Of a stretch of DNA of 59,542 nt, positions 1 to 59,542 are shown piece after piece. The translations under genes and the position numbers were made by a program. This DNA is from Phycisphaerales bacterium (lineage in GTDB: Bacteria; Planctomycetota; Phycisphaerae; Phycisphaerales; SM1A02): positions 1 through 59,542 of the forward strand of contig JAPKCC010000004.1 in NCBI GenBank assembly GCA_028823105.1, given 5' to 3'. Positions within the stretch are counted from its first letter, which is position 1. Each line of letters opens with the position of its first letter. A model generated the notes under the pieces. That model was given only the letters and a program-made list of their open reading frames with translations. It was not told the origin of the DNA and searched no databases.

Positions 1-111
1 GAAGTCTTCAGCGGTGACGCTGTAGTCGACGGTCACGGCTCCGGTGATGTCGGCGAAGGACGCTCCGGCGACGGCCAATCCAAGTCCTAGACCAAGGGCA
101 TGAGTCTTCAT
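1..111 (-). CDS. Exported protein of unknown function, N-terminal fragment
   Basis: The gene reads leftward off the window edge, so only its first 37 codons are visible. It opens with MKTHALGLGLGLAVAGASFA, a short basic N-terminus, a hydrophobic Gly/Leu/Ala core and an Ala-x-Phe-Ala cleavage site, which is a typical Sec signal peptide. The mature part begins DITGAVTVDYSVTAEDF. A purine-rich GAGGAAAAG lies just upstream of the ATG at 111 and supports this start. The function cannot be judged from this fragment. Secretion is confident; identity is unknown. Confidence 0.7.
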   Translation of the reverse strand, partial: MKTHALGLGLGLAVAGASFADITGAVTVDYSVTAEDF

Positions 112-392
112 TTCTTCTTTTCCTCAAATCAAGATTCTGAGTTGAACGTGGGACGCCACGTTGGCAGCCGCAAGTCCTCTCCGAAGATCTCAAAGATGAA
201 CGCGGACGCGGTGGAGTCAAGCCCGGAGCCAATCTCAACGCCGTTTTTTTCGCCAAGGGGCGTCAAATGTGTCGCGGAGGATCTGTCATTCGATGACCAG
301 GCGGTCGAGATCGGTGTTCTGTGACATTCAGAGCCGATTCTTAGGGTGAAGGATCAAGTACACCCGACGAAGGCAACTTCGATTATCGGAAG
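112..392. other. Intergenic region with a small inverted repeat
   Basis: This stretch lies between the start of the exported protein and the end of miaB. The only structure I see is an inverted repeat, AACGTGG-GACG-CCACGTT, at 145-162. It sits about 35 bases upstream of the exported protein's start codon, where it could be an operator or a 5' leader hairpin. A run of seven T occurs at 243-249 with no hairpin before it. I see no convincing gene or terminator. Confidence 0.35.
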
Positions 393-2027
393 TCAGTGGC
401 GAAGTTTGTCGGGCACCGTGGCGTCGAGATCAACCATCCGCCCGTGGAGAATGAGTGGGCCGCTCCCCTCGATCCGGACCCGGACGATCGTTCCAAGCAA
501 CTGCTCGGCTCGGTCCCGAGTGGGGACGTTCAGCACGGTGATAAGGTCGCCCGGGGTCCTTCCGGAGATTTGGACGGCAAGACTGGACGGATGGTCACGA
601 GGTCCCTTTGCTGGAGCCAGCGCGGCGCCGAGCGAGATTCGTGGATCAGCCGCCGAGGGTGCGGCGTCGGAGATCGGGGAGCGATTGGTGATCCGTTCGA
701 CGAGGACATCGACCTCGCGACCCACCCACTCGGCATGCACTGCGGCACCGATCTCGGCCTGGAGGGCCAGAAGTTGGTTGTTCCGGAGCTTCTTCACATC
801 GAGTGGGACGTCATCCTCAAATCGATTGATGGCCGTGGTGCCGGGTCTCGGCGAGTACTTGAAGATGAAGTTGTTCTTGTACGGGACCCGGCGAAGGAGG
901 TCCTTCGTCAACTCGAAATCCTCGTCGGTCTCGGTGGGGAATCCGACGATGATGTCCCCTGCAATGGTCGCATCCGGGAGGACTTCGAGGACCCGATCCG
1001 TGAACTCAAGATACTCCTCGACGGTGTACCCGCGATTCATCAACTTGAGAATCCGATTCGAGCCGCTTTGCACCGGAACGTGGAGGTATCGGCAGATTCG
1101 TGGGCGAGAGGCCATCACCTCGAGCACGTCGTGTCCGAAGTCCTTCGGATAACTCGTCAGGAACCGAATTCTGGACAGCTCGGGGACCTCATCGTGGATT
1201 CTCGCGAGCAGTTTTGCGAAGGTGGTCAGATTCGGGTCGTCCACCGTCTCGTTCCGAAATGCGGACAGCCCGGGGCCGATCTGGGGTTGCTCTCGACCGT
1301 CCAGGGTCACGGCCATCCCATGGGTGTAGCGGTAGTGATTCACGGTCTGCCCGAGCAGGGTCACCTCGATGACGCCCGATGCTGCCAGGCGGCGGCATTC
1401 TTCGACGATCGAGTCAGGTGGGCGGTGTACCTCGGCTCCGCGGGTGTACGGAACGACGCAATACGTACAGAACTTGTTGCAGCCCCGCGTGATGCGGACG
1501 TAAGCGCTTCGAACGCCGCTGGTCGCCCGATCCGGATCGAAGGCTCGGGCGAGATCCAAGGTTTCGAGGTCGTCGGCGGAAGCAGAAAGGGCGGCGGATC
1601 GGCGACTCGTGTTGCCAGCCAGCGCCACGCGATCCTCGATATCGGCGGCCATTGGATGCTCGAGGGCGGCGGTCCGGACCACGTTGTCGATCAACATCGG
1701 AAGTTTGTCGAGTTCGCCGGGGCCGCACAGGAGATCGATCTGCGGATAGCGGCGAAGCATGTCGACGCCGTCTCGTTCCGCCATGCATCCCAGAACACCC
1801 AGAATCAGTTTTTCGCCAGCCTTCTTTCGCTTTCCGACGATCCCAACCCGGCTGTATGCCTTGCTCTCCGCATGCTCCCGCACGCTGCAGGTATTGAAGA
1901 GCAGGACGTCGGCGTCATCGGTCTCGGTGGTGAAGCTGTAACCGAGCGACTCGAGGTGACCTCGGACGAGCTCGCTGTCGAGTTCGTTCATCTGACATCC
2001 GAAGGTCTCGAGGTACACGGTCTTCAA
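393..2027 (-). CDS. miaB: tRNA-2-methylthio-N6-dimethylallyladenosine synthase
   Basis: MiaB is a radical-SAM methylthiotransferase that adds the 2-methylthio group to i6A37 in tRNAs reading UNN codons. The N-terminal UPF0004 domain has the three cysteines for the second iron-sulfur cluster at about C11 (FGCQ), C47 (NTCSV) and C81 (LGCMAE). The radical-SAM motif GCNKFCTYCVVPYTRG carries C183, C187 and C190. A TRAM-like RNA-binding segment ends the protein. At 544 residues it is longer than usual: an extra loop at about 125-170 and an insert inside the TRAM region explain the length. The start is a TTG at 2027, supported by AAGGA seven bases upstream and by the canonical N-terminus MKTVYLETFGCQMNELDSE. 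It is transcribed away from ftsW. Confidence 0.96.
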   Translation of the reverse strand: MKTVYLETFGCQMNELDSELVRGHLESLGYSFTTETDDADVLLFNTCSVREHAESKAYSRVGIVGKRKKAGEKLILGVLGCMAERDGVDMLRRYPQIDLLCGPGELDKLPMLIDNVVRTAALEHPMAADIEDRVALAGNTSRRSAALSASADDLETLDLARAFDPDRATSGVRSAYVRITRGCNKFCTYCVVPYTRGAEVHRPPDSIVEECRRLAASGVIEVTLLGQTVNHYRYTHGMAVTLDGREQPQIGPGLSAFRNETVDDPNLTTFAKLLARIHDEVPELSRIRFLTSYPKDFGHDVLEVMASRPRICRYLHVPVQSGSNRILKLMNRGYTVEEYLEFTDRVLEVLPDATIAGDIIVGFPTETDEDFELTKDLLRRVPYKNNFIFKYSPRPGTTAINRFEDDVPLDVKKLRNNQLLALQAEIGAAVHAEWVGREVDVLVERITNRSPISDAAPSAADPRISLGAALAPAKGPRDHPSSLAVQISGRTPGDLITVLNVPTRDRAEQLLGTIVRVRIEGSGPLILHGRMVDLDATVPDKLRH

Positions 2028-2201
2028 GGCTTGATCCTTCAGGCGGGTGGAAGAGGGTTGGCGCAGCGTGCAGGGTAGCAGGCTGTTCCGGCGAACCAGT
2101 CACAAACGATGTCCGAGACGGGGATGGGGCGTTATTCTCTCTGGAATGGACTGGCGCGGCCGTGGAAATTTCCTTCGACTACTCGGATCAGGAGCCAACC
2201 G

Positions 2202-2309
2202 ATGACGTTCACCACCGGGGAAATTCTGGCGTTGGTGGCGATCGGCTTCGTGCTTGCCGTGATTGTGGCCGCGTACATGATCATCTCCCGCAAGAAGGGC
2301 TGGATGTGA
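2202..2309 (+). CDS. Small single-pass membrane protein, 35 aa
   Basis: This 35-residue peptide starts MTFTTGEILALVAIGF and has one strongly hydrophobic helix (about residues 7-27) followed by a basic tail ending SRKKGWM. The ATG at 2202 has AGGAG eight bases upstream, which favours it over the in-frame ATG further upstream at 2109. It lies 59 bases before ftsW on the same strand, so the two are probably co-transcribed. A hairpin, ACCGCC-GGAAGT-GGCGGT at 2309-2326, follows the stop but has no T-tract. The function is unknown; a role with the division or cell-wall genes next to it is a guess from position. Confidence 0.6.
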   Translation: MTFTTGEILALVAIGFVLAVIVAAYMIISRKKGWM

Positions 2310-2368
2310 CCGCCGGAAGTGGCGGTTAAAAATCGCCCGGACGAGTCAATCCGGCCGATATCGAACGC

Positions 2369-3661
2369 ATGCGGGCCGGACAGATCGTCGCACTACTCGT
2401 GGTCACACTCTTCGTCTTCGGGGTGGTGATGGTCAATTCGGCGTCCCTTCGAAGGGTGGAGGATCCGGGAACCTCGATCCGGCTCGCCGGCCCCGACCAT
2501 TCCTACACCTTGAATGTCTCTGAATCGACCGGACTGGCGGGTCGTCGAGTGACTGAGACGCTGCTCGGGAAGCAGACCCAGTTTGCCGCCATCGCCATCA
2601 TCGCGCTGATCATCGGTGCCTTTGTTCCGGTCGAACGGCTCTCTCGAATGGGGGGTCTGGTTTCGCCGGTGCCGTGGATTCTGGCGGCCATCTTGTGTTC
2701 CCTGTTGCTGACGTTCACGCCGTTGGGCGTCACCATGCACGGTGCGCAGCGGTGGATCCGAATCGGGCCACTTCAATTTCAGCCAAGTGAGTTGGCCAAG
2801 TGGGGGCTTCCATTCATCGTGGCTTGGCACTGTGTTCGCCATGCCCCGAGCATGAAACGGTTCGCCACGGGACTTCTTCCTCCGCTCATCCTCTCCGGGC
2901 TTATTTGCGGGCTGATCGCCAAGGAGGACCTTGGAACGGCGGTCCTGATCATGTTCGTGACGGTCATGATGCTTCTGGTCGCGGGTGCTCGTTGGTGGCA
3001 TGTTGTCGGCCTGCTACCGGTCGGCTTGGTTGCGTTCGTCGGCCTCGTCCTCGCCGAGCCCTATCGCGTCCGACGGATCATGGCCTTTCTTGATCCTTTC
3101 GCGGATGCTCAGGACTCCGGGTATCAACTCGTCCAGTCTCTGGGATCGATCGTGACCGGAGGCGTCTCCGGCGTCGGGTTCGGAAACTCCCTGCAGAAGA
3201 ACGGCTATTTGCCGGAGACTCAGACGGATTTCATCTTCGCCATCATCTGTGAGGAACTTGGGACCTTCGGAGCCGCGATGCTGATCGCACTCTTCGTGGG
3301 ACTGGTGCTGATCGGTGCGCAGATCATTACGGGCCGGTCGAGCCCCGCCGCGATGGTGCCCGACGTTGCGGCGCGAGCCGTACCTCGGTTCAGCAGGATT
3401 CTGGGCTTCGGAATCATCCTGACGTTCGGTCTCCAGGCCGCCATCAACCTCGCCGTCGTCACCGGTCTGGCACCCACCAAGGGCATCGCGCTCCCGCTGG
3501 TGAGCCGAGGCGGCACCGGTTGGATCCTGACCGCACTCTCGCTGGGACTGCTCATCTCGATCGATCGGCGGGCCTGGCGAATCTCGAAGGAAGCCGGCCT
3601 CGACACCCTCGACACCAAAGAGTCTGCCAGCCCGTCCAGCTTCGAGACCGAACTCACATGA
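2369..3661 (+). CDS. ftsW: SEDS-family peptidoglycan polymerase, FtsW type
   Basis: FtsW is the lipid II glycosyltransferase of the divisome, a polytopic inner-membrane protein of the SEDS family. Family motifs seen here are GAQRWIRIGPLQFQPSELAKW and, in the acidic loop, PETQTDFIFAIICEELG, plus the late RGGTGW segment. The 430-residue length and many hydrophobic helices fit. The loop between helix 1 and helix 2 (about residues 25-70) is unusually long. I favour FtsW over RodA because the stop codon overlaps the start of murG by four bases (3658-3661), as in division and cell-wall clusters. RodA cannot be excluded by sequence alone. Confidence 0.9.
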   Translation: MRAGQIVALLVVTLFVFGVVMVNSASLRRVEDPGTSIRLAGPDHSYTLNVSESTGLAGRRVTETLLGKQTQFAAIAIIALIIGAFVPVERLSRMGGLVSPVPWILAAILCSLLLTFTPLGVTMHGAQRWIRIGPLQFQPSELAKWGLPFIVAWHCVRHAPSMKRFATGLLPPLILSGLICGLIAKEDLGTAVLIMFVTVMMLLVAGARWWHVVGLLPVGLVAFVGLVLAEPYRVRRIMAFLDPFADAQDSGYQLVQSLGSIVTGGVSGVGFGNSLQKNGYLPETQTDFIFAIICEELGTFGAAMLIALFVGLVLIGAQIITGRSSPAAMVPDVAARAVPRFSRILGFGIILTFGLQAAINLAVVTGLAPTKGIALPLVSRGGTGWILTALSLGLLISIDRRAWRISKEAGLDTLDTKESASPSSFETELT

Positions 3662-4776
3662 CGACAGCACCATCGAGCCCGGCGCGGATCATCTTTGCTG
3701 GGGGCGGGACCGGTGGCACCGTCGGCCCCGGGATCGCGATCGCGGAACGTCTTCTCGATTTAGAGCCTTCGCTCAAGATTCTCTTCGTGTGTTCGGATCG
3801 GGACGTCGATCGCCGGTTGCTGGACCCAGGTGGTTGGTCTTGCTGCCCAACCTCGGCTCGCAGTCCATCCTTTCATCCCCAGGCGGCCCTTCGATTTGCT
3901 CGCGGATGGATCGCGACGCGTCGCCAGGTTCGTGAGCTCCTCGCAGATCCGATCAGGACGCGGGTGGTGGCGCTCGGCGGGTTCGTGGCACCACCAGTCG
4001 TCCGAGAGGCGGTGCATCGGGGAGTGCCGGTGGATCTCCTGAATCTGGATCGCGTGGCAGGTCGGGCCAATCGGTGGATCGCCAGACGCGCAGATCACGT
4101 TCTGACCGCGGTTCCGACGGAACTCCCGAATTCCCTGCCGCCGACGGGCGTTCCATTGCGACGGTGCGTGCTCCCGGAAGGGTCGGCTGAGTCATGTCGG
4201 GTCAGTCTCGGATTGAAGCCTGATCGCCCGACCTTGCTGGTCACTGGTGCATCGCAAGGCGCGCAATCGATCGACTGGTTTTTGCGTGACTTAGTTCCAC
4301 GTCACCCGGAATGGTTCGATGGCTGGCAGATCCTCCATCTGGCAAGCGAGGACTCCGTACCACAGCTGCAAGAGGAATACTCTGTCAGCGGGATTCATGC
4401 GGTGGTACTCCCGTTCCTTGATCGAATGGGCGCCGCGTGGGGTGCCGCCGATCTCGCGATCACCCGGGGCGGTGCGAGTTCAATCGCCGAAGTGGCCGCC
4501 AGTCGGACTCCAGCCATCGTGTTGCCATATCCCTGGCATGAGGATGAGCACCAACTTCGAAACGCGACGGAACTTGAGCGGACCGGGGGGATTGTGGTCC
4601 GGCGTGATCCGGCGAAGGGGATTGCGGCGATCACGGCATTGGAGTCGAGACTGGCGATTCTCCTTCGATCCGCGGATGAACGAGCCAAGATGAAGGCATC
4701 ATTCCCAACCGTCGGCGCGGACGCGGCGGCCGCCATCGCCAGAATGCTTCTTCAGCCATCCGAAACATCGAACTGA
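3658..4776 (+). CDS. murG: UDP-GlcNAc:lipid I N-acetylglucosaminyltransferase
   Basis: MurG transfers GlcNAc to lipid I to make lipid II on the inner face of the membrane. Two GT-B half-domains are recognisable: the N-terminal glycine loop FAGGGTGGTVGPGIAIAE, the second loop TGASQGAQSIDWFLRD, and the donor-binding segment RGGASSIAEVAASRTPAIV followed by HEDEHQLRNA. Most MurG proteins have His after GGTGG; here it is Thr, which is unusual because that His is highly conserved. The ATG at 3658 overlaps the ftsW stop and gives 372 residues, a normal length. In-frame sequence upstream lies inside ftsW and is not part of the gene. Confidence 0.9.
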   Translation: MTTAPSSPARIIFAGGGTGGTVGPGIAIAERLLDLEPSLKILFVCSDRDVDRRLLDPGGWSCCPTSARSPSFHPQAALRFARGWIATRRQVRELLADPIRTRVVALGGFVAPPVVREAVHRGVPVDLLNLDRVAGRANRWIARRADHVLTAVPTELPNSLPPTGVPLRRCVLPEGSAESCRVSLGLKPDRPTLLVTGASQGAQSIDWFLRDLVPRHPEWFDGWQILHLASEDSVPQLQEEYSVSGIHAVVLPFLDRMGAAWGAADLAITRGGASSIAEVAASRTPAIVLPYPWHEDEHQLRNATELERTGGIVVRRDPAKGIAAITALESRLAILLRSADERAKMKASFPTVGADAAAAIARMLLQPSETSN

Positions 4777-4823
4777 CCGTCTGAGCTGGGCCTCGCCGTC
4801 TCGGTCTCAGTCTCGGAGCATCG

Positions 4824-4862
4824 AAAAAACAACCGCCCCGGCGTTCGTCGCCAGGGCGGTTG
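4824..4862 (-). terminator. Rho-independent terminator of the M42 peptidase gene
   Basis: On the minus strand a GC-rich hairpin (arms CAACCGCCC and GGGCGGTTG plus an inner GGCG/CGCC stem, loop of 5) is followed by six T residues. It lies 38 bases after the stop codon of the minus-strand gene ending at 4900. It may also limit read-through from murG, but on the plus strand the hairpin is not followed by a T-tract. Confidence 0.85.
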
Positions 4863-4899
4863 TGGTTGAATCAGACGCGAAAGAGACCACTCGACGTGA

Positions 4900-5973
4900 T
4901 CACTTCGCCTGATGGAGCCACGCGGCGAGGAGATCGACCGCGGACTGTGCGTCACTCTTCCTCATTGATTCCGTGACCGTATGGATATACCGAGTGCCGG
5001 CGGTGATGGCGATGCAGCGAGCGCCGTCCCCAGATCGCTGGATCGCGGCACCATCCTGGCCGCCGCGGCCCAGAATGCAGCGTTGGTGGGGGATTCGGTG
5101 CTTTCGCGCGACGGCGCAGAATTCATTGACGAGTCGGTAATCCGCGATCATCGAGGAGTCCTGGATCATCACCGCGGCGCCATCGCCCTGCTTCGTCACC
5201 CGCTCGGTGGTGGGGACGCCGGGGGTGTCGCAACTGAGCGTGACGTCGAGTCCGATGCCGTAGTCCGCGCCGACCCGGTTCGCAGCAATCCCCGCGCCCC
5301 GGAGTCCGACTTCTTCCTGAACCGTGAAGCCGACCACGATGTCGAGGGCGTGATTTCCGGCGGCGCCCTTTGCCTGGTCGAGTTTTCGAACCGCCTCGAT
5401 CGCGGTCCAGCAGGCGAATCGATTGTCGAGGGCTTTCGAGACCACGCTGTCGGGTTGATCGAGGAATGGTTCGTGCATCACCACGTAGTCACCGATTTTC
5501 ACCAGTTTCTGCACTTTCGCGGCGGGCATTCCGAGGTCGATGAAGAACTCCTCGACCCCGGGCACCTTGCTGCGTTCGGCGGGGCTGGAGATGTGGATGG
5601 GCTTCCCACCCGGATTCATGACGCCGATATGGTCGCCGGAATCCGTGCAGACGAGCACTCGGCGGGAGAACAGATTTCGGGGGTCGAAGCCGCCGGCGGC
5701 GTTGACCCAGAGGAAGCCGTGCTCATCCACGTGTCGAACATAGAACCCGATCTCGTCCATGTGGGCGGCGATCAGGACTGTCCCTGCCGACTTGCGTCCT
5801 CGCGTCTTTCGGGTCGCATTTCGACGGCAGATCAGCGAGCCGAGAGGGTCGACCTCCATCTCGTCGAAGAGTCCGTCAATCTCTTCTTCGATGGCCGCTC
5901 GAACCCGCTCCTCGCGACCGGGAATGCCGGGGATCTCACAGAGGCGTTTCAGAAGGTCGATGTTCATGGTCAA
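4900..5973 (-). CDS. M42-family metallo-aminopeptidase
   Basis: This 357-residue cytosolic protein belongs to the M42 family (glutamyl aminopeptidase / FrvX / TET-type), di-zinc exopeptidases that trim N-terminal residues and often form large tetrahedral assemblies. The ligand set is complete: H71 and D73 in HMDEIGF, bridging D183 in ALDNR, catalytic/ligand E220-E221 in VQEEVG, D243 in GLDV, and H331 in YIHTV. The length is normal. It stands alone, convergent with murG and divergent from the YgfZ-like gene. Substrate preference cannot be read from the sequence. Confidence 0.92.
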   Translation of the reverse strand: MTMNIDLLKRLCEIPGIPGREERVRAAIEEEIDGLFDEMEVDPLGSLICRRNATRKTRGRKSAGTVLIAAHMDEIGFYVRHVDEHGFLWVNAAGGFDPRNLFSRRVLVCTDSGDHIGVMNPGGKPIHISSPAERSKVPGVEEFFIDLGMPAAKVQKLVKIGDYVVMHEPFLDQPDSVVSKALDNRFACWTAIEAVRKLDQAKGAAGNHALDIVVGFTVQEEVGLRGAGIAANRVGADYGIGLDVTLSCDTPGVPTTERVTKQGDGAAVMIQDSSMIADYRLVNEFCAVARKHRIPHQRCILGRGGQDGAAIQRSGDGARCIAITAGTRYIHTVTESMRKSDAQSAVDLLAAWLHQAK

Positions 5974-6112
5974 GGCTCTCCAGGGCGTCGTCAGTCAGGG
6001 GCGTATAGGTGGGAACGAGGCGATAGGGTAGCTCCGATCCGGATCCTTCGATCCGTCGCATTGCGAAGGGCAAGGTTTCGCAGCCGGAGCCCGTCTTCGG
6101 GGACGCGGGGAC

Positions 6113-6118
6113 TATGAT
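6113..6118 (+). promoter_or_regulatory. Possible -10 box of the YgfZ-like operon
   Basis: TATGAT sits 40 bases before the ATG at 6158, in the divergent gap after the M42 gene. It matches TATAAT at five of six bases. No good -35 element is present at the expected distance, so this is only a weak promoter call. Confidence 0.3.
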
Positions 6119-6157
6119 CCGGCTCGTCTCAAGTCCGTTCCTTCAGTGGGATCTCGC

Positions 6158-7423
6158 ATGTATCAGTCGCCCCTGTCCGCCGCTCATCTTCTCGTCATGA
6201 AGCGTCTCCTCGAGCATCGGCGCGAGGTCGCCGCCTCCGCGTCCGAGATTCGAGGGGATCAGGTCGATCGGCAGGTTCCGACGTCCGTGGAACTGGAGAC
6301 CGTGCCGTGGGGCGTCGTCGAGGACGGCGGTGAGCCGGCGTGCGACGTGGTGTTGGACTTTGGCGAACTCGAGGCCGAATACGCCGCGATTCGTCGCGCG
6401 ACCGGGATATTCGACCGTGTCGACCGTGCGGTGATCGAATTGGTGGGCGGTGATGCCGAGGATCTCCTCGAGCGGCTGGTGACCAACGCGTTCGCCGGAC
6501 AGGCATCCAGCGTGATCCGGGCCTTCCTCCTGCAGCGAACTGGCCGGGTGCTGTCGGATCTGGTCCTCGTTCGACTCGACGATCGGGTGTTGGTGGAATT
6601 GGACCGAACCGACGTGGCGCGGGTTGTCTCGCATCTTGAAGGGTTCGTGTTCGCAGAAGACGTCAAGATTCTCGACCGCTCGTCGGATCTTCATCGAATC
6701 GACGTTCTCGGTCCGGAGTCGCCCGCGGTGATCGAATCGGTCTGCGGAAAATCTCTCCGGGGAGGGGAAGCGATGCAGGTTCAGATTGGTGAACATCCGG
6801 TCACGATCTTTGCCTTGGATACGCCGACGAGTTCGCCGGTGGGCGAACCGGGAATCGGTGTGGTGGTCGACCGGGCTCATGCAGAGGCGGTCTGGGAGAT
6901 CGTTCTCGCCGGGGCGCCGGCGGGGCGGCGACCGGTTCGAGCCATCGGTTGGAATGCCTTCAACATCGCGCGTCTGGAAGCCGGAACACCGCTCTTTCAC
7001 CTCGACTTTGGTCCGGACGCCCTTCCGCACGAAACGGGCGTGTTGGCGGATCGAGTGAGTTTTACCAAGGGTTGCTACCCCGGCCAGGAAGTGGTCGCCC
7101 GCATGGAGAGTCGAGGAAAGTCAAAGCGACGCGTCGTCGGTCTACGGGGAACCACCGACGCACTGCCCATCACCGGAGCCCAGATTTTCGACGAGACCGA
7201 AGGGGTCGGGAGCCAGGTCGGCGTGGTGACCGGGAGTACGATCGCGCCGATGCGCGGTGCCGCCATCATCGCGATCGCATCGATTCGAACATCGCATGTC
7301 GCGGTAGGGACCCGGGTACTGGTGAATGCGGAAGGCGAGATGGTCCCCGCGGTGGTGACCGCGCTGGACTTTGAACTTCCCGGGTCGCCCGAGCCGGAGG
7401 ATTCGGAAGGGGCCGAATCTTGA
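6158..7423 (+). CDS. YgfZ/GcvT-type folate-binding protein
   Basis: The protein has the folate-binding fold of GcvT and YgfZ. The hallmark KGCYPGQE, seen here as TKGCYPGQEVVARMESRGK about three-quarters of the way along, identifies the YgfZ branch (COG0354). That branch supports repair or assembly of certain iron-sulfur enzymes in a folate-dependent way. It is not the glycine-cleavage T protein, which lacks this Cys motif. I chose the ATG at 6158 (MYQSPLS, 421 aa) over a GTG four codons upstream. It overlaps the next small gene by four bases (TTGA, 7420-7423) and so begins a coupled three-gene operon. Confidence 0.85.
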   Translation: MYQSPLSAAHLLVMKRLLEHRREVAASASEIRGDQVDRQVPTSVELETVPWGVVEDGGEPACDVVLDFGELEAEYAAIRRATGIFDRVDRAVIELVGGDAEDLLERLVTNAFAGQASSVIRAFLLQRTGRVLSDLVLVRLDDRVLVELDRTDVARVVSHLEGFVFAEDVKILDRSSDLHRIDVLGPESPAVIESVCGKSLRGGEAMQVQIGEHPVTIFALDTPTSSPVGEPGIGVVVDRAHAEAVWEIVLAGAPAGRRPVRAIGWNAFNIARLEAGTPLFHLDFGPDALPHETGVLADRVSFTKGCYPGQEVVARMESRGKSKRRVVGLRGTTDALPITGAQIFDETEGVGSQVGVVTGSTIAPMRGAAIIAIASIRTSHVAVGTRVLVNAEGEMVPAVVTALDFELPGSPEPEDSEGAES

Positions 7424-7659
7424 ACCCGGATTCGCTGGGGGCATCCCCTGAAACGACCGAGTTATTCTCCGCACCAAACGGCGAGATTGCCCTCCTCGTC
7501 GGCGCAGCGCTGCTGACCCTTCTGGTGGTCGCCTTCGTCGTCGGCTTAATCGTGCATATCGTGCGCGAGGAACGAGCGGCCGGCCGGACCCCCGATGATC
7601 CAAAGGGAAGCGATGGAGCGAGACCGGACCCGCGCGACGCATCGGAGGCTCGAAAATGA
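7420..7659 (+). CDS. Small single-pass membrane protein, 79 aa
   Basis: It starts with TTG at 7420, overlapping the stop of the YgfZ-like gene, and ends at 7659, overlapping the ATG of the HMG-CoA lyase gene. One transmembrane helix lies at about residues 23-50, followed by a charged, Arg/Asp/Pro-rich cytoplasmic-type tail (EERAAGRTPDDPKGSDGA). No family is recognised. Tight overlap on both sides is the main evidence that it is a real gene. Confidence 0.6.
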   Translation: MNPDSLGASPETTELFSAPNGEIALLVGAALLTLLVVAFVVGLIVHIVREERAAGRTPDDPKGSDGARPDPRDASEARK

Positions 7660-8534
7660 TTGACTCCCGTTTCGTCAGAATCACCGAAGTCGGTCCACGG
7701 GACGGCCTGCAGAACGAGTCGGGGATCGTTCCGGCGACCGAGAAGATCGCCTTGGTGAACGCGCTCGGGCACGCCAGTTTTCCAGAGATCGAAGTGACGA
7801 GTTTCGTCAGTCCGCGGTGGGTCCCTCAACTTGCCGACGCCGCCGAGGTGATGGCGGGCATCGAACGCCGGCCGGGGACCATCTATTCGGTGCTGTGCCC
7901 CAACGAGAAGGGGGTCGAACGAGCGCTGGCCGCGAACGCCGGCAAGATCTCGATTTTCACCGCGGCCAGCGAGTCCTTCTGCCAGCGGAACCTCAATGCC
8001 ACGATCGAGGAGTCGATCGAGCGATTCAGGCCGGTGGTGAATGCCGCTCGAGCGGCGGGTCTTCCGCTGCGTGGATACGTCTCGTGCGTGGTCGAGTGTC
8101 CGTACGAAGGCCTGATCTCGCCCGAGCAGGTCGGCGAGACCGTCCGCCGGCTCCTGGCGCTGACCGATGGCGACATCGAGATCGCCCTCGGCGAGACGCT
8201 CGGTGTGGCGGATCCGGACCAGATCGAACAACTGCTGGAGGAGGTCGAGATCGATGTGGCGGTGTCCGCGATCGATCTCCACCTTCACGACACCCGGGGA
8301 AAGGCGCTGTCCTGCGTCGCTCGGGCACTCGACTGCGGCATTCGAGCCTTCGACTCAAGTTGCGCCGGTCTCGGTGGATGTCCATTTGCACCGGGGGCCA
8401 GTGGCAATCTCGCCACCGAGGCGTTGCTTGAATTCCTCGAAGGGGCCTCTTGGACCACGGGCGTGGATCGAAACGCCGTCCTTGAGGCGGCTTCCATCGC
8501 GAAGCGGATCACAGGTCGCGCGGCGGATGCCTGA
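7656..8534 (+). CDS. mvaB: Hydroxymethylglutaryl-CoA lyase
   Basis: HMG-CoA lyase splits HMG-CoA into acetoacetate and acetyl-CoA, the last step of leucine degradation. The DRE-TIM barrel family is clear: EVGPRDGLQNE at the N-terminus (metal-binding Asp and catalytic Arg), IEVTSFVSPRWVPQ, IDLHLHDTRGKAL with the metal-binding HxH, and GLGGCPFAPGASGN with the conserved active-site loop Cys. The length of 292 residues is typical. The rest of the leucine pathway is not nearby. Coupling to a YgfZ-like gene and a membrane peptide is not an arrangement I know. Confidence 0.93.
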   Translation: MIDSRFVRITEVGPRDGLQNESGIVPATEKIALVNALGHASFPEIEVTSFVSPRWVPQLADAAEVMAGIERRPGTIYSVLCPNEKGVERALAANAGKISIFTAASESFCQRNLNATIEESIERFRPVVNAARAAGLPLRGYVSCVVECPYEGLISPEQVGETVRRLLALTDGDIEIALGETLGVADPDQIEQLLEEVEIDVAVSAIDLHLHDTRGKALSCVARALDCGIRAFDSSCAGLGGCPFAPGASGNLATEALLEFLEGASWTTGVDRNAVLEAASIAKRITGRAADA

Positions 8535-9428
8535 TCAGTGTGCGATCGCGGGTAACGACGCCTCGAGTCCGCCAGCTCGGAGACTGCACGCCGGATCATG
8601 ATGCACAACGGTCGTGGTGAGCTTCCACGAACCGCGTTTTAAGAGTCGGTGAACGTGGAGGCCGCGTTCGTCGAGCACCACGCCAAGTGCAGGACCTGGG
8701 ACTCCGAAGGCGCCGGTGTTGATGATGTCCCTTGAACCGATCCGGCGGATGCCGGCGCGGTGCGAATGTCCCACGATCACCGCGCGACTCCGGGGGGCGT
8801 GCCGGTCCGCGAATGCGTTCACCTTCTTCGGATTGCTGATCCAGAACCGAGTGATGGCGGCGATCTTTCGCGGTTTACGCATGACTTCCAGAATGGATGT
8901 GGGCTTTCCGAGATCGCCGTGGGCCAGCCATTCGGCCGCCGCTGCTTCCCGGCATGCATGGAAAATCCCGGGGAGGGATTCTCGTTCATCCGCCCGCTGG
9001 CCGTCTTCGACTTCGCGGCGTCGACGACGGATGATCGCGGCGGAGTCGGACCAAGGCGCGAGGGCCGGATCGATCGCATCGCCATGCGTGACGAACACGG
9101 AATCGTCTGCCAGCATGAGGTGTCGGTCCGGCGAGAGTTGTGGGTCATGATTCCCGGAAAGCAGGACCAGCCTGGTTCCCGCTCGGCGGCAACGTTCCCG
9201 CAGGGCTTCCAACTCGCGTGCCGCGGTATCGGCCCATCGATCGATGTGCAGTTCGGCGCAGTCGCCGTTGATGATCAGCACGGAGGCGGCATCTACGAGA
9301 GGAGCCACTTCTTCCGCGGTTTCCACCATCCGGGTTCGACCGAGGTGCAGATCCGAGATGATCAGAACAGGGCGTTCGTCGGACAATGGTTCAGCCCTTG
9401 TCGGAGGGATTCGAGTGGTCGCCGTCAC
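8535..9428 (-). CDS. Calcineurin-like metallophosphoesterase
   Basis: The five metallophosphoesterase motifs are present in order: DLHLG, NGDCAE, GNHD, THGDAID and GHSHRAG. These coordinate two metal ions for hydrolysis of a phosphodiester or phosphomonoester. The overall look is of the UDP-2,3-diacylglucosamine pyrophosphatase-like/YfcE-like group, but the substrate is not predictable. The start is a GTG at 9428, which lies 38 bases inside the end of the diguanylate cyclase gene, so the two are probably translationally coupled. It is the last gene of the minus-strand operon from about 12325 down and is convergent with mvaB. Confidence 0.85.
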   Translation of the reverse strand: MTATTRIPPTRAEPLSDERPVLIISDLHLGRTRMVETAEEVAPLVDAASVLIINGDCAELHIDRWADTAARELEALRERCRRAGTRLVLLSGNHDPQLSPDRHLMLADDSVFVTHGDAIDPALAPWSDSAAIIRRRRREVEDGQRADERESLPGIFHACREAAAAEWLAHGDLGKPTSILEVMRKPRKIAAITRFWISNPKKVNAFADRHAPRSRAVIVGHSHRAGIRRIGSRDIINTGAFGVPGPALGVVLDERGLHVHRLLKRGSWKLTTTVVHHDPACSLRAGGLEASLPAIAH

Positions 9429-10857
9429 GGCATCGGGATCTGGCGCCGGGACCGAAGGTGATCGTGTTCTTACCTGAGCGCTTGGATTCTAGAGCGAGTT
9501 GGTCCGCATGCCGCAAAAGCGACGGGCCGTCGTGGCCATCCCACGGGAACGTCGCGAGCCCCGCCGAGATGCTGAGCGTCCCCGGAGCGTCCACGCCGAG
9601 TTGGGGGAAACGGAGATCGCAGACCTGGGCTTGGAATCGGTGCGCGATCTGTTCCACGGACTCTGGAGGCGCCGAGTGTTCGCCGCGTGGTCCCTCGGTA
9701 TCGCTGAAGATCACTACAAATTCGTCGCCGCCGATGCGGAAGACGTCGTCGTCACGGCGAATCGTGGCTCGAAGGAGCTCGACCGTTTCGCACAGGACCT
9801 GATCACCGGCCTCGTGGCCATACAGATCGTTGTACGTCTTGAAGTTATCGATATCGAAGACCATCAACGTCACGATTCGACGTTCGCGCCGCGCCGAATC
9901 GAGGGTTTCGAGAAGGATCCGTTCGAAGGATCGCCGATTGCCCGCACTGGTGAGTTCGTCGGTCTCGCAGAGTTCCTCGAGATTTCGAACTTGGCGGTCG
10001 AGTGCGAGCCAGTGTCCGAGCCACTCCGCCCATCGATCCAGATCCTCCTCGCCGATCGTCGAGGAGACTAGGAAGCCCATCGAGCGGCCTTGATGGAGGA
10101 TCGGAGCGCTTGATCTTGGGTCGTCGTCGGAGTCGTCCTCGGGCTCGAGGAGGTGGACGTCCTGAGTTCCGAGGTGTGACCGGATCATGGCCAGGCACAG
10201 TGATCGAAGCGTGCCGTCATCGGACATGACGCTCTCGACCAGGTCGACGTCGCCGAGGTTCTCCAGCACCAGTGGGAGTTCCGAAGGCGGCTCCGGCTCC
10301 GGTTCGAGGATCGCTGGTGGGGTGTACGGGGGAGGGGAGGCGGAAGGGGAAGGGCGGGCGCTTCGGATCGAATCTTTCGACGTTCGAGCGTGCGTTGGTT
10401 CGGCGGTATTGGGGGCGACGTATCGGGAAGGAACCGGCTCGGCGTCGGGGAGCGCGCCTCCGAGCGCCTCGAGCAGCCTGGCGGGCGTGGTCGGCATCTC
10501 GACCGCATCATCGAAACCGGCCGTCAGCGCGGTCTTGATGGCGTCTTGCCGTCCCGAGGGAACGAGCAGCACGAGTCGAACTCGACCATCCACGATCCGA
10601 AACGCCTCGACGATTCGGCTCGCCGCGTACTCCGGAATAGTGATCGGGACGAGCACGGTGTGAATGCCTGCATCCGCCCGGCACAGGCCGACCATCGCGA
10701 CGGCTTCGTAGATGTCATCGACGATCTCGGTGTGGTCGGGTGCGACCTGACGCATGAGATCGATCGTGTTGGATCGTTCGATTCCACCCTGCACCACGAG
10801 AATTCGCTCGGCGTTCCCGCGGTAGACGTCGGACTGAATGGGAGCGGAGCCGGTCAT
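9391..10857 (-). CDS. Diguanylate cyclase with a degenerate receiver-like domain
   Basis: The C-terminal third is a GGDEF domain that makes cyclic di-GMP: it has FDIDNFKTYND, an intact RIGGDEF signature at about residue 375, and an RxxD inhibitory site (RRDD) just before it, so product inhibition is expected. Residues 12-135 resemble a response-regulator receiver fold (ILVVQGG...), but the usual phospho-acceptor Asp position reads VLVP, so phosphorylation looks unlikely. A Pro/Ser/Glu-rich linker separates it from a GAF-like middle region (about 200-300) containing LHQGRSMGFLVSSTIGEED. No transmembrane segment is present. It overlaps both neighbours. Confidence 0.88.
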   Translation of the reverse strand: MTGSAPIQSDVYRGNAERILVVQGGIERSNTIDLMRQVAPDHTEIVDDIYEAVAMVGLCRADAGIHTVLVPITIPEYAASRIVEAFRIVDGRVRLVLLVPSGRQDAIKTALTAGFDDAVEMPTTPARLLEALGGALPDAEPVPSRYVAPNTAEPTHARTSKDSIRSARPSPSASPPPYTPPAILEPEPEPPSELPLVLENLGDVDLVESVMSDDGTLRSLCLAMIRSHLGTQDVHLLEPEDDSDDDPRSSAPILHQGRSMGFLVSSTIGEEDLDRWAEWLGHWLALDRQVRNLEELCETDELTSAGNRRSFERILLETLDSARRERRIVTLMVFDIDNFKTYNDLYGHEAGDQVLCETVELLRATIRRDDDVFRIGGDEFVVIFSDTEGPRGEHSAPPESVEQIAHRFQAQVCDLRFPQLGVDAPGTLSISAGLATFPWDGHDGPSLLRHADQLALESKRSGKNTITFGPGARSRCRDGDHSNPSDKG

Positions 10858-11636
10858 GATGTTCGAGGACCTCCGGACAACCCAAGGGTCGGCGGGTCGT
10901 CGGGACCTTCATCGTCGGCGTTCTCGAAAAGGTCCAGAAGATCTCGCATCTCTTCGTCGGAGAGCGTGGTCAACTTCGGCGATTCGCGAGGCTCCGCCGG
11001 GCTGGTCGCCTCTTCAGAGTCATGCGGGGCCACCGACACGACGTCCTTGGCTGCGGGTTCTGGCGATGTTTCGGGCTGCCCGGCGTAGACCTCGATTGCG
11101 ACCCGCTCGGTGCAAACCCAGATGCCGACACTCGGCATGATCTGGCGGATGGTCTGGAAGAGTGGCGAAAGATCGCGCCAGACGTCTCGATTGACGACGA
11201 CGAGCACGGTCCGCTCGTCGGTTTCGGGCGTCCATTCCGCACGCATTTTTCGACCTCGCTCCAGCGTCGAGAGCCGGGCCACCGCGAGGAGCGGGTGCTC
11301 GGCTCGATCCACGGTGGATGCGGGCTGTTTGAGGAGATTCAGCAACTGTTGGGGGGGGTGCTCGTCGGGCGAGATCAACATCACGCATCGCACGAGCGAA
11401 GCGTCGTCATCGATCGGTCTGGCGGAAGCATCAGTCACCTCGGAGTCTCCCAGCTTCAAGTCTAGCACCCGGTCTACCGGATGCTGATCGAAGTTTGAAA
11501 CGGAGCCACGACGACGAGAAATCCCCGGAATATCGGAATGATCTCCTGATCGGGATGGTTGAGCCCGTTCGGAGTCAGAATCCCGGCGTCGCCGAGGGAG
11601 CCGGTTCCAGTCGATCATGCCCTTGCCGCGATTCAT
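10854..11636 (-). CDS. Unknown protein in the diguanylate cyclase operon
   Basis: This 260-residue protein overlaps the upstream amidotransferase gene (11633-11636) and the downstream cyclase gene (10854-10857) by four bases each. A basic N-terminus of about 60 residues precedes an alpha/beta segment (about 75-180; VRCVMLISPDEHPPQQLL, TVLVVVNRDVWRDLS, VGIWVCTERVAIEVYAG). An acidic tail containing LSDEEMRDLLDLFENADDE follows. The middle part could be a remnant of a receiver-like fold, but I cannot assign a family. Its position between an amidotransferase and a cyclase suggests a regulatory partner of the cyclase; that is inference. Confidence 0.7.
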   Translation of the reverse strand: MNRGKGMIDWNRLPRRRRDSDSERAQPSRSGDHSDIPGISRRRGSVSNFDQHPVDRVLDLKLGDSEVTDASARPIDDDASLVRCVMLISPDEHPPQQLLNLLKQPASTVDRAEHPLLAVARLSTLERGRKMRAEWTPETDERTVLVVVNRDVWRDLSPLFQTIRQIMPSVGIWVCTERVAIEVYAGQPETSPEPAAKDVVSVAPHDSEEATSPAEPRESPKLTTLSDEEMRDLLDLFENADDEGPDDPPTLGLSGGPRTS

Positions 11637-12325
11637 GACGAAGCCCGATCATGACAGGCGTTCAGGAGTGACTGGAATATCGCCCGTCCGGTCCGTGGAT
11701 CGTCGGATCGTTCGGGGTGCCATTGGACCCCAAGGAAGAAGGGGCGGTCATTTGATTCGACGGCTTCGATCACGCCGTCCGGCGCCTCACCGACGACCGT
11801 CAACCGCCCAGGATCATCGAGTGCCTGAACGTGATGGCTGTGCACGCGTCCGGTGAATCGAGTCCCGTTGACCTCGTGAGTCGCGCCGTCTCGATGCTGG
11901 TCCGCGGTCTTGAGATCATCGGGGAGGTATTGATTCAGTCGGCCGCCTGCATGAAGACCGAGCATCTGCATTCCGAGGCAGATTCCCAGCACCGGCATCT
12001 CCGGATGGGAGCGTTCGAGCGTATCGAGGAGTTCGAGTTCGAAGCGCTGTCGGACTGGATCGATGAGATTGGCTTTCGGGTGAACCGGTTCGCCGAAGTC
12101 CGTGGTATCCGGATCGTCCCCACCGCTGAGAATGATGCCGTCGAGGCGATCCAGTACTGAGGGGGCCGAGCCTAGAAGTGGGAAGAGGGGAATCGCGATA
12201 CCACCACACGCGGCGATCGATCGGGCGTATCCGCATCGAAGACGGGCTTGATCATCTACGAGGTCGGCAGTGACGCCGATGAGCGGATGATTGTGGGCGG
12301 TAGGTGTGATGCTGAGGACTCCCAA
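11633..12325 (-). CDS. Class I glutamine amidotransferase, peptidase C26 (PuuD-like)
   Basis: The sequence fits the gamma-glutamyl-gamma-aminobutyrate hydrolase family, which frees GABA in putrescine breakdown; related enzymes hydrolyse other gamma-glutamyl amides. The nucleophile Cys is in LGICLGMQMLG, and the His and Glu of the triad are in GVQWHPERS. An oxyanion-type SGGDDPDT loop is also seen. No other putrescine genes are nearby, so the true substrate is open. The start is a TTG at 12325 (MGVLSITPTAHNHPLIGVTAD) without a clear ribosome-binding site. It is the first gene of a four-gene overlapping operon. Confidence 0.85.
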   Translation of the reverse strand: MGVLSITPTAHNHPLIGVTADLVDDQARLRCGYARSIAACGGIAIPLFPLLGSAPSVLDRLDGIILSGGDDPDTTDFGEPVHPKANLIDPVRQRFELELLDTLERSHPEMPVLGICLGMQMLGLHAGGRLNQYLPDDLKTADQHRDGATHEVNGTRFTGRVHSHHVQALDDPGRLTVVGEAPDGVIEAVESNDRPFFLGVQWHPERSDDPRTGRAIFQSLLNACHDRASS

Positions 12326-12615
12326 GACAGAGGCTGGATCCTGGCGATGTACCTCATGACGGGCAATCGCAAGTGGCTACTGATCTTGGAGTGGGTCCGA
12401 ATCGAGATCCGGGCCTCTATCCTGCCTCCATTCCCCGCAGATTGCAAGGAAACTTGTTCATCTGGAGCGTTTTCGCTAGGCTACTCCGTTCGTCGCCGCC
12501 ACGGGGCCGGACCTGTGGCGGCTGTCTTCAGCGGACCCTCGCGAACGGGCGGGCCGCGGACATCCAAGGCAATGGACCGGGAACCCCCCCGGCCTCACCG
12601 GAAGTAGATCACACT
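12326..12615. promoter_or_regulatory. rpsR: Divergent intergenic region with a possible rpsR promoter
   Basis: This gap separates the amidotransferase (minus) from rpsR (plus). A candidate promoter for rpsR is TTGTTC at 12454-12459 and TAGGCT at 12477-12482, spaced 17 bases. It matches the consensus only partly and would leave a leader of about 125 bases. I see no small gene here. Confidence 0.3.
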
Positions 12616-12846
12616 ATGAGCCAATTCCAAGCAGCCCCCACGATCCCCCTCAAGACCGGAACCGACGGAAAAGAATACGTCGACTACAAGTCGGTCGAGG
12701 ACCTTCGTCGAATGATGACTCCCAACGGGAAGATCTACACCCGCAAGCGTCTCGACGCTTCCGCGCGAGAGCAGCGACGGGTGGCGCAGGCCATCAAGCG
12801 AGCTCGCTACATGGCCCTGCTTCCCTACACCAGCGCCACGCTCTGA
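12616..12846 (+). CDS. rpsR: 30S ribosomal protein bS18
   Basis: bS18 sits on the platform of the small subunit and binds together with bS6. The 76-residue product has the family core: YKSVEDLRRMMTPNGKIYTR followed by LDASAREQRRVAQAIKRARYMALLPY. The ATG at 12616 gives a normal length; upstream in-frame codons lack any S18 similarity. In many bacteria rpsR sits with rpsF, ssb and rplI; here it is monocistronic, with its own terminator directly after it. Confidence 0.95.
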   Translation: MSQFQAAPTIPLKTGTDGKEYVDYKSVEDLRRMMTPNGKIYTRKRLDASAREQRRVAQAIKRARYMALLPYTSATL

Positions 12847-12958
12847 GTGTGGAGTGACGCTCTTCGCCTCTGGTCCATCAATTTTAGGTGGCACGAGGTG
12901 GCACGAGATGGATAGCTGACCGGCAGATCAAAGCCGAGAAACCAAGAGAATAAGAGAC

Positions 12959-12990
12959 GAGAAGAGGCCGCAAGCCTCTTCTCGTTTTCT
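12959..12990 (+). terminator. Rho-independent terminator after rpsR
   Basis: Perfect 10-bp arms GAGAAGAGGC and GCCTCTTCTC enclose a 5-base loop and are followed by GTTTTCT. It lies 113 bases after the rpsR stop and before the convergent TPR gene. Confidence 0.85.
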
Positions 12991-13031
12991 ACGTGCGGAC
13001 TTGCTTGTAAGAACTCGACGTTGAGCACGCC

Positions 13032-14477
13032 TCAACCGGTCGGGTGATTTCGTCGGCTGCGAATCCGTTCGACTCCACGAGCGAGTGCTGATCCGGCGAG
13101 CCGCGGGAGCCCAAGCGACCACGTCCATGCGAGCCGGGTCCAGAGTCGGGATCGGAGGCGGCGAAGGCCCGGATCGAGCGGATCCTCGGCCAGCCCACGT
13201 TTCGCCCAGATGAAGGCGGACATGAAGCGGCCCTCTTCCATCGCGGCGACGGAGAGGTTGTGCATGCTGCGGATGCAGGTGGGATCCTGTCGAAGCACTC
13301 GACGAGAGATCGTGATGCCGCCCGCAGTTTCGCCCACTCGATACCGGCACACGGCCAGACGGCGAAGCACCTGGAGATCCTCGGGATGCTCGGCGGCCAA
13401 CCGCTCGAAGAGCGGAAGTGCCTTCGTCGTCGACTCGACTTCGAGCAGGAGGTCGGCGAGATGGAATCTCTCTTCGAACGAATCTTCCGGCAGGAGCCGG
13501 TCGATCGCTTCCTCCAATTGGACGCGAGCCCGCTCGAGTTCGCCGCACCCGAGGAGCGCTTCCGCGAGTCGTCGTCGAATGAAGGGCATGTCGGGGTCAA
13601 GTCGGCGGGCGATCTCAAACTCGACCCGGGCCTCGTCGAACCGGCTGAGTGAGAGCGCCGTCAACCCGAGTTCCCAATGTGCCGCGAGGTGAGCTGGCTC
13701 GACCTCGAGGACTCGTCGAAAGCGATCAACCGCCTCCGGATGTCGATTCAGACGGACTAGAAGCCGACCGCAGGCCAGCAGCGATTCGATCGATGCAGGG
13801 TTCTCTCGGAGCTCGGCCATGTGAAGTTGGAGGGCTCGCTCGGGCCTTCCAGTCGCCCCGAGGATTGATGCGATGCGAGCGCGAAGTCGCGGCATGCTCG
13901 GAGCTTGCCGCATGGCTTCGCGATAGCACCAACTGGCGCGATCGAATGCATGCTGATCGGCTTGCAGATCGCCCATCGCCACGAGACAGGATGGCATCTC
14001 CTCGAACTTCTGCTGCGCCACGAAGTAGGCGAGTTCCGCATCCTCGACCCGTTCGAGTCGGTGGAGGGCCGCGATCTTCACCGCGTGGATCTGCTCCTCG
14101 GCCTCCGGGAATTCGATCGCCCGCTCGGCATGCTCGATCGCTTCTTCAGGACGATCGAGGCGAAGAGAGAGTTCGGCCGAGGACGTCAAGGGTTGGATAT
14201 CTTCGGGGAGGAGCACGGCCGCCTGACGCATCGAAGCGAGGGCCTCCTCCAATCGGTCCACCGATTCGAGGACCAGGGCGAGTGCCGCATGCCATTCACC
14301 TCGCACCGGGTCGATCTCGATGGCGCGACGGATCTCCGCCTCGGCTTCGGTCCCTCGACCGCGTGCCAGCAGCAGTTCCGCGCGCTCGGCGTGTTCTTCA
14401 GCTTGGTGCCAGTCGCCCATTGGATGATCTCGGAAAGGAGCGGGAGCCAGAGTGGAAGAACGGCCGATGACAGGCAT
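13032..14477 (-). CDS. Tetratricopeptide-repeat protein
   Basis: The 481-residue protein is built from about ten 34-residue TPR units with the usual W/L-G-Y-A-F-A-P spacing, for example AEAEIRRAIEIDPVRGEWHA, EAVDRFRRVLEVEPAHLAAH and EARVEFEIARRLDPDMPFI. The repeats form a right-handed superhelix that binds other proteins. No signal peptide or catalytic domain is visible, so it is probably a cytosolic scaffold. A basic C-terminus ends the protein. The ATG at 14477 is used here, but the ATG at 14417 (MGDWHQAEEHAERAELLLAR), which starts closer to the first repeat, is equally possible. It is divergent from the HEAT-repeat gene. Confidence 0.85.
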   Translation of the reverse strand: MPVIGRSSTLAPAPFRDHPMGDWHQAEEHAERAELLLARGRGTEAEAEIRRAIEIDPVRGEWHAALALVLESVDRLEEALASMRQAAVLLPEDIQPLTSSAELSLRLDRPEEAIEHAERAIEFPEAEEQIHAVKIAALHRLERVEDAELAYFVAQQKFEEMPSCLVAMGDLQADQHAFDRASWCYREAMRQAPSMPRLRARIASILGATGRPERALQLHMAELRENPASIESLLACGRLLVRLNRHPEAVDRFRRVLEVEPAHLAAHWELGLTALSLSRFDEARVEFEIARRLDPDMPFIRRRLAEALLGCGELERARVQLEEAIDRLLPEDSFEERFHLADLLLEVESTTKALPLFERLAAEHPEDLQVLRRLAVCRYRVGETAGGITISRRVLRQDPTCIRSMHNLSVAAMEEGRFMSAFIWAKRGLAEDPLDPGLRRLRSRLWTRLAWTWSLGLPRLAGSALARGVERIRSRRNHPTG

Positions 14478-14565
14478 AGACTACGACGAAACCAGCAAGG
14501 ATTCCTGATTGGTCCCGATTTCAGGGTCCGAGAACCGGGGCCGGATTCCTAAGAGCGGGTAGCGG

Positions 14566-16797
14566 ATGTGGTCTCTTGAAGCCTCCGGTGGGGAGGCGAC
14601 TCCCGAACGTTCGAATTTCGATGATGGATGTATCGACGGAATGCCCTCTGGACACCCAATTGCGGATCCTCGGCGAGGAGTGAGACGGTCAGTCGTGGCA
14701 TTGCCCCGGCGAATCTCACTGGCCACGGTGGTCGGTATGGTTCTGAGCGGCAACCTCACCTGTGCCGCGACCTTCAGATCCCCCGAATTGAATCGGTCGA
14801 TGTCGAGTTCGACGTCGACGAAGACGTCGAACTCGAGTTTCGACGAGGACGTGGCGTATCTGGTCTCGATTCTCGGGAATACCGCCGTGCCACGTGAACT
14901 TCGAGTCGGTGCGGCGAATCGACTCTCCAGACTCGGCTCTCCGGAGGCGGCTGACGCGATCGGTGAGGCGCTGGAGACCGGACCGGAGCTCACTCGAGAG
15001 ATCGTCATCGAGGGCGTTCGAGCGAGTGGCCGCACCACGGCGCGAGTCGTCGTTCGAGTGTGCTCGGCCGCCATCACCGGCCTGATTTCCCTCGACGATG
15101 CAGCCTTTATCATCGGCCGATCCGGCACGGTCGCCATCGATGACCTCGTAGCCCGGATCGCCGAAGAGTCCGATCCACTGAGGCGTGAAGTGGTGTTCAA
15201 CCTTCTTGGGCGGATCACCGATCCAGCCGCCGCTCGTTCGCTCGTCGAACTGATGCAGGAGAGCCATGCATCACCGGCGGATGCCGAGGCGATCGACGCC
15301 GCCCTTCGCCGCTGGTCTGACACCAGTTCATCACGGTCGGCCGAAGGTTGGAAATCGTGGTGGTCCAGAATGAACATCGACGGGAGCGCTTCGCAGGCCC
15401 TCGGCCAGCTGGTCGAGCGGATCGATCGCGAGAATCAACGAGCGAACGATGCGGCGAATCGGGCGGATGGTCTGGCCCGTAGGCTCGCGGACCTTCATGC
15501 GAGGACACTCGCCACGCTCGACGAGGCGGATCGGGATGTTCGGATTCTCGCATTGCTCGTCGACGAGGAGGTCGTTCTTCGGGCGGTGGCGATCGCCCAG
15601 GTCGAGCGAATGCTGCGGAACGGACGCATCCTTCCCGACACGATTCGCGGAGCCTTGTCCCTTCGTCTCGACGACGTCGATCCGACGATTCGAATCACCG
15701 CCGGTCAGGTGCTCGATACCGCCGGGGGCGAGGATTTCGGCGCCAAACTCGTCGAGTCGCTCGCGGACGAGGATGATCCCCAGGTGCTGGCCGCCGGTCT
15801 CGAACTCCTTGGGAACCGACCGCAGCCGCAAGTCGTCCCCTTCGCGACCCAGATGCTCGGTCATGAAGACCCCGAGGTCGCTCGTTTCAGTGCTCGGGCG
15901 CTTGGTGCGGTGGCGATGGCCGGGCTGGTGACCGAGGAACAACTCGTGGCGATTCGCGCCGCGATCCCACCCCGCGATTCATTCATGAATCGCGAGATCT
16001 CCCGTCTCGCGGTACTGGCCGCACAGGACCCGTCGGATGCCGAGGTCGTCGACCTTCTCGAGGTTGACGACGTCCAGATTCGGCGGGGCGCTGCGGAGGG
16101 CTTTAGAGCTCGAGGACATCGCGAAGTGCTGCTGGTTCGAGCATCGACCATGGAAGTGCGTCGGATCGCTTGGCAAGCCTGGTCCGAACCGCCGTTCATG
16201 GTCGCGAATCTTGAAGCGATCATGCAACTCCGACCCGACCCAGACGTCGACGAATCAGACCTTGCGACGTGGCAATCGGCAGTGGCGCGGATCTTCGAAG
16301 GAATTCCGGCCGGCGACGTGGTCCGGCTCGATTCGATTCTCGATGATGATCCCGTGCAGTTCGAAGCTCGTCGAGTCGCCCTGGGTCGAGCGGCGATGGC
16401 GCCGGAGATATCGCGAGAGAAGCGTCTCGCGGCCGCGCGACGGTTGGCCCGCCGATTGATCGAGACGGGAAGGCCGATCGAAGCCGCCGCGGAATTGAAG
16501 TTGCTCGGCGCCACCGCGGACTCACCTCTGGGCGATGATCTCTTCGAGGCCCTCCTCCTTGCGGAAGCCTGGGAGGATGCTGCAGGCATTCGACCGGAAC
16601 CCGAGGCCTGGGTCAGGTTCCTCGAGGGCCGGATCGTCGCGGAGCCGGCGGTCGCCCGGTTGCTCCTCGCCGAAATCGATCGACGTTTCGCGGACCGCCT
16701 CGAGGGGCCCCAAATGGTGACGGTGGAAGCCGTCCGGGGCGTGCTCGCGGATGCCGCGGCCGGTTCGGAGCGTGACGCGATCGCCGGAGACGCCTGA
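14566..16797 (+). CDS. Exported HEAT-repeat protein with a coiled-coil insert
   Basis: This large protein has HEAT/ARM-type alpha-alpha repeats before and after a central break (for example RELRVGAANRLSRLGSPEAA, and DPEVARFSARALGAVAMAGL). At about 275-325 a heptad-like, Glu/Arg/Ala-rich stretch (LVERIDRENQRANDAANRAD) suggests a coiled coil. The N-terminus contains RRSVVALPRRISLATVVGMV followed by LSGNLTCAA, which looks like a Sec signal peptide if translation starts at the in-frame ATG at 14641; the ATG at 14566 gives the longest form (743 aa). HEAT repeats bind proteins; the partner is unknown. Confidence 0.8.
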   Translation: MWSLEASGGEATPERSNFDDGCIDGMPSGHPIADPRRGVRRSVVALPRRISLATVVGMVLSGNLTCAATFRSPELNRSMSSSTSTKTSNSSFDEDVAYLVSILGNTAVPRELRVGAANRLSRLGSPEAADAIGEALETGPELTREIVIEGVRASGRTTARVVVRVCSAAITGLISLDDAAFIIGRSGTVAIDDLVARIAEESDPLRREVVFNLLGRITDPAAARSLVELMQESHASPADAEAIDAALRRWSDTSSSRSAEGWKSWWSRMNIDGSASQALGQLVERIDRENQRANDAANRADGLARRLADLHARTLATLDEADRDVRILALLVDEEVVLRAVAIAQVERMLRNGRILPDTIRGALSLRLDDVDPTIRITAGQVLDTAGGEDFGAKLVESLADEDDPQVLAAGLELLGNRPQPQVVPFATQMLGHEDPEVARFSARALGAVAMAGLVTEEQLVAIRAAIPPRDSFMNREISRLAVLAAQDPSDAEVVDLLEVDDVQIRRGAAEGFRARGHREVLLVRASTMEVRRIAWQAWSEPPFMVANLEAIMQLRPDPDVDESDLATWQSAVARIFEGIPAGDVVRLDSILDDDPVQFEARRVALGRAAMAPEISREKRLAAARRLARRLIETGRPIEAAAELKLLGATADSPLGDDLFEALLLAEAWEDAAGIRPEPEAWVRFLEGRIVAEPAVARLLLAEIDRRFADRLEGPQMVTVEAVRGVLADAAAGSERDAIAGDA

Positions 16798-16967
16798 TTC
16801 GAGGTTCATCACCCGCTGGTGTCGTTGAGCCTCCGTTACCATTCCCGACCCGCTGAATCACGTGACTCCCCGTCGTGGCCGAACTTCCATGACTTCGCGC
16901 GTGAATCGTCGATCGTCCCGTTTCATCACCCCGTCGTCATTCCATCAACAACCGTAGGAGTCAGATC

Positions 16968-18482
16968 ATGCCTTCCGTCAAGAAGGGTGCTGCCAAAACA
17001 AGCTCGAGCCAATCCAGGATCGAACGGGACACGATGGGCGAGATGCCTGTCCCCGTGGATGCCTTGTACGGGGCGAGCACGCAGCGTGCGGTACTGAACT
17101 TCCCTGTCTCAGGCCGGCCGGTGCCTGCAGAAGTGATCGGTGCCTTTGCCGACTTGAAACGAGCGTGCGCAGATGTGAACGGGGATCTGGGAGTGATTCC
17201 GAAGAAGATCGCCCGGAGTGTCATGTTGGCGTGTGACGAACTCCAGAATGGGCTCGACGGCGACGGCGATCGTGATGCCGCGTGGTGGATGACCCAATTC
17301 CCGGTCGACGTCTATCAGACGGGTTCCGGAACGAGCACGAACATGAACGTCAACGAGGTTCTCGCCAACCTGAGCGCCCTCGCCGCCGGAAAGAAACTGG
17401 GGAGCCGTGATCCGGTTCATCCCAACGATCACGTCAACCAGGGGCAGAGCAGCAACGATACATTCCCGACCGCGATGCAAATCGCCGGTGCGGTGGTCAT
17501 CCGTTCGTCGCTCATTCCATCGCTCCAACGTCTCGCCAAGGGGCTTCGGAAGAAGTCAAAGAAGTGGGATCGGGTGGTGAAGACCGGACGAACACACCTT
17601 CAGGATGCGACCCCGATGCGGGTCGGCCAGGAGTTCTCGGGGTTTGCGGCCCAGATCGAATACGGCGTCGTCCGTGCGGAACGGGCTATGAAGCGGCTTG
17701 CGGAGAACCTCCCGATCGGCGGAACCGCGATCGGGACCGGCATCAACACCCATTATGAGTTCGGATGTCGGGTTGCAGCATCGCTGAAGAAGCGCCTTCG
17801 GATCGACTTCGCCGAAGCGTCGAATCACTTCGAGGCGCAAGCGACTCGGGATTGCGTCGTGGAAGCGTCCGGAGAACTCCGCACCATCGCGGTCAGCCTC
17901 TCGAAGATCGCCAACGATATTCGTTGGCTCGGATCGGGACCTCGCTGCGGGATCGGCGAACTCGTGCTTCCAGCGATCCAGCCCGGATCCTCGATCATGC
18001 CGGGCAAGGTGAACCCGGTTATCTGCGAGAGCGTGATGCAGGTCGCCTGCCAGGTGGTCGGTCACGACGCCGCCATCACGATGGGTGGCTTCGGTGGCAC
18101 CGGTTCACTGCTTCAACTCAACGTGGCGATGCCGATGATGGCATGGTCGATGATCGATTCCATCAAACTGCTTGCCGGTGCGGCCAACGTGCTGCAGGAA
18201 AAATGCATCGACGGCCTCGAACTCGATCGCGAGGTCACGGAGGCGTTCGTCGAGCGAAGCCTGATGATGGGCACGTCGCTGGCGCCGGTGATCGGGTACG
18301 AGCAAGCGGCGAAGCTCGCGAAGGATGCTCACGCACGGAACCTCACGATTCGCGAAATGGCCCTCGAATTGAAGATCCTCGAAGAGGCGGCATTGAACGA
18401 TTATCTTGATCCGACATCGATGACCGAGCCGGCGGGGCGCAAGGCTCCAAGTGGCGAAAAAGGGAAGAGGAAGGCCCGATGA
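16968..18482 (+). CDS. fumC: Class II fumarate hydratase
   Basis: FumC interconverts fumarate and malate in the TCA cycle without an iron-sulfur cluster. Family motifs are all present: TGSGTSTNMNVNEV, NDHVNQGQSSNDTFPTAM, GRTHLQDATPMRVGQEF and the lyase signature GSSIMPGKVNP at about residue 340. TGSGTSTNMNVNEV favours fumarase over aspartase. The length of 504 residues is slightly long because of a Ser/Lys-rich N-terminal stretch and a basic tail ending GEKGKRKAR. A clear AGGAG precedes the ATG at 16968. The stop codon overlaps the start of the ferredoxin-NADP reductase gene by four bases. Confidence 0.95.
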   Translation: MPSVKKGAAKTSSSQSRIERDTMGEMPVPVDALYGASTQRAVLNFPVSGRPVPAEVIGAFADLKRACADVNGDLGVIPKKIARSVMLACDELQNGLDGDGDRDAAWWMTQFPVDVYQTGSGTSTNMNVNEVLANLSALAAGKKLGSRDPVHPNDHVNQGQSSNDTFPTAMQIAGAVVIRSSLIPSLQRLAKGLRKKSKKWDRVVKTGRTHLQDATPMRVGQEFSGFAAQIEYGVVRAERAMKRLAENLPIGGTAIGTGINTHYEFGCRVAASLKKRLRIDFAEASNHFEAQATRDCVVEASGELRTIAVSLSKIANDIRWLGSGPRCGIGELVLPAIQPGSSIMPGKVNPVICESVMQVACQVVGHDAAITMGGFGGTGSLLQLNVAMPMMAWSMIDSIKLLAGAANVLQEKCIDGLELDREVTEAFVERSLMMGTSLAPVIGYEQAAKLAKDAHARNLTIREMALELKILEEAALNDYLDPTSMTEPAGRKAPSGEKGKRKAR

Positions 18483-19471
18483 CCAGCGGCCAGCCGATTC
18501 AGGAGCCCGGTCTCGACCCGGAACTCGTTGACGTCGACATGCACCTCGTCCCCCCGAACCAACCGGTGACGGGTGTCGTGACCTCCAACAAGATGTGTCT
18601 CCGGGGGAAGTCGGCGAGTTTCGTCCGGCACGTCTGCGTGGACGTGGGTGGAACGCCGCTGGAGGGGGCCTTTCGTGCCGGCCAGAGTTTTGGAATCGTT
18701 CCGCCGGGGCTCACCGAGCACGGCAAGCCGCACAAGGTTCGGCTGTATTCGATTGCGTCGCCAACGAGTGGGGAGGACGGTCAAGGCCGGATTCTCTCGA
18801 CCACCTGCAAGCGGCTGATCGACGAGTATGCGCCGCAGTCGTCTTCCGAGGATGCGAATCGGGGGCTCCACCTCGGTGTCTGTTCTAACTTTGTGTGCGA
18901 TCTGGAACCTGGTGCGAAGATTCAAATCACGGGTCCGGCTGGCAAGAGATTTGTTCTTCCCAAGTCGCCCGAACGACATGATTATCTCTTTCTCGCCACC
19001 GGAACCGGCATCGCGCCGTTCCGAGGCATGGTCAAGGATCTGCTGGAAGGCCCCGATGGACCGTGCGAGAGCGAGATCCATCTGGTGATGGGAGCGCCGT
19101 ACACGAGCGACCTTCTCTACGACGAGTTCTTCCGGGAGACCGCGGACCGTCATCCGAACTTCCACTACCACACCGTGATTAGTCGGGAGCTCCTTTCCGA
19201 CGGTCGCCCGCAAGGGTACATCCATCACTATCTCGATCGCGAAGTTCGGTTGCACGGCGACCTGCTGGCGCGGGATCGCACCCTGATCTACATCTGCGGG
19301 TTGGCAGGGATGCAGATGGGTGTCTTCCAGACGATCGCGAAACTCGGAATCGGCGGTCCCTACTTGAAGGTGCACGAGGAACTCGCTGGGGTCGCGCCTG
19401 ATGACTGGGAAGTGGCGGACATCAAGCGTCGAGTCCGACCGACCCATCGCTGCATGCTCGAGGTCTATTGA
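18479..19471 (+). CDS. Plant-type ferredoxin-NADP(+) reductase
   Basis: This FAD enzyme passes electrons between ferredoxin or flavodoxin and NADP(H). It carries the FAD-binding RLYSIAS (about residue 88) and GVCSNFVCDL (about 132), which is the plastid/cyanobacterial-type loop with CSNFVCD. It also has the NADP-binding TGTGIAPFRGM (about 172) and YICGLAGMQMG, and a C-terminal aromatic Tyr (CMLEVY) that stacks on the flavin. The length of 330 residues fits the plastidic class. Translation is coupled to fumC by an ATGA overlap. No ferredoxin gene is in the window. Confidence 0.93.
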   Translation: MTSGQPIQEPGLDPELVDVDMHLVPPNQPVTGVVTSNKMCLRGKSASFVRHVCVDVGGTPLEGAFRAGQSFGIVPPGLTEHGKPHKVRLYSIASPTSGEDGQGRILSTTCKRLIDEYAPQSSSEDANRGLHLGVCSNFVCDLEPGAKIQITGPAGKRFVLPKSPERHDYLFLATGTGIAPFRGMVKDLLEGPDGPCESEIHLVMGAPYTSDLLYDEFFRETADRHPNFHYHTVISRELLSDGRPQGYIHHYLDREVRLHGDLLARDRTLIYICGLAGMQMGVFQTIAKLGIGGPYLKVHEELAGVAPDDWEVADIKRRVRPTHRCMLEVY

Positions 19472-19493
19472 TTCAAGGTCCCCAGGAGGACGC

Positions 19494-19539
19494 AAAAAGA
19501 CGACCGCGGCCACACGTCTCCAACGTCTGGCCGCGGTCG
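19494..19539 (-). terminator. Rho-independent terminator of the fibro-slime gene
   Basis: Arms CGACCGCGGCCA and TGGCCGCGGTCG pair perfectly over 12 bp. Reading on the minus strand the hairpin is followed by TCTTTTTG. It ends the minus-strand gene stopping at 19580 and, as a strong hairpin, may also stop fumC-FNR transcripts arriving from the other side. Confidence 0.85.
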
Positions 19540-19579
19540 ATTCACGGGGAGATCAAGTTAGGTTCCCGTTTTCGGGGAT

Positions 19580-20473
19580 TCAGTCGTATGCCGCAGTGAC
19601 GGTGGGAAGTTCGACGTTCCGGAGCTTCAAGTTGGTGGTCATCCTGAAGTTCGAAGCAGTCCGGTGGCGTTCTGCGAAGAAGAAACTCAATTCGTAGACT
19701 TCGCCGTCTGCAAGGTCCAGACGATTGAGGTCGACGGTCTGATCAAGAGCACCGTGCACCCCGCCCAGATCGATGACCAGTTGCCGGTTGATATAGACCC
19801 AGACGTCGTCGTCTCCTCGGAAGGTGAACACCTGGGCCCCATCGGCCTCGTAGGTGAATTCCGTCTGGAGTTCGAAGGTGAAGTGGTAGTTGTGGTCGGG
19901 CCCCGATCCCCCCGAATTGCCGAACAGTTCATGGTCGATCGGGAAGAATCCGCCTCGTTCGACGCTCTGGGCGTCGAGGTCCGAGTCGAAGACGTAGGAA
20001 CCATCAGCCTGACGGTCTAGAGTGAGTTCAAGGAGCTTCGACTTGTTGACTCGCGGGTCGTCGCGATACCAAAGATGGAAGCTCTCGTCATCCTGGATGC
20101 CACCGGTATCCGAGGCTCCTTCGGATCCAGCGCTATCGCCGAGGCTTGAATCAAAGAGCCGCCAGCAGATGTTCTGGCCATCGGAATTTCGCCACTGATA
20201 GCCGGCCTTGAAACCGCTTCCGGTGAATGCGGGTTTTCCATCGGAGTCGAGTTCCGACGCCACATTGCCGCAGTAGAGTCCGAATCCGCTGCTTGGCCGT
20301 CGTTCGAAGTCGACATGGCCATCCTCGATGCTTCGCTCCTTGAAGTCGCGAACGACGCCGGTCAGCGTGATCTCTGACGGGTCATCTTCTGGCATGGCGG
20401 CGGGTTGGAAACCCATGGCGCAAGCAGCGAGCAGGCTGGCGGTGAAAGCGGTCGTGGTGTTGATGAACTTCAT
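19580..20473 (-). CDS. Exported fibro-slime domain protein
   Basis: The protein starts MKFINTTTAFTASLLAACAM, a signal peptide, with GGGAGGGA just upstream of the ATG at 20473. The mature part matches the fibro-slime domain (TIGR02148), first named from slime-forming and fibre-associated proteins of Fibrobacter and Myxococcus. Hallmarks are FRGDDDVWVYINRQLVIDLG, GGVHGALDQTVDLNRLDL and the closing SFFFAERHRTASNFRMTTN. These lie in a PA14-like beta-sandwich, so binding to sugars or matrix is plausible. No sortase signal or C-terminal anchor is visible in the 297 residues; the protein may be freely secreted. Confidence 0.85.
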   Translation of the reverse strand: MKFINTTTAFTASLLAACAMGFQPAAMPEDDPSEITLTGVVRDFKERSIEDGHVDFERRPSSGFGLYCGNVASELDSDGKPAFTGSGFKAGYQWRNSDGQNICWRLFDSSLGDSAGSEGASDTGGIQDDESFHLWYRDDPRVNKSKLLELTLDRQADGSYVFDSDLDAQSVERGGFFPIDHELFGNSGGSGPDHNYHFTFELQTEFTYEADGAQVFTFRGDDDVWVYINRQLVIDLGGVHGALDQTVDLNRLDLADGEVYELSFFFAERHRTASNFRMTTNLKLRNVELPTVTAAYD

Positions 20474-20728
20474 AAATTCTGTCCCTCCCGGGAAGCCTTC
20501 GCGAATGCGGGGCCTCCGATGGAACAAGGGTACGATTCAGTTTCCGCGAATCGAAACCCTAGTCTCACGATTCAACGGCGCACCCGCGGTCTGTTCGGGC
20601 TGGGTCGGGGCTGCCGGTTGTTCCGATCATGTGGTCAAGCGCCGTCGCCTTTGCAGTAGACGGGCGGCGAACGCCGATGGACTCGACGGACGAGTTGAGG
20701 ATTCGAGTATCAGGAGGGTCACTGGATT

Positions 20729-22054
20729 ATGGACTGTTTTCGCATTGAGGGTGGGCGTCGATTAAGTGGACGCGTGGCGGTCGACGGATCGAAGAATGCC
20801 GCGCTTCCGTTGATGGCCGCCGCACTTCTGAGTGACGGGCCGGTGGATTTCTCGGGCATTCCCGATCTCAGCGACACCGCCAACATGCTCCGGCTGCTCG
20901 AGGAACTCGGCCTCGAGGTCACTCGGCCGACGGATGGGGTGACTCGTTTTCGGACCATCGATCCGACCGCGGTGCACGCCCGATACGACATCGTCAGGAC
21001 GATGCGAGCGAGCATCTGCGTCCTAGGGCCCCTGCTCGCCCGCCGAGGAAAGGCCGTGGTCTCGATGCCTGGCGGTTGCGCCTTCGGCTCCAGGCCCGTT
21101 GACCTTCATCTTCGGGGGCTCGAAGCACTGGGGGCGAAGGTCTCGCTCGAGGGCGGTGACATCCACTGCTCGGCTGATCGTCTTCGAGGGACCACCATCT
21201 TTCTCGGGGGGCCCTTCGGGTCGACGGTGCTGGGAACCGCGAACATCATGTCGGCGGCCACCGTGGCGAAGGGGACCACGACCATCGAGTCGGCCGCCTG
21301 CGAGCCGGAGATCGCCGATCTCGCTCGGTTGCTCAATTCGATGGGCGCGAAGATCAAAGGAGCGGGAGGACCGAGGCTGGTGATTGAAGGCGTCGATGAG
21401 CTGGGCCCGGCCGTCCATCAGGTAATGCCCGACCGGATCGTGGCTGGAACCTACGCGGCGGCGGCCGCGGTCACCAATGGAGACGTCGTCATCGACGACT
21501 TCCCCTATGACAGCCTCCTCGCCGCAATCGATCGCTTCAACGAGATCGGCGTCCACGTCGAGCGCCTTGACCCGGCTCAGGATTCTGGCCGTTGCTCGGT
21601 CCGTGTCACCTGTGAGAGGAAACTCCGCCCCACGATCATCACGACGCAGCCGCATCCCGGGTTTCCCACGGATCTGCAGGCTCAGTTCATGACGCTTCTC
21701 TGCCTCGCCCGAGGCAACAGCATCATCACCGAGAAGATCTACCCCGAGCGATTCATGCATGTCTCGGAACTGACTCGGATGGGTGCGAACCTCATCCGGC
21801 AGGGGCCGACCGTGATGGTGGTCGGTGGAGGCGAACTGGTCGGGGCTCCGGTGATGGCAAGTGATCTTCGAGCTTCGGCGTGTCTGGTGATGGCGGGACT
21901 CGCCGCTCGCGGCGAGACGATCGTCAATCGCGTCTATCACCTCGATCGAGGCTACGTCCGGATGGAGGAGGCGCTCAACGCGCTGGGAGCCTCGATCGAG
22001 CGACTCGATGAACGCTCGCTCGCCGACGCCGATCTGGCATCTCCCGAGGCCTGA
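20729..22054 (+). CDS. murA: UDP-N-acetylglucosamine 1-carboxyvinyltransferase
   Basis: MurA makes the first committed peptidoglycan intermediate from UDP-GlcNAc and phosphoenolpyruvate. The N-terminal GSKNAALPLMAAALLSD, the loop MPGGCAFGSRPVDLH and PHPGFPTDLQAQFMTLL are all canonical. The catalytic loop Cys is present (C117), so fosfomycin sensitivity would be expected from this residue alone. The length is 441 residues, slightly above the usual 420. AGGAGG lies ten bases before the ATG at 20729. It stands alone, convergent with the methyltransferase gene downstream. Confidence 0.96.
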   Translation: MDCFRIEGGRRLSGRVAVDGSKNAALPLMAAALLSDGPVDFSGIPDLSDTANMLRLLEELGLEVTRPTDGVTRFRTIDPTAVHARYDIVRTMRASICVLGPLLARRGKAVVSMPGGCAFGSRPVDLHLRGLEALGAKVSLEGGDIHCSADRLRGTTIFLGGPFGSTVLGTANIMSAATVAKGTTTIESAACEPEIADLARLLNSMGAKIKGAGGPRLVIEGVDELGPAVHQVMPDRIVAGTYAAAAAVTNGDVVIDDFPYDSLLAAIDRFNEIGVHVERLDPAQDSGRCSVRVTCERKLRPTIITTQPHPGFPTDLQAQFMTLLCLARGNSIITEKIYPERFMHVSELTRMGANLIRQGPTVMVVGGGELVGAPVMASDLRASACLVMAGLAARGETIVNRVYHLDRGYVRMEEALNALGASIERLDERSLADADLASPEA

Positions 22055-22070
22055 TCGCGGGCCCACTGAT

Positions 22071-22925
22071 TCAATGCCCTTGGTGCATCGCGGCGTGCAG
22101 CGCGATTGCGGTCGCCGTCGCGGCGTTGAGAGATCGCTCGTCTCGGCCGCCCGGCCCTTCATCTGCCGAAAGATCGCTCGGCCCCTCGATCCGCACTCGA
22201 CGCGAGCAGGCCGCGAGGGTGGCGGGATCGATCCCGTGTCCCTCGTTCCCGATGACCAGCATGGTTCGAGCGGGGAAGGCGGTGTCGCCAAGGAGGGTGG
22301 CATCGGCAAGATTCTCGACCGCCACCGATTCGACGGCAGCGAGCGGTCCGAGTTCGCCGATCGCCTCGGAGAGCGAATTTACCCGAGCCCAGGGCAGGCG
22401 AAAGACCTGACCCATCGAGATTCTGATGCAGCGCCTCAGGAGCGGATCGGTACAGGCGTCATCGAGAAGGATTCCTCCCGCCCCGAGTGCCGCGCCAATT
22501 CGGAAGATTCCCCCGACGTTGTCCATCGTGGTGAGTCCGGCAAGTCCGATCAGAACCGTCGGTCCGGCGGCGGGAATCGACGCGATGAGCTCATCGAGTC
22601 CCGGCTCGAGTCTCGGTCGGCAACCGATGGCGAGGGCACCTCCGTGAAAGTGATATCCGCTCGCCTCGGTCATGAGTTCTTCTTCTGCGACATGGACGTC
22701 GGCGTCGAACGGTTCGGCGAGGGACAAAAACGTCGCCGCATGTTCCGGAGTGACGAGAAGGCGATCGATCGTGAACCGGCCTTCCCGCGCCGCATCGATG
22801 AAGCGGGATACCACACGCGGTGATTCGACGACGAATCTCCCCCCGTCGGCACGAAGATCCCGATCCCGTGTGCGACGAAAGGGATCGAGACGAACGTCGT
22901 CGAGTTCGGTGATTCTGACGATCAC
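22071..22925 (-). CDS. TrmH/SpoU-family RNA 2'-O-methyltransferase
   Basis: SPOUT methyltransferases of this group methylate a ribose 2'-OH in tRNA or rRNA using S-adenosylmethionine bound in a trefoil knot. Motif 1 (DNVGGIFRIGAALG), motif 2 (LVIGNEGHGID) and motif 3 (RSLNAATATAIALHAAMHQG) are all intact. An N-terminal substrate-binding part (about 1-110) is also present. The start is a GTG at 22925 overlapping the stop of the MCE gene (GTGA), making it the last gene of the rho-MCE-MCE operon. The target RNA cannot be told from the sequence. Confidence 0.9.
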   Translation of the reverse strand: MIVRITELDDVRLDPFRRTRDRDLRADGGRFVVESPRVVSRFIDAAREGRFTIDRLLVTPEHAATFLSLAEPFDADVHVAEEELMTEASGYHFHGGALAIGCRPRLEPGLDELIASIPAAGPTVLIGLAGLTTMDNVGGIFRIGAALGAGGILLDDACTDPLLRRCIRISMGQVFRLPWARVNSLSEAIGELGPLAAVESVAVENLADATLLGDTAFPARTMLVIGNEGHGIDPATLAACSRRVRIEGPSDLSADEGPGGRDERSLNAATATAIALHAAMHQGH

Positions 22926-24259
22926 GGTTCGGTCGCGGGGGGGGTCCCCCGTGGATTCCGAATTTCCCGGCGAAGCACTTCGGCAAGTCGTTGAAGCATT
23001 CTTTCGAGGTCGGTGACTGCGTCGGCCAGCGGCTCTGTGACGAGCGGTGCGAGTTCGGGTTTCGACTCGAGCAGGGGTTGGTTCATGGTCGCGAAATTCT
23101 CTAGACGGCGTGCCGCATCGCGAAGGTTGCTTCCCGCGAGCACCGCATCCTCGACGGCTTCCAGCGTTCGGCGCCGTGATTCGCTGTCCGCGTCCGGTGA
23201 GACGAGGATCGCTTCGAGCACCATCGGGAGGAGGTTATCGAAGGCGAGCACGAGTTGTCCGCCCGCCAAGGTCATTCGGGCCATCGAAGGTCTGATGCTC
23301 GCAGCAAACTCTGGGAGAAGTTCCTTCGTCGTGCCGATGAGGCGACGGGATTCGTCGACGGCGGAGATCAGATCGCGCTGCATGCCTCGTATCTCCGGAA
23401 CGAATTCGCCGTCGAGATTCTCCTCGACACCCCGCATCATCTCCTGCATGACCGCGATTTTTCGCCGGATGATCCGACCATTCTTGATGAATTTTGCCGT
23501 CATAAGGTCGACGTCGGCCTGGAGCGAGTCCGCGGATGGCCGGATCTCTAGGACTCCAGACTGAAGAACAAGAAGGCTGTTCTCGAGTGTTCGACCTTCA
23601 GCGATCAGTTCGGTGAATCTCGTCTGGCGTTCTTCGAAGCCGGAGCCGATTTCGATCTCAAGTCTCTCTAGGATCACTTGCAGTCTTCGAATCGATGTTG
23701 CCACGGCGGCCATCCTTGGTGGGAGGTCATCGCCCATGCGGCTCAATGTTTCGCTGATCTTCGTCAGCAGCCTGCTGTTCTCACGCCCGAGCATGGTGAA
23801 GGCGGCGCCGCCCGACTCCCCCCCAGTGAGCTTCACGCGGAGCACTCGGGCCTCGTGCTTCCGGAAGAACTGGTCGGGCGTGCCTGGATCGGAGATCGCG
23901 ATCGCCCCGTTGGTGCCCGCGACACCGATGCTCTTGGAGATCGTCGCGTCGGCAGCGAGGGGGAGGGAGCTGCTCAAGGTGAATCCCACTCGGATGTCGG
24001 TGGGCATACCGGTCGTGGAATCACGCTTCGTCCTGACGGAGGTGATCTTGCCGCGCGGAGCGCCTCCATAGAGCACCGGCCCGCCGGCCTCGAGTCCCCG
24101 AGCGCCCATTGCGAGCGGGATCGACGCGGAATACTCGGTGGTCCTTGGGGCGAAGAGCGTTGGAAGCCAGGTCAGGCCCCAGGCAGCGAGGGCGCCGATC
24201 GTCACGACGATCGCTCCGGCGGTCTGCAATTCTTTCGGTGTCCTCTTCTTTGCAGCCAT
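22922..24259 (-). CDS. MCE/MlaD-family membrane-anchored protein (second of two)
   Basis: This 445-residue protein has one N-terminal membrane anchor (about residues 12-36) and then an MCE domain (SIPLAMGARGLEAGGPVLYG, GAPRGKITSVRT, FTLSSSLPLAADATISKSIG). A long helical region runs to the end. MCE proteins form hexameric rings or tubes that carry lipids across the periplasm and are normally paired with a MlaE permease and MlaF ATPase. It is separated by 24 bases from the other MCE gene upstream. The C-terminus is Pro/Arg-rich. Confidence 0.82.
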   Translation of the reverse strand: MAAKKRTPKELQTAGAIVVTIGALAAWGLTWLPTLFAPRTTEYSASIPLAMGARGLEAGGPVLYGGAPRGKITSVRTKRDSTTGMPTDIRVGFTLSSSLPLAADATISKSIGVAGTNGAIAISDPGTPDQFFRKHEARVLRVKLTGGESGGAAFTMLGRENSRLLTKISETLSRMGDDLPPRMAAVATSIRRLQVILERLEIEIGSGFEERQTRFTELIAEGRTLENSLLVLQSGVLEIRPSADSLQADVDLMTAKFIKNGRIIRRKIAVMQEMMRGVEENLDGEFVPEIRGMQRDLISAVDESRRLIGTTKELLPEFAASIRPSMARMTLAGGQLVLAFDNLLPMVLEAILVSPDADSESRRRTLEAVEDAVLAGSNLRDAARRLENFATMNQPLLESKPELAPLVTEPLADAVTDLERMLQRLAEVLRREIRNPRGTPPATEP

Positions 24260-24283
24260 GGCGTAGAACCACGTCCCTTTCGA

Positions 24284-25705
24284 TCAGGAGTCGTCTTCAC
24301 TATCGCCGAGAATCACCGAGAACAATCGCGATTGGGCGTTCTCGAGACGCTTGAGCGATTCGGCAAGGAATCGTTCGACGGCGCTCTGGAGCTCCGGGTC
24401 CTGCTCAAGACTCTTCGGGAACTGCTCCATCACGGATTGGAAACTCTGGGCGGCGACGCGAACCTCGCTCGCGGCGATCGTGAAGTCGCGCGCCGCGGCA
24501 AAGAGGTTCTCGTTGCTCAATTCCCCGGGCGAGGGCTTGTAGAGGATCCGCCACGGGCTTCGACGAATCTCGATGGTCGCGAGTTTCATCTCTCCCGAGG
24601 CCACGAGGATGTCCTGCAGAAAGGAGCGGATCGACGGGAGCGAAGCGGCGACCTCGAGGTCGACGGTTTGGAGGATCCGCGACATGTCGTTGATGGCGGT
24701 CGTCCCCGCGTCGAGGGCATCGTCGACCTTGGCCAGCGTCTGATCCTTGAGCCGCTGCGTGATGGCGACACCATCCTCGGTCATGAGCTCGAAATTCGTG
24801 ATGGCGTCGTCGATGCGACCGGTATTCCGTTTCACGAGTTCGCTGATCAGGCGGACATCGGCTCGAACGTCATCGACGGTGGCCTTTGCGGATTGCATGG
24901 ACTCGTCAAGGCCGGCGGCGGCGGACTCGACGGAGCCGAGGGAGTTGTCGATTTTTCCGCTCCAGCCGCCGTAGTCGCGGCGAACGTCCCCCATGATGGA
25001 CCGTGCGTCGGCGAGCGCGGGTTCAAGGTCGTTTGTGAACATGGGTTCGATCTGCTGGTCGAGGAACCCCGTCATGGAAGAGACATTCTGAAGGATCTGG
25101 CGGGTGGTCACGGCGTTCTGCGAGCCAACCATCGTGGTGAGGAGACCATCTCCTGGGGTCGCGGCGAAGGTGGCGCTGCCGTCGGATGGAAGAAGCATCG
25201 CCTTCTTGCCGTTCATCTCGGTCGGGGCGGGAGTCGTCTGGTTCGGTCCCCCGACCGTCGAGATGTTGATCCAGCTTCCGCCTCCGAGAATGGATGCGGT
25301 ACGTATGGCGACCGAGTTGCTCCAGAGTTCGATGTCCTCGTCGACTTGGAACTTGACCAGGGCCGACGGGGCGGCCGAGTCTGCGGGGGCTGCCTTCGTG
25401 GTCGCAGCCGGCACGAGGGGTTTCTTAAGGGATGGCTTGGTCCCGGCTTCGGAGAGTCCGACGAGTTGGATTTCGGTGACGCTTCCTCGCACCAGGCCGC
25501 CCACCCGAATTTGGGAGCCGATGTTGAGGCCGCCGACGCCGTCGATCAATTCGAACTTGACGGTGTATTGGTTGTAGTTGCCGAGAATCGACTTCAGCCA
25601 GTCGCCGTTGAGGACGACGAGCGTTGCGAAGAAAAGAACCAACGATGACAGGGTGAAAAGTCCCGCCCGTACGTTGTTCCGACGAAGATCGCTTCCTGTG
25701 GCCAT
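24284..25705 (-). CDS. MCE/MlaD-family membrane-anchored protein (first of two)
   Basis: It opens with a short basic stretch and one transmembrane helix (LFTLSSLVLFFATLVVLNGD), then an MCE domain (VKFELIDGVGGLNIGSQIRV, GGLVRGSVTEIQLVG). A long, mainly alpha-helical C-terminal half follows, with heptad-like spacing. The domain contains a Lys/Ala/Pro-rich insert (about 105-125) and a long stretch before the helical region. At 473 residues it is similar in size to the gene after it, and the two are probably subunits of one lipid-transfer assembly. The rho gene lies 63 bases upstream on the same strand. Confidence 0.82.
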   Translation of the reverse strand: MATGSDLRRNNVRAGLFTLSSLVLFFATLVVLNGDWLKSILGNYNQYTVKFELIDGVGGLNIGSQIRVGGLVRGSVTEIQLVGLSEAGTKPSLKKPLVPAATTKAAPADSAAPSALVKFQVDEDIELWSNSVAIRTASILGGGSWINISTVGGPNQTTPAPTEMNGKKAMLLPSDGSATFAATPGDGLLTTMVGSQNAVTTRQILQNVSSMTGFLDQQIEPMFTNDLEPALADARSIMGDVRRDYGGWSGKIDNSLGSVESAAAGLDESMQSAKATVDDVRADVRLISELVKRNTGRIDDAITNFELMTEDGVAITQRLKDQTLAKVDDALDAGTTAINDMSRILQTVDLEVAASLPSIRSFLQDILVASGEMKLATIEIRRSPWRILYKPSPGELSNENLFAAARDFTIAASEVRVAAQSFQSVMEQFPKSLEQDPELQSAVERFLAESLKRLENAQSRLFSVILGDSEDDS

Positions 25706-25750
25706 GCGAGGAGTATCGCCGGATTCGGGCCGTTTGGCGAATTCCGTCTC

Positions 25751-25780
25751 GGGCGGAGTCCGGCGGAGTCAGGCGGAGAC
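25751..25780. repeat. Three 10-bp tandem repeats across the rho stop codon
   Basis: Three near-identical copies of xGGCGGAGTC run head to tail at 25751-25760, 25761-25770 and 25771-25780. They include the last codons and the stop of rho and its 3' flank. Replication slippage is the simplest origin, and the rho C-terminus may vary between strains because of it. Confidence 0.6.
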
Positions 25781-26896
25781 CATGGACTCGTTGTCGGGAA
25801 ACCGCTCGACGGCTCGGAGCAGCTGCTCAATTTGCCCGGGAGGCGGCATGGACATCAGGCGTCGTCGGAGTGCCGTCACGGTCTTCAGCTCTCGTTCACC
25901 CATCAGGAGATGCTCCTTCCGGGTTCCACTCGCGGCGAGATTGATCGCGGGGAAGAGGCGGCGTTCCGCAATGGTCCGATCGAGGATCAGTTCCATGTTG
26001 CCCGTGCCCTTGAATTCTTCAAAGATCACCTGGTCGGCACGGCTTCCCGTATCCACGAGGCAACTTGCGATGATCGTCAGGGATCCACCCTCTTCGGCCT
26101 TTCGTGCCGCTCCGAACAGCTGTTTCGGAATCTCCATGGCTCTGGAATCGAGGCCCCCGGACATCGTTCGACCACTCTGGCGGAACGATCTCGAGTTATT
26201 GAACGCCCGCCCGAGTCGGGTGATCGAATCGAGAAGCACGACCACGTCCCGTCCAGCTTCCAATTTGCGCTTGGCCCGCTCGATCGCGAGCATGCCGAGC
26301 CTGCAGTGGGTGTCCACATCCATGTCGTTGCTGGAGGCGAGCACTTCTGCGGGGACGTTCCGCCTGAAATCGGTGACCTCTTCGGGTCGTTCGTCGATGA
26401 GCAGCGCAACCACGTCGACGTCGGGGTGATTGTGCTTGATACCCATCGCGATCTGCTGAAGCAGAATCGTCTTTCCGGCCTTGGGGGGAGAGACGATCAG
26501 GCCGCGTGTCCCGAAACCGATTGGGCAGAAGAGATCGATGAGGCGACAGGCCGGAGGACATCCTGGATGTTCCAACGACAGTCGCGGAGACGGATCGATC
26601 GGTGTGAGATCCGCGAACGCCTTGCGGCTTTCGTAGGTCTCGATGTCGAGTCCTTCAATGCGAAGAATCTTGTCGACGGTCGGTCGAGGCGGACGGCCTC
26701 CGGATCGTCGCCCGCGGCGAGGCTTCTTTTCGACGACCTCAACTTCGAGTTCCTGCGAAGGCCGAAGTGCGAGTTCGTCGAGCAGATCGGTGGGAACGAA
26801 CGGATCGTCCTGGGACTCGATGAGTCCATCACCCATCTGGCGAAGCCGGGGTTCGGAGCCCTTGGAAAAATCAAGAATGCCGGTGAGACTCGTCAT
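25769..26896 (-). CDS. rho: Transcription termination factor Rho, short form
   Basis: Rho is a hexameric RNA-dependent ATPase that ends transcription. The ATPase core is complete: P-loop PPKAGKTILLQ (137-143 for the core motif), LLIDERPEEVTDFRR, Walker B VVLLDSITRLGRA, the Q-loop area SGRTMSGGLDSRAM and the R-loop FKGTGNMELILDR. The protein has only 375 residues against about 420 usually. The N-terminal helical bundle is missing, and the RNA-binding cold-shock domain is reduced to a poorly conserved stretch (residues 5-80) with a basic insert PRRGRRSGGRPPRP. An in-frame stop lies only four codons before the ATG at 26896, so the short N-terminus is not a start-choice error. Confidence 0.93.
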   Translation of the reverse strand: MTSLTGILDFSKGSEPRLRQMGDGLIESQDDPFVPTDLLDELALRPSQELEVEVVEKKPRRGRRSGGRPPRPTVDKILRIEGLDIETYESRKAFADLTPIDPSPRLSLEHPGCPPACRLIDLFCPIGFGTRGLIVSPPKAGKTILLQQIAMGIKHNHPDVDVVALLIDERPEEVTDFRRNVPAEVLASSNDMDVDTHCRLGMLAIERAKRKLEAGRDVVVLLDSITRLGRAFNNSRSFRQSGRTMSGGLDSRAMEIPKQLFGAARKAEEGGSLTIIASCLVDTGSRADQVIFEEFKGTGNMELILDRTIAERRLFPAINLAASGTRKEHLLMGERELKTVTALRRRLMSMPPPGQIEQLLRAVERFPDNESMVSA

Positions 26897-27201
26897 GTGT
26901 TGGCATCAGGAGTGACGGTCATGCTTCGTCTGGCAACCGTCGACTGGATGAGATGGAGGGGACTGCGTTTGATGCAGGTGGATTCCTGAAGAATCCTCAG
27001 AAGTTCCTAGCGGGACGATGCCGGCGAGGAAGAGGCTTGGTGCCGAAATATGGCTCGGGCGGTCCGATTCTCGTCGAGGCGTGATTCGGACTGCGACCTT
27101 CGTGCCGTCTCGATACTGCAGGCGAGGACGTCGAGGGGTGTTTCCGCCAGCGTGGGATCGCTGCGAAGTAAACCGAAGTAGAGCAGCCGCCGGAAGGGGT
27201 G
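26897..27201. other. Intergenic region upstream of rho
   Basis: These 305 bases separate psuG (minus, ending 27202) from rho (minus, starting 26896). I see no gene on either strand and no obvious hairpin terminator. It most likely holds the rho promoter and leader; leader-based autoregulation of rho is known in other bacteria but nothing here shows it directly. Confidence 0.35.
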
Positions 27202-28242
27202 TCAACTCGGAGAATCGGGCCCAGCGTGCCAATCGACGGCGATCCTCGCGGCGAGCGCCGCGTTGGAGATCAATAATGAGAGGTTCGCCGAGATCGGATT
27301 CAGGTCGAGATCGGAGATCATCGAGGCGAGCAGGAACGGGGTCACGCTCGACCCATCGATTCCTTGTGCCGCGGCTTCGGCAAGTCCGGCGTCGACGAGC
27401 ACATCCATGCGATGCGGATCGATCGCGTCGTCCGCGGGGCAGGGGTTCACGACGAGCACCCCGGAGGACTGGCCGAAATCCGACCAATGTCGTCGGCACG
27501 CATCGACGATCGCCGGGGAGTCGTCGAGTCGATGAGGAACCACTAGATCGTCGCTGAGTCCCGCCGTGAAGATCGGCAGGGCGTCGGTCCCGTACCCGAT
27601 CACCGGGACTCCCAGGGTGTCCAGCGCCTCGAGGGTCGCGGGGAGATCAAGAATCACCTTGGCTCCCGAGGCCACCACCAGCACGGGCTCGGTCGCGAGT
27701 GCTCTCAAGTCCGCGGAGATGTCGGGTCGAGTCGACCAGCCGCGGTGGACGCCGCCGATGCCTCCAGTGGCGAAAATGTTGATCGGCGCTGGGAGCGCGA
27801 GCCGGCAGGCTCTCATCGACGCTGCCACGGTCGTCCCGGCTGACGCGTTTCGAGCGGAGAGGGGACCGAAGTCTCGGTTGCTTGCCTTGGCGGCGGTCTC
27901 GTCGAGCGCGAGTGCTTCGAGCTCGCCCGGATCGAGACCGATCCGCAACGCTCCGTCGATCATCGCAATCACTGCGGGAACGGCTCCGGCATGTCGGACC
28001 GCCTGCTCAAGGAGCTGGACCGACTGGAGATTCAGCGGCGCATCCGCATCCCATGCGGGCGTCCCTCCGATCAACTCCGCGACGCGACCACCCGCCCGGA
28101 GGCATCCGGGTGCCGGTTGGCCGTCACGAGGCAGTCCGTGGGTCAACACGGCGGTCTCGAGACCAACCACGGGTCGACCCTCGGCAAGGGCATCTGCGAC
28201 CTCGGAGTGGGTCCTGACGAAGCCGGGGTCGGAGGTGCTCAT
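27202..28242 (-). CDS. psuG: Pseudouridine-5'-phosphate glycosidase
   Basis: PsuG breaks the C-C glycosidic bond of pseudouridine 5'-phosphate to give uracil and ribose 5-phosphate. Family segments are seen in order: VGLETAVLTHGLP, DGALRIGLDPGELEAL, ASAGTTVAASMRAC, IFATGGIGGVHRG, and GSSVTPFLLASM near the end. The length (346 aa) is about 40 residues over the bacterial average. Its usual partner, the kinase PsuK, is not in this window. Its ATG overlaps the stop of the DEAD-box helicase gene by four bases, so the two are made together. Confidence 0.92.
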   Translation of the reverse strand: MSTSDPGFVRTHSEVADALAEGRPVVGLETAVLTHGLPRDGQPAPGCLRAGGRVAELIGGTPAWDADAPLNLQSVQLLEQAVRHAGAVPAVIAMIDGALRIGLDPGELEALALDETAAKASNRDFGPLSARNASAGTTVAASMRACRLALPAPINIFATGGIGGVHRGWSTRPDISADLRALATEPVLVVASGAKVILDLPATLEALDTLGVPVIGYGTDALPIFTAGLSDDLVVPHRLDDSPAIVDACRRHWSDFGQSSGVLVVNPCPADDAIDPHRMDVLVDAGLAEAAAQGIDGSSVTPFLLASMISDLDLNPISANLSLLISNAALAARIAVDWHAGPDSPS

Positions 28243-29588
28243 CGTCGTCGAGTTCGAACCTTGCCCTGCATTCGTCGTGCAGGCATCTTGATCGGCACGA
28301 TGCCGCCGGGGAATGCCGCGTTGTCATTGGCCTTGACCGGCGGGGCTTCCGTCCGCTTCATCGAGGCCTCTCGATCCTGTACCCGTTTCTCGGCAAGTTC
28401 GGTCTCGGCTCTGATGTCCGCGGGGACCGGGCCGGGCTTGAATTCCCCATATTCCTTCTGTGGGATCTCGATGTTGGCGAGCATCTCGCAGTTGGTGAGC
28501 AAATCACCCTGATAGGGAGTGACAAGGCTCCATGCCACGCCATCGCGGCCGGCTCGGGCGGTCCGTCCGATCCGGTGGATGTACACCTCGGGGTCTTCGG
28601 GCAGGTCGTAGTTGATGACGTGGCTGATGCCATTGACGTCGAGACCGCGGGCCGCAAGATCGCTGGCCACCAAGACTCCCAGATCGCCGCCTCGAAGTCG
28701 ATCCATCACCTTGTTTCGCTGGCTCTGGATCATGTCTCCGTGAATGGCGTGGGCGTCGACGTTCTTGCGATTCAGGAATTTCGTCACATCATCGACGGTG
28801 CGCTTCGTTCGGCAGAAGACGACGGTCAATGCTGGGGCCTCATGCGTGAGCAGGTGATGAAGCATGTGCTTCTTGTCCCACGGCTCGACCTTGATCCAAC
28901 TTTGCGTAACCCGGGAGACCGTGAGGCTCTTCTCCTTGCTGACGATCTTGATCGGATCCTTCATGTAGGAGCGAGCGAGCTTCTCGATCTCGTCGGAGAT
29001 CGTAGCGCTGACGAAAATCGTTTGGGGACGCTGTCTCATGCCGCCGAGGATCTTCCGGATGTCGTCGCGGAATCCGATGTCAAGCATCCGGTCCACTTCG
29101 TCCAGAACCGCCATTCGCACGGTGTCGTAGGGGAGCATCCGTCGATCGTGGAGGTCCATCACGCGACCTGGCGTGCCGACGACGATCTCCGGTCCTCGTT
29201 CGAGCTTCGGGGCTTGCGCGGTGATCCGTTGGCCGCCGTAGACGGGAACCACCGAGAGCGGTGTTCCGGTGCCGAGATCCTTGATCTCACGCGCGACCTG
29301 AATCGCGAGTTCGCGAGTCGGGACGAGGACCAGCGCCGCAAAGTGGTCGCCGGGCTTGATCGTCGCGAGCATCGGAAGACCGAAGGCCGCCGTCTTGCCG
29401 GTTCCGGTCTTGGCCTGGCCAAGGACGTGTCGGCCGGAGAGCGCCGCGGGAATCAGGGACGACTGGATCTTCGTCGGATGTACGAAGCCGCTCGCCGTGA
29501 TACCTGCGAGGACGTCCTCAGGGAGTCCGAGATCGGCGAAGGTCTTGGAAGTGTCGAACGTCTCGTCGTCCTTGGCTTCCTCGGCCAT
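28239..29588 (-). CDS. DEAD-box ATP-dependent RNA helicase
   Basis: The two RecA-like domains of an RNA helicase are clear: Q-motif region FADLGLPEDVLAGITASGFV, motif I AKTGTGKT, Ia PTRELA, motif III SATI, and motif VI HRIGRTARAGR. Motif II reads DEVD instead of DEAD, a tolerated variant. Such helicases remodel structured RNA in ribosome assembly or mRNA decay. The ATG at 29588 (MAEEAKDDETFDTSKTF) is used; an in-frame ATG at 29738 would add 50 unconserved residues. The C-terminal tail is basic (KMPARRMQGKVRTRRR), typical for RNA binding. The gene is divergent from alr and coupled to psuG. Confidence 0.92.
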   Translation of the reverse strand: MAEEAKDDETFDTSKTFADLGLPEDVLAGITASGFVHPTKIQSSLIPAALSGRHVLGQAKTGTGKTAAFGLPMLATIKPGDHFAALVLVPTRELAIQVAREIKDLGTGTPLSVVPVYGGQRITAQAPKLERGPEIVVGTPGRVMDLHDRRMLPYDTVRMAVLDEVDRMLDIGFRDDIRKILGGMRQRPQTIFVSATISDEIEKLARSYMKDPIKIVSKEKSLTVSRVTQSWIKVEPWDKKHMLHHLLTHEAPALTVVFCRTKRTVDDVTKFLNRKNVDAHAIHGDMIQSQRNKVMDRLRGGDLGVLVASDLAARGLDVNGISHVINYDLPEDPEVYIHRIGRTARAGRDGVAWSLVTPYQGDLLTNCEMLANIEIPQKEYGEFKPGPVPADIRAETELAEKRVQDREASMKRTEAPPVKANDNAAFPGGIVPIKMPARRMQGKVRTRRR

Positions 29589-29801
29589 GGCCTCGGAATT
29601 GATCGAAGGCTCGTTCTCTTGGGGTGGGGTCTTGTCCGTCGAAGTCGTCAAAATTGGAACTCGCAGATGCGATTGACCCGGCTGTCTTTGATGATGGCCG
29701 GTAGAATCCGTCGATAGTACCCAAAGCGGAGGCCCCATAGCGACGTCACCGGGTGTTACGTTGCTTGAGTCCCCGACTTTTCGGACTCTTCATTCCAAAT
29801 C

Positions 29802-31037
29802 ATGCCGACGACCAGTTCAATTCGAATCGATCTGGATGCTCTTGAGGGAAATCTCGAGGCGGTCGCGAAGGCGGCTGGTGGCGGGATACCGGATTGGAAG
29901 CGGGTTTGTGCGGTCGTCAAATCCGACGCCTACGGCCTCGGAGCCCCCAGAATCGCTGGATCGATGGCCGAGATGGGTGTCCGGACATTTGCGGCCTATC
30001 ACCCGGAAGAGGCTCTTTCGGTGGCCTGCGCGGCTCGAGGAGCGGATGTCCTCGTCCTGATGCCGGTCCACCAACTCGATCGAGGCGGTGCCGCCATGCA
30101 CCTGCTTGCGGACGGGAAGCTGCATTTCACCGCCCATTCGATCGATCAGGTCCGGGATCTTGAGCTCGAGGCGGCCGGACTTGGCATCGTGCTCCCAATG
30201 CATCTCGAACTGGACACGGGTATGGGACGTGGGGGATGCGAGGATCGCGACGCCCTCGGCATTCTCGCTCATATCAGACAAAGCTCCCGAATGCGGCTCG
30301 CCGGAGTCATGACGCATTTGCCCGACGCCCTCGACGATGCGGATTCCGCTCGTGATCGTGGACGTCGATTTCGGTCGTTTCTGGAAGAGGCGGGCGACCT
30401 TGTCCCTGCCGAGGCCCGTCGTCACGCCGCCGCCACAGCGGCGCTGCACGACTCGACCCTTCGATTCGACATGGTCCGCGTAGGGCTCGCCTGGACCGGG
30501 CATCACCCACGAGGGGCCGCCCTGACACCGTCTTCGATCAGCCTCAAGCCGGCGATCTCGTGGTGGTCGCGCCTGATTCAGGTTCGCCGGCTCTCCGCCG
30601 GGCGGACAATCGGCTACGGCTGCACGACGACCATTGATCGAGATACCGTCGCCGGACTGGTTCCCGTTGGTTACGCGGACGGTCTTCCTTCGAGCCGGAC
30701 CGGGCCTCACCGGCTCGTGGTTCACGGGCAGCGGGGGGCCGTCTCGGTTCCGGTGCTTGGTCGGATGAACATGGATCAGTGCGTGGTGGATCTCACGGAC
30801 GTCGGTCCGGTCGACGCGCACGCCGACGTCGAGATCATCTCCGCCGATGCGGATTCACCGGTGGCGTTGCCCCGGGTGGCCGCTCGCTCGGAAGTGATGC
30901 CATACGAACTCCTCTGCGGGCTTTCGGCCCGGATTCCACGGATGATCGTCACCAGCGGCGTGCGGAGAGAAGCGAGTCAAGCGACCGGACTTGCGGTCGA
31001 TCCCGCCGAATCCAGAAACCGGATCGGATTCGGCTGA
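29802..31037 (+). CDS. alr: Alanine racemase
   Basis: Alr is a PLP enzyme that makes D-alanine for peptidoglycan. The PLP-binding Lys is K40 in AVVKSDAYGLG, and a catalytic-type Tyr is in RTIGYGCTTTI (about residue 271). The late GRMNMDQCVVDLTDV and the beta-domain loops are canonical. The length of 411 residues is somewhat long because of a C-terminal extension with no known role. It starts 213 bases from the divergent helicase gene and is followed 71 bases later by mqnA on the same strand. Confidence 0.94.
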   Translation: MPTTSSIRIDLDALEGNLEAVAKAAGGGIPDWKRVCAVVKSDAYGLGAPRIAGSMAEMGVRTFAAYHPEEALSVACAARGADVLVLMPVHQLDRGGAAMHLLADGKLHFTAHSIDQVRDLELEAAGLGIVLPMHLELDTGMGRGGCEDRDALGILAHIRQSSRMRLAGVMTHLPDALDDADSARDRGRRFRSFLEEAGDLVPAEARRHAAATAALHDSTLRFDMVRVGLAWTGHHPRGAALTPSSISLKPAISWWSRLIQVRRLSAGRTIGYGCTTTIDRDTVAGLVPVGYADGLPSSRTGPHRLVVHGQRGAVSVPVLGRMNMDQCVVDLTDVGPVDAHADVEIISADADSPVALPRVAARSEVMPYELLCGLSARIPRMIVTSGVRREASQATGLAVDPAESRNRIGFG

Positions 31038-31108
31038 TCGAGCCGTCCGGCCGATTCGAGGGGACATCGCCCCCGAATCGATCGCCGAATCGTGTTCCGG
31101 AACCTAGC

Positions 31109-31966
31109 ATGTCGCCAATGGTGCATTCGACTGAAACCGAACTCCGCCTCGGAGTCGTCTCCTATCTCAACACGCTTCCGTTGATCGACGGTCTCGAGCG
31201 GGCCGAGGGTGTTCGGATCTTCTCCGACGTTCCGTCGAAGCTGGCTGGCGCCCTCGAGGCGGGAGAGACGGATCTCTCGCTCTGTTCGGTCATTGACCAG
31301 CAACGAGCCGCAGTTCCCCTGACGTTGGTTCCGGTAGGCCAGATCGGCTGCGACGGAGCCACCTGGACGGTCAGGCTCTTTTCGCGCCGACCCATTCCCG
31401 AAATCGAAGAGGTGGCCTACGACACGGACAGTCACACATCCGTCGCACTGCTCAGAGTGCTTCTCTCGCAGCAGCATGGACTGACGCCGGCATTCACTCC
31501 GATTCAGGCTCGGAATGTGGCGATGGCCGACTGGCCGGATGTAGTCCTACTCATCGGCGACAAGGTGGTTCAATGCGGGCCGTCCGCGGAGACGCATCCT
31601 TTTCAACTTGATCTCGGTACCGCGTGGCACGAACTCACCGGGCTGCCATTCGTATTCGCTTCGTGGTTCTGTCGTGCGGACATCGACGGCCCCGCCCGGG
31701 ATCGGGTTCGCAGACTCGCGATCATCGTCGACCACGCGCGTCGTCGGAACGCAAAGAGAATCCCGAACATCGCGCATCAACATGCCGAGGCGCATGGTTG
31801 GCGTGCGGATCAGGCAATCGAGTATCTCGATACGAGGCTTCGTTTCGAGTGCACGCCTCGTTCGATCGAGTCGATTCGAGTCTTCCTCGACGCGGCGGCG
31901 AAGATCGACGCGATTCCCGACCCTCAGCCTCTTCAAATCGCTGATGACGTGCTGGTCCACGCATGA
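31109..31966 (+). CDS. mqnA: Chorismate dehydratase, futalosine menaquinone pathway
   Basis: MqnA removes water from chorismate to give 3-[(1-carboxyvinyl)oxy]benzoate, the first step of the futalosine route to menaquinone. The type-2 periplasmic-binding-like fold opens with RLGVVSYLNTLPLIDGL, and continues with ETDLSLCSVID and a late aromatic-rich LPFVFASWFCRAD, as in the family. The 285-residue length is typical. The ATG at 31109 is preferred; one at 31118 is possible. The presence of mqnA indicates that the organism makes menaquinone without the classic men pathway. It overlaps the sigma-like gene by ATGA (31963-31966). Confidence 0.9.
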   Translation: MSPMVHSTETELRLGVVSYLNTLPLIDGLERAEGVRIFSDVPSKLAGALEAGETDLSLCSVIDQQRAAVPLTLVPVGQIGCDGATWTVRLFSRRPIPEIEEVAYDTDSHTSVALLRVLLSQQHGLTPAFTPIQARNVAMADWPDVVLLIGDKVVQCGPSAETHPFQLDLGTAWHELTGLPFVFASWFCRADIDGPARDRVRRLAIIVDHARRRNAKRIPNIAHQHAEAHGWRADQAIEYLDTRLRFECTPRSIESIRVFLDAAAKIDAIPDPQPLQIADDVLVHA

Positions 31967-33612
31967 CGATCGCTGACGGCTATCGCACGTCGGCCATCTC
32001 CCTCGTCCATCGCCAGTTCGGGTTCGCGGGGACCAAGGTCATCCGTCGCCATCTGTCGGAACTCCTGAAGGTCTACCCAGAATTCGATCCTTCGAGGTCG
32101 TATCCGCTTTCGTGGTTCGTCTTCCGGATCACCGGCGTCGCCGCGGCGGACGAATCCGTCGAGGATCTTGTGATCTCGGGGACGGATCTACTGGCGGATG
32201 CGGGGCTCCTCATCGATCGTCTGGCGTCACGGCTCGGCCCGGAGGCCTTCGAGCCGGACCTCGACATCACCGCAGAGGAGGTCGCTCGGCGACTCGGCGT
32301 CTCTCGCCGCACCGTGCAACGCTGGCGACCCGCCGGATTGCCGATGCGACTCGCCCGTTTTCCGAACGGTGGCGCGAGGTCCGTCTGTCGTGTCCTGATC
32401 CTCGACGCCTTCATCGCTCGAAACGAGGCGCGAATCGAGAAGGCGCGTCGTTCGAGCGAGCATCGAACCCGCCGAAGCACTCTGGAGATCAGAGAGGGTT
32501 CGACCGGCCGACCGGATTCTGATGGGGGAGATTCTGTGATCGCGACGCCCTTGGGGCGTCAGCGACCGTCGCGATCACGCTCGGATCGCGCCCGGGTCGC
32601 CAGGCTGATCGGGCGGGGCGAACGATGGCGAATTCCGCTGGTCGACCTTCAAATGCACGTCGATCGGAGTCGGGCGGTCGTTCGACGCCTCGCCCTGCAG
32701 GCTCGAGTCGATCATCTGGGGGTGATCGAATCGCCGGTATTCGTTCCGCCGAATCTCGACCGACCCGAGGCGGCGGAAGTCTTCGGAGTTGCCGGACTAC
32801 TCGACGCCAAAGCGGATGAACGTTCGCGACTCTCTCTCGCCGACGCGCTGGAGGCGATTCGCCACTCGCTCGGACAGGAAGACGAGGAGATCATCCGGGC
32901 TCGCATCGCCGCGATGCATTTTTCCAGAGCTCGGGCTCACGAGGGGCTTACGCAGATCGCATCCCGATCTGGACCGATCCGGGAACACGACATCGATCGC
33001 GTCGAGTCGGATCTCCGATGGTGGGGGATGCTCCTGGAGCGAGCCACGATTTCGGGCCTCGGCTCCGGCGTACAGCGATTCGAACAGTCGATCGGTCGGC
33101 GGATTGAGCAACTTCCTGCGAAGCGGGTCAATGATGCGATTGAACTGGTGATCGATGGTGTCGCCGATGCGGTGCAAGCCTTCGATCCGACCCGCCGCAC
33201 GCGTGGGCACAGTCTTGATCGGTCGGTCGGCCTGACCGTCTCTCGAAGCGTCGCCCGATCATCTGCGTGGTCGGAGATCACCGGCGCTCGCCGGCGGGCG
33301 ATGCCTGATTCCATCGGCAGCGTCACCACGCTCCGGTGCGTGCCGGAGCCAGTGAGGAGTCTCCTCGCCCCGGTTCGATGGTGGCGAATGCTTGAGATGG
33401 ATGCTCGGGCGGAGATCGAGGCGAGGCCCGGTTTCGAGGCGTTCTCAATTCGGTTCGGACTGCAGGTGCCGGGCCGACCTCGATCGATGCTCGAGACTGG
33501 TCGAGTGATCGGAGTTCCATCGCCGCGCTGGTCGAAGGACGTCCACGGGGTCGTTCGCGAGCTCCGGCGATGTGCGGTTTCGTCGCTTCGATCCCCGGCG
33601 ACTCGGGAATGA
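31963..33612 (+). CDS. Putative divergent sigma-70-like protein with an extra helix-turn-helix
   Basis: This 549-residue protein is not recognised as a named family. At 102-125 it has a helix-turn-helix of the MerR/excisionase look (ITAEEVARRLGVSRRTVQRW). At 393-431, LVIDGVADAVQAFDPTRRT and the following SLDRSVGLTVSRSVAR keep the spacing of sigma region 2.2-2.4 (DLIQEGxxGLxRAVxxFDxxRG, then an aromatic/Arg helix). At 484-536 the text FSIRFGLQVPGRPRSMLETG followed by RVIGVPSPRWSKDVHGVV and RELRR mimics region 4 (RFGL, GRP, LEExGRxLGVxxxRVRQIE, ALRKLR). Typical DNA-contact residues are poorly kept, so it may be a degenerate or specialised factor. It is translationally coupled to mqnA. Confidence 0.55.
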   Translation: MTIADGYRTSAISLVHRQFGFAGTKVIRRHLSELLKVYPEFDPSRSYPLSWFVFRITGVAAADESVEDLVISGTDLLADAGLLIDRLASRLGPEAFEPDLDITAEEVARRLGVSRRTVQRWRPAGLPMRLARFPNGGARSVCRVLILDAFIARNEARIEKARRSSEHRTRRSTLEIREGSTGRPDSDGGDSVIATPLGRQRPSRSRSDRARVARLIGRGERWRIPLVDLQMHVDRSRAVVRRLALQARVDHLGVIESPVFVPPNLDRPEAAEVFGVAGLLDAKADERSRLSLADALEAIRHSLGQEDEEIIRARIAAMHFSRARAHEGLTQIASRSGPIREHDIDRVESDLRWWGMLLERATISGLGSGVQRFEQSIGRRIEQLPAKRVNDAIELVIDGVADAVQAFDPTRRTRGHSLDRSVGLTVSRSVARSSAWSEITGARRRAMPDSIGSVTTLRCVPEPVRSLLAPVRWWRMLEMDARAEIEARPGFEAFSIRFGLQVPGRPRSMLETGRVIGVPSPRWSKDVHGVVRELRRCAVSSLRSPATRE

Positions 33613-33643
33613 AAACACCGCCGCGAACGGGTTCGCGGCGGTG
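33611..33643 (-). terminator. Rho-independent terminator of rplM-rpsI
   Basis: Perfect 13-bp arms CACCGCCGCGAAC and GTTCGCGGCGGTG with a 2-base apex; on the minus strand the hairpin is followed by TTTTC. It lies 47 bases after the rpsI stop and also borders the stop of the plus-strand sigma-like gene at 33612. Confidence 0.8.
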
Positions 33644-33690
33644 CATGGTGTTCTTGCTGGACGTCGATCGGCGGGCGGATGCCCGGAAGA

Positions 33691-34245
33691 TCAACGCTTC
33701 GAGAACTGGAAGCGACGGCGAGCACCGGGCTGCCCGGGCTTCTTGCGTTCCACTTCGCGAGCATCACGGGTCAAGAACCCGTTCTCTCGAAGGGCCGGTT
33801 CAAGTGTGGGGTCGTACTCACGGAGGGCTCGGGCGATGCCGAGGATGATGGCACCAGACTGGCCGGTGAAACCACCGCCGTCGGCGTTCACGAACACATC
33901 GACGTTGCCTTCGGTCCCGGTCTTCTGGAGGACCGAACGAATCGCGTTCTGATCTCGAAGTTCGGTGAAGTAGGTATCGAGGGGCTTCTGGCCCTTCTTC
34001 GTTCCGTGAATCTGGAATTCACCCTTGCCTGCCTTGATTCGAACGCGGGCGACGGAGCTCTTCCGGCGACCGGTTCCACGGAACCAACCGTGGGCGTCGG
34101 GACCGCGACTCACGTGGACGGGGGCGACTTCCATCGCGGTCGACTCGACGCCGCCGAGGGTGATGCCCTCGATGGCCGGAATCTCGGCGACTTCGCCGAC
34201 TTCGACGGTCTCGGTGTTCTCGGTGTTCTCAGTGTTGTCGGTCAT
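33691..34245 (-). CDS. rpsI: 30S ribosomal protein uS9
   Basis: uS9 lies in the head of the small subunit, with its C-terminal tail reaching the P-site tRNA. The core is recognisable: GTGRRKSSVARVRIKAGKGE, GGGFTGQSGAIILGIARALR and the C-terminal RKKPGQPGARRRFQFSKR, with the invariant terminal KR. An acidic N-terminal extension of about 55 residues, starting MTDNTENTENTETVEVGEV, is not part of the usual protein of about 130 residues. It is co-transcribed with rplM, 55 bases upstream. Confidence 0.95.
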   Translation of the reverse strand: MTDNTENTENTETVEVGEVAEIPAIEGITLGGVESTAMEVAPVHVSRGPDAHGWFRGTGRRKSSVARVRIKAGKGEFQIHGTKKGQKPLDTYFTELRDQNAIRSVLQKTGTEGNVDVFVNADGGGFTGQSGAIILGIARALREYDPTLEPALRENGFLTRDAREVERKKPGQPGARRRFQFSKR

Positions 34246-34300
34246 GTTCGATTCGAATCCGGTCTAGATCGGTGTTGGTGCGGAATATCGATAGGTTCGG

Positions 34301-34741
34301 TCAGCAGGTGGCTTCGAGGACCACCGGGTTCTGAGCCTGATGGGGGTGCTTGTCGCCTGCGTACACCTTCAGACGTGACTCCATGTCACGACCAAGAGGG
34401 CCGTTGGGCATCATTCGGATGATCGCCTGCTTCACGAGTCGGGTGGGATCCCGTTCGAGAATGCGACGATAGGTCTCGACTTTCTGACCGCTTGGGTAGC
34501 CGCTGTAGCGTTGAAGCGTCTTGTCATCGAGTTTGTTGCCGGTCATCACGATCTTCGACGCATTGAGGACGATGACGAAGTCACCGCTCAGAACGTGCGG
34601 GGTGTACTCCGGGCGGTGCTTGCCCATGAGAATCGTGGCGATCTGCGTGGCGAAACGACCGAGGATCTTGCCTTCGGCATCAAAGAGATGCCAACTGGCT
34701 TCGATCTCACCTGGCTTCGCGTGGTAGGTCTGGCGGGGCAT
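34301..34741 (-). CDS. rplM: 50S ribosomal protein uL13
   Basis: uL13 is an early-assembly large-subunit protein. The 146-residue product shows the family core: SWHLFDAEGKILGRFATQIA, LMGKHRPEYTPHV, GDFVIVLNASKIVMTGNKL and MMPNGPLGRDMESRLKVYAG. The start at 34741 (MPRQTYHAKPGE) is chosen because upstream in-frame codons run through the promoter region. rplM-rpsI is the near-universal gene pair. A strong promoter lies about 125 bases upstream. Confidence 0.96.
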   Translation of the reverse strand: MPRQTYHAKPGEIEASWHLFDAEGKILGRFATQIATILMGKHRPEYTPHVLSGDFVIVLNASKIVMTGNKLDDKTLQRYSGYPSGQKVETYRRILERDPTRLVKQAIIRMMPNGPLGRDMESRLKVYAGDKHPHQAQNPVVLEATC

Positions 34742-34863
34742 GTCGGGGGCCCGTTCGGCTAAGTGGTTGCATGAAGACGAAGATGATCCAGCAAAGGTCG
34801 GATCACGCCCGGAACGCGGGCAATCGAATCGGTTCCATCTGAGGATCCGATCGAGAATCGCCA

Positions 34864-34891
34864 AGAATAGCCATCCACCGTTCTCTGTCAA
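34864..34891 (-). promoter_or_regulatory. Sigma-70-type promoter of rplM-rpsI
   Basis: On the minus strand a perfect TTGACA (34891-34886) is followed after 16 bases by TATTCT (34869-34864). It points at rplM and predicts a leader of about 115 bases. It resembles the rpsP promoter in having a 16-base spacer. Confidence 0.7.
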
Positions 34892-34982
34892 GGTCTCACC
34901 ATGCCGATGAAGCCAAGGCCTCTTCTGAATATCACGAATACGTACCCCCTTCGACCCGCCCTCAAACGCCGCCGAATTCACC

Positions 34983-36392
34983 ATGAACCACCGACAGAAA
35001 CCATCTTCTCGTGGCCGTTATGCCACCTTGGGCCTCATTCTGGCCTGGGCCGCCATCCTGTTTTCAATCGCGCTCTGGACGAGTAAGACCGCCTTGCTGG
35101 AGACCTTCGGCGGGGCCAGCGAAATCTCGGAATCCACCTCCGAGTCGGATTCGATCCCGGATGGGCTGCTGCTCTCGATGCAGGACGAGCTGATCGGCCG
35201 GATCGGCTTCGGCCTCTACAGCCTGACCGGCGATCCGAATTCGGTGATCCAGGCGGCGCCGATCCAATCGATCGGTCCGGCCGGAGAAGTCGCCTACGCG
35301 ATTCTGCTCGGTTCGATTTCGGGACCGGAGGAAGGTCTCGAAGCGCTCGCCAAGATCTCGGGATCGGAGGATCCGCTCGTTGAACTGCTCGTTCCTCCGG
35401 CGACTGCGGCGCTTCAAGCGGCGGTGGATGGGACCTCGGTCGACGTCGCGACATCCACGCTGCTGGAGGAACGACTCGGCTGGTTCGGTCGACTCGCCTC
35501 GAGTCTCTCCGACGCCGCGGCCATGGCGGCGATGACGGCATCGAGTCAAAGCACCATGGTGATGCTGGGCGGCTTCCTGCTCCTCTTCGTGGTCGGCGGT
35601 CTGATCGGATTCGTGGTCGCAGTGATCCTGTGCGTCTTCAGTTTTCTCGGTCGATTTCCAAGCCGAATTCATCCGGTCGGCGGTCACGGCATCTATGCCG
35701 AGACGTTCGCGATCTGGCTTCTTTTGTTCTTCGTGCTGCAGATCTCGGCGGGCCTTCTGGTGCCTGCAGACATGTCGACGCTGACCTTGAGCATCTGCAT
35801 CTTCTTCTTGAGTCTCGCGGCGCTGGTCTGGCCGGTCATTCGAGGCATTCCCTTTGCTCAGGTGAGGCAGGACATCGGACTTCACTGGGGTGGCGGCATC
35901 CGTGAGATTCCCTACGGCATCCTCACGTGGATGATCGCGATTCCTCTTCTGGCGGTCGGAGCGATTTTGACCTTCGGACTCTCCGCCCTGATCGAAAGCC
36001 TGACTGGTCAGGCACCGACACCCACGCATCCCGCACAACAGATGGCGGTGGGCGCGGGGACGTGGAAGATCATCCAGCTATACATTCTCGCGTCTGTCGC
36101 GGCGCCGATCGTCGAGGAGACGATGTTCCGAGGCGTCTTCCTCACGCATCTCCGTGGCGCGATGAGTCGTTGGGCGACGCCGATCGCCATCGTGCTTTCG
36201 GCACTGATCTCCAGCGTGATCTTCGCGGCCATCCATCCGCAGGGGTTCGTCTTCATCCCGCCTCTGGCGGGTCTGGCGATCGGATTCTGCGTTGCACGGG
36301 AGTTGAGAGGGTCTCTGGTGGCGCCAATGGTCGCTCACGGGTTCAGTAACGCCCTTGTGATGACCATCAATGTGGTCCTGTTCGCCGGATGA
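34983..36392 (+). CDS. CPBP-family intramembrane glutamic protease
   Basis: The C-terminal half is an ABI/CPBP protease domain: EETMFRGVFL (catalytic Glu pair at about 378-379), FAAIHPQG (His at about 417) and VAHGFSNALV (His and Asn at about 451-455). Several transmembrane helices surround these motifs. The N-terminal third has one membrane helix (about 12-33) followed by an acidic periplasmic domain of some 150 residues, an unusual addition for the family. CPBP enzymes include type II CAAX prenyl proteases and bacteriocin-immunity proteins; the substrate here is unknown. It is divergent from rplM. Confidence 0.85.
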   Translation: MNHRQKPSSRGRYATLGLILAWAAILFSIALWTSKTALLETFGGASEISESTSESDSIPDGLLLSMQDELIGRIGFGLYSLTGDPNSVIQAAPIQSIGPAGEVAYAILLGSISGPEEGLEALAKISGSEDPLVELLVPPATAALQAAVDGTSVDVATSTLLEERLGWFGRLASSLSDAAAMAAMTASSQSTMVMLGGFLLLFVVGGLIGFVVAVILCVFSFLGRFPSRIHPVGGHGIYAETFAIWLLLFFVLQISAGLLVPADMSTLTLSICIFFLSLAALVWPVIRGIPFAQVRQDIGLHWGGGIREIPYGILTWMIAIPLLAVGAILTFGLSALIESLTGQAPTPTHPAQQMAVGAGTWKIIQLYILASVAAPIVEETMFRGVFLTHLRGAMSRWATPIAIVLSALISSVIFAAIHPQGFVFIPPLAGLAIGFCVARELRGSLVAPMVAHGFSNALVMTINVVLFAG

Positions 36393-36490
36393 CTCGCGGA
36401 GATGGGTGTTTCGGGTGTTACCATGTCGAAGACTTCTTCGAGTGAGAGAAGGTCCTCTTCCGGGACCATGGGACAAATGGGGCTCGTGTC

Positions 36491-37480
36491 ATGACTGATG
36501 CCTTGACGTCATCCAAAGTGTGCCGGATCACCGCGATGCTCTCGGTCGGGATGCTCCTGCTGTCGGCGACCGCCGCCACGGCGTCGGCGTCTACGATCGT
36601 GGAAGACGACGGCCGCGAGCAGGCGACTGATCGAACCGTCGTAGACATCCACCCCGATCATCATGGAAAATTGGATCCGATTCTTTTCTTCAAACGACTG
36701 GCCGATCGCTATCGGGCGATCGATGCGTACGTGGAAGAGACCGAGGTCGAGCAGGTCACCAGCGATCCGGCCACCGACGACCCGCCGATCCGGACTCGTA
36801 CCAGGGTGCGAGCAGAAGTTTCCAACGCAAAGCTTCACGTAGAGCGTCCCGGCGTCCTCGATGACTTCGCCAGAGCCTTGAGCCCGCCCGCCGCCGGTGC
36901 CGCGGAGCGCGACCTCTGGCTGCTTCCGCACCTTCGACTCCGATTCAGCCGGTCACCGCTCGAGCAGTTCCGGAAGACCGGAACCTCGGGATTCCGGGCG
37001 GCCGAAGCGGATCGCGTCATGGTGGAGGACCGAGAGATGGTCCGAGTCGAACTTCGGTCGGGCGGAGATGGCGGGTCCGGATCGTCCGATGCGACCTTCA
37101 GCCTCTTTGTCGATCCGGAACGAATGCTTGTCGAGCGTGTGGAGGGCGAGGAGTGGCTCCCCGGCGGCATTAGGCAACAGACCACGCTCCGGATTGAATC
37201 GATGCAGTTGCGGGATGACCAGTATGTCGCCGAGCCGCTTCCGGAACCTTCGCCCGAGTCGCGCGAGTCGATCGAGTCGTCATCCTCGCGGCGGCCGATG
37301 AGGCTCGACTCAGGGACCTCTCCGCTGGCCGATGAGAATGACCGATCCTCCGAGGTGCCGGCGAACGTGCCGGAGGATCACATCGAATCCTCGGACCCAA
37401 CGGCGGAACAGGTTCCACCCTCCCTTCCCGGCATTCCCAGTATTCCCAGCATTCCCGAGTCGGCTGGTCTCGGCGGCTGA
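36491..37480 (+). CDS. Exported protein, possibly LolA-like
   Basis: A signal peptide (about residues 1-34, ending ATASAS) is followed by an alpha/beta domain. Its start, LFFKRLADRYRAIDAYVEET, and alternating beta strands resemble LolA-type lipoprotein-carrier folds, as in other periplasmic proteins. FSLFVDPERMLVERVEGEEW also fits the late strand pattern. That relation is tentative. The last 90 residues are Ser/Glu/Pro-rich and end in IPSIPSIPES-type repeats (PGIPSIPSIPESAGLGG), probably unstructured. It follows the CPBP protease gene by 98 bases on the same strand. Confidence 0.65.
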   Translation: MTDALTSSKVCRITAMLSVGMLLLSATAATASASTIVEDDGREQATDRTVVDIHPDHHGKLDPILFFKRLADRYRAIDAYVEETEVEQVTSDPATDDPPIRTRTRVRAEVSNAKLHVERPGVLDDFARALSPPAAGAAERDLWLLPHLRLRFSRSPLEQFRKTGTSGFRAAEADRVMVEDREMVRVELRSGGDGGSGSSDATFSLFVDPERMLVERVEGEEWLPGGIRQQTTLRIESMQLRDDQYVAEPLPEPSPESRESIESSSSRRPMRLDSGTSPLADENDRSSEVPANVPEDHIESSDPTAEQVPPSLPGIPSIPSIPESAGLGG

Positions 37481-37691
37481 GCGATCTCGAACCGCCGGAC
37501 GGTGCGATCCTTTGTGTTCAATCAATCACGATGACCGAAGCCGATCGGCCGACCGATCCGGTTCGGGTGTCCGTGCGTTGCCTGAATTGGATCGAAGAAA
37601 AGACGGCGCCAGGCGGCCCTGCTGGTCGTCGTGCTCGTCGTGGATCTTTCTTCTCGCTCCCGGAGAACCAGCGGTGGTCGCGTTCAAACGA

Positions 37692-38336
37692 CTACTGGAG
37701 TTCGACCGTCCAGTACGCCTCGTCCATGAACGTTCGCCAGGAGTCGTATTTATCGCTTCCCAGTCGAACGGTGATCGCGGGGTTTCGAGTCGGTCGGATC
37801 GGCTTTCTCACGAGTCGCATTCCGGCCTGAAGCGGCGTCCGTCCGCCCTTGCGGGCATTGCAGCGGACACAGGCGCAGACCAGATTTATCCAGCTGTTCT
37901 CGCCGCCCTGAACTCGGGGAACCACGTGGTCGAGCGTGAGTTCACGCGTCGAGAAGGACCGGCCGCAGTATTGACAGCGGCTCCCGTCACGCGCGTAGAT
38001 GTTCCTTCGATTGAGTTTGACGGTTCGAAGCGGACGCCGGTCGTAGTCGAAGAGCCGGATGATCTTGGGAACCGCGAGGGTGACGCGGGTGGTCCGTACC
38101 CATTCGTGATGGTCGGGCTCGAACTCGCGCTGCAGTTCGGCGATGTCCGCCCAGGTCTCGAAATCGTAGTTGCGATAATGACCGTCCTCGACCGCGATCA
38201 CTTCCGCGATGTTCTTGATCAGCAGGGTGAATGCCCGACGAGCGTCCACGACACGAATCGCCGAATACAGCCGGTTGAGGACGAGTACTTTTGCATTGAG
38301 TCCGGCATCGAGGCCGGCATATAGGGCCATCGTCAT
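37692..38336 (-). CDS. HNH-endonuclease family protein
   Basis: The C-terminal part has the zinc-bound HNH fold: CQYCGRSFSTRELTLDHVVP with its His, then RVQGGENSWINLV and CVRCNARKGGRTP. The N-terminal half (AKVLVLNRLYSAIRVVDARR, AFTLLIKNIAEVI) matches a widespread group of chromosomal HNH proteins of unknown physiological role. The start at 38336 (MTMALYAGLDAGLNAK) has a strong GGAGGAG nine bases upstream and is preferred over one 18 codons earlier. The protein has 214 residues. It stands alone, convergent with the exported protein before it. Confidence 0.85.
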   Translation of the reverse strand: MTMALYAGLDAGLNAKVLVLNRLYSAIRVVDARRAFTLLIKNIAEVIAVEDGHYRNYDFETWADIAELQREFEPDHHEWVRTTRVTLAVPKIIRLFDYDRRPLRTVKLNRRNIYARDGSRCQYCGRSFSTRELTLDHVVPRVQGGENSWINLVCACVRCNARKGGRTPLQAGMRLVRKPIRPTRNPAITVRLGSDKYDSWRTFMDEAYWTVELQ

Positions 38337-38558
38337 CCTGACGCTCCTCCGATCCGGTCTCGAATCGGACGGTGCATGCCGTCCACTCAAGGCCTAAGGG
38401 GGCCGTCGCGGCGTTTCCGCGACTTCGAGCAGGGAGAAAAACCGGCTCCGCCGGCCAATTGATACTACCCCGCTTCGGTGACGAAAGGCGAGAACGATGT
38501 CTTGGTTCGGTATGGGTTTCGGTCGGACGGTGCCTCTTCGCACCTCTCGGCGGAAGTT

Positions 38559-39155
38559 TCAGGACGTCGCACGATGGCAGCCGACGAGATGGTCGTCGAC
38601 CAGCCCCATGGACTGCATGAATGCGTGAGCGGACACGGGGCCGATGAATCGGAAGCCGCGTGCCTTCAGCGCTTTCGCGAGTCGGCGGCTCTCCAGGGTT
38701 TCGGTCGTGAGGTCATCGGATGTTGCGGGGCGTTTCCGTGCAGGGTCGGCAGGGGGCGCGAACGACCAGATGAACAGCGAGAATGCCTCGAGATCGCTGA
38801 ATTCTTCAGTCACGGCGCGAGCGTTCCCGCAGATTGCGTCGATCTTCCCTCGATGTCGAATGACTCCCGGACGATCAAGCACCGCGAGTCGGTCCTCGTC
38901 GGTCCAGGCCGCCAGTCGCGTCGGCTCGAAGCCATCGAAGGCGATGCGAAGATCGGCGCGTCGGCGGAGGATTGTGATCCAGCTGAGTCCGGCCTGCAGT
39001 CCCTCGAGGCAGAGCTTTTCGAAGAGGGCTCGGCCGTCTCGCTGGGGAACGCCCCATTCGTTGTCGTGATAGCGGCAGTAGAGGGGGTCGTCGCCGCACC
39101 AAGGGCATCGTGTTGGGTGCGGCGGCGGGCTCAACGGAAGTCGCCGTGTCGCCAA
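38559..39155 (-). CDS. tag: DNA-3-methyladenine glycosylase I
   Basis: Tag removes 3-methyladenine from alkylated DNA. The canonical N-terminus TRCPWCGDDPLYCRYHDNEW, the KLCLEGLQAGLSWITILRRR helix, and the ending GFRFIGPVSAHAFMQSMGLV-DDHLVGC give the zinc ligands (Cys near the N-terminus, His in YHDNEWG, His and Cys near the end). The start is a TTG at 39155 and overlaps the preceding gene by 25 bases. It is the last gene of the rpsP operon run, an uncommon place for this repair gene. Confidence 0.93.
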   Translation of the reverse strand: MATRRLPLSPPPHPTRCPWCGDDPLYCRYHDNEWGVPQRDGRALFEKLCLEGLQAGLSWITILRRRADLRIAFDGFEPTRLAAWTDEDRLAVLDRPGVIRHRGKIDAICGNARAVTEEFSDLEAFSLFIWSFAPPADPARKRPATSDDLTTETLESRRLAKALKARGFRFIGPVSAHAFMQSMGLVDDHLVGCHRATS

Positions 39156-39838
39156 CTGGTCGCCGTGGGGAGATCGCGAGCGGCCACCACAACCGGCGTC
39201 GACGGCGGAAGCATGGTGTGGATCGCTTCCATGATCACCTCCGCGGGCAGGACACCTTCACCGAGGGGGGTGGGGACCATCGACTCTCCGTCTTCATCAT
39301 CTGGGCCGGTCCCGGGCGACGCATCCGCAAGAAAGAGTAGATCGGCGCGGGGCATCATGGACTCGAGGATTCGGGTGAAGTGATCCTCGGCGTCCGCAAC
39401 CATCGAAGGGAGCAGGAGGTCGGCGGGGGCGAGCGCGAGTCCGAAAGGTTCGCCTTCGCGACGACGAAGAAAATCAAGGGTTCCCTGGGGGTCGCTCAGG
39501 ACGTGGCGGGCATGGGGGCGGAAGCAGAGTCGGTTTCCGGATGCCGCGAGCGGCTCGCGAATCGCATCGCAGAAAGACTCGAAGCGTTCGTGTCCCATCG
39601 GCATCCAGGTCCGGGGGTCGTCACCGAAGAGTTCGTCGCAGAGTGTGCCGCTCCAGGTCACCAGCAGATCGCCGGGGAGATCGACGAGACCGAACCAGTC
39701 GTCGGCCAGCGGGTTTCCGGGAAGGATCGAGGCGATCGCTTCGCCGGGGACGCCGTGCGGAACCACCAGATCGCAGACCGCATCGGGGATGCCGATGGTC
39801 CGGGCGGTGGTGGTGTCGAGGATGGTGCAGAGGCGCAT
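39131..39838 (-). CDS. Unknown protein, possible TIM-barrel (xylose isomerase-like)
   Basis: This 235-residue protein has no clear family. The stretch NRLCFRPHARHVLSDPQGTL followed by FLRRREGEPFGLALAPADLL, with later acidic and hydrophobic strands, recalls xylose isomerase-like TIM barrels, which use LxxExH and GLxxDxxHL motifs. The expected metal ligands are not clear, so this is weak. The ATG at 39838 (MRLCTILDTTTARTIG) has GGAAGA seven bases upstream and is preferred over an ATG at 39889. It lies between queD and tag on the same strand. Confidence 0.6.
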   Translation of the reverse strand: MRLCTILDTTTARTIGIPDAVCDLVVPHGVPGEAIASILPGNPLADDWFGLVDLPGDLLVTWSGTLCDELFGDDPRTWMPMGHERFESFCDAIREPLAASGNRLCFRPHARHVLSDPQGTLDFLRRREGEPFGLALAPADLLLPSMVADAEDHFTRILESMMPRADLLFLADASPGTGPDDEDGESMVPTPLGEGVLPAEVIMEAIHTMLPPSTPVVVAARDLPTATSWRHGDFR

Positions 39839-39913
39839 CGGCGATCTTCCAGGTGGGAGGAATGCGATTGGATCCGATGCGGTGACCATGTTTCCTCGGA
39901 GCGGAATCGTCGG

Positions 39914-40276
39914 TCAATCGCCTCGATACACGCACGAACTCGAACAGGTCTCGCGAATCCGTACCTCGCTGAGCAGCGGGAGTTCTGGTGCGATCCGTCG
40001 CCAGATCCATCGGGCCAGCATCTCGCTGGTCGGATTCTCAAGTCCCTCGATCTCGTTGAGGCATCGATGATCGAGTGCTTCTTCGATCGGCTTGATGGCG
40101 GCCTTGATCATTCCGAAGTCCATGAGATAGCCGGACTCCTCGGGCACGTCTCCCTCAACGACGATGTCGACGTGAAAGGAGTGCCCGTGGAGCCGGCGAC
40201 ACTTATGGTCCTCTGGAAACGTGGGCAGCCAGTGAGCTGCTTCGAATCCGAACGATTTGCTCAGCGAGACCCGCAT
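39914..40276 (-). CDS. queD: 6-carboxytetrahydropterin synthase
   Basis: QueD turns dihydroneopterin triphosphate into 6-carboxytetrahydropterin on the way to queuosine in tRNA. The zinc ligands H15 (FEAAHWL) and H30/H32 (LHGHSFHV) and the catalytic Cys26 (HKCRRLHG) are present, as is the late LDHRCLNEIEGLENPTSEML. The length of 120 residues is typical. Sepiapterin- or pyruvoyl-type relatives lack this Cys position. queC, queE and queF are not here. It follows rplS by 13 bases, joining tRNA modification to a ribosomal operon. Confidence 0.93.
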   Translation of the reverse strand: MRVSLSKSFGFEAAHWLPTFPEDHKCRRLHGHSFHVDIVVEGDVPEESGYLMDFGMIKAAIKPIEEALDHRCLNEIEGLENPTSEMLARWIWRRIAPELPLLSEVRIRETCSSSCVYRGD

Positions 40277-40289
40277 GCGTAAAAGGCGA

Positions 40290-40673
40290 TCAGCCTTCGT
40301 TGACCCACTTCAGGCCGCGGCGGCGGTCGCGAAGACGGCGAGCCTTGCCGATGCGATCACGAAGGAAGTAGAGCTTGGCGCGACGGGCGTCACCATGCCG
40401 AACGACTTCGATCTTCGCGATGCGGGGACTGTGCATCGGGAAGATGCGTTCCACGCCTTCGTTCGCAACGATGCGTCGGACGGTGATGGTGCGGTTGACC
40501 CCACGGCCTTTCACTCCGATCAGCACGCCCTGGAAGATCTGGATGCGTTCCTTTTCGCCTTCGACGATCAGATAGTGGACGTCGATGGTGTCACCGACGG
40601 AGAAGTCCGGAAAGGTGTCCTTCGGCTTCAACTGATCGGCTAAGACTGATTCAATAAATTCTGTGCGATTCAT
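40290..40673 (-). CDS. rplS: 50S ribosomal protein bL19
   Basis: bL19 lies at the subunit interface near the 16S rRNA bridge. The 127-residue product reads FSVGDTIDVHYLIVEGEKER, IQIFQGVLIGVKGRGVNRT, and the ending SPRIAKIEVVRHGDARRAKL with YFLRDRIGKARRLRDRR, all canonical. Its ATG overlaps the trmD stop by four bases (40670-40673), as in the classic rpsP-rimM-trmD-rplS operon. Confidence 0.97.
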   Translation of the reverse strand: MNRTEFIESVLADQLKPKDTFPDFSVGDTIDVHYLIVEGEKERIQIFQGVLIGVKGRGVNRTITVRRIVANEGVERIFPMHSPRIAKIEVVRHGDARRAKLYFLRDRIGKARRLRDRRRGLKWVNEG

Positions 40674-41476
40674 GATTCCGAATCTCCCGGGCCGTGGCCC
40701 GAATGTTCCCCTCGAGCGGACATGCCGCCGTCAGGTTGCCGCGACTTGGAACGGTGTACGCCGTCCAGGGGTCGCGGTGTATGGTCGAGAAGGTCGGGGC
40801 GTCGCTGTCGCGTTCGCTCGACCGATTGTTCACGTCGCCAGTCAGCGATCGCACCGTGATCGCCGCTGAGCAGCACGTCGGGAACTTCCCGATCGTGCCA
40901 AGTGCGGGGCCGGGTGAAGTGCGGGCAGTCCAGAAGTGGACGGCCCGATTCATCCCGGGTGGAGAAGGAGTCTTCAGCCGCGGAATCCGCGTGCCCGAGC
41001 ACTCCGGGAAGCAATCGAACGAGGGCGTCGATCAGCACCATCGCCGGCAGTTCACCGCCGGAGACGACGTAGTCGCCGATCGAGATCTCGAGCGGATCGA
41101 GTGTGTCGATCACCCGCTCATCGATCCCCTCGTAGTGTCCGGCGATGAGGAGGAGGCGGGGCTCGGTCGCCAACTCCTCGACGCGGGCTTGGGTCAACGG
41201 CTCGCCCTGTGGTGTCAATAGCACCCGACGGGCGGGCGATGTCTCCATCGCCTCGACCGCGTGTACCGCATCCCACAGGGGTTCGCACATCATCACCATG
41301 CCAGGGCCTCCGCCGAACGGTCGATCGTCCACCGTGCGATGTTTGTCCTTGGTCCAGTCTCGGAGGTCGTGAAGTTGATACTCCACGGCTCCGGAGGCTG
41401 CTGCTCTTCCTGGCATGCTGGTCGCGAGAACCTCGCGGAACATGTCGGGAAAAAGCGTCAGGACGTCGATGCGCAT
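40670..41476 (-). CDS. trmD: tRNA (guanine-N1)-methyltransferase, G37
   Basis: TrmD methylates G37 next to the anticodon and so prevents +1 frameshifting. The SPOUT knot motifs are visible: DDRPFGGGPGMVM, LIAGHYEGIDERVID and SIGDYVVSGGELPAMVLIDA. The catalytic Asp for N1 activation is in DSFSTRDESGRPLLDCPHFT. A C-terminal extension of about 30 residues (SRQPDGGMSARGEHSGHGPG) is not usual. It starts at 41476, only 41 bases after rpsP, with no rimM between them. Confidence 0.96.
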   Translation of the reverse strand: MRIDVLTLFPDMFREVLATSMPGRAAASGAVEYQLHDLRDWTKDKHRTVDDRPFGGGPGMVMMCEPLWDAVHAVEAMETSPARRVLLTPQGEPLTQARVEELATEPRLLLIAGHYEGIDERVIDTLDPLEISIGDYVVSGGELPAMVLIDALVRLLPGVLGHADSAAEDSFSTRDESGRPLLDCPHFTRPRTWHDREVPDVLLSGDHGAIADWRREQSVERTRQRRPDLLDHTPRPLDGVHRSKSRQPDGGMSARGEHSGHGPGDSES

Positions 41477-41517
41477 CGGAATCCGATCAACGTTGCTTCA
41501 CCACAACCGAGGAGTGA

Positions 41518-41835
41518 TCACTCCGCGGCCGACTCCATGGAAACCGGCTTGTCCGAATCGATGAGCGCCGTGTGATGCGGGCCCGGCTTCGGATCAATGC
41601 CGTTCTTCTTGAAAAGTGCCGCCACGGTCTCGCTCGGCTGGGCGCCGACCGAAAGCCAGTAGTGGATGCGACCGGCCTTGAGGTTGATGGTCTTCTCCGG
41701 ATCAGTGGTGATCGGATCGAACCAGCCAAGAGCCTCGATGACTCGGCCGTCACGGGGGGAACGTTTGTCCATCGCGCCGATGCGATAGAACGGACGGCGG
41801 ATGCGACCCATCCGCTTCATACGTAGAACAACCAT
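41518..41835 (-). CDS. rpsP: 30S ribosomal protein bS16
   Basis: bS16 is an early small-subunit assembly protein. The product begins MVVLRMKRMGRIRRPFYRIG and continues AMDKRSPRDGRVIEALGWFD, a near-perfect family N-terminus. Its 105 residues include an acidic tail (DSDKPVSMESAAE). The ATG at 41835 is supported by GAGG upstream and by homology; longer in-frame sequence is the leader. It is the first gene of the operon rpsP-trmD-rplS-queD-unknown-tag. Confidence 0.97.
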   Translation of the reverse strand: MVVLRMKRMGRIRRPFYRIGAMDKRSPRDGRVIEALGWFDPITTDPEKTINLKAGRIHYWLSVGAQPSETVAALFKKNGIDPKPGPHHTALIDSDKPVSMESAAE

Positions 41836-41970
41836 GAGAGGTATCCTCGCTGACGTGGTCCTCGTCTCCCCCGCATCACACGATGCGAGTGGTTGGAGAT
41901 CGGGCGACTCGTTGGGGACCCGGACGGGTCTCGTGCGAGGCGGCCTTCGGCCCACGGGGGCGAATCGGAG

Positions 41971-41998
41971 ATTGTAGGGGAATCGGCGGCGGGGTCAA
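41971..41998 (-). promoter_or_regulatory. Sigma-70-type promoter of the rpsP operon
   Basis: On the minus strand TTGACC (41998-41993) and TACAAT (41976-41971) are separated by 16 bases. The start of transcription would fall near 41964, leaving a leader of about 130 bases before rpsP. Both hexamers match the consensus at five of six positions. Confidence 0.75.
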
Positions 41999-42040
41999 TA
42001 CGAATAGGCGAATCATCGATTCCGGGGCTGAATCGATGAA

Positions 42041-42730
42041 TCAGCCGCCACTGCCCATCACGATTCCCTGCACCAACCCAACCCAGAGCCGTGCCACGTT
42101 CTCGATCAACCGGTAGGCGACCTGCCCCACCGGGGTGATCCAGAACACGATCACGAAGAATGCCAGCCCAAACATCGAGGCGTTGGGATGCAGCAGGAGG
42201 CGGGCGTATCCATTCGAGAATGACGCCAGAATCCGGGATCCGTCCAGGGGCGGAATCGGAAGCAGATTGAGCGCCATCAGCACCAGATTCAGCCAGCCAC
42301 CGGTGTAACAGAACTCGAAGGCGCGGGCCCCCCAAGCTGGCGGATTCTCGCTGCCGAGCACGAGGCCGCTGATGAGGCCCGCGGCGGTCAAGAGAATCAC
42401 CGCGAGCACCAGGTTCACTGCGGGCCCGGAGATCGCAACGATCGCGTCGCCCCAGCGGCGATGGCGGAAGTTGCTGGGCGTGACCGGCATCAGTCCCCAT
42501 GCGAACCCAATGAGCAGGAAGGCGATGATGCTGGTGCTTCCCATGTGGACGAGGGGGTTGATCGTCATGTGGCCGAGCCGTCGAGGCGTGTCGTCGCCTT
42601 CCCACAACGCCGCCCAGCCATGGCCGAGCTCGTGAAGGCTGATTGACACGATCACCCAGAAAATCCAAGAGGCGAGTTGAACGACCTCGCCTTGTTGCCA
42701 GAGATCTGCGATCCACCATCCACTGGTCAT
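42041..42730 (-). CDS. Site-2 protease family membrane metalloprotease (M50)
   Basis: The protein is a compact rhomboid-sized M50 peptidase of 229 residues with about five to six transmembrane helices. The zinc motif HELGH lies in helix 2 (VSISLHELGHGWAALWEGD), and the second-ligand motif LLPIPPLDGSRILASF is near the middle. No PDZ domain is present, which places it in the small S2P group found next to many housekeeping genes. The substrate is unknown; regulated intramembrane cleavage is the family theme. Its start overlaps the moaC stop by four bases. Confidence 0.9.
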   Translation of the reverse strand: MTSGWWIADLWQQGEVVQLASWIFWVIVSISLHELGHGWAALWEGDDTPRRLGHMTINPLVHMGSTSIIAFLLIGFAWGLMPVTPSNFRHRRWGDAIVAISGPAVNLVLAVILLTAAGLISGLVLGSENPPAWGARAFEFCYTGGWLNLVLMALNLLPIPPLDGSRILASFSNGYARLLLHPNASMFGLAFFVIVFWITPVGQVAYRLIENVARLWVGLVQGIVMGSGG

Positions 42731-43197
42731 GTCGTGGGTTCCTTGCGCTTTTCGAGAAGGCGAATGCCCTCAATGACGAGATTCGAGTCGATGCCCTTGA
42801 CCATATCCCACAGGGTGAGAAGGGCGACGGAGACGGCGGTCAACGCCTCCATCTCCACTCCGGTTCGAGCGGTGATGGCGGCGGTCGCGGTCACCCTGAG
42901 ACGATCCGGGGCGGGGCGATCGAACGCCACGGCCACCGAATCGAGGGGGAGGGTGTGACAGAGCGGGATGAGTGCGTCGCAACGTTTGGCGGCCTGGATC
43001 CCTGCGATTCGTGCAACCGCCAACGCCTCCCCTTTTGGGAGATCACCCGTCATCACCCGGTCGAGGGTTGGCTCCTCGGCCACCAAGAATCCACAGGAGA
43101 CCGCGGTTCGTCGCATCGGTGGCTTGTGACCGACATCCACCATCCGGGCGGCGCCGGTGGTATCGAGATGAGTGAGTTCGCCGTCGTTGGAGGCCAT
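42727..43197 (-). CDS. moaC: Cyclic pyranopterin monophosphate synthase
   Basis: MoaC forms cyclic pyranopterin monophosphate from the MoaA product in molybdenum cofactor synthesis. Canonical motifs are HLDTTGAARMVDVGHKPPMR, DALIPLCHTLPL, TGVEMEALTAVSVALLTLWD and MVKGID. The length of 156 residues is normal. moaA, moaD and moaE are not in the window. It is coupled to the site-2 protease gene and follows the amidohydrolase gene by 41 bases. Confidence 0.95.
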   Translation of the reverse strand: MASNDGELTHLDTTGAARMVDVGHKPPMRRTAVSCGFLVAEEPTLDRVMTGDLPKGEALAVARIAGIQAAKRCDALIPLCHTLPLDSVAVAFDRPAPDRLRVTATAAITARTGVEMEALTAVSVALLTLWDMVKGIDSNLVIEGIRLLEKRKEPTT

Positions 43198-43238
43198 AGG
43201 TCTCGGAGTATCGCAGGTTCAGCGTGACCGGACGGGCC

Positions 43239-44843
43239 TCACGCGAGGAACGTGGTTTTTCCATTGCAGACCGTCGCAAAAACCGTGGGTGTCTCGGTGC
43301 CCCATTCAACGACGCTCGGATCTTGGTCGAGGATCACGAGATCCGCGGGATCGCCAATCGCGGTTGAAACGGCGGGCAGGCCGAGTGCCGATCGAGCCTC
43401 CACGGTGTACGCATGGACCGCCTGTGCGGCGGTTATCGTTCGATCACCGGGGACGACGCGGCCGCTGCGATCGCGGCCGGTGACCGCGATTCGGATGCCT
43501 TCCATCGGACAGGGGTCCGCGATCGGCCAGTCGCTGCCGAAGGCAAGACGGCCACCGGCATCGGCGATCGCCCGGGTCGGGAAGAACGAGTCGAGTCGTT
43601 CGGCTCCGAGGACCTTTTCGACGGTCGGGCCGTCATCGAGCATGTGAATCGGCTGCATGCTGGCGATCCGCTTCGTGCTGACCCCGAAACGGGGAATGTC
43701 CGAGGCATCGACGGCCTGGCAGTGTTCGACCCGGAGCATCGGACGCGCGATCCCGGTGTCCAAGGTGATCCGCTCGGCATGATCGCATGCGTCGAGCGCG
43801 AGCCTGGCAGCGCGATCGCCGATGGCGTGCATGGAAGGACTGTGGCCACGTCGAACCACGAATTCGATCCACTCCAGAAGTTCATTTCGTTCCGCGAGCT
43901 CGACGAGCATGCCTGCGTTTCCCGGGGTATCCGAAAAATCGGCCAGCATTGCCGCGGTGCGCGAACCATAGGTGCCGTCGAGAAACGCCTTGCAACCGAG
44001 CAGTTCAAGGTGGGGGTGGACGGAGAGTCGCTCGAGTCGTGACAGTGGTTCGTCAATCGGAAGTTCGCGATCGAGCATGGTGACCATCACCCGCACCGCG
44101 AGTTCGTCGCGGACCGGGTGCAGCACGTCCACCATCTCTTCGGCGTATTCCATCGAGCCGACCGCGGTGAATCCGAGTGATGCGAGATGTCTCGCCGCCT
44201 CGATCGTCGTGGAACGCCGACTCTCCAACGCCGGTTGCGGCACGGCGGGATTCACGATCATCCACGCCGCGCTCTCGAGCATGAGACCGGTGGGTCGACC
44301 TTCGGCGTCTCGGACGATCTCGCCACCGCGGGGGCACGGTTGGTCACCGAATCGTTCGAGGGCGACGGTGAGCGCGGCCTGGTTGACCAGACATGCGTGG
44401 TGATCGTGCTTGATGCAGACCGCCGGGCGATCGCCCGCCACTGCGAGCCAGGTGGCATCCGGAATTTCGCCGCCCCAGTCGGTTTCGAGCCATCCATGTC
44501 CGATCAACCATTCTTCATCTTCGAGGGTTTTGAGGCCCTGCTCGACTCGTGCCTCGAACGTCGCTCGATCGGGACAACGGGCGAGGTTGACCTGGCTTGA
44601 GGTCATTCCTGCCATCACCAGATGAACGTGGGCGTCTACGAATCCGGGAAGTACGAACCCGCCCCGAGCGTCGATCGAGGTACCGCCGTCTGGCTTGAGC
44701 GTTCCGGCGGGTTCGATCGCGATGATCCGGCCGGCGTCGCATCGAAGGTCGACGATCTGGCCGCCCACGCAACCGCTCCGGATCGTCAACGACGATCGAT
44801 CCGGCTCGGAGGGGTCGGGAAAATGAGCGGCATCGGACGGCAT
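43239..44843 (-). CDS. YtcJ-like metal-dependent amidohydrolase
   Basis: A composite amidohydrolase-3 domain is clear: metal-binding GFVLPGFVDAHVHLVMAG, a KAFLDGTYGSRTAAM segment with the probable carboxylated Lys, SMHAIGDRAARLALDACDHA with its His, RVEHCQ with its His, and LAFGSDWPIADPCPM with the closing Asp. This family cleaves amide or ring bonds in small molecules; many members are of unknown substrate. The ATG at 44843 (MPSDAAHFPDPSEP), with AGGA upstream, gives 534 residues; starts at 44861 or further upstream are possible. It heads an operon with moaC and the site-2 protease. Confidence 0.88.
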   Translation of the reverse strand: MPSDAAHFPDPSEPDRSSLTIRSGCVGGQIVDLRCDAGRIIAIEPAGTLKPDGGTSIDARGGFVLPGFVDAHVHLVMAGMTSSQVNLARCPDRATFEARVEQGLKTLEDEEWLIGHGWLETDWGGEIPDATWLAVAGDRPAVCIKHDHHACLVNQAALTVALERFGDQPCPRGGEIVRDAEGRPTGLMLESAAWMIVNPAVPQPALESRRSTTIEAARHLASLGFTAVGSMEYAEEMVDVLHPVRDELAVRVMVTMLDRELPIDEPLSRLERLSVHPHLELLGCKAFLDGTYGSRTAAMLADFSDTPGNAGMLVELAERNELLEWIEFVVRRGHSPSMHAIGDRAARLALDACDHAERITLDTGIARPMLRVEHCQAVDASDIPRFGVSTKRIASMQPIHMLDDGPTVEKVLGAERLDSFFPTRAIADAGGRLAFGSDWPIADPCPMEGIRIAVTGRDRSGRVVPGDRTITAAQAVHAYTVEARSALGLPAVSTAIGDPADLVILDQDPSVVEWGTETPTVFATVCNGKTTFLA

Positions 44844-44942
44844 GGCGAGTATCCTACGCATCGTCCCGCGTGATCGATCACCGGGACGGGCGGACGCAAG
44901 GCGGATCGCCTTCACAGACCCGATGACCTTCCCGGAGTCCCG

Positions 44943-45668
44943 ATGTCGATTCACGCACACGTCCGCCGGTTGTTCGCACTGCGGTGGGAGATGGTCCCAG
45001 CCATTGGTGCCATCGCGATGATCGGAGGCTGCGGCGACGGTGCCGCCGGAACTCCGAAGCCCCCGGCATCGACCCCGCCGGCGGTCGTCTTGAGTCCGCC
45101 GGCCGAAGGCCCGTCGAGACCGGAAGTCCCCTCGGCGACGGTGCCCACCGAGCCGGCGGTGACCGGGTCGGAATGGACCGTCTCCACGGCGAAGAGCGAT
45201 TCCAAGGTGGCGGAGGTGGGTGGGTTGGTCTTTCCCAAGCCTGGCAGCTGGATCTGGTCGGCGCCCCGCATGCGATTCCGGACTTTGCAGTACGACGTCC
45301 CGTCACGTCCCGGCTCTGGTGGCGCCGCCGAGATCGTCTTTTCGCTCTTCCGCGGATCCGATGGCGGACCGACGGACATGAACATCGAGCGATGGGTCGG
45401 GCAGTTCCGTGATGCGGACGGCGAGCCCGTCGAAGCGTCGGTCACCACGAAGGAGATCGGCAGCCTGACCGTCACCCGGGTCGAGACCGCTGGGAGTTAT
45501 CAATCGATGGGGGCGGCCGCGCCGCGGACCGGACAGGCCCAGATCGGTGCGATCATCCAGGCACCAGGGCGACGGGTGTTCGTCAGACTGGTCGGTCCGG
45601 AGGGGACGGTCCTCGCTTCCAAGGAAGCGTTCGATGCGATGCTTGACGGTGTCATGCCCGCCGGTTGA
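44943..45668 (+). CDS. Lipoprotein of unknown function
   Basis: The N-terminus has a positively charged start, a hydrophobic core and the lipobox MIGGC with Cys30, so a lipid anchor is expected. A Pro-rich, low-complexity linker (about 35-75; STPPAVVLSPPAEGPSRPEV) leads to a beta-rich domain of about 150 residues (GGLVFPKPGSWIWS, AAEIVFSLFRGSDGG, IGAIIQAPGRRVFVRLVGPE). Such small exported beta proteins are common in planctomycete genomes but I know no function for this one. It is divergent from the amidohydrolase gene and convergent with the superoxide dismutase gene. Confidence 0.75.
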   Translation: MSIHAHVRRLFALRWEMVPAIGAIAMIGGCGDGAAGTPKPPASTPPAVVLSPPAEGPSRPEVPSATVPTEPAVTGSEWTVSTAKSDSKVAEVGGLVFPKPGSWIWSAPRMRFRTLQYDVPSRPGSGGAAEIVFSLFRGSDGGPTDMNIERWVGQFRDADGEPVEASVTTKEIGSLTVTRVETAGSYQSMGAAAPRTGQAQIGAIIQAPGRRVFVRLVGPEGTVLASKEAFDAMLDGVMPAG

Positions 45669-45707
45669 TCCACCCTCGGAATACACCTTGAAATCCGCAT
45701 GAAAGAA

Positions 45708-45743
45708 GACCCGGACCGGGCTCGATCGAGTCCGGTCCGGGTC
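45708..45743. terminator. Bidirectional hairpin between lipoprotein and sod genes
   Basis: Perfect 12-bp arms GACCCGGACCGG and CCGGTCCGGGTC enclose a self-complementary apex (GCTCGATCGAGT). On the minus strand TTCTTTC follows, on the plus strand only AATTCT. It sits between two converging genes and probably serves both. Confidence 0.7.
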
Positions 45744-45768
45744 AATTCTGCATCGCTCGATCGGTTCG

Positions 45769-46401
45769 TCAGGAAGTGGCTTCCGCGAATCGTCGATTGA
45801 CTTCGTTCCAATTGACGACGTTCCAGAAAGCCGCGATGTAATCAGGGCGACGGTTCTGATAGTGCAGGTAGTACGCATGTTCCCAGACATCGAGCCCGAG
45901 AATCGGAGTGCACTCACAGTCGACCATGCCGACCATCAGTGGGTTGTCTTGGTTGGGTGTCGAGCAGATGCAGACGCTTCCGTCACTCTTGACTCCGAGC
46001 CATGCCCAACCAGATCCGAATCGCGTGGCGCCTGCGTTGGCGAACGCCGTCTTCATGTCGTCCATCGAGCCGCAGCCGGCGTCGATCGCGGCGGCGAGTT
46101 CGGGGCTGGGTGCACCGCCATCTCCCGCGGGGGCGAGAATCTGCCAGAACAGGCTGTGGTTGAAGTGGCCGCCGCCGTTGTTGCGAACCGCGCCACGGAT
46201 GGCTTCCGGAAGGTCGGCGATGCCCCGGCAGAGGTCATCGATCGAGTGGCTCGCAAGATCGGCATGCCCCTCGAGCGCGGCATTGAGTTTGGCGATGTAG
46301 GCGGCGTGATGCTTGCCGTGATGGATACCCATGGTTGGCGCGTCGATTGACGGCTCCAGGGCATTCTGGGCATAGGGCAGGTTAGGGAGCGTGAAGGCCA
46401 T
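45769..46401 (-). CDS. sodA: Superoxide dismutase, Mn type (sodA-like)
   Basis: This enzyme converts superoxide to oxygen and hydrogen peroxide. Metal ligands are H27 (MGIHHGKHH), H82 (FNHSLFW), D171 and H175 ([20 protein letters not shown]). The outer-sphere Gln is at position 151 in [10 protein letters not shown], and the residue matching the iron-type Gln69 is Gly ([13 protein letters not shown]); both point to the manganese type. The length of 210 residues fits. The ATG at 46401 is preferred ([12 protein letters not shown]); an ATG nine codons earlier exists. Cytosolic, no signal peptide. The upstream region holds a 13-bp direct repeat. Confidence 0.94.
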
Positions 46402-46429
46402 GTCGGGGTGTTCCGGGTTGAAGGTCATT

Positions 46430-46459
46430 GGTGCATGAGATGCATGGGTGCATGAGATG
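46430..46459. repeat. 13-bp direct repeat upstream of sodA
   Basis: GGTGCATGAGATG occurs at 46430-46442 and again at 46447-46459, separated by CATG, a 17-bp period. It lies 29 bases upstream of the sodA start, on the side expected for a regulator site, and about 93 bases from the divergent thiE start. Confidence 0.5.
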
Positions 46460-46551
46460 GCGGCGTACTCGAGGAAGGTCGCCGCGACAGGGATGTAGTG
46501 TAGACCCCACACCGGTCGAGGTGGCGAGGATGGCGTGTTACGCTCTCCTGA

Positions 46552-47634
46552 ATGCGACAGGATGGACTGGAACGATTGGTCGACGCCAACGCGAATCGGG
46601 TTCGTGAGGGTCTGCGCACCCTGGAGGACATCGCACGATTCGTTCTGGACGCATCGGACCTTGCCCGGGATCTCAAGACCATCCGCCATGAGATCACCGA
46701 GGCGGCGGCTCGCCTGGTCGGGCCGACCTCCATGCCTCGGGATACCGCCGGCGATGTCGGCACCGAACACGTGACCGACGGCGAACTGGCCCGACCCGGA
46801 CTCGTGGCGGTCGCGGAAGCCGCGGGCGGCCGGGTGACCGAGGGATGTCGTTCCCTGGAAGAGGCCGCGAAAGTGCTTGATGTCGGAGGTAGGGTCGCGT
46901 CGGCGTTGCAGTCGGCTCGGTATGCGGCATACGACCTCGCTGCGGCAGTGACCGCGGCCGTCTCGAGGGGGAGGCCTTCGGGGTGGCGAGTGCAGGTCCT
47001 GCTCACGGAGTCGATGTGCCGAGGTCCCTGGACGCAGGTGCTCGAGTCGGCGATCGCCGGTGGCGCAGATGCGATTCAAGTTCGAGAGAAGACCCTCTCC
47101 CCGCCGGACCTTTTGGAGAGGGTTCGTGCAGTGATCGGGATCGCTCGTCCCGCGGGCATTCCCGTCATCGTGAATGACCGAGCCGATATCGCAGTCGCGG
47201 CTGGCGCGGACGGTGTGCATCTCGGTCAGCACGACCTTCCGGTGGAATCCGCCCGCCGTGTGGTCGGGGGACTGGCGCTGATCGGTGGTAGTGCGCACGA
47301 CCTCGATGAAGCGGCGCGAAACTACGCGGCGGGCTGCGATTACTGCGGCGTCGGCCGTTTCGCGGCGAGCGGAACCAAGCCAGATGCGGCCGAAGGGGGC
47401 CCCGGACTGGTCCGGGCGATGGCCACCGCGTTTCCGCAGTGGCCGCAATTGGTGATCGGAGGGGTTGATCTCCAGAACATCGATCAGGTGATCGCGGCCG
47501 GGGGATGTGGCGTGGCGATGTCGGCGGCGATCTGCGGCGCCGACGATCCCGCGGGGGTGGTGGCAGACGCTCGAAATCGTCTGCAGCAGGCGGCGGAGTC
47601 CTTTGCCTCCACGGCATCGGAACACGTCGGATGA
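46552..47634 (+). CDS. thiE: ThiD2-ThiE fusion, thiamine phosphate synthase
   Basis: The C-terminal domain (about 145-350) is ThiE, which joins HMP-PP and thiazole phosphate to make thiamine phosphate: [60 protein letters not shown] and [11 protein letters not shown] with its phosphate site. The N-terminal domain (1-140) begins [20 protein letters not shown], followed by [20 protein letters not shown], the ThiD2 family (PF17792), seen in cyanobacteria and some other lineages, and thought to act in HMP phosphate metabolism. Both domains are continuous in one frame. The start overlaps nothing; the end overlaps the next gene by ATGA. Confidence 0.9.
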
Positions 47635-48473
47635 TTACTGAACTGGACGTCACCCTCTGCGGAACGGGCACCTCGAGCGGTATTCCGATCATCGGCTGCG
47701 ACTGCCCGGTCTGTCGCAGCGAGGATCTCCGCGATCGACGGACCCGATGCGGCGCCGCGATCCGTTTTCGAGATGCGTCGGGTGATCCGAGGATGATTCT
47801 TCTGGACTGCCCGCCCGACCATCGAGAACATGCACTCCGCCTCGGGCTCAATCGTTGTGACGCGATCTTCTTCACGCATAGTCATGTCGATCACACCTTC
47901 GGACTCGACGACGTTCGTCGGTACAACGCCGTCCAGCGAACGTCGATCGAGGCACTGGGGGATCAACCAACCCTCAATGCCATCGAGCGGCAGTTCCAAC
48001 ACATTTTCCGGCCCTTCGAGAACGTCAATCCCTCGTTCGTCGCGAGCCTCACGGTGACCGAACTCCGGCCTTTCGAACCGGTCGATCGCTTCGGGCTTCG
48101 GTTTGAGCCAATCAGGCTTCTCCACGGGCGGATGCCGATTTTGGGCTTTCGAATCGAGGCCCTCGATCCGGAGGGCCGGATCGCCGTGGATCAGCCCAGC
48201 CCGTTTCCGCTCGCCTACTGCACTGATACCTCGTCGATCCCGCCGGAGACCTGGCCTCGCTTGAGGGGCCTCCGGACGCTGGTCCTGGACATGCTGCGTC
48301 CGAGGGCCCATCCCACCCATCTGACGGTGGATCAGGCGATCGAGACCGCCGAACGGATCGGGGCAGATTCGACCTGGTTCATCCATATGTCCCACGAGAT
48401 CCGCCATGCGGAGGTCGCCCCCGGTCTTCCGAACCGGATGAACCTCGCCTGGGATGGCGTTCGGGTGCGATAG
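47631..48473 (+). CDS. PhnP-like metallo-beta-lactamase-fold hydrolase
   Basis: The N-terminus [19 protein letters not shown] matches the PhnP/phosphoribosyl cyclic phosphodiesterase branch of the MBL fold, where the first cysteines form a structural zinc site. The metal motif is [12 protein letters not shown], and later metal ligands lie in CTDTSSIP and [12 protein letters not shown]. PhnP itself acts in phosphonate use; related proteins process other cyclic or RNA phosphodiesters. No phn genes are nearby, so that role is not supported. The ATGA overlap couples it to thiE, which may hint at a small-molecule phosphodiester substrate. It has 280 residues. Confidence 0.85.
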
Positions 48474-48528
48474 TCGGGACTCTCTGGCGTGGCGGGAGCC
48501 GTCCGCCTCCGGTAGACTCCCAACCCCT

Positions 48529-49398
48529 ATGGCACAGATTCGCGAAATCAAGAAGCGTATGGTCGCCGTTGGCACGATCCAACGGATCACCAAGACCATG
48601 CAGATGATCGCCACCGCGAAGTTCACCGCGGCGGTTCAACGTACCCGGGCCACGCAGCCGTACACCGAAAAGATCCGCGAGTTGGTCGCGGCGGTGTGCA
48701 GCGATCCGGCCGATCTCGACCACCCTCTGGTGGGGGGAGATCGACCCCGATCCGGACGCGAACTCCTGCTGGTCATTGGTTCGGACCGAGGCTTCTGCGG
48801 GGCGTTCAACTCGAACGTTCTTCGCAACTCGCTGCGGTATCACCGAAGCCGCGTTGCCGAGGGAATCGAAGTCCAAGTTGAGACCAGCGGGAAGAAAGCG
48901 TCGAACTTCTTCAAGTTCGCCCAAATCCCGGTTGCCCAGACGCATGAAATCGGTGACAAGCCGTCGTTTGAGGATGTCTCGGCAGTGGCTGACCGTTTTA
49001 TGGACCTCTTCACCGCCGGTGAGGTCGACTCGGTGCACGTCGCGTACATGCGATTCGAAAGCAACTCCCGGCAGATCGCGGAGATCCAGCAACTGCTTCC
49101 GCTGCAAGCCCCCGAGAGCGACGAGTCGGGCGTGTCAGCTTCGATGTACGAGTTCACACCGGACGAGGCAACCCTCTTGAACGACCTGCTTCCTCGAGCG
49201 ATCCGAACCTCGCTCTTCCAGTCGTACAACGATGCGGTCGTGAGCGAGCAGATCATGCGAATGATCGCGATGAAGGCGGCGACCGACAATGCTTCGAGTC
49301 TCGGCCGTACCCTCAAGCGAGATTACAACCGGGCACGACAGGCACGCATCACCACCGAACTGACGGAAATCGTCTCCGGTGCCGCGGCACTCGCCTGA
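48529..49398 (+). CDS. atpG: ATP synthase F1 gamma subunit
   Basis: The gamma subunit is the rotor shaft of F1. The N-terminal helix IREIKKRMVAVGTIQRITKT, followed by MQMIATAKFTAAVQR, and the C-terminal MIAMKAATDNASSLGRTLKR followed by DYNRARQARITTELTEIVSG are canonical. The central LLLVIGSDRGFCGAFNSNVL is also typical. The ATG at 48529 gives 289 residues. In most bacteria atpG sits inside the atpBEFHAGDC operon; here the neighbours are a hydrolase upstream and a rhodanese-like gene downstream, so the gene is detached. A hairpin terminator follows. Confidence 0.96.
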   Translation: MAQIREIKKRMVAVGTIQRITKTMQMIATAKFTAAVQRTRATQPYTEKIRELVAAVCSDPADLDHPLVGGDRPRSGRELLLVIGSDRGFCGAFNSNVLRNSLRYHRSRVAEGIEVQVETSGKKASNFFKFAQIPVAQTHEIGDKPSFEDVSAVADRFMDLFTAGEVDSVHVAYMRFESNSRQIAEIQQLLPLQAPESDESGVSASMYEFTPDEATLLNDLLPRAIRTSLFQSYNDAVVSEQIMRMIAMKAATDNASSLGRTLKRDYNRARQARITTELTEIVSGAAALA

Positions 49399-49437
49399 GC
49401 CACGCCGCCCCCTCGACGGATCACATTTCGAAACACG

Positions 49438-49485
49438 ACCGCCCGTGACTCATGCTTGGCATGAATCACGGGCGGTGTCTTTCGA
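49438..49485 (+). terminator. Hairpin terminator after atpG
   Basis: Arms running from ACCGCCCGTGA to TCACGGGCGGT with an inner stem around the apex pair over about 17 bp with one mismatch, followed by GTCTTTC. It lies about 40 bases after the atpG stop codon. Confidence 0.75.
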
Positions 49486-49495
49486 TCTTGTCGTC

Positions 49496-49511
49496 GCATC
49501 CGATCGGATGC
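49496..49511. repeat. 16-bp perfect palindrome
   Basis: GCATCCGATCGGATGC is a perfect inverted repeat, located between the atpG terminator and the end of the rhodanese-like gene. It shares the half-site GCATCCGAT with the palindrome at 51872-51891. After it the text GGTCATGCGGTCCATGCGGG holds short imperfect repeats of GGTCATGCGG. Confidence 0.55.
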
Positions 49512-49567
49512 AGGTCATGCGGTCCATGCGGGTCATGGGCTGACCGGGCCTGCGATTCGAGCCGGGT

Positions 49568-50044
49568 TCACTTCCCGATGGAGCCGGGATCGCTTCCGGC
49601 GACCTTGTTGCCATCTTTCGCCCATTGCAGCAGGCCGCCGCGGAGCGTGTAGACGTTGCCGATCTTCAGTTCGATCAGACGCTTGCTCGCGGCGATGGAG
49701 AGGACGTCCTGGTAGTCGGTGCCGTAGACAATGATGGGGCCACGGCCCTTGAGTTCGCGGATCGCCATGTCCTCGAATTCACCCGTGCCGAAGTAGATGT
49801 TGATCGAGTCGGGGATGTGGGCTTCGCCGAAGAGCTTCGGCGATCTCGGATCGACCCAAGCGGCCTTCAAGTTTCTCGAGAAGACACCGCCTTCGCCCTT
49901 GGACGCCAGATTGATGGCTTCCGCCGGACTGACCGGCTGGAGGTCTCGATCGCTGGTCTTCTGCGAGCAGCCAACGCCGCTTGAGATTCCGAGCAGCATC
50001 ATGAGGAGGATGAGGAGAAGGCGAGTGATGGTTGAAATCGGCAT
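49568..50044 (-). CDS. Exported rhodanese-like protein lacking the active Cys
   Basis: A hydrophobic N-terminus (MPISTITRLLLILLMMLLGI) ends in SSGVGCS, a plausible but non-standard lipobox with Cys26. The rest is a single rhodanese fold (LFGEAHIPDSINIYFGTGEF, GRGPIIVYGTDYQDVLS, GNVYTLRGGLLQWAKDGNKV). In true sulfurtransferases the IIVYC loop starts with the catalytic Cys; here it is Gly, so sulfur transfer is not expected and the domain may only bind a partner. The ATG at 50044 is preferred to one seven codons upstream. It is divergent from the DsbD alpha-domain gene. Confidence 0.8.
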   Translation of the reverse strand: MPISTITRLLLILLMMLLGISSGVGCSQKTSDRDLQPVSPAEAINLASKGEGGVFSRNLKAAWVDPRSPKLFGEAHIPDSINIYFGTGEFEDMAIRELKGRGPIIVYGTDYQDVLSIAASKRLIELKIGNVYTLRGGLLQWAKDGNKVAGSDPGSIGK

Positions 50045-50108
50045 AGGGGGGGTTCCGGCGGGCACATGATCAGTACGCGGTCAGGATACGGGATACGCTG
50101 GGAGCGCC

Positions 50109-50129
50109 GGGCTCCAAGTGTCGGAGCCC
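50109..50129. other. Hairpin in the divergent thiol-gene spacer
   Basis: Arms GGGCTCC and GGAGCCC with a 7-base loop, followed on the plus strand by a T-rich stretch (TTTACTTTTTTCTG) 10-20 bases later. It lies between the divergent rhodanese-like and DsbD alpha-domain genes, where no plus-strand transcript is expected to end, so it may be a leader or operator instead of a terminator. Confidence 0.4.
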
Positions 50130-50172
50130 TCGACAAGATTTACTTTTTTCTGCGCCTCAAATAGGAATACTG

Positions 50173-51072
50173 ATGATTCGGATGATTCGGATGATTCGTG
50201 CCACTTCATTCTGCTTGGCGTTCGTCGCCGCGTTTCATGCCTTCGCGAGCGAGGCCCAGGCCCAATTCGGACTCGACACTCAGCCTGAAGCGGATCCGCT
50301 GGTCCGCATCGACGCGACCTTCGCCACCAAGGCGGTCGTTCCGGGAAGTACCCAATTCCTCGGGGTCCGTTTTCGGATCGCCCCGAAATGGCATATCTAC
50401 TGGAGCAACCCTGGGGACAGTGGCTCGGAGCCCCGGATCAATCTCGATCTGCCGGAAGGCTTCAAGGCGGGCCCGATCGTCTGGCCGCGGCCGGTGGTTC
50501 ATACGACCGAATGGGAGACGACCTTCGGCTATCACGAAGAGACGATGCTCTTCATTCCGGTGACCGCTCCGGCGATCATCAAGGACCCGAGCGTCCGAAT
50601 CGGTGTCAAGGCCGAGTGGCTGGTCTGCGACCAGATGTGTTTGATGGGGGCGGGGACCACCTCGATCGAACTCCCGGTCGCCAAGGCCGGAGAATCCGTG
50701 TCGTCCTTGAAGGATGACCCCCGATCGGCGTTCGCCAAGGGCCTCGCGTGCATTCCCGTGCCATTTCAGAAGGCGACTGGGACGATTGCTCGGTTGGAGA
50801 TGGCGGATGGCCGCATGGCGTTGGAGGTCACGGGACCGACTGGAGGGTCGGAGAAGATCGTCTTCGTGCCGGATCTCACCCCGGGAGTGGCCTCGCTCGG
50901 GGGGGCGACGACCCCGGCGACCATCTCCGGCGATCGATACAGGATTCTGGTCCCCCTCGAGGTCAACCCTGACAATGCCCTCGGCAAGCCATTAGAAGTG
51001 GCTGGCGTCGTCCTTTTCGGCAATGAACGGCAGGATCCGGCCGTTTCTATTCGGTTGCCGATTAAACCGTGA
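50173..51072 (+). CDS. Periplasmic DsbD alpha-domain-like protein
   Basis: After a signal peptide (about residues 1-33, ending AQAQ), the protein matches the N-terminal periplasmic domain of DsbD/ScsB-type thiol reductases: KWHIYWSNPGDSGSEPRINL followed by DLPEGFKAGPIVWPRPVVH, and WLVCDQMCLMGAG with the redox pair C153 and C157. In DsbD this domain hands electrons from the membrane to periplasmic partners. Here no membrane or thioredoxin-like gamma domain follows, so it stands alone with a separate thioredoxin-like gene 132 bases downstream. The start is a 9-bp tandem repeat coding Met-Ile-Arg three times; AGGA six bases upstream favours the first ATG. Confidence 0.8.
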   Translation: MIRMIRMIRATSFCLAFVAAFHAFASEAQAQFGLDTQPEADPLVRIDATFATKAVVPGSTQFLGVRFRIAPKWHIYWSNPGDSGSEPRINLDLPEGFKAGPIVWPRPVVHTTEWETTFGYHEETMLFIPVTAPAIIKDPSVRIGVKAEWLVCDQMCLMGAGTTSIELPVAKAGESVSSLKDDPRSAFAKGLACIPVPFQKATGTIARLEMADGRMALEVTGPTGGSEKIVFVPDLTPGVASLGGATTPATISGDRYRILVPLEVNPDNALGKPLEVAGVVLFGNERQDPAVSIRLPIKP

Positions 51073-51204
51073 CTTCCGCGGGCTCAACCTTCGGCCTCGT
51101 TGGCGGTATATGACCGAATCCACGACTCTCTTTCAGGCGAAAACGCCTGCCTCACCCTCTGTCAGATCAACTGACCGCACTCTGAAACGAACTGGAGATT
51201 CCTT

Positions 51205-51855
51205 ATGCGTCCACGAAACACTCTTCTTGCCTCCCTCGGACTCGCCGCCGCCGCCGGACTGGTTGCGGTCGCCACCGCGATGCCTGTCTCGCCGGCCGCA
51301 TCCATGACCGCCGCCGTCGCGAAGATCGGTGAGAAGGCGCCCGCCTTCAAGCTCACCGACCTCGACGGCAAGGAGCATTCCCTCACCGACTTCAAGGGCA
51401 AGACTGTGGTCATCGAGTGGTTCTCATCGAAATGCCCCTGGTCCGGTTCGAAGAGCGGCAACAGCGTGCACAGCACTGGTCAGGTCGCGAAGTTGATGAC
51501 CAGCCTCAAGAAGGCCGACAAGGAGGTCGTCTACGTGGCGATCGACTCGACCGCACGTGGCATGACCATGGACGCCGTCGTCTCGGCCGACAAGAAGGCC
51601 GTCGCGAACCTGAAGATCAAGAGTCCGATTCTCGTCGACTTCGACGGCAAGGTTGGCAAGATGTACGGCGCCAAGACCACACCTCACATGTTCGTGATCG
51701 ACGGTGAAGGCGTCCTGCGATATTCGGGAGCATTCAGCGACCGAGCGGACAAGAACTACGTCCTCGACGCGGTCACCGCGATCAAGAACGGAAGTACGGT
51801 CAGCCCCACCGAGACTCGACCCTATGGTTGCGGTGTCAAGTATTCGGGACGCTGA
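51205..51855 (+). CDS. Exported thioredoxin-fold (redoxin-like) protein
   Basis: A signal peptide (about residues 1-33) is followed by a thioredoxin/AhpC-TSA fold: IGEKAPAFKLTDLDGKEHSL, VVIEWFSSKCPWSGSKSGNS with one active Cys at 77 (no CxxC pair), and KTTPHMFVIDGEGVLRYSGA with cis-Pro. The C-terminal RPYGCGVKY keeps a late Cys seen in this peroxiredoxin-like group and may be the resolving residue. GGAGA lies five bases before the ATG at 51205. It probably works in the same compartment as the DsbD alpha-domain protein encoded just upstream. Confidence 0.85.
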   Translation: MRPRNTLLASLGLAAAAGLVAVATAMPVSPAASMTAAVAKIGEKAPAFKLTDLDGKEHSLTDFKGKTVVIEWFSSKCPWSGSKSGNSVHSTGQVAKLMTSLKKADKEVVYVAIDSTARGMTMDAVVSADKKAVANLKIKSPILVDFDGKVGKMYGAKTTPHMFVIDGEGVLRYSGAFSDRADKNYVLDAVTAIKNGSTVSPTETRPYGCGVKYSGR

Positions 51856-51871
51856 TTCCGCTTCGAAGCAT

Positions 51872-51891
51872 GCATCCGATGCATCGGATGC
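51872..51891. repeat. 20-bp perfect palindrome downstream of the redoxin gene
   Basis: The sequence GCATCCGATGCATCGGATGC is a perfect inverted repeat starting 16 bases after the stop codon. It shares the half-site GCATCCGAT/ATCGGATGC with 49496-49511. It sits before the bidirectional terminator. Confidence 0.6.
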
Positions 51892-51911
51892 TTCCATAGT
51901 GTGAAGCAAAA

Positions 51912-51948
51912 AAGAAGGACGAGCCGAGTGGCTCGTCCTTCTTCTTTT
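51912..51948. terminator. Bidirectional terminator between redoxin and dnaN
   Basis: Perfect 14-bp arms AAGAAGGACGAGCC and GGCTCGTCCTTCTT with a 4-base loop. T-rich sequence follows on the plus strand (CTTTTG) and a run of six A precedes it, giving TTTTTT on the minus strand. It serves the redoxin gene and dnaN, which end at 51855 and 51999. Confidence 0.85.
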
Positions 51949-51998
51949 GCTTGATCGTGGAGTTCGCCGCCGTGAGGAAGACGGTCGCGTGGCGGAAC

Positions 51999-53114
51999 TC
52001 AGCCGAGATTCACCGGCATCACCACGTACGTGAAGTCGCTTCCGACCTTGATGACTCCAGGCTTGTTGGGCGCCTTCAACTCGATGAGGATGGTTTCTGA
52101 GTCGGCGTGCTTCAACCCCTCCGTGAGATAGTTTGGATTGAAGCCGATCTCGATGGGATCGCCGTTGTATTCCTCGATCTCGACCTTGATCTCAGCCTCG
52201 CCCATTTCCGGAGCACGGCTGGAAAGGGTCAGCATTCCGTCCGCGAAGGCCAGACGGACGCCTTTGCTTTCCTCGTTGGTCAGGAGGGCAGCCCGCCTCA
52301 CCGCGGACGCCAGATCGATGGTCTTGAACTGGACCTTTTTGTCTTGGTCCTTGGGAATGACGTCCTCGAACGGAGGGAACGAGCCTTCCACGAGGTTGCT
52401 CGAGAGCACCGGGGCGCCCGGCCCGCTCCCAACCTGGAAGAGGATCTGGTTCCGATCTCGGCGGATGCGGACCGGCTCGTCCGGATCATTCATCAGTCTA
52501 TTCAGGACATTCAGGGCCTTGGTGGGGACGATCGAGGTGAGGTCCTCTTCGGAGGTGGTCGTGCATTCGCCGCGGGCCACCGCGAGACGCCGGCCATCGG
52601 TCGCGACGAGTCGGAGGTTGCGTCCGATGCGTTCGATGAGCACGCCGTTGATCGCGTATCGACTGTTCTCGACGGCCGTGGCGAATACCGTGCGTCCGAT
52701 CAGTCTGCGGAAGGTCTTGCCGTTGGTCTCGAATTCGACGTCGTCCATGTCGAAGGTCGGGACACCCGGGAATTCTGCGGGATCGAATCCGAACACCTTG
52801 AATTTCGAGTCGCGACCAGTGATGGTCGCGATGTTCTTCGTCACCTCGATCGACAAGGAGTCGTCGTTGCTGGCTCGGACGATCTGGTTCAGCTTGTCGG
52901 CGGGAATCAGGGCGATGCCCTCTTCGCGCACATCCACTTCGGCAACGCCGAGGAGCAGACCGATCTCCGTGTCAGTGGCCGAGATAAAGAGAAGGCCGTC
53001 CTTCGCCTCGAGTTTGAGACAGAGCAGCACCGGGGCCGGGGTCCGATTGACCACCACACTGCCGGCGATGGCAAGGGCTTCTGCAAGGGCATCACGACTA
53101 CAAACGAGCTTCAT
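51999..53114 (-). CDS. dnaN: DNA polymerase III beta subunit (sliding clamp)
   Basis: The clamp forms a ring dimer around DNA and tethers polymerases. The 371-residue protein has three repeated clamp domains; recognisable parts are MKLVCSRDALAEALAIAGSV, RLVATDGRRLAVARGE in domain 2, and the C-terminal YVVMPVNLG, close to the canonical MPMRL ending that forms the partner pocket. dnaA and gyrB are not nearby, so this is not the usual dnaA-dnaN order. A promoter-like TATAAT lies 167 bases upstream. Confidence 0.96.
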   Translation of the reverse strand: MKLVCSRDALAEALAIAGSVVVNRTPAPVLLCLKLEAKDGLLFISATDTEIGLLLGVAEVDVREEGIALIPADKLNQIVRASNDDSLSIEVTKNIATITGRDSKFKVFGFDPAEFPGVPTFDMDDVEFETNGKTFRRLIGRTVFATAVENSRYAINGVLIERIGRNLRLVATDGRRLAVARGECTTTSEEDLTSIVPTKALNVLNRLMNDPDEPVRIRRDRNQILFQVGSGPGAPVLSSNLVEGSFPPFEDVIPKDQDKKVQFKTIDLASAVRRAALLTNEESKGVRLAFADGMLTLSSRAPEMGEAEIKVEIEEYNGDPIEIGFNPNYLTEGLKHADSETILIELKAPNKPGVIKVGSDFTYVVMPVNLG

Positions 53115-53267
53115 ATTTCGTTCCAGACTGGGAAGCGTCCGGCCATTCTGATGGACGGAGAATATCGGGCTGGAGCACTCTGGCCGGGAAGTACGGGGTC
53201 AGCAGGGCTCAGGATTCGATCACGATCGGAATCCATCCTCACACCGGAGGTGGAATTTCGGGGTGAT

Positions 53268-53504
53268 TCAGCGGTCGCGAATTATAGCGGTTTTTCTCGG
53301 AATTCCGGGGTCTGACCACGAGGGCTGGTAGTCGGTGGACGGCATGTCGCTTGGATGCTGTGGCCCCAGCATGCCTTCCTCGGGCTTGAAACGGCGATGC
53401 GGGGATCTCTCGTGGTTCATTTGCTCGGCGAGAACTTCGATGTCGGGGCCCACCGGAATCGCCGCCCCGATGCCCGACTGGATGGCCGGCGGCGGATTCA
53501 GCAT
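53268..53504 (-). CDS. Small hypothetical protein upstream of dnaN
   Basis: A 78-codon reading frame on the dnaN strand with high GC at third positions in its first half and no long runs of arginine. It reads MLNPPPAIQSGIGAAIPVGP, then DIEVLAEQMNHERSPHRRFK, PEEGMLGPQHPSDMPSTDYQ and ends TAIIRDR. It shows no signal, helix or motif I recognise and is rich in Pro, Gly and Ser. The frame is open for about 26 codons before this ATG as well. Coding status is uncertain; overlap with the TATAAT for dnaN at its 3' end makes it more doubtful. Confidence 0.4.
   Translation of the reverse strand: MLNPPPAIQSGIGAAIPVGPDIEVLAEQMNHERSPHRRFKPEEGMLGPQHPSDMPSTDYQPSWSDPGIPRKTAIIRDR
53281..53286 (-). promoter_or_regulatory. 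Possible -10 box of dnaN
   Basis: On the minus strand the text GCTATAATTC gives a perfect TATAAT. It would start a transcript near 53274 with a leader of about 160 bases. No convincing -35 hexamer is found 16-18 bases upstream. Confidence 0.45.
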
Positions 53505-53610
53505 CTCCGGCCGCCGATCGGGTCGAATCCGTCCGGTCCGGGCGGACGAAGAGCCGACCGGTGTTTCCGTGTAGCCACCGGCCCTTCACGCCCCGAGATA
53601 GACTCGAACC

Positions 53611-53940
53611 ATGCTCCTGTATCGCGCCCTTCGCTGGGTTAACTCGGTCTACCCCATGGCGATCTTTTTCTCGTACCTCGCCATCGCGATCGCGACGTTC
53701 GCGGTGTGCTTTCTTATTCCGGTGGTGGGCGTCCTATCGCTGATCTTCTCGATCTTCGCGCTCTTGCCGATCGTCCTCGCCTGGAAAATACTCCAAGCTG
53801 GTGAGCGATGGTTGGCCCGCGGCGCGATTCGGCGGAGCGTCTGTCCCGAATGCGGCGGCGGCATCTCGCACCCTGGAGCCGTGGACTGCCTGGCCTGCGG
53901 TGCGGCGTTCGACGACCACGGCGGCCGCGTCGTCGCTTGA
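53611..53940 (+). CDS. Small membrane protein with a zinc ribbon
   Basis: Two hydrophobic helices (about residues 15-60; MAIFFSYLAIAIATFAVCFL followed by IPVVGVLSLIFSIFALLPIV) precede a compact CxxC...CxxC ribbon (SVCPECGGGISHPGAVDCLA-CGAAFDDHGG). The 109-residue layout suggests a membrane-tethered zinc-binding adaptor. No named family is recognised. It lies in the gap after dnaN and is convergent with the gene that ends at 53982. Confidence 0.7.
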   Translation: MLLYRALRWVNSVYPMAIFFSYLAIAIATFAVCFLIPVVGVLSLIFSIFALLPIVLAWKILQAGERWLARGAIRRSVCPECGGGISHPGAVDCLACGAAFDDHGGRVVA

Positions 53941-53981
53941 CGATCGTGGCCGGTCGGAGTTCGTTGGAGCAACGTTCCTGA

Positions 53982-54578
53982 TCAGTCGGAGATGAAGGCG
54001 TTGGCGACGGCGCGGACCTCATCTGCGAGCCCCTCATTGCCGATGGTCAGCAGGATCCCTCCCGCAGGCGCGATTTCGACGAGGATCGGCGATTGGACCG
54101 CAGCGATCGAGAATCCCTGCTGGAGTTCCTCGCCGTCCCGTAGAACCACATTCACCATTTCTCTGAGGAGGTGGAGATCACGCGGTTCGCACAACAGCGG
54201 ATCGCGGGTGTTGAGTTGGATCGAGGCTTCCGCGTCGATCGTCATCCACTGTTCGTTCTCAGTGAGGGCGTTGGTGATCAGATCGAACACCGGTCGCCAT
54301 TTACCGATCGGAAGAATCAGCAGCGGCGCGAGATGAAGCTTGTGGAGAATGTGCTCAAGCACTTCTCCGGCTTTTTCACGCGGGACCGAAAGTGTCTCGG
54401 CGTCGGCCACATCGATCTCGTGATCGGGTTGGTTGGCGAAGGTCGTTCGATGAGCCTTTCGTCGCTCGTCGTAGTCGATCTGGAGAATATCCAGGTCGGC
54501 GGGCGGCTCGCCGCTCAGGGTCACAACTTCTTCGCTGGTGAGGGTCTGCCACGCTCGATCAAATTGAAGGAATTCCAA
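53982..54578 (-). CDS. Conserved-looking hypothetical protein
   Basis: A 198-residue soluble protein with alternating helix and strand (MEFLQFDRAWQTLTSEEVVT, DLDILQIDYDERRKAHRTTF, LHLAPLLILPIGKWRPVFDL, FSIAAVQSPILVEIAPAGGI). No catalytic motif or family is recognised. The start is a TTG at 54578 preceded by AAGGAGA, a strong ribosome-binding site, and is preferred over an upstream ATG at 54662 that adds a basic stretch with no such site. It is divergent from the LMW phosphatase gene. Confidence 0.7.
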   Translation of the reverse strand: MEFLQFDRAWQTLTSEEVVTLSGEPPADLDILQIDYDERRKAHRTTFANQPDHEIDVADAETLSVPREKAGEVLEHILHKLHLAPLLILPIGKWRPVFDLITNALTENEQWMTIDAEASIQLNTRDPLLCEPRDLHLLREMVNVVLRDGEELQQGFSIAAVQSPILVEIAPAGGILLTIGNEGLADEVRAVANAFISD

Positions 54579-54678
54579 CGGGGTCTCCTTGGTTCGGGGC
54601 CTCGCAATGTATCCGCCGTCGGTCGCTTGGGCGAATCGAGGATGACTACCGCCTCTGATCACGAGGTACTATGTCGAC

Positions 54679-55137
54679 ATGCGGACCGTCCTATTCATCT
54701 GCACCGGAAACACCTGTCGATCTCCACTGGCTGAGGGGATCGCGAGAGAGGCCGTTCGTACCGGTGCGATCGAAGGGGTGGAGACGGATCTCTTTGTGGC
54801 TTCCGCAGGAGTTCAGGCCGAGGATGGCATGCCGGTTTCGTACGAATCGCGAGCGGCGCTGGCTCGTCGCGGGATCGAGATCGACGGGGGCAGCACCGGC
54901 CTCACCGCCGAGATGATCGATCGAGCGGATCTGGTTCTGGGGATGACCGGGTCGCACGTCGAAGCTGCCAGAATGATCTCTCCGGGCTCTAGAACCCCGA
55001 TTGAACGGCTCGATCCCGACGGAGACATCCCAGATCCGATCGGTCAGTCACAGGACGTGTACGATCGTGTGGCCTCGAGAATCGAGACCCTGATTCCGAG
55101 TCGACTCCGTGAACTCCTCGCCGCTCCCAGGTTGTGA
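54679..55137 (+). CDS. Low-molecular-weight protein-tyrosine phosphatase
   Basis: The active-site P-loop is CTGNTCRSP with nucleophile C8, a second Cys (C13) and R14, and the general-acid region is IPDPIGQSQDVYD. These identify the LMW-PTP fold shared with arsenate reductases; the tyrosine-phosphatase branch fits best because of the DP loop. Arginine phosphatases of the YwlE type look similar and cannot be excluded. The 152-residue protein is cytosolic. rpiB follows 54 bases downstream on the same strand, a pairing seen in many bacteria. Confidence 0.88.
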   Translation: MRTVLFICTGNTCRSPLAEGIAREAVRTGAIEGVETDLFVASAGVQAEDGMPVSYESRAALARRGIEIDGGSTGLTAEMIDRADLVLGMTGSHVEAARMISPGSRTPIERLDPDGDIPDPIGQSQDVYDRVASRIETLIPSRLRELLAAPRL

Positions 55138-55191
55138 TTCCGGCGATGCGGTCTCTTCGATGGTTCCGATCCTCTGGATGGGAAAGCACCA

Positions 55192-55659
55192 ATGCGAATC
55201 AGTCTCGGCTGTGATCACCGCGGGCGCAAGGCAATCGACGAGCTCATTCCCTATCTCAGAGGAACCGGGCACGAGGTGATCGAACTGGGAGTCCAGGATG
55301 CCGAAGATCGTTCATGCGATTACCCGGATCGGGCTTGGCTGGTGGCGAACGCCGTCAGTCGGCACGAATGCGATCGAGGCATTCTGGTCTGCGGAACGGG
55401 CATCGGAATGTGCATTGCCGCCAACAAGGTCGCGGGCGTGCGGGCGGCGCTGGCCCTTGACGAGCTCAGCGCGCGATTCTCGCGGAGTCACAACGACGCC
55501 AACATTCTGTGCATGAGCGCCGACATGCTCGGTCAGACGTTGTTGAAGAGAATCGTCGAGACATGGATGGAGACACCATTCGATGGTGGTCGTCATCAGC
55601 GCCGGGTCGACAAGATTCATGAGATCGAGTCGGGTCGCGATCCTTCAAAATTCTCCTGA
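55192..55659 (+). CDS. rpiB: Ribose-5-phosphate isomerase B
   Basis: RpiB interconverts ribulose and ribose 5-phosphate. The family N-terminus ISLGCDHRGRKAIDELIPYL and the anomerase-loop Cys67 in RGILVCGTGIGMCIAANKVA are present, as is the FSRSHNDANILCMSADMLG segment. The length of 155 residues is typical. The following gene (pepA) converges on it with only 16 bases between the two stop codons. Confidence 0.95.
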   Translation: MRISLGCDHRGRKAIDELIPYLRGTGHEVIELGVQDAEDRSCDYPDRAWLVANAVSRHECDRGILVCGTGIGMCIAANKVAGVRAALALDELSARFSRSHNDANILCMSADMLGQTLLKRIVETWMETPFDGGRHQRRVDKIHEIESGRDPSKFS

Positions 55660-55675
55660 CCGGGTATCTCTCGGC

Positions 55676-57151
55676 TCAGGACGTCGTCATACCCTTGGCC
55701 AAGTCGTGCAGCAATCGAACGCCGAATCCATTCGGACCCGTTCCCGTGACGGGATGGGCGTCGGGGCTGGCGACGCCGGCGATGTCCAGATGGGCCCAGG
55801 GGACATTCTCGTCCACGAAGTAGGAGAGAAATGCGGCGCCCTGGATTGGGTGGGCTGAGCGTTTGGGGTTCGAGTTGAGGATGTCGGCGAACGGCGATCG
55901 CATGAATTCCCGATGTTCCTCCCAGAGTGGAAGTCGCCAGACCTTCTCATTGGCGCCCTGAGACGCACACTCGACGGCACCGCAGATTCGATCGTCGTTG
56001 GCGAAGAGCCCTGCGCTGAAGTGTCCGAGGGCCACGACCACGCCGCCGGTGAGCGTCGCGACGTCCACGATCGCCGTGGGTTTCAGCTTGTCGCATGCGT
56101 AGGCGAGGGCGTCGCCGAGGACGAGCCTGCCTTCCGCGTCGGTGTTGGTCACCTCGACCGTGACGCCGTTGTACATGGTGATGATGTCGTCGGGTCGGTA
56201 CGCATCATCGCTGACCATGTTCTCCGCCGCAGGCAGGAGCGCCGTCACCTTGATTCCGAGCTTCGCCTTGGCGATGGCGTGGATCGCACCAAGGACCGCG
56301 GCGCCGCCGCACATGTCGTACTTCATCCCCCGCATGCCACCCGAGAGTTTGAGGGAGTAGCCGCCGGTGTCGTAGGTGATGGTCTTTCCGACCAAGACAA
56401 GGTGTTCGCCCTTCGCCGCCTTGGAGACTTTGGAAGGGGTGTAGTCGAGCCGAATCAGGCACGGCGGAATCTTGCTCGCCTTGCCGACGTTGTCGATGCC
56501 GCCCATTCCAAGTTCTTTGATCTTCTTGTGATCGAGGACCGTGCACTTGAGCCCGGCATCCCGGGCGACCTTCCGAGCCTCCTTCGCGATCCAACCGGGG
56601 TTACAGACGTTCGGCGGCGTGGCGGCCACGGTGCGGGCGATGTTGGTGCTCTCGGCAAGTCTCAATCCGGCGGCCATCCCCGCCTTCAAGGCCTTGCGTT
56701 CCCAGTCGATCCGAAGTTGCGGATGCACGGTCATCTCGCGGGCGGCGGTTCCGTCAAAGCCGGCGAGTCTCCAGTTGGCGAGGGCAATCCCCTCTGCGAA
56801 TGCGGCGCCGATCGCCTCGAGTATCGCGAGGTCGTCGCATTCGCCTCTGGGCAGGCAGCGTATGGCGTCGATCCCAGCTCGATCGATCGCCTTGAACGCG
56901 CCGGCACCGGCTCGACGAGCGGCGGCCACATCGAGTTTCAACCGCGATCCCAGACCCACGAGGATCATGCCATCATCGAAGACCACCTCGCCGATCTCGG
57001 CCTTGAATCCCGGCGTCTTGATGGCGGAGAGGAACTGCTTCCGCGCGGTCTGCGGGATGTCGATCCTCGCCTTGGGCTTGAGATCTTCGGTGAAGGTTGC
57101 GACGAGGGGTCGGGCGGACCGGACGGTGGCGATGCTGATCTTCTTGAACAT
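55676..57151 (-). CDS. pepA: Leucyl aminopeptidase, M17 family
   Basis: M17 aminopeptidases are hexameric two-metal enzymes that release N-terminal residues in the cytosol. The C-terminal catalytic domain has KTITYDTGGYSLKLSGGMRG, the metal and active-site NTDAEGRLVLGDALAYA near residue 340, and the closing AHLDIAGVASPDAHPVTGTG. The less conserved N-terminal domain is present. The length of 491 residues is normal. GGAGAA lies six bases before the ATG at 57151. E. coli PepA also resolves ColE1 dimers and binds DNA; nothing here shows that. Confidence 0.94.
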   Translation of the reverse strand: MFKKISIATVRSARPLVATFTEDLKPKARIDIPQTARKQFLSAIKTPGFKAEIGEVVFDDGMILVGLGSRLKLDVAAARRAGAGAFKAIDRAGIDAIRCLPRGECDDLAILEAIGAAFAEGIALANWRLAGFDGTAAREMTVHPQLRIDWERKALKAGMAAGLRLAESTNIARTVAATPPNVCNPGWIAKEARKVARDAGLKCTVLDHKKIKELGMGGIDNVGKASKIPPCLIRLDYTPSKVSKAAKGEHLVLVGKTITYDTGGYSLKLSGGMRGMKYDMCGGAAVLGAIHAIAKAKLGIKVTALLPAAENMVSDDAYRPDDIITMYNGVTVEVTNTDAEGRLVLGDALAYACDKLKPTAIVDVATLTGGVVVALGHFSAGLFANDDRICGAVECASQGANEKVWRLPLWEEHREFMRSPFADILNSNPKRSAHPIQGAAFLSYFVDENVPWAHLDIAGVASPDAHPVTGTGPNGFGVRLLHDLAKGMTTS

Positions 57152-57239
57152 GGGGTTCTCCTAGCCCCATAGCGTAGCTCCTTCAAAAGAACTCGATGGA
57201 TCTCCGCTGATCGGTTGCGGTCGAGCGTATCCTGTTCCG

Positions 57240-59174
<1,935 letters not shown>

Positions 59175-59473
59175 GCCGATCTCTCGGAGGGTAGCCCTCG
59201 CTCCATATTGCCGGAAGCCTCTGGCAGCGCGGTGGTTTCAGGCCCTCCGCCTCGGTGCCAGAGACGACTCGCCGATCACCTTGGCGCTCCGACCCCATTC
59301 GCGAACATTGCCGCCGTTTCTGGTGTATCAACGGCTTTCGTCAGGGTATGGTTGATGACCTTCCCTGCAATTAAGTTCGTACCCTAGACCTCTTGTTGAG
59401 GCAGACTGACTGCTGAATAGGACTGTGAATAGGACTCCCTGGCCACGCACCCGCTCCCGAAAGGTATTCACGA
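59175..59473. other. Intergenic region before a possible RiPP precursor gene
   Basis: Two features stand out. Arms CTCTGGCA (59219-59226) and TGCCAGAG (59256-59263) form an inverted repeat with a 29-base spacer soon after mnmG. The 11-bp repeat TGAATAGGACT occurs at 59414-59424 and 59426-59436, about 38 bases before the ATG at 59474. I see no coding region and no clear T-tract terminator. Confidence 0.4.
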
Positions 59474-59542
59474 ATGACTGAACAGAAGAACCAACTCGCG
59501 TCCCTGTTTGCCGCCTGCTGGAAAGACGAAGCCCTGAAGGCT
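59474..59542 (+). CDS. Putative NHLP-type leader peptide, cut by the window edge
   Basis: The last 23 codons start MTEQKNQLASLFAACWKDEA and continue LKA off the edge. This matches the opening of nitrile-hydratase-like leader peptides (NHLP, TIGR03793), which are RiPP precursors, typically MTxxxxxxxxLxxxxWxDxxFKxRLLxDP. The Trp-Lys-Asp-Glu-Ala-Leu-Lys core is the best match. Nitrile hydratase alpha subunits and thiocyanate hydrolase share this start, so those are alternatives. Only a short stretch is visible, and the family call would need the next 60 codons. Confidence 0.5.
   Translation, partial: MTEQKNQLASLFAACWKDEALKA

Follow-up and report, generated by a model that had tools for sequence, protein, structure and literature searches.

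Known systems and the locus under study

Prochlorosins serve as a model for how combinatorial peptide chemistry occurs in nature. They belong to the Nif11 family and are modified by one promiscuous enzyme, ProcM, and nearby recombinases and transposases have been proposed to aid their diversity, as stated in passages of PMC10783134; their genes lie distant from their LanM, according to a section of PMC7268733, which also reports leaders of the nitrile-hydratase-like type (NHLP) in five class II precursor families. In Nostoc, NHLP genes stand beside LanM and show paralogous expansion, as described in part of PMC2887384. The string 'planctomyc' is absent from the main text of PMC2887384 and PMC7268733, and a limited literature search found no report of this NHLP-led system in Phycisphaerales or planctomycetes.

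The DNA analysed here (the window) is the entire contig C30 (59,542 bases) of a draft genome of a Phycisphaerales bacterium (G000; 3.35 Mb, 194 contigs). The best reading of the data is a prochlorosin-like system in which one enzyme serves many substrates and yields class II lanthipeptides, with NHLP replacing Nif11 leaders, in Phycisphaerales. Like the prochlorosin/ProcM system of Prochlorococcus and marine Synechococcus, as portrayed in passages of PMC10783134 and PMC7268733, it pairs a single and apparently promiscuous LanM with many precursors that lie mostly far away and share a conserved leader. Unlike in prochlorosins, the leader is NHLP instead of Nif11, the host is a planctomycete, and the copies have an upstream repeat in common as well as truncated relatives. 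The system resembles that of ProcM in its working, yet for want of a Nif11 leader it is not filed as prochlorosin. With the NHLP/LanM genes of Nostoc (Haft et al. 2010, PMC2887384) and families II 2, 13, 17, 25, and 29 (Walker et al. 2020, PMC7268733), as covered in sections of both papers, it has in common the NHLP leader, the GG, the LanM maturase, and paralogous expansion, whereas most copies here are unlinked to the one LanM and the lineage is Phycisphaerales. In short, NHLP leaders with LanM and dispersed one-enzyme prochlorosins were known already, and the variant proposed here is an NHLP-led dispersed system in Phycisphaerales.

A precursor start at the contig end

From the ATG at position 59474 to the window end at 59542 (plus strand), the frame is open throughout and spans 23 codons, with the translation MTEQKNQLASLFAACWKDEALKA. 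An earlier note, made from the letters alone, had read this frame as a possible NHLP-type RiPP precursor, and its 23 residues proved identical (23/23; 66/69 nt) to those that open a full-length NHLP precursor encoded on contig C160 of this genome. The note had also called for a search of the full protein with the leader model TIGR03793, for which the curated cut-off is 50.9 bits. The 23-residue fragment alone had no match at E <= 10 in NCBIfam and Pfam, TIGR03793 included, and is thus by itself insufficient to confirm the NHLP reading; the C160 homologue, on the other hand, scored 69.5 bits in the genome search and 70.2 bits when searched as a protein. Across the genome, TIGR03793 matched six places at E <= 10, four of them above the cut-off (C7, 71.9 bits; C160; C112, 68.1 bits; C76, 64.2 bits), while 5 of 14 control genomes had matches at E <= 10 and none of the 14 exceeded the cut-off.

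Beyond the shared residues, the C160 precursor continues to LSDEELSNAAGG-RTLAPYFC, with RTLAPYFC as its core. On TIGR03898, the model for type 2 lantibiotics, it is above the cut-off as well (29.5 bits against 23.5); the C7 precursor scored 21.6 bits, below that cut-off, and those on C76 and C112 had no match at E <= 0.001. The leader ends in AAGG in all four complete precursors of this genome and is followed by a short core, and Nif11 models were absent from their NCBIfam matches at E <= 0.001. NHLP leaders resemble the alpha subunit of nitrile hydratase, and the C160 homologue did reach 39.8 bits on TIGR01323; this score is, however, far under the cut-off of 249.85, and all four complete homologues end in GG and a short core. 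Nitrile hydratase alpha identity is hence already refuted for these homologues, and there is a negligible chance that the window frame opens a genuine alpha subunit of nitrile hydratase or thiocyanate hydrolase, or some unrelated protein. Judged by its identity to the C160 copy and by homologues that pass TIGR03793 and end in AAGG, the stretch 59474-59542 is recognized as opening a gene for an NHLP-type RiPP precursor, and the leader call holds. The gene probably encodes a small peptide that carries a long, removable leader and undergoes chemical cross-linking after its synthesis. In particular, it is likely that the window holds the start of a class II lanthipeptide precursor with an NHLP leader of ~81 residues ending in AAGG, served in trans by one LanM and an NHLM exporter.

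Upstream region of the precursor

On the chromosome, mnmG (gidA; 57240..59174, plus strand) borders the insertion on its left side, and a spacer of 299 bases separates the mnmG stop at 59174 from the ATG. A short stretch (59175..59241) leads from the mnmG stop to the first base common to other repeat copies, and the remainder (59242..59473, plus strand) is a dispersed 5' repeat upstream of the leader that is common to other leader copies and may hold a promoter. Homology among copies begins at 59242 relative to C76:9807 and at 59245 relative to the copy on C10, and extends through the leader start. The spacer with an 11-bp tandem repeat of period 12, described in the earlier note, was confirmed: TGAATAGGACT starts at 59414 and 59426 (two copies, 59414..59436). 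This 11-mer was present in six copies in six stretches scanned, once in each, and its 12-bp duplication was seen only in the window copy among the copies compared. A promoter within the spacer had been suggested as well; the spacer turned out to be a dispersed repeat, a scan of its 299 bases for sigma-70-like promoters returned no sites, and the promoter role stays a guess. Read by eye, a Shine-Dalgarno-like GAAAGG (59459..59464, plus strand) lies 9 nt before the ATG and is kept in six leader copies compared; it may serve as the ribosome-binding site.

Gene order beyond the window

At E <= 1e-5, the DNA at 59400-59542 has 13 further matches elsewhere in the genome, and the assembly therefore most likely broke in the repeat at the C30 end. 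Among eight relatives searched, mnmG was matched in seven (no match in G003). It is followed in G007 and G001 by tRNA-Thr on the opposite strand and then by a large gene, whose counterpart in the present genome lies on C76 and encodes ThuA and Laminin_G domains. G004 keeps this order (mnmG, tRNA-Thr, ThuA-domain gene), with a gene of 164 codons preceding the tRNA; G005 and G006 also carry the 164-codon gene and the tRNA. In G007, only some 70 bases lie between mnmG and the tRNA. In the present genome, C76 carries tRNA-Thr at 409-482 and the ThuA-domain gene at 710-4900, and homology to the unoccupied G007 locus ends at ~59178 on C30 and resumes at 410 on C76. Based on this gene order, C76 is placed after C30. 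C131, which begins in a leader tail with the core SQCPQMGM..., and C158, which begins in a leader fragment, were also considered as the continuation of C30 and were rejected, as gene order favours C76.

C76 opens in frame with LSNAAGG, then CVRGMAHEWEPGSCV, then a stop (bases 1-69), which is probably the tail of the window gene (the 23 codons at 59474..59542 being its head, cut by the contig end) or of the last gene in a short array. The C30 head and the C76 tail likely form a single gene, a join that rests on gene order and leaves room for an array in the gap; with a leader of 81 residues and a single gene, the gap between the contigs would amount to ~153 bp. The core of the window gene is likely CVRGMAHEWEPGSCV, although several precursors could fill the C30-C76 gap, and its sequence would allow one possible ring, with Ser13 to Cys1 as the sole non-adjacent choice. 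A strong terminator-like hairpin with a T run follows at C76:270-325 (-30.9 kcal/mol, z -4.67, 0/200 shuffles as good; the stretch was picked by eye).

The earlier note had placed the biosynthetic genes just past the window, which is not what the neighbouring contig holds: C76 carries the tRNA-Thr and ThuA-domain genes, LanM and the exporter are on C112 and C82, and the part between C30 and C76 is unsequenced. Of what an extension of the sequence was expected to bring, the probable LSNAAGG tail with its GG site was recovered via synteny, while no maturase or exporter gene was found within the sequenced ~0.77 kb of the mnmG/tRNA-Thr insertion. Moreover, leader DNA had no match at E <= 1e-3 in the five orthologous stretches of relatives (L070-L074). 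The NHLP copy between mnmG and tRNA-Thr is present in this species and absent from the relatives read, and most simply arose by insertion.

Dispersed repeat and truncated leader copies

Truncated leader ORFs of 19 codons ending in SGD were found at five places in the stretches of this genome that were read, and a variant on C10 lacks the stop; together, these leader starts are located at C160:6332, C103:9951, C188:22662, C76:9137, C158:1426, and C10:11572. Most of them carry the common upstream repeat, which is missing from the copy at C158:1426. Where the contig continues, a palindromic hairpin (GAACGCCGC...GCGGCGTTC) lies downstream of the truncated copies; it also occurs without the remaining repeat, e.g., at C76:10038, and may thus be a separate element. 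Further down C76, a second spacer copy leads into a leader start without ATG. These remnants would fit a decayed window copy, i.e., the relic of a broken array that gives no product. This explanation is improbable: by codon 17 the truncated frames have already diverged from the full leader, whereas the window frame continues as full leader (WKDEALKA) to its end, and at the start of C76 the AAGG tail, the core, and the stop are all intact, with the terminator-like hairpin after them.

A truncated leader follows full precursors in C76 and in three relatives (G003:C4, G006:C22, and G007:C47), and the common 5' region is found not only before full precursors but also at solo sites ending in a truncated leader and the palindromic hairpin. 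These truncated leaders and common repeats suggest that copies may have spread by recombination between repeats. A more specific version, in which precursors are spread by a repeat cassette whose 5' region (~230 bp plus the first ~15 codons) would let homologous recombination load, unload, and shuffle cores, is offered tentatively and is considered rather unlikely. In an empty-site comparison for the solo C10 copy, the flanks matched different contigs in 4/4 relatives searched (a synteny break).

LanM and the exporter

The genome has a single LANC_like match at E <= 0.01, and it belongs to a LanM of 1146 aa (read from the open frame) with DUF4135 and LANC_like domains and 521.3 bits on TIGR03897 (cut-off 304). 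Its gene (~C112:21999-25439) is divergent from that of the NHLP precursor detected with TIGR03793 at C112:21455-21778, with the core ALAQGSFDPKCNTSFAVASTCPNCAP. Leader matches lie on C7, C76, C112, C131, C160, and C30, and only that on C112 adjoins LanM; the link between the window copy and LanM would accordingly be in trans. The LanC-domain motifs WC.G and CCG are present in 10/10 LanM open frames from nine genomes (the below-cut-off match in G016 left out). According to PMC12328550, CCG is tied to low substrate specificity in ProcM/SyncM-type enzymes, and the motif is a likeness of the present LanMs to ProcM.

An NHLM-type exporter locus on C82 encodes HlyD, ABC1, ABC2, an outer-membrane channel, and a DUF7005 protein. 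HlyD is above its cut-off on TIGR03794 (159.7 bits, cut-off 156.2), and ABC1 (C39 peptidase and ATPase; 821.4 of 853.3 bits) and ABC2 (666.8 of 709.4 bits) are slightly under theirs. At E <= 1e-30, the NHLM ABC1 model matches 61/61 genomes and 14/14 controls, so that only high scores are informative; scores > 700 bits also occur in six relatives without leader or LanM above cut-off (G008, G024, G026, G027, G032, and G036). In two genomes (G005 and G035), precursors, ABC1, and LanM share one contig, and in two others (G013 and G020), the ABC1, DUF7005, and LanM genes form a single run. In general terms, the partners anticipated by the earlier note, a LanM and an NHLM-type exporter, are present in the genome.

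Expression, modification, cleavage, and export, like the union of head and tail in one gene, are predictions drawn from sequence. In the working proposed, the precursor would be expressed from scattered gene copies and its leader recognized in trans by the sole LanM of the genome (C112, with the ProcM-like CCG motif), which would dehydrate Ser/Thr of the core and close (methyl)lanthionine rings with Cys. Cleavage after GG would then fall to the C39 peptidase of the C82 NHLM exporter, and the product would leave through a three-part channel of HlyD, the ABC proteins, and the outer-membrane channel.

A different maturation route is conceivable, in which the YcaO/TfuA pair on C109 would install a thioamide or azole in the NHLP precursor and the HlyD/ABC proteins of the same operon would export it. 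This operon (L030:3-9449) comprises YcaO, TfuA, an HlyD of the NHLM type (166.6 bits against a cut-off of 156.2), an ABC1-like protein with a C39 domain, an ABC2-like protein, and an outer-membrane protein. According to PMC2887384, the classic role of NHLP leaders is in thiazole/oxazole (TOMM) substrates, and C109 begins inside or just before YcaO, which makes a precursor upstream of YcaO possible. The route is nevertheless very improbable, since TfuA occurs in 1/61 genomes (this one only) versus leaders above cut-off in 10/61, the available 9.5 kb of C109 (upstream side cut off) contain no leader match, and the ABC1-like and ABC2-like proteins have no PF00005 ATPase match at E <= 0.001. The NHLP/TOMM clusters with cyclodehydratase/YcaO (e.g., Pelotomaculum), in the portion of PMC2887384 that treats them, likewise have an NHLP leader and NHLM-type export genes; unlike in those clusters, the contig that carries the sole YcaO here has no leader matches, and a search of the other 60 genomes did not find the TfuA partner of this YcaO.

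As further features of C109, the C39 motif QPTECG is present, and the ATPase domains of both ABC proteins may be degenerate. Among 12 stretches compared, C109 has the highest GC content (0.644), and its tetranucleotide correlation (0.975) is inside the range of other contigs (0.947-0.986); misbinning is possible.

Other genes near the exporter and LanM loci

The DUF7005 protein of the C82 locus (L145:15188-16261) has counterparts in L076, L146/L203, L147, and L148, so that five genomes, from four genera, have DUF7005 at the exporter/LanM locus (by Pfam match in four and by alignment in the fifth). The proteins have an invariant HEF.H motif, then HDE, and may be zinc-protease-like or HEXXH-oxygenase-like, and hence possibly a leader protease or a tailoring enzyme. 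The structure model was poor (mean pLDDT 45.4), and a sequence search of the PDB returned 0 matches. In addition, a JmjC_2 (PF08007) gene stands beside the exporter/LanM locus in three genera (L145:4381-5682, L148:18091-19485, and L146:838-2286, all on the minus strand), and its product is possibly a tailoring hydroxylase. Proteins with a tandem double NHLP-like leader domain were also observed (G001:C320:10157-10705, G003:C15:35383-35931, and G005:C123:26703-27164); the one in G005 adjoins LanM and is without a GG core.

Conserved leaders and hypervariable cores

A profile built in this study gave 94 matches in the loci read, 57 of which span the whole leader, and 56 could be split into leader and core. 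Within the genus (41 precursors), median pairwise identity was 0.73 for leaders and 0.23 for cores, and in G013, with 13 precursors, core identity was 0.20, equal to that of shuffled cores. Leaders are thus conserved and cores hypervariable. Not every core varies freely, and two of the four complete cores of the present genome are closely matched in other species: the LanM-linked core on C112 has close counterparts in G001, G003, and G007, and the C7 core GGCGCGGTTNNCGYPHSILSLD has them in G001 and G003, with a variant in G006. Some other cores recur as well, e.g., VAVYVGG... in G001 and G003 and CIMTN.IMCLFPTLPYPGQP in G004 and G005. Cys is present in 39/56 complete cores, all 39 of which also have Ser or Thr; the other 17 lack Cys, making lanthionine impossible in those 17.

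Distribution over genomes

With leader and LanM both scored above cut-off, 9 of 61 genomes have both, one has the leader only, none has LanM only, and 51 have neither (Fisher p 5.8e-10, kinship uncorrected). The leader-only genome, G004, is 68% complete; matches below the cut-offs occur in G014 (leader) and in G016 (LanM-like). Leader matches occur in seven of the eight same-genus genomes (own included), with 5 to 14 each at E <= 0.001, and neither a leader match nor LanM was found in G002 of this genus. Two peptide patterns picked up 61 loci that encode sufficiently close relatives in a named genome collection; 58 of their titles name planctomycete groups, mostly Phycisphaerae/Phycisphaerales, and three say just bacterium. 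Several of these isolates (TMED and MED labels) are presumably marine. The gene family, the gene order, the presence of the enzymes, and their co-occurrence are established here.

Implications

A separate lineage that follows the same logic with another leader family would be an independent test of how and why many precursors came to share one enzyme. The mnmG/tRNA-Thr locus, unoccupied in relatives, records the gain of one precursor, and the common repeats are a concrete, testable route for precursor spread. Furthermore, the genus offers a library of cores that is ready for use, its LanMs are candidate tolerant catalysts, and cassette spread, if true, would be a natural diversifying system for a one-enzyme lanthipeptide library.
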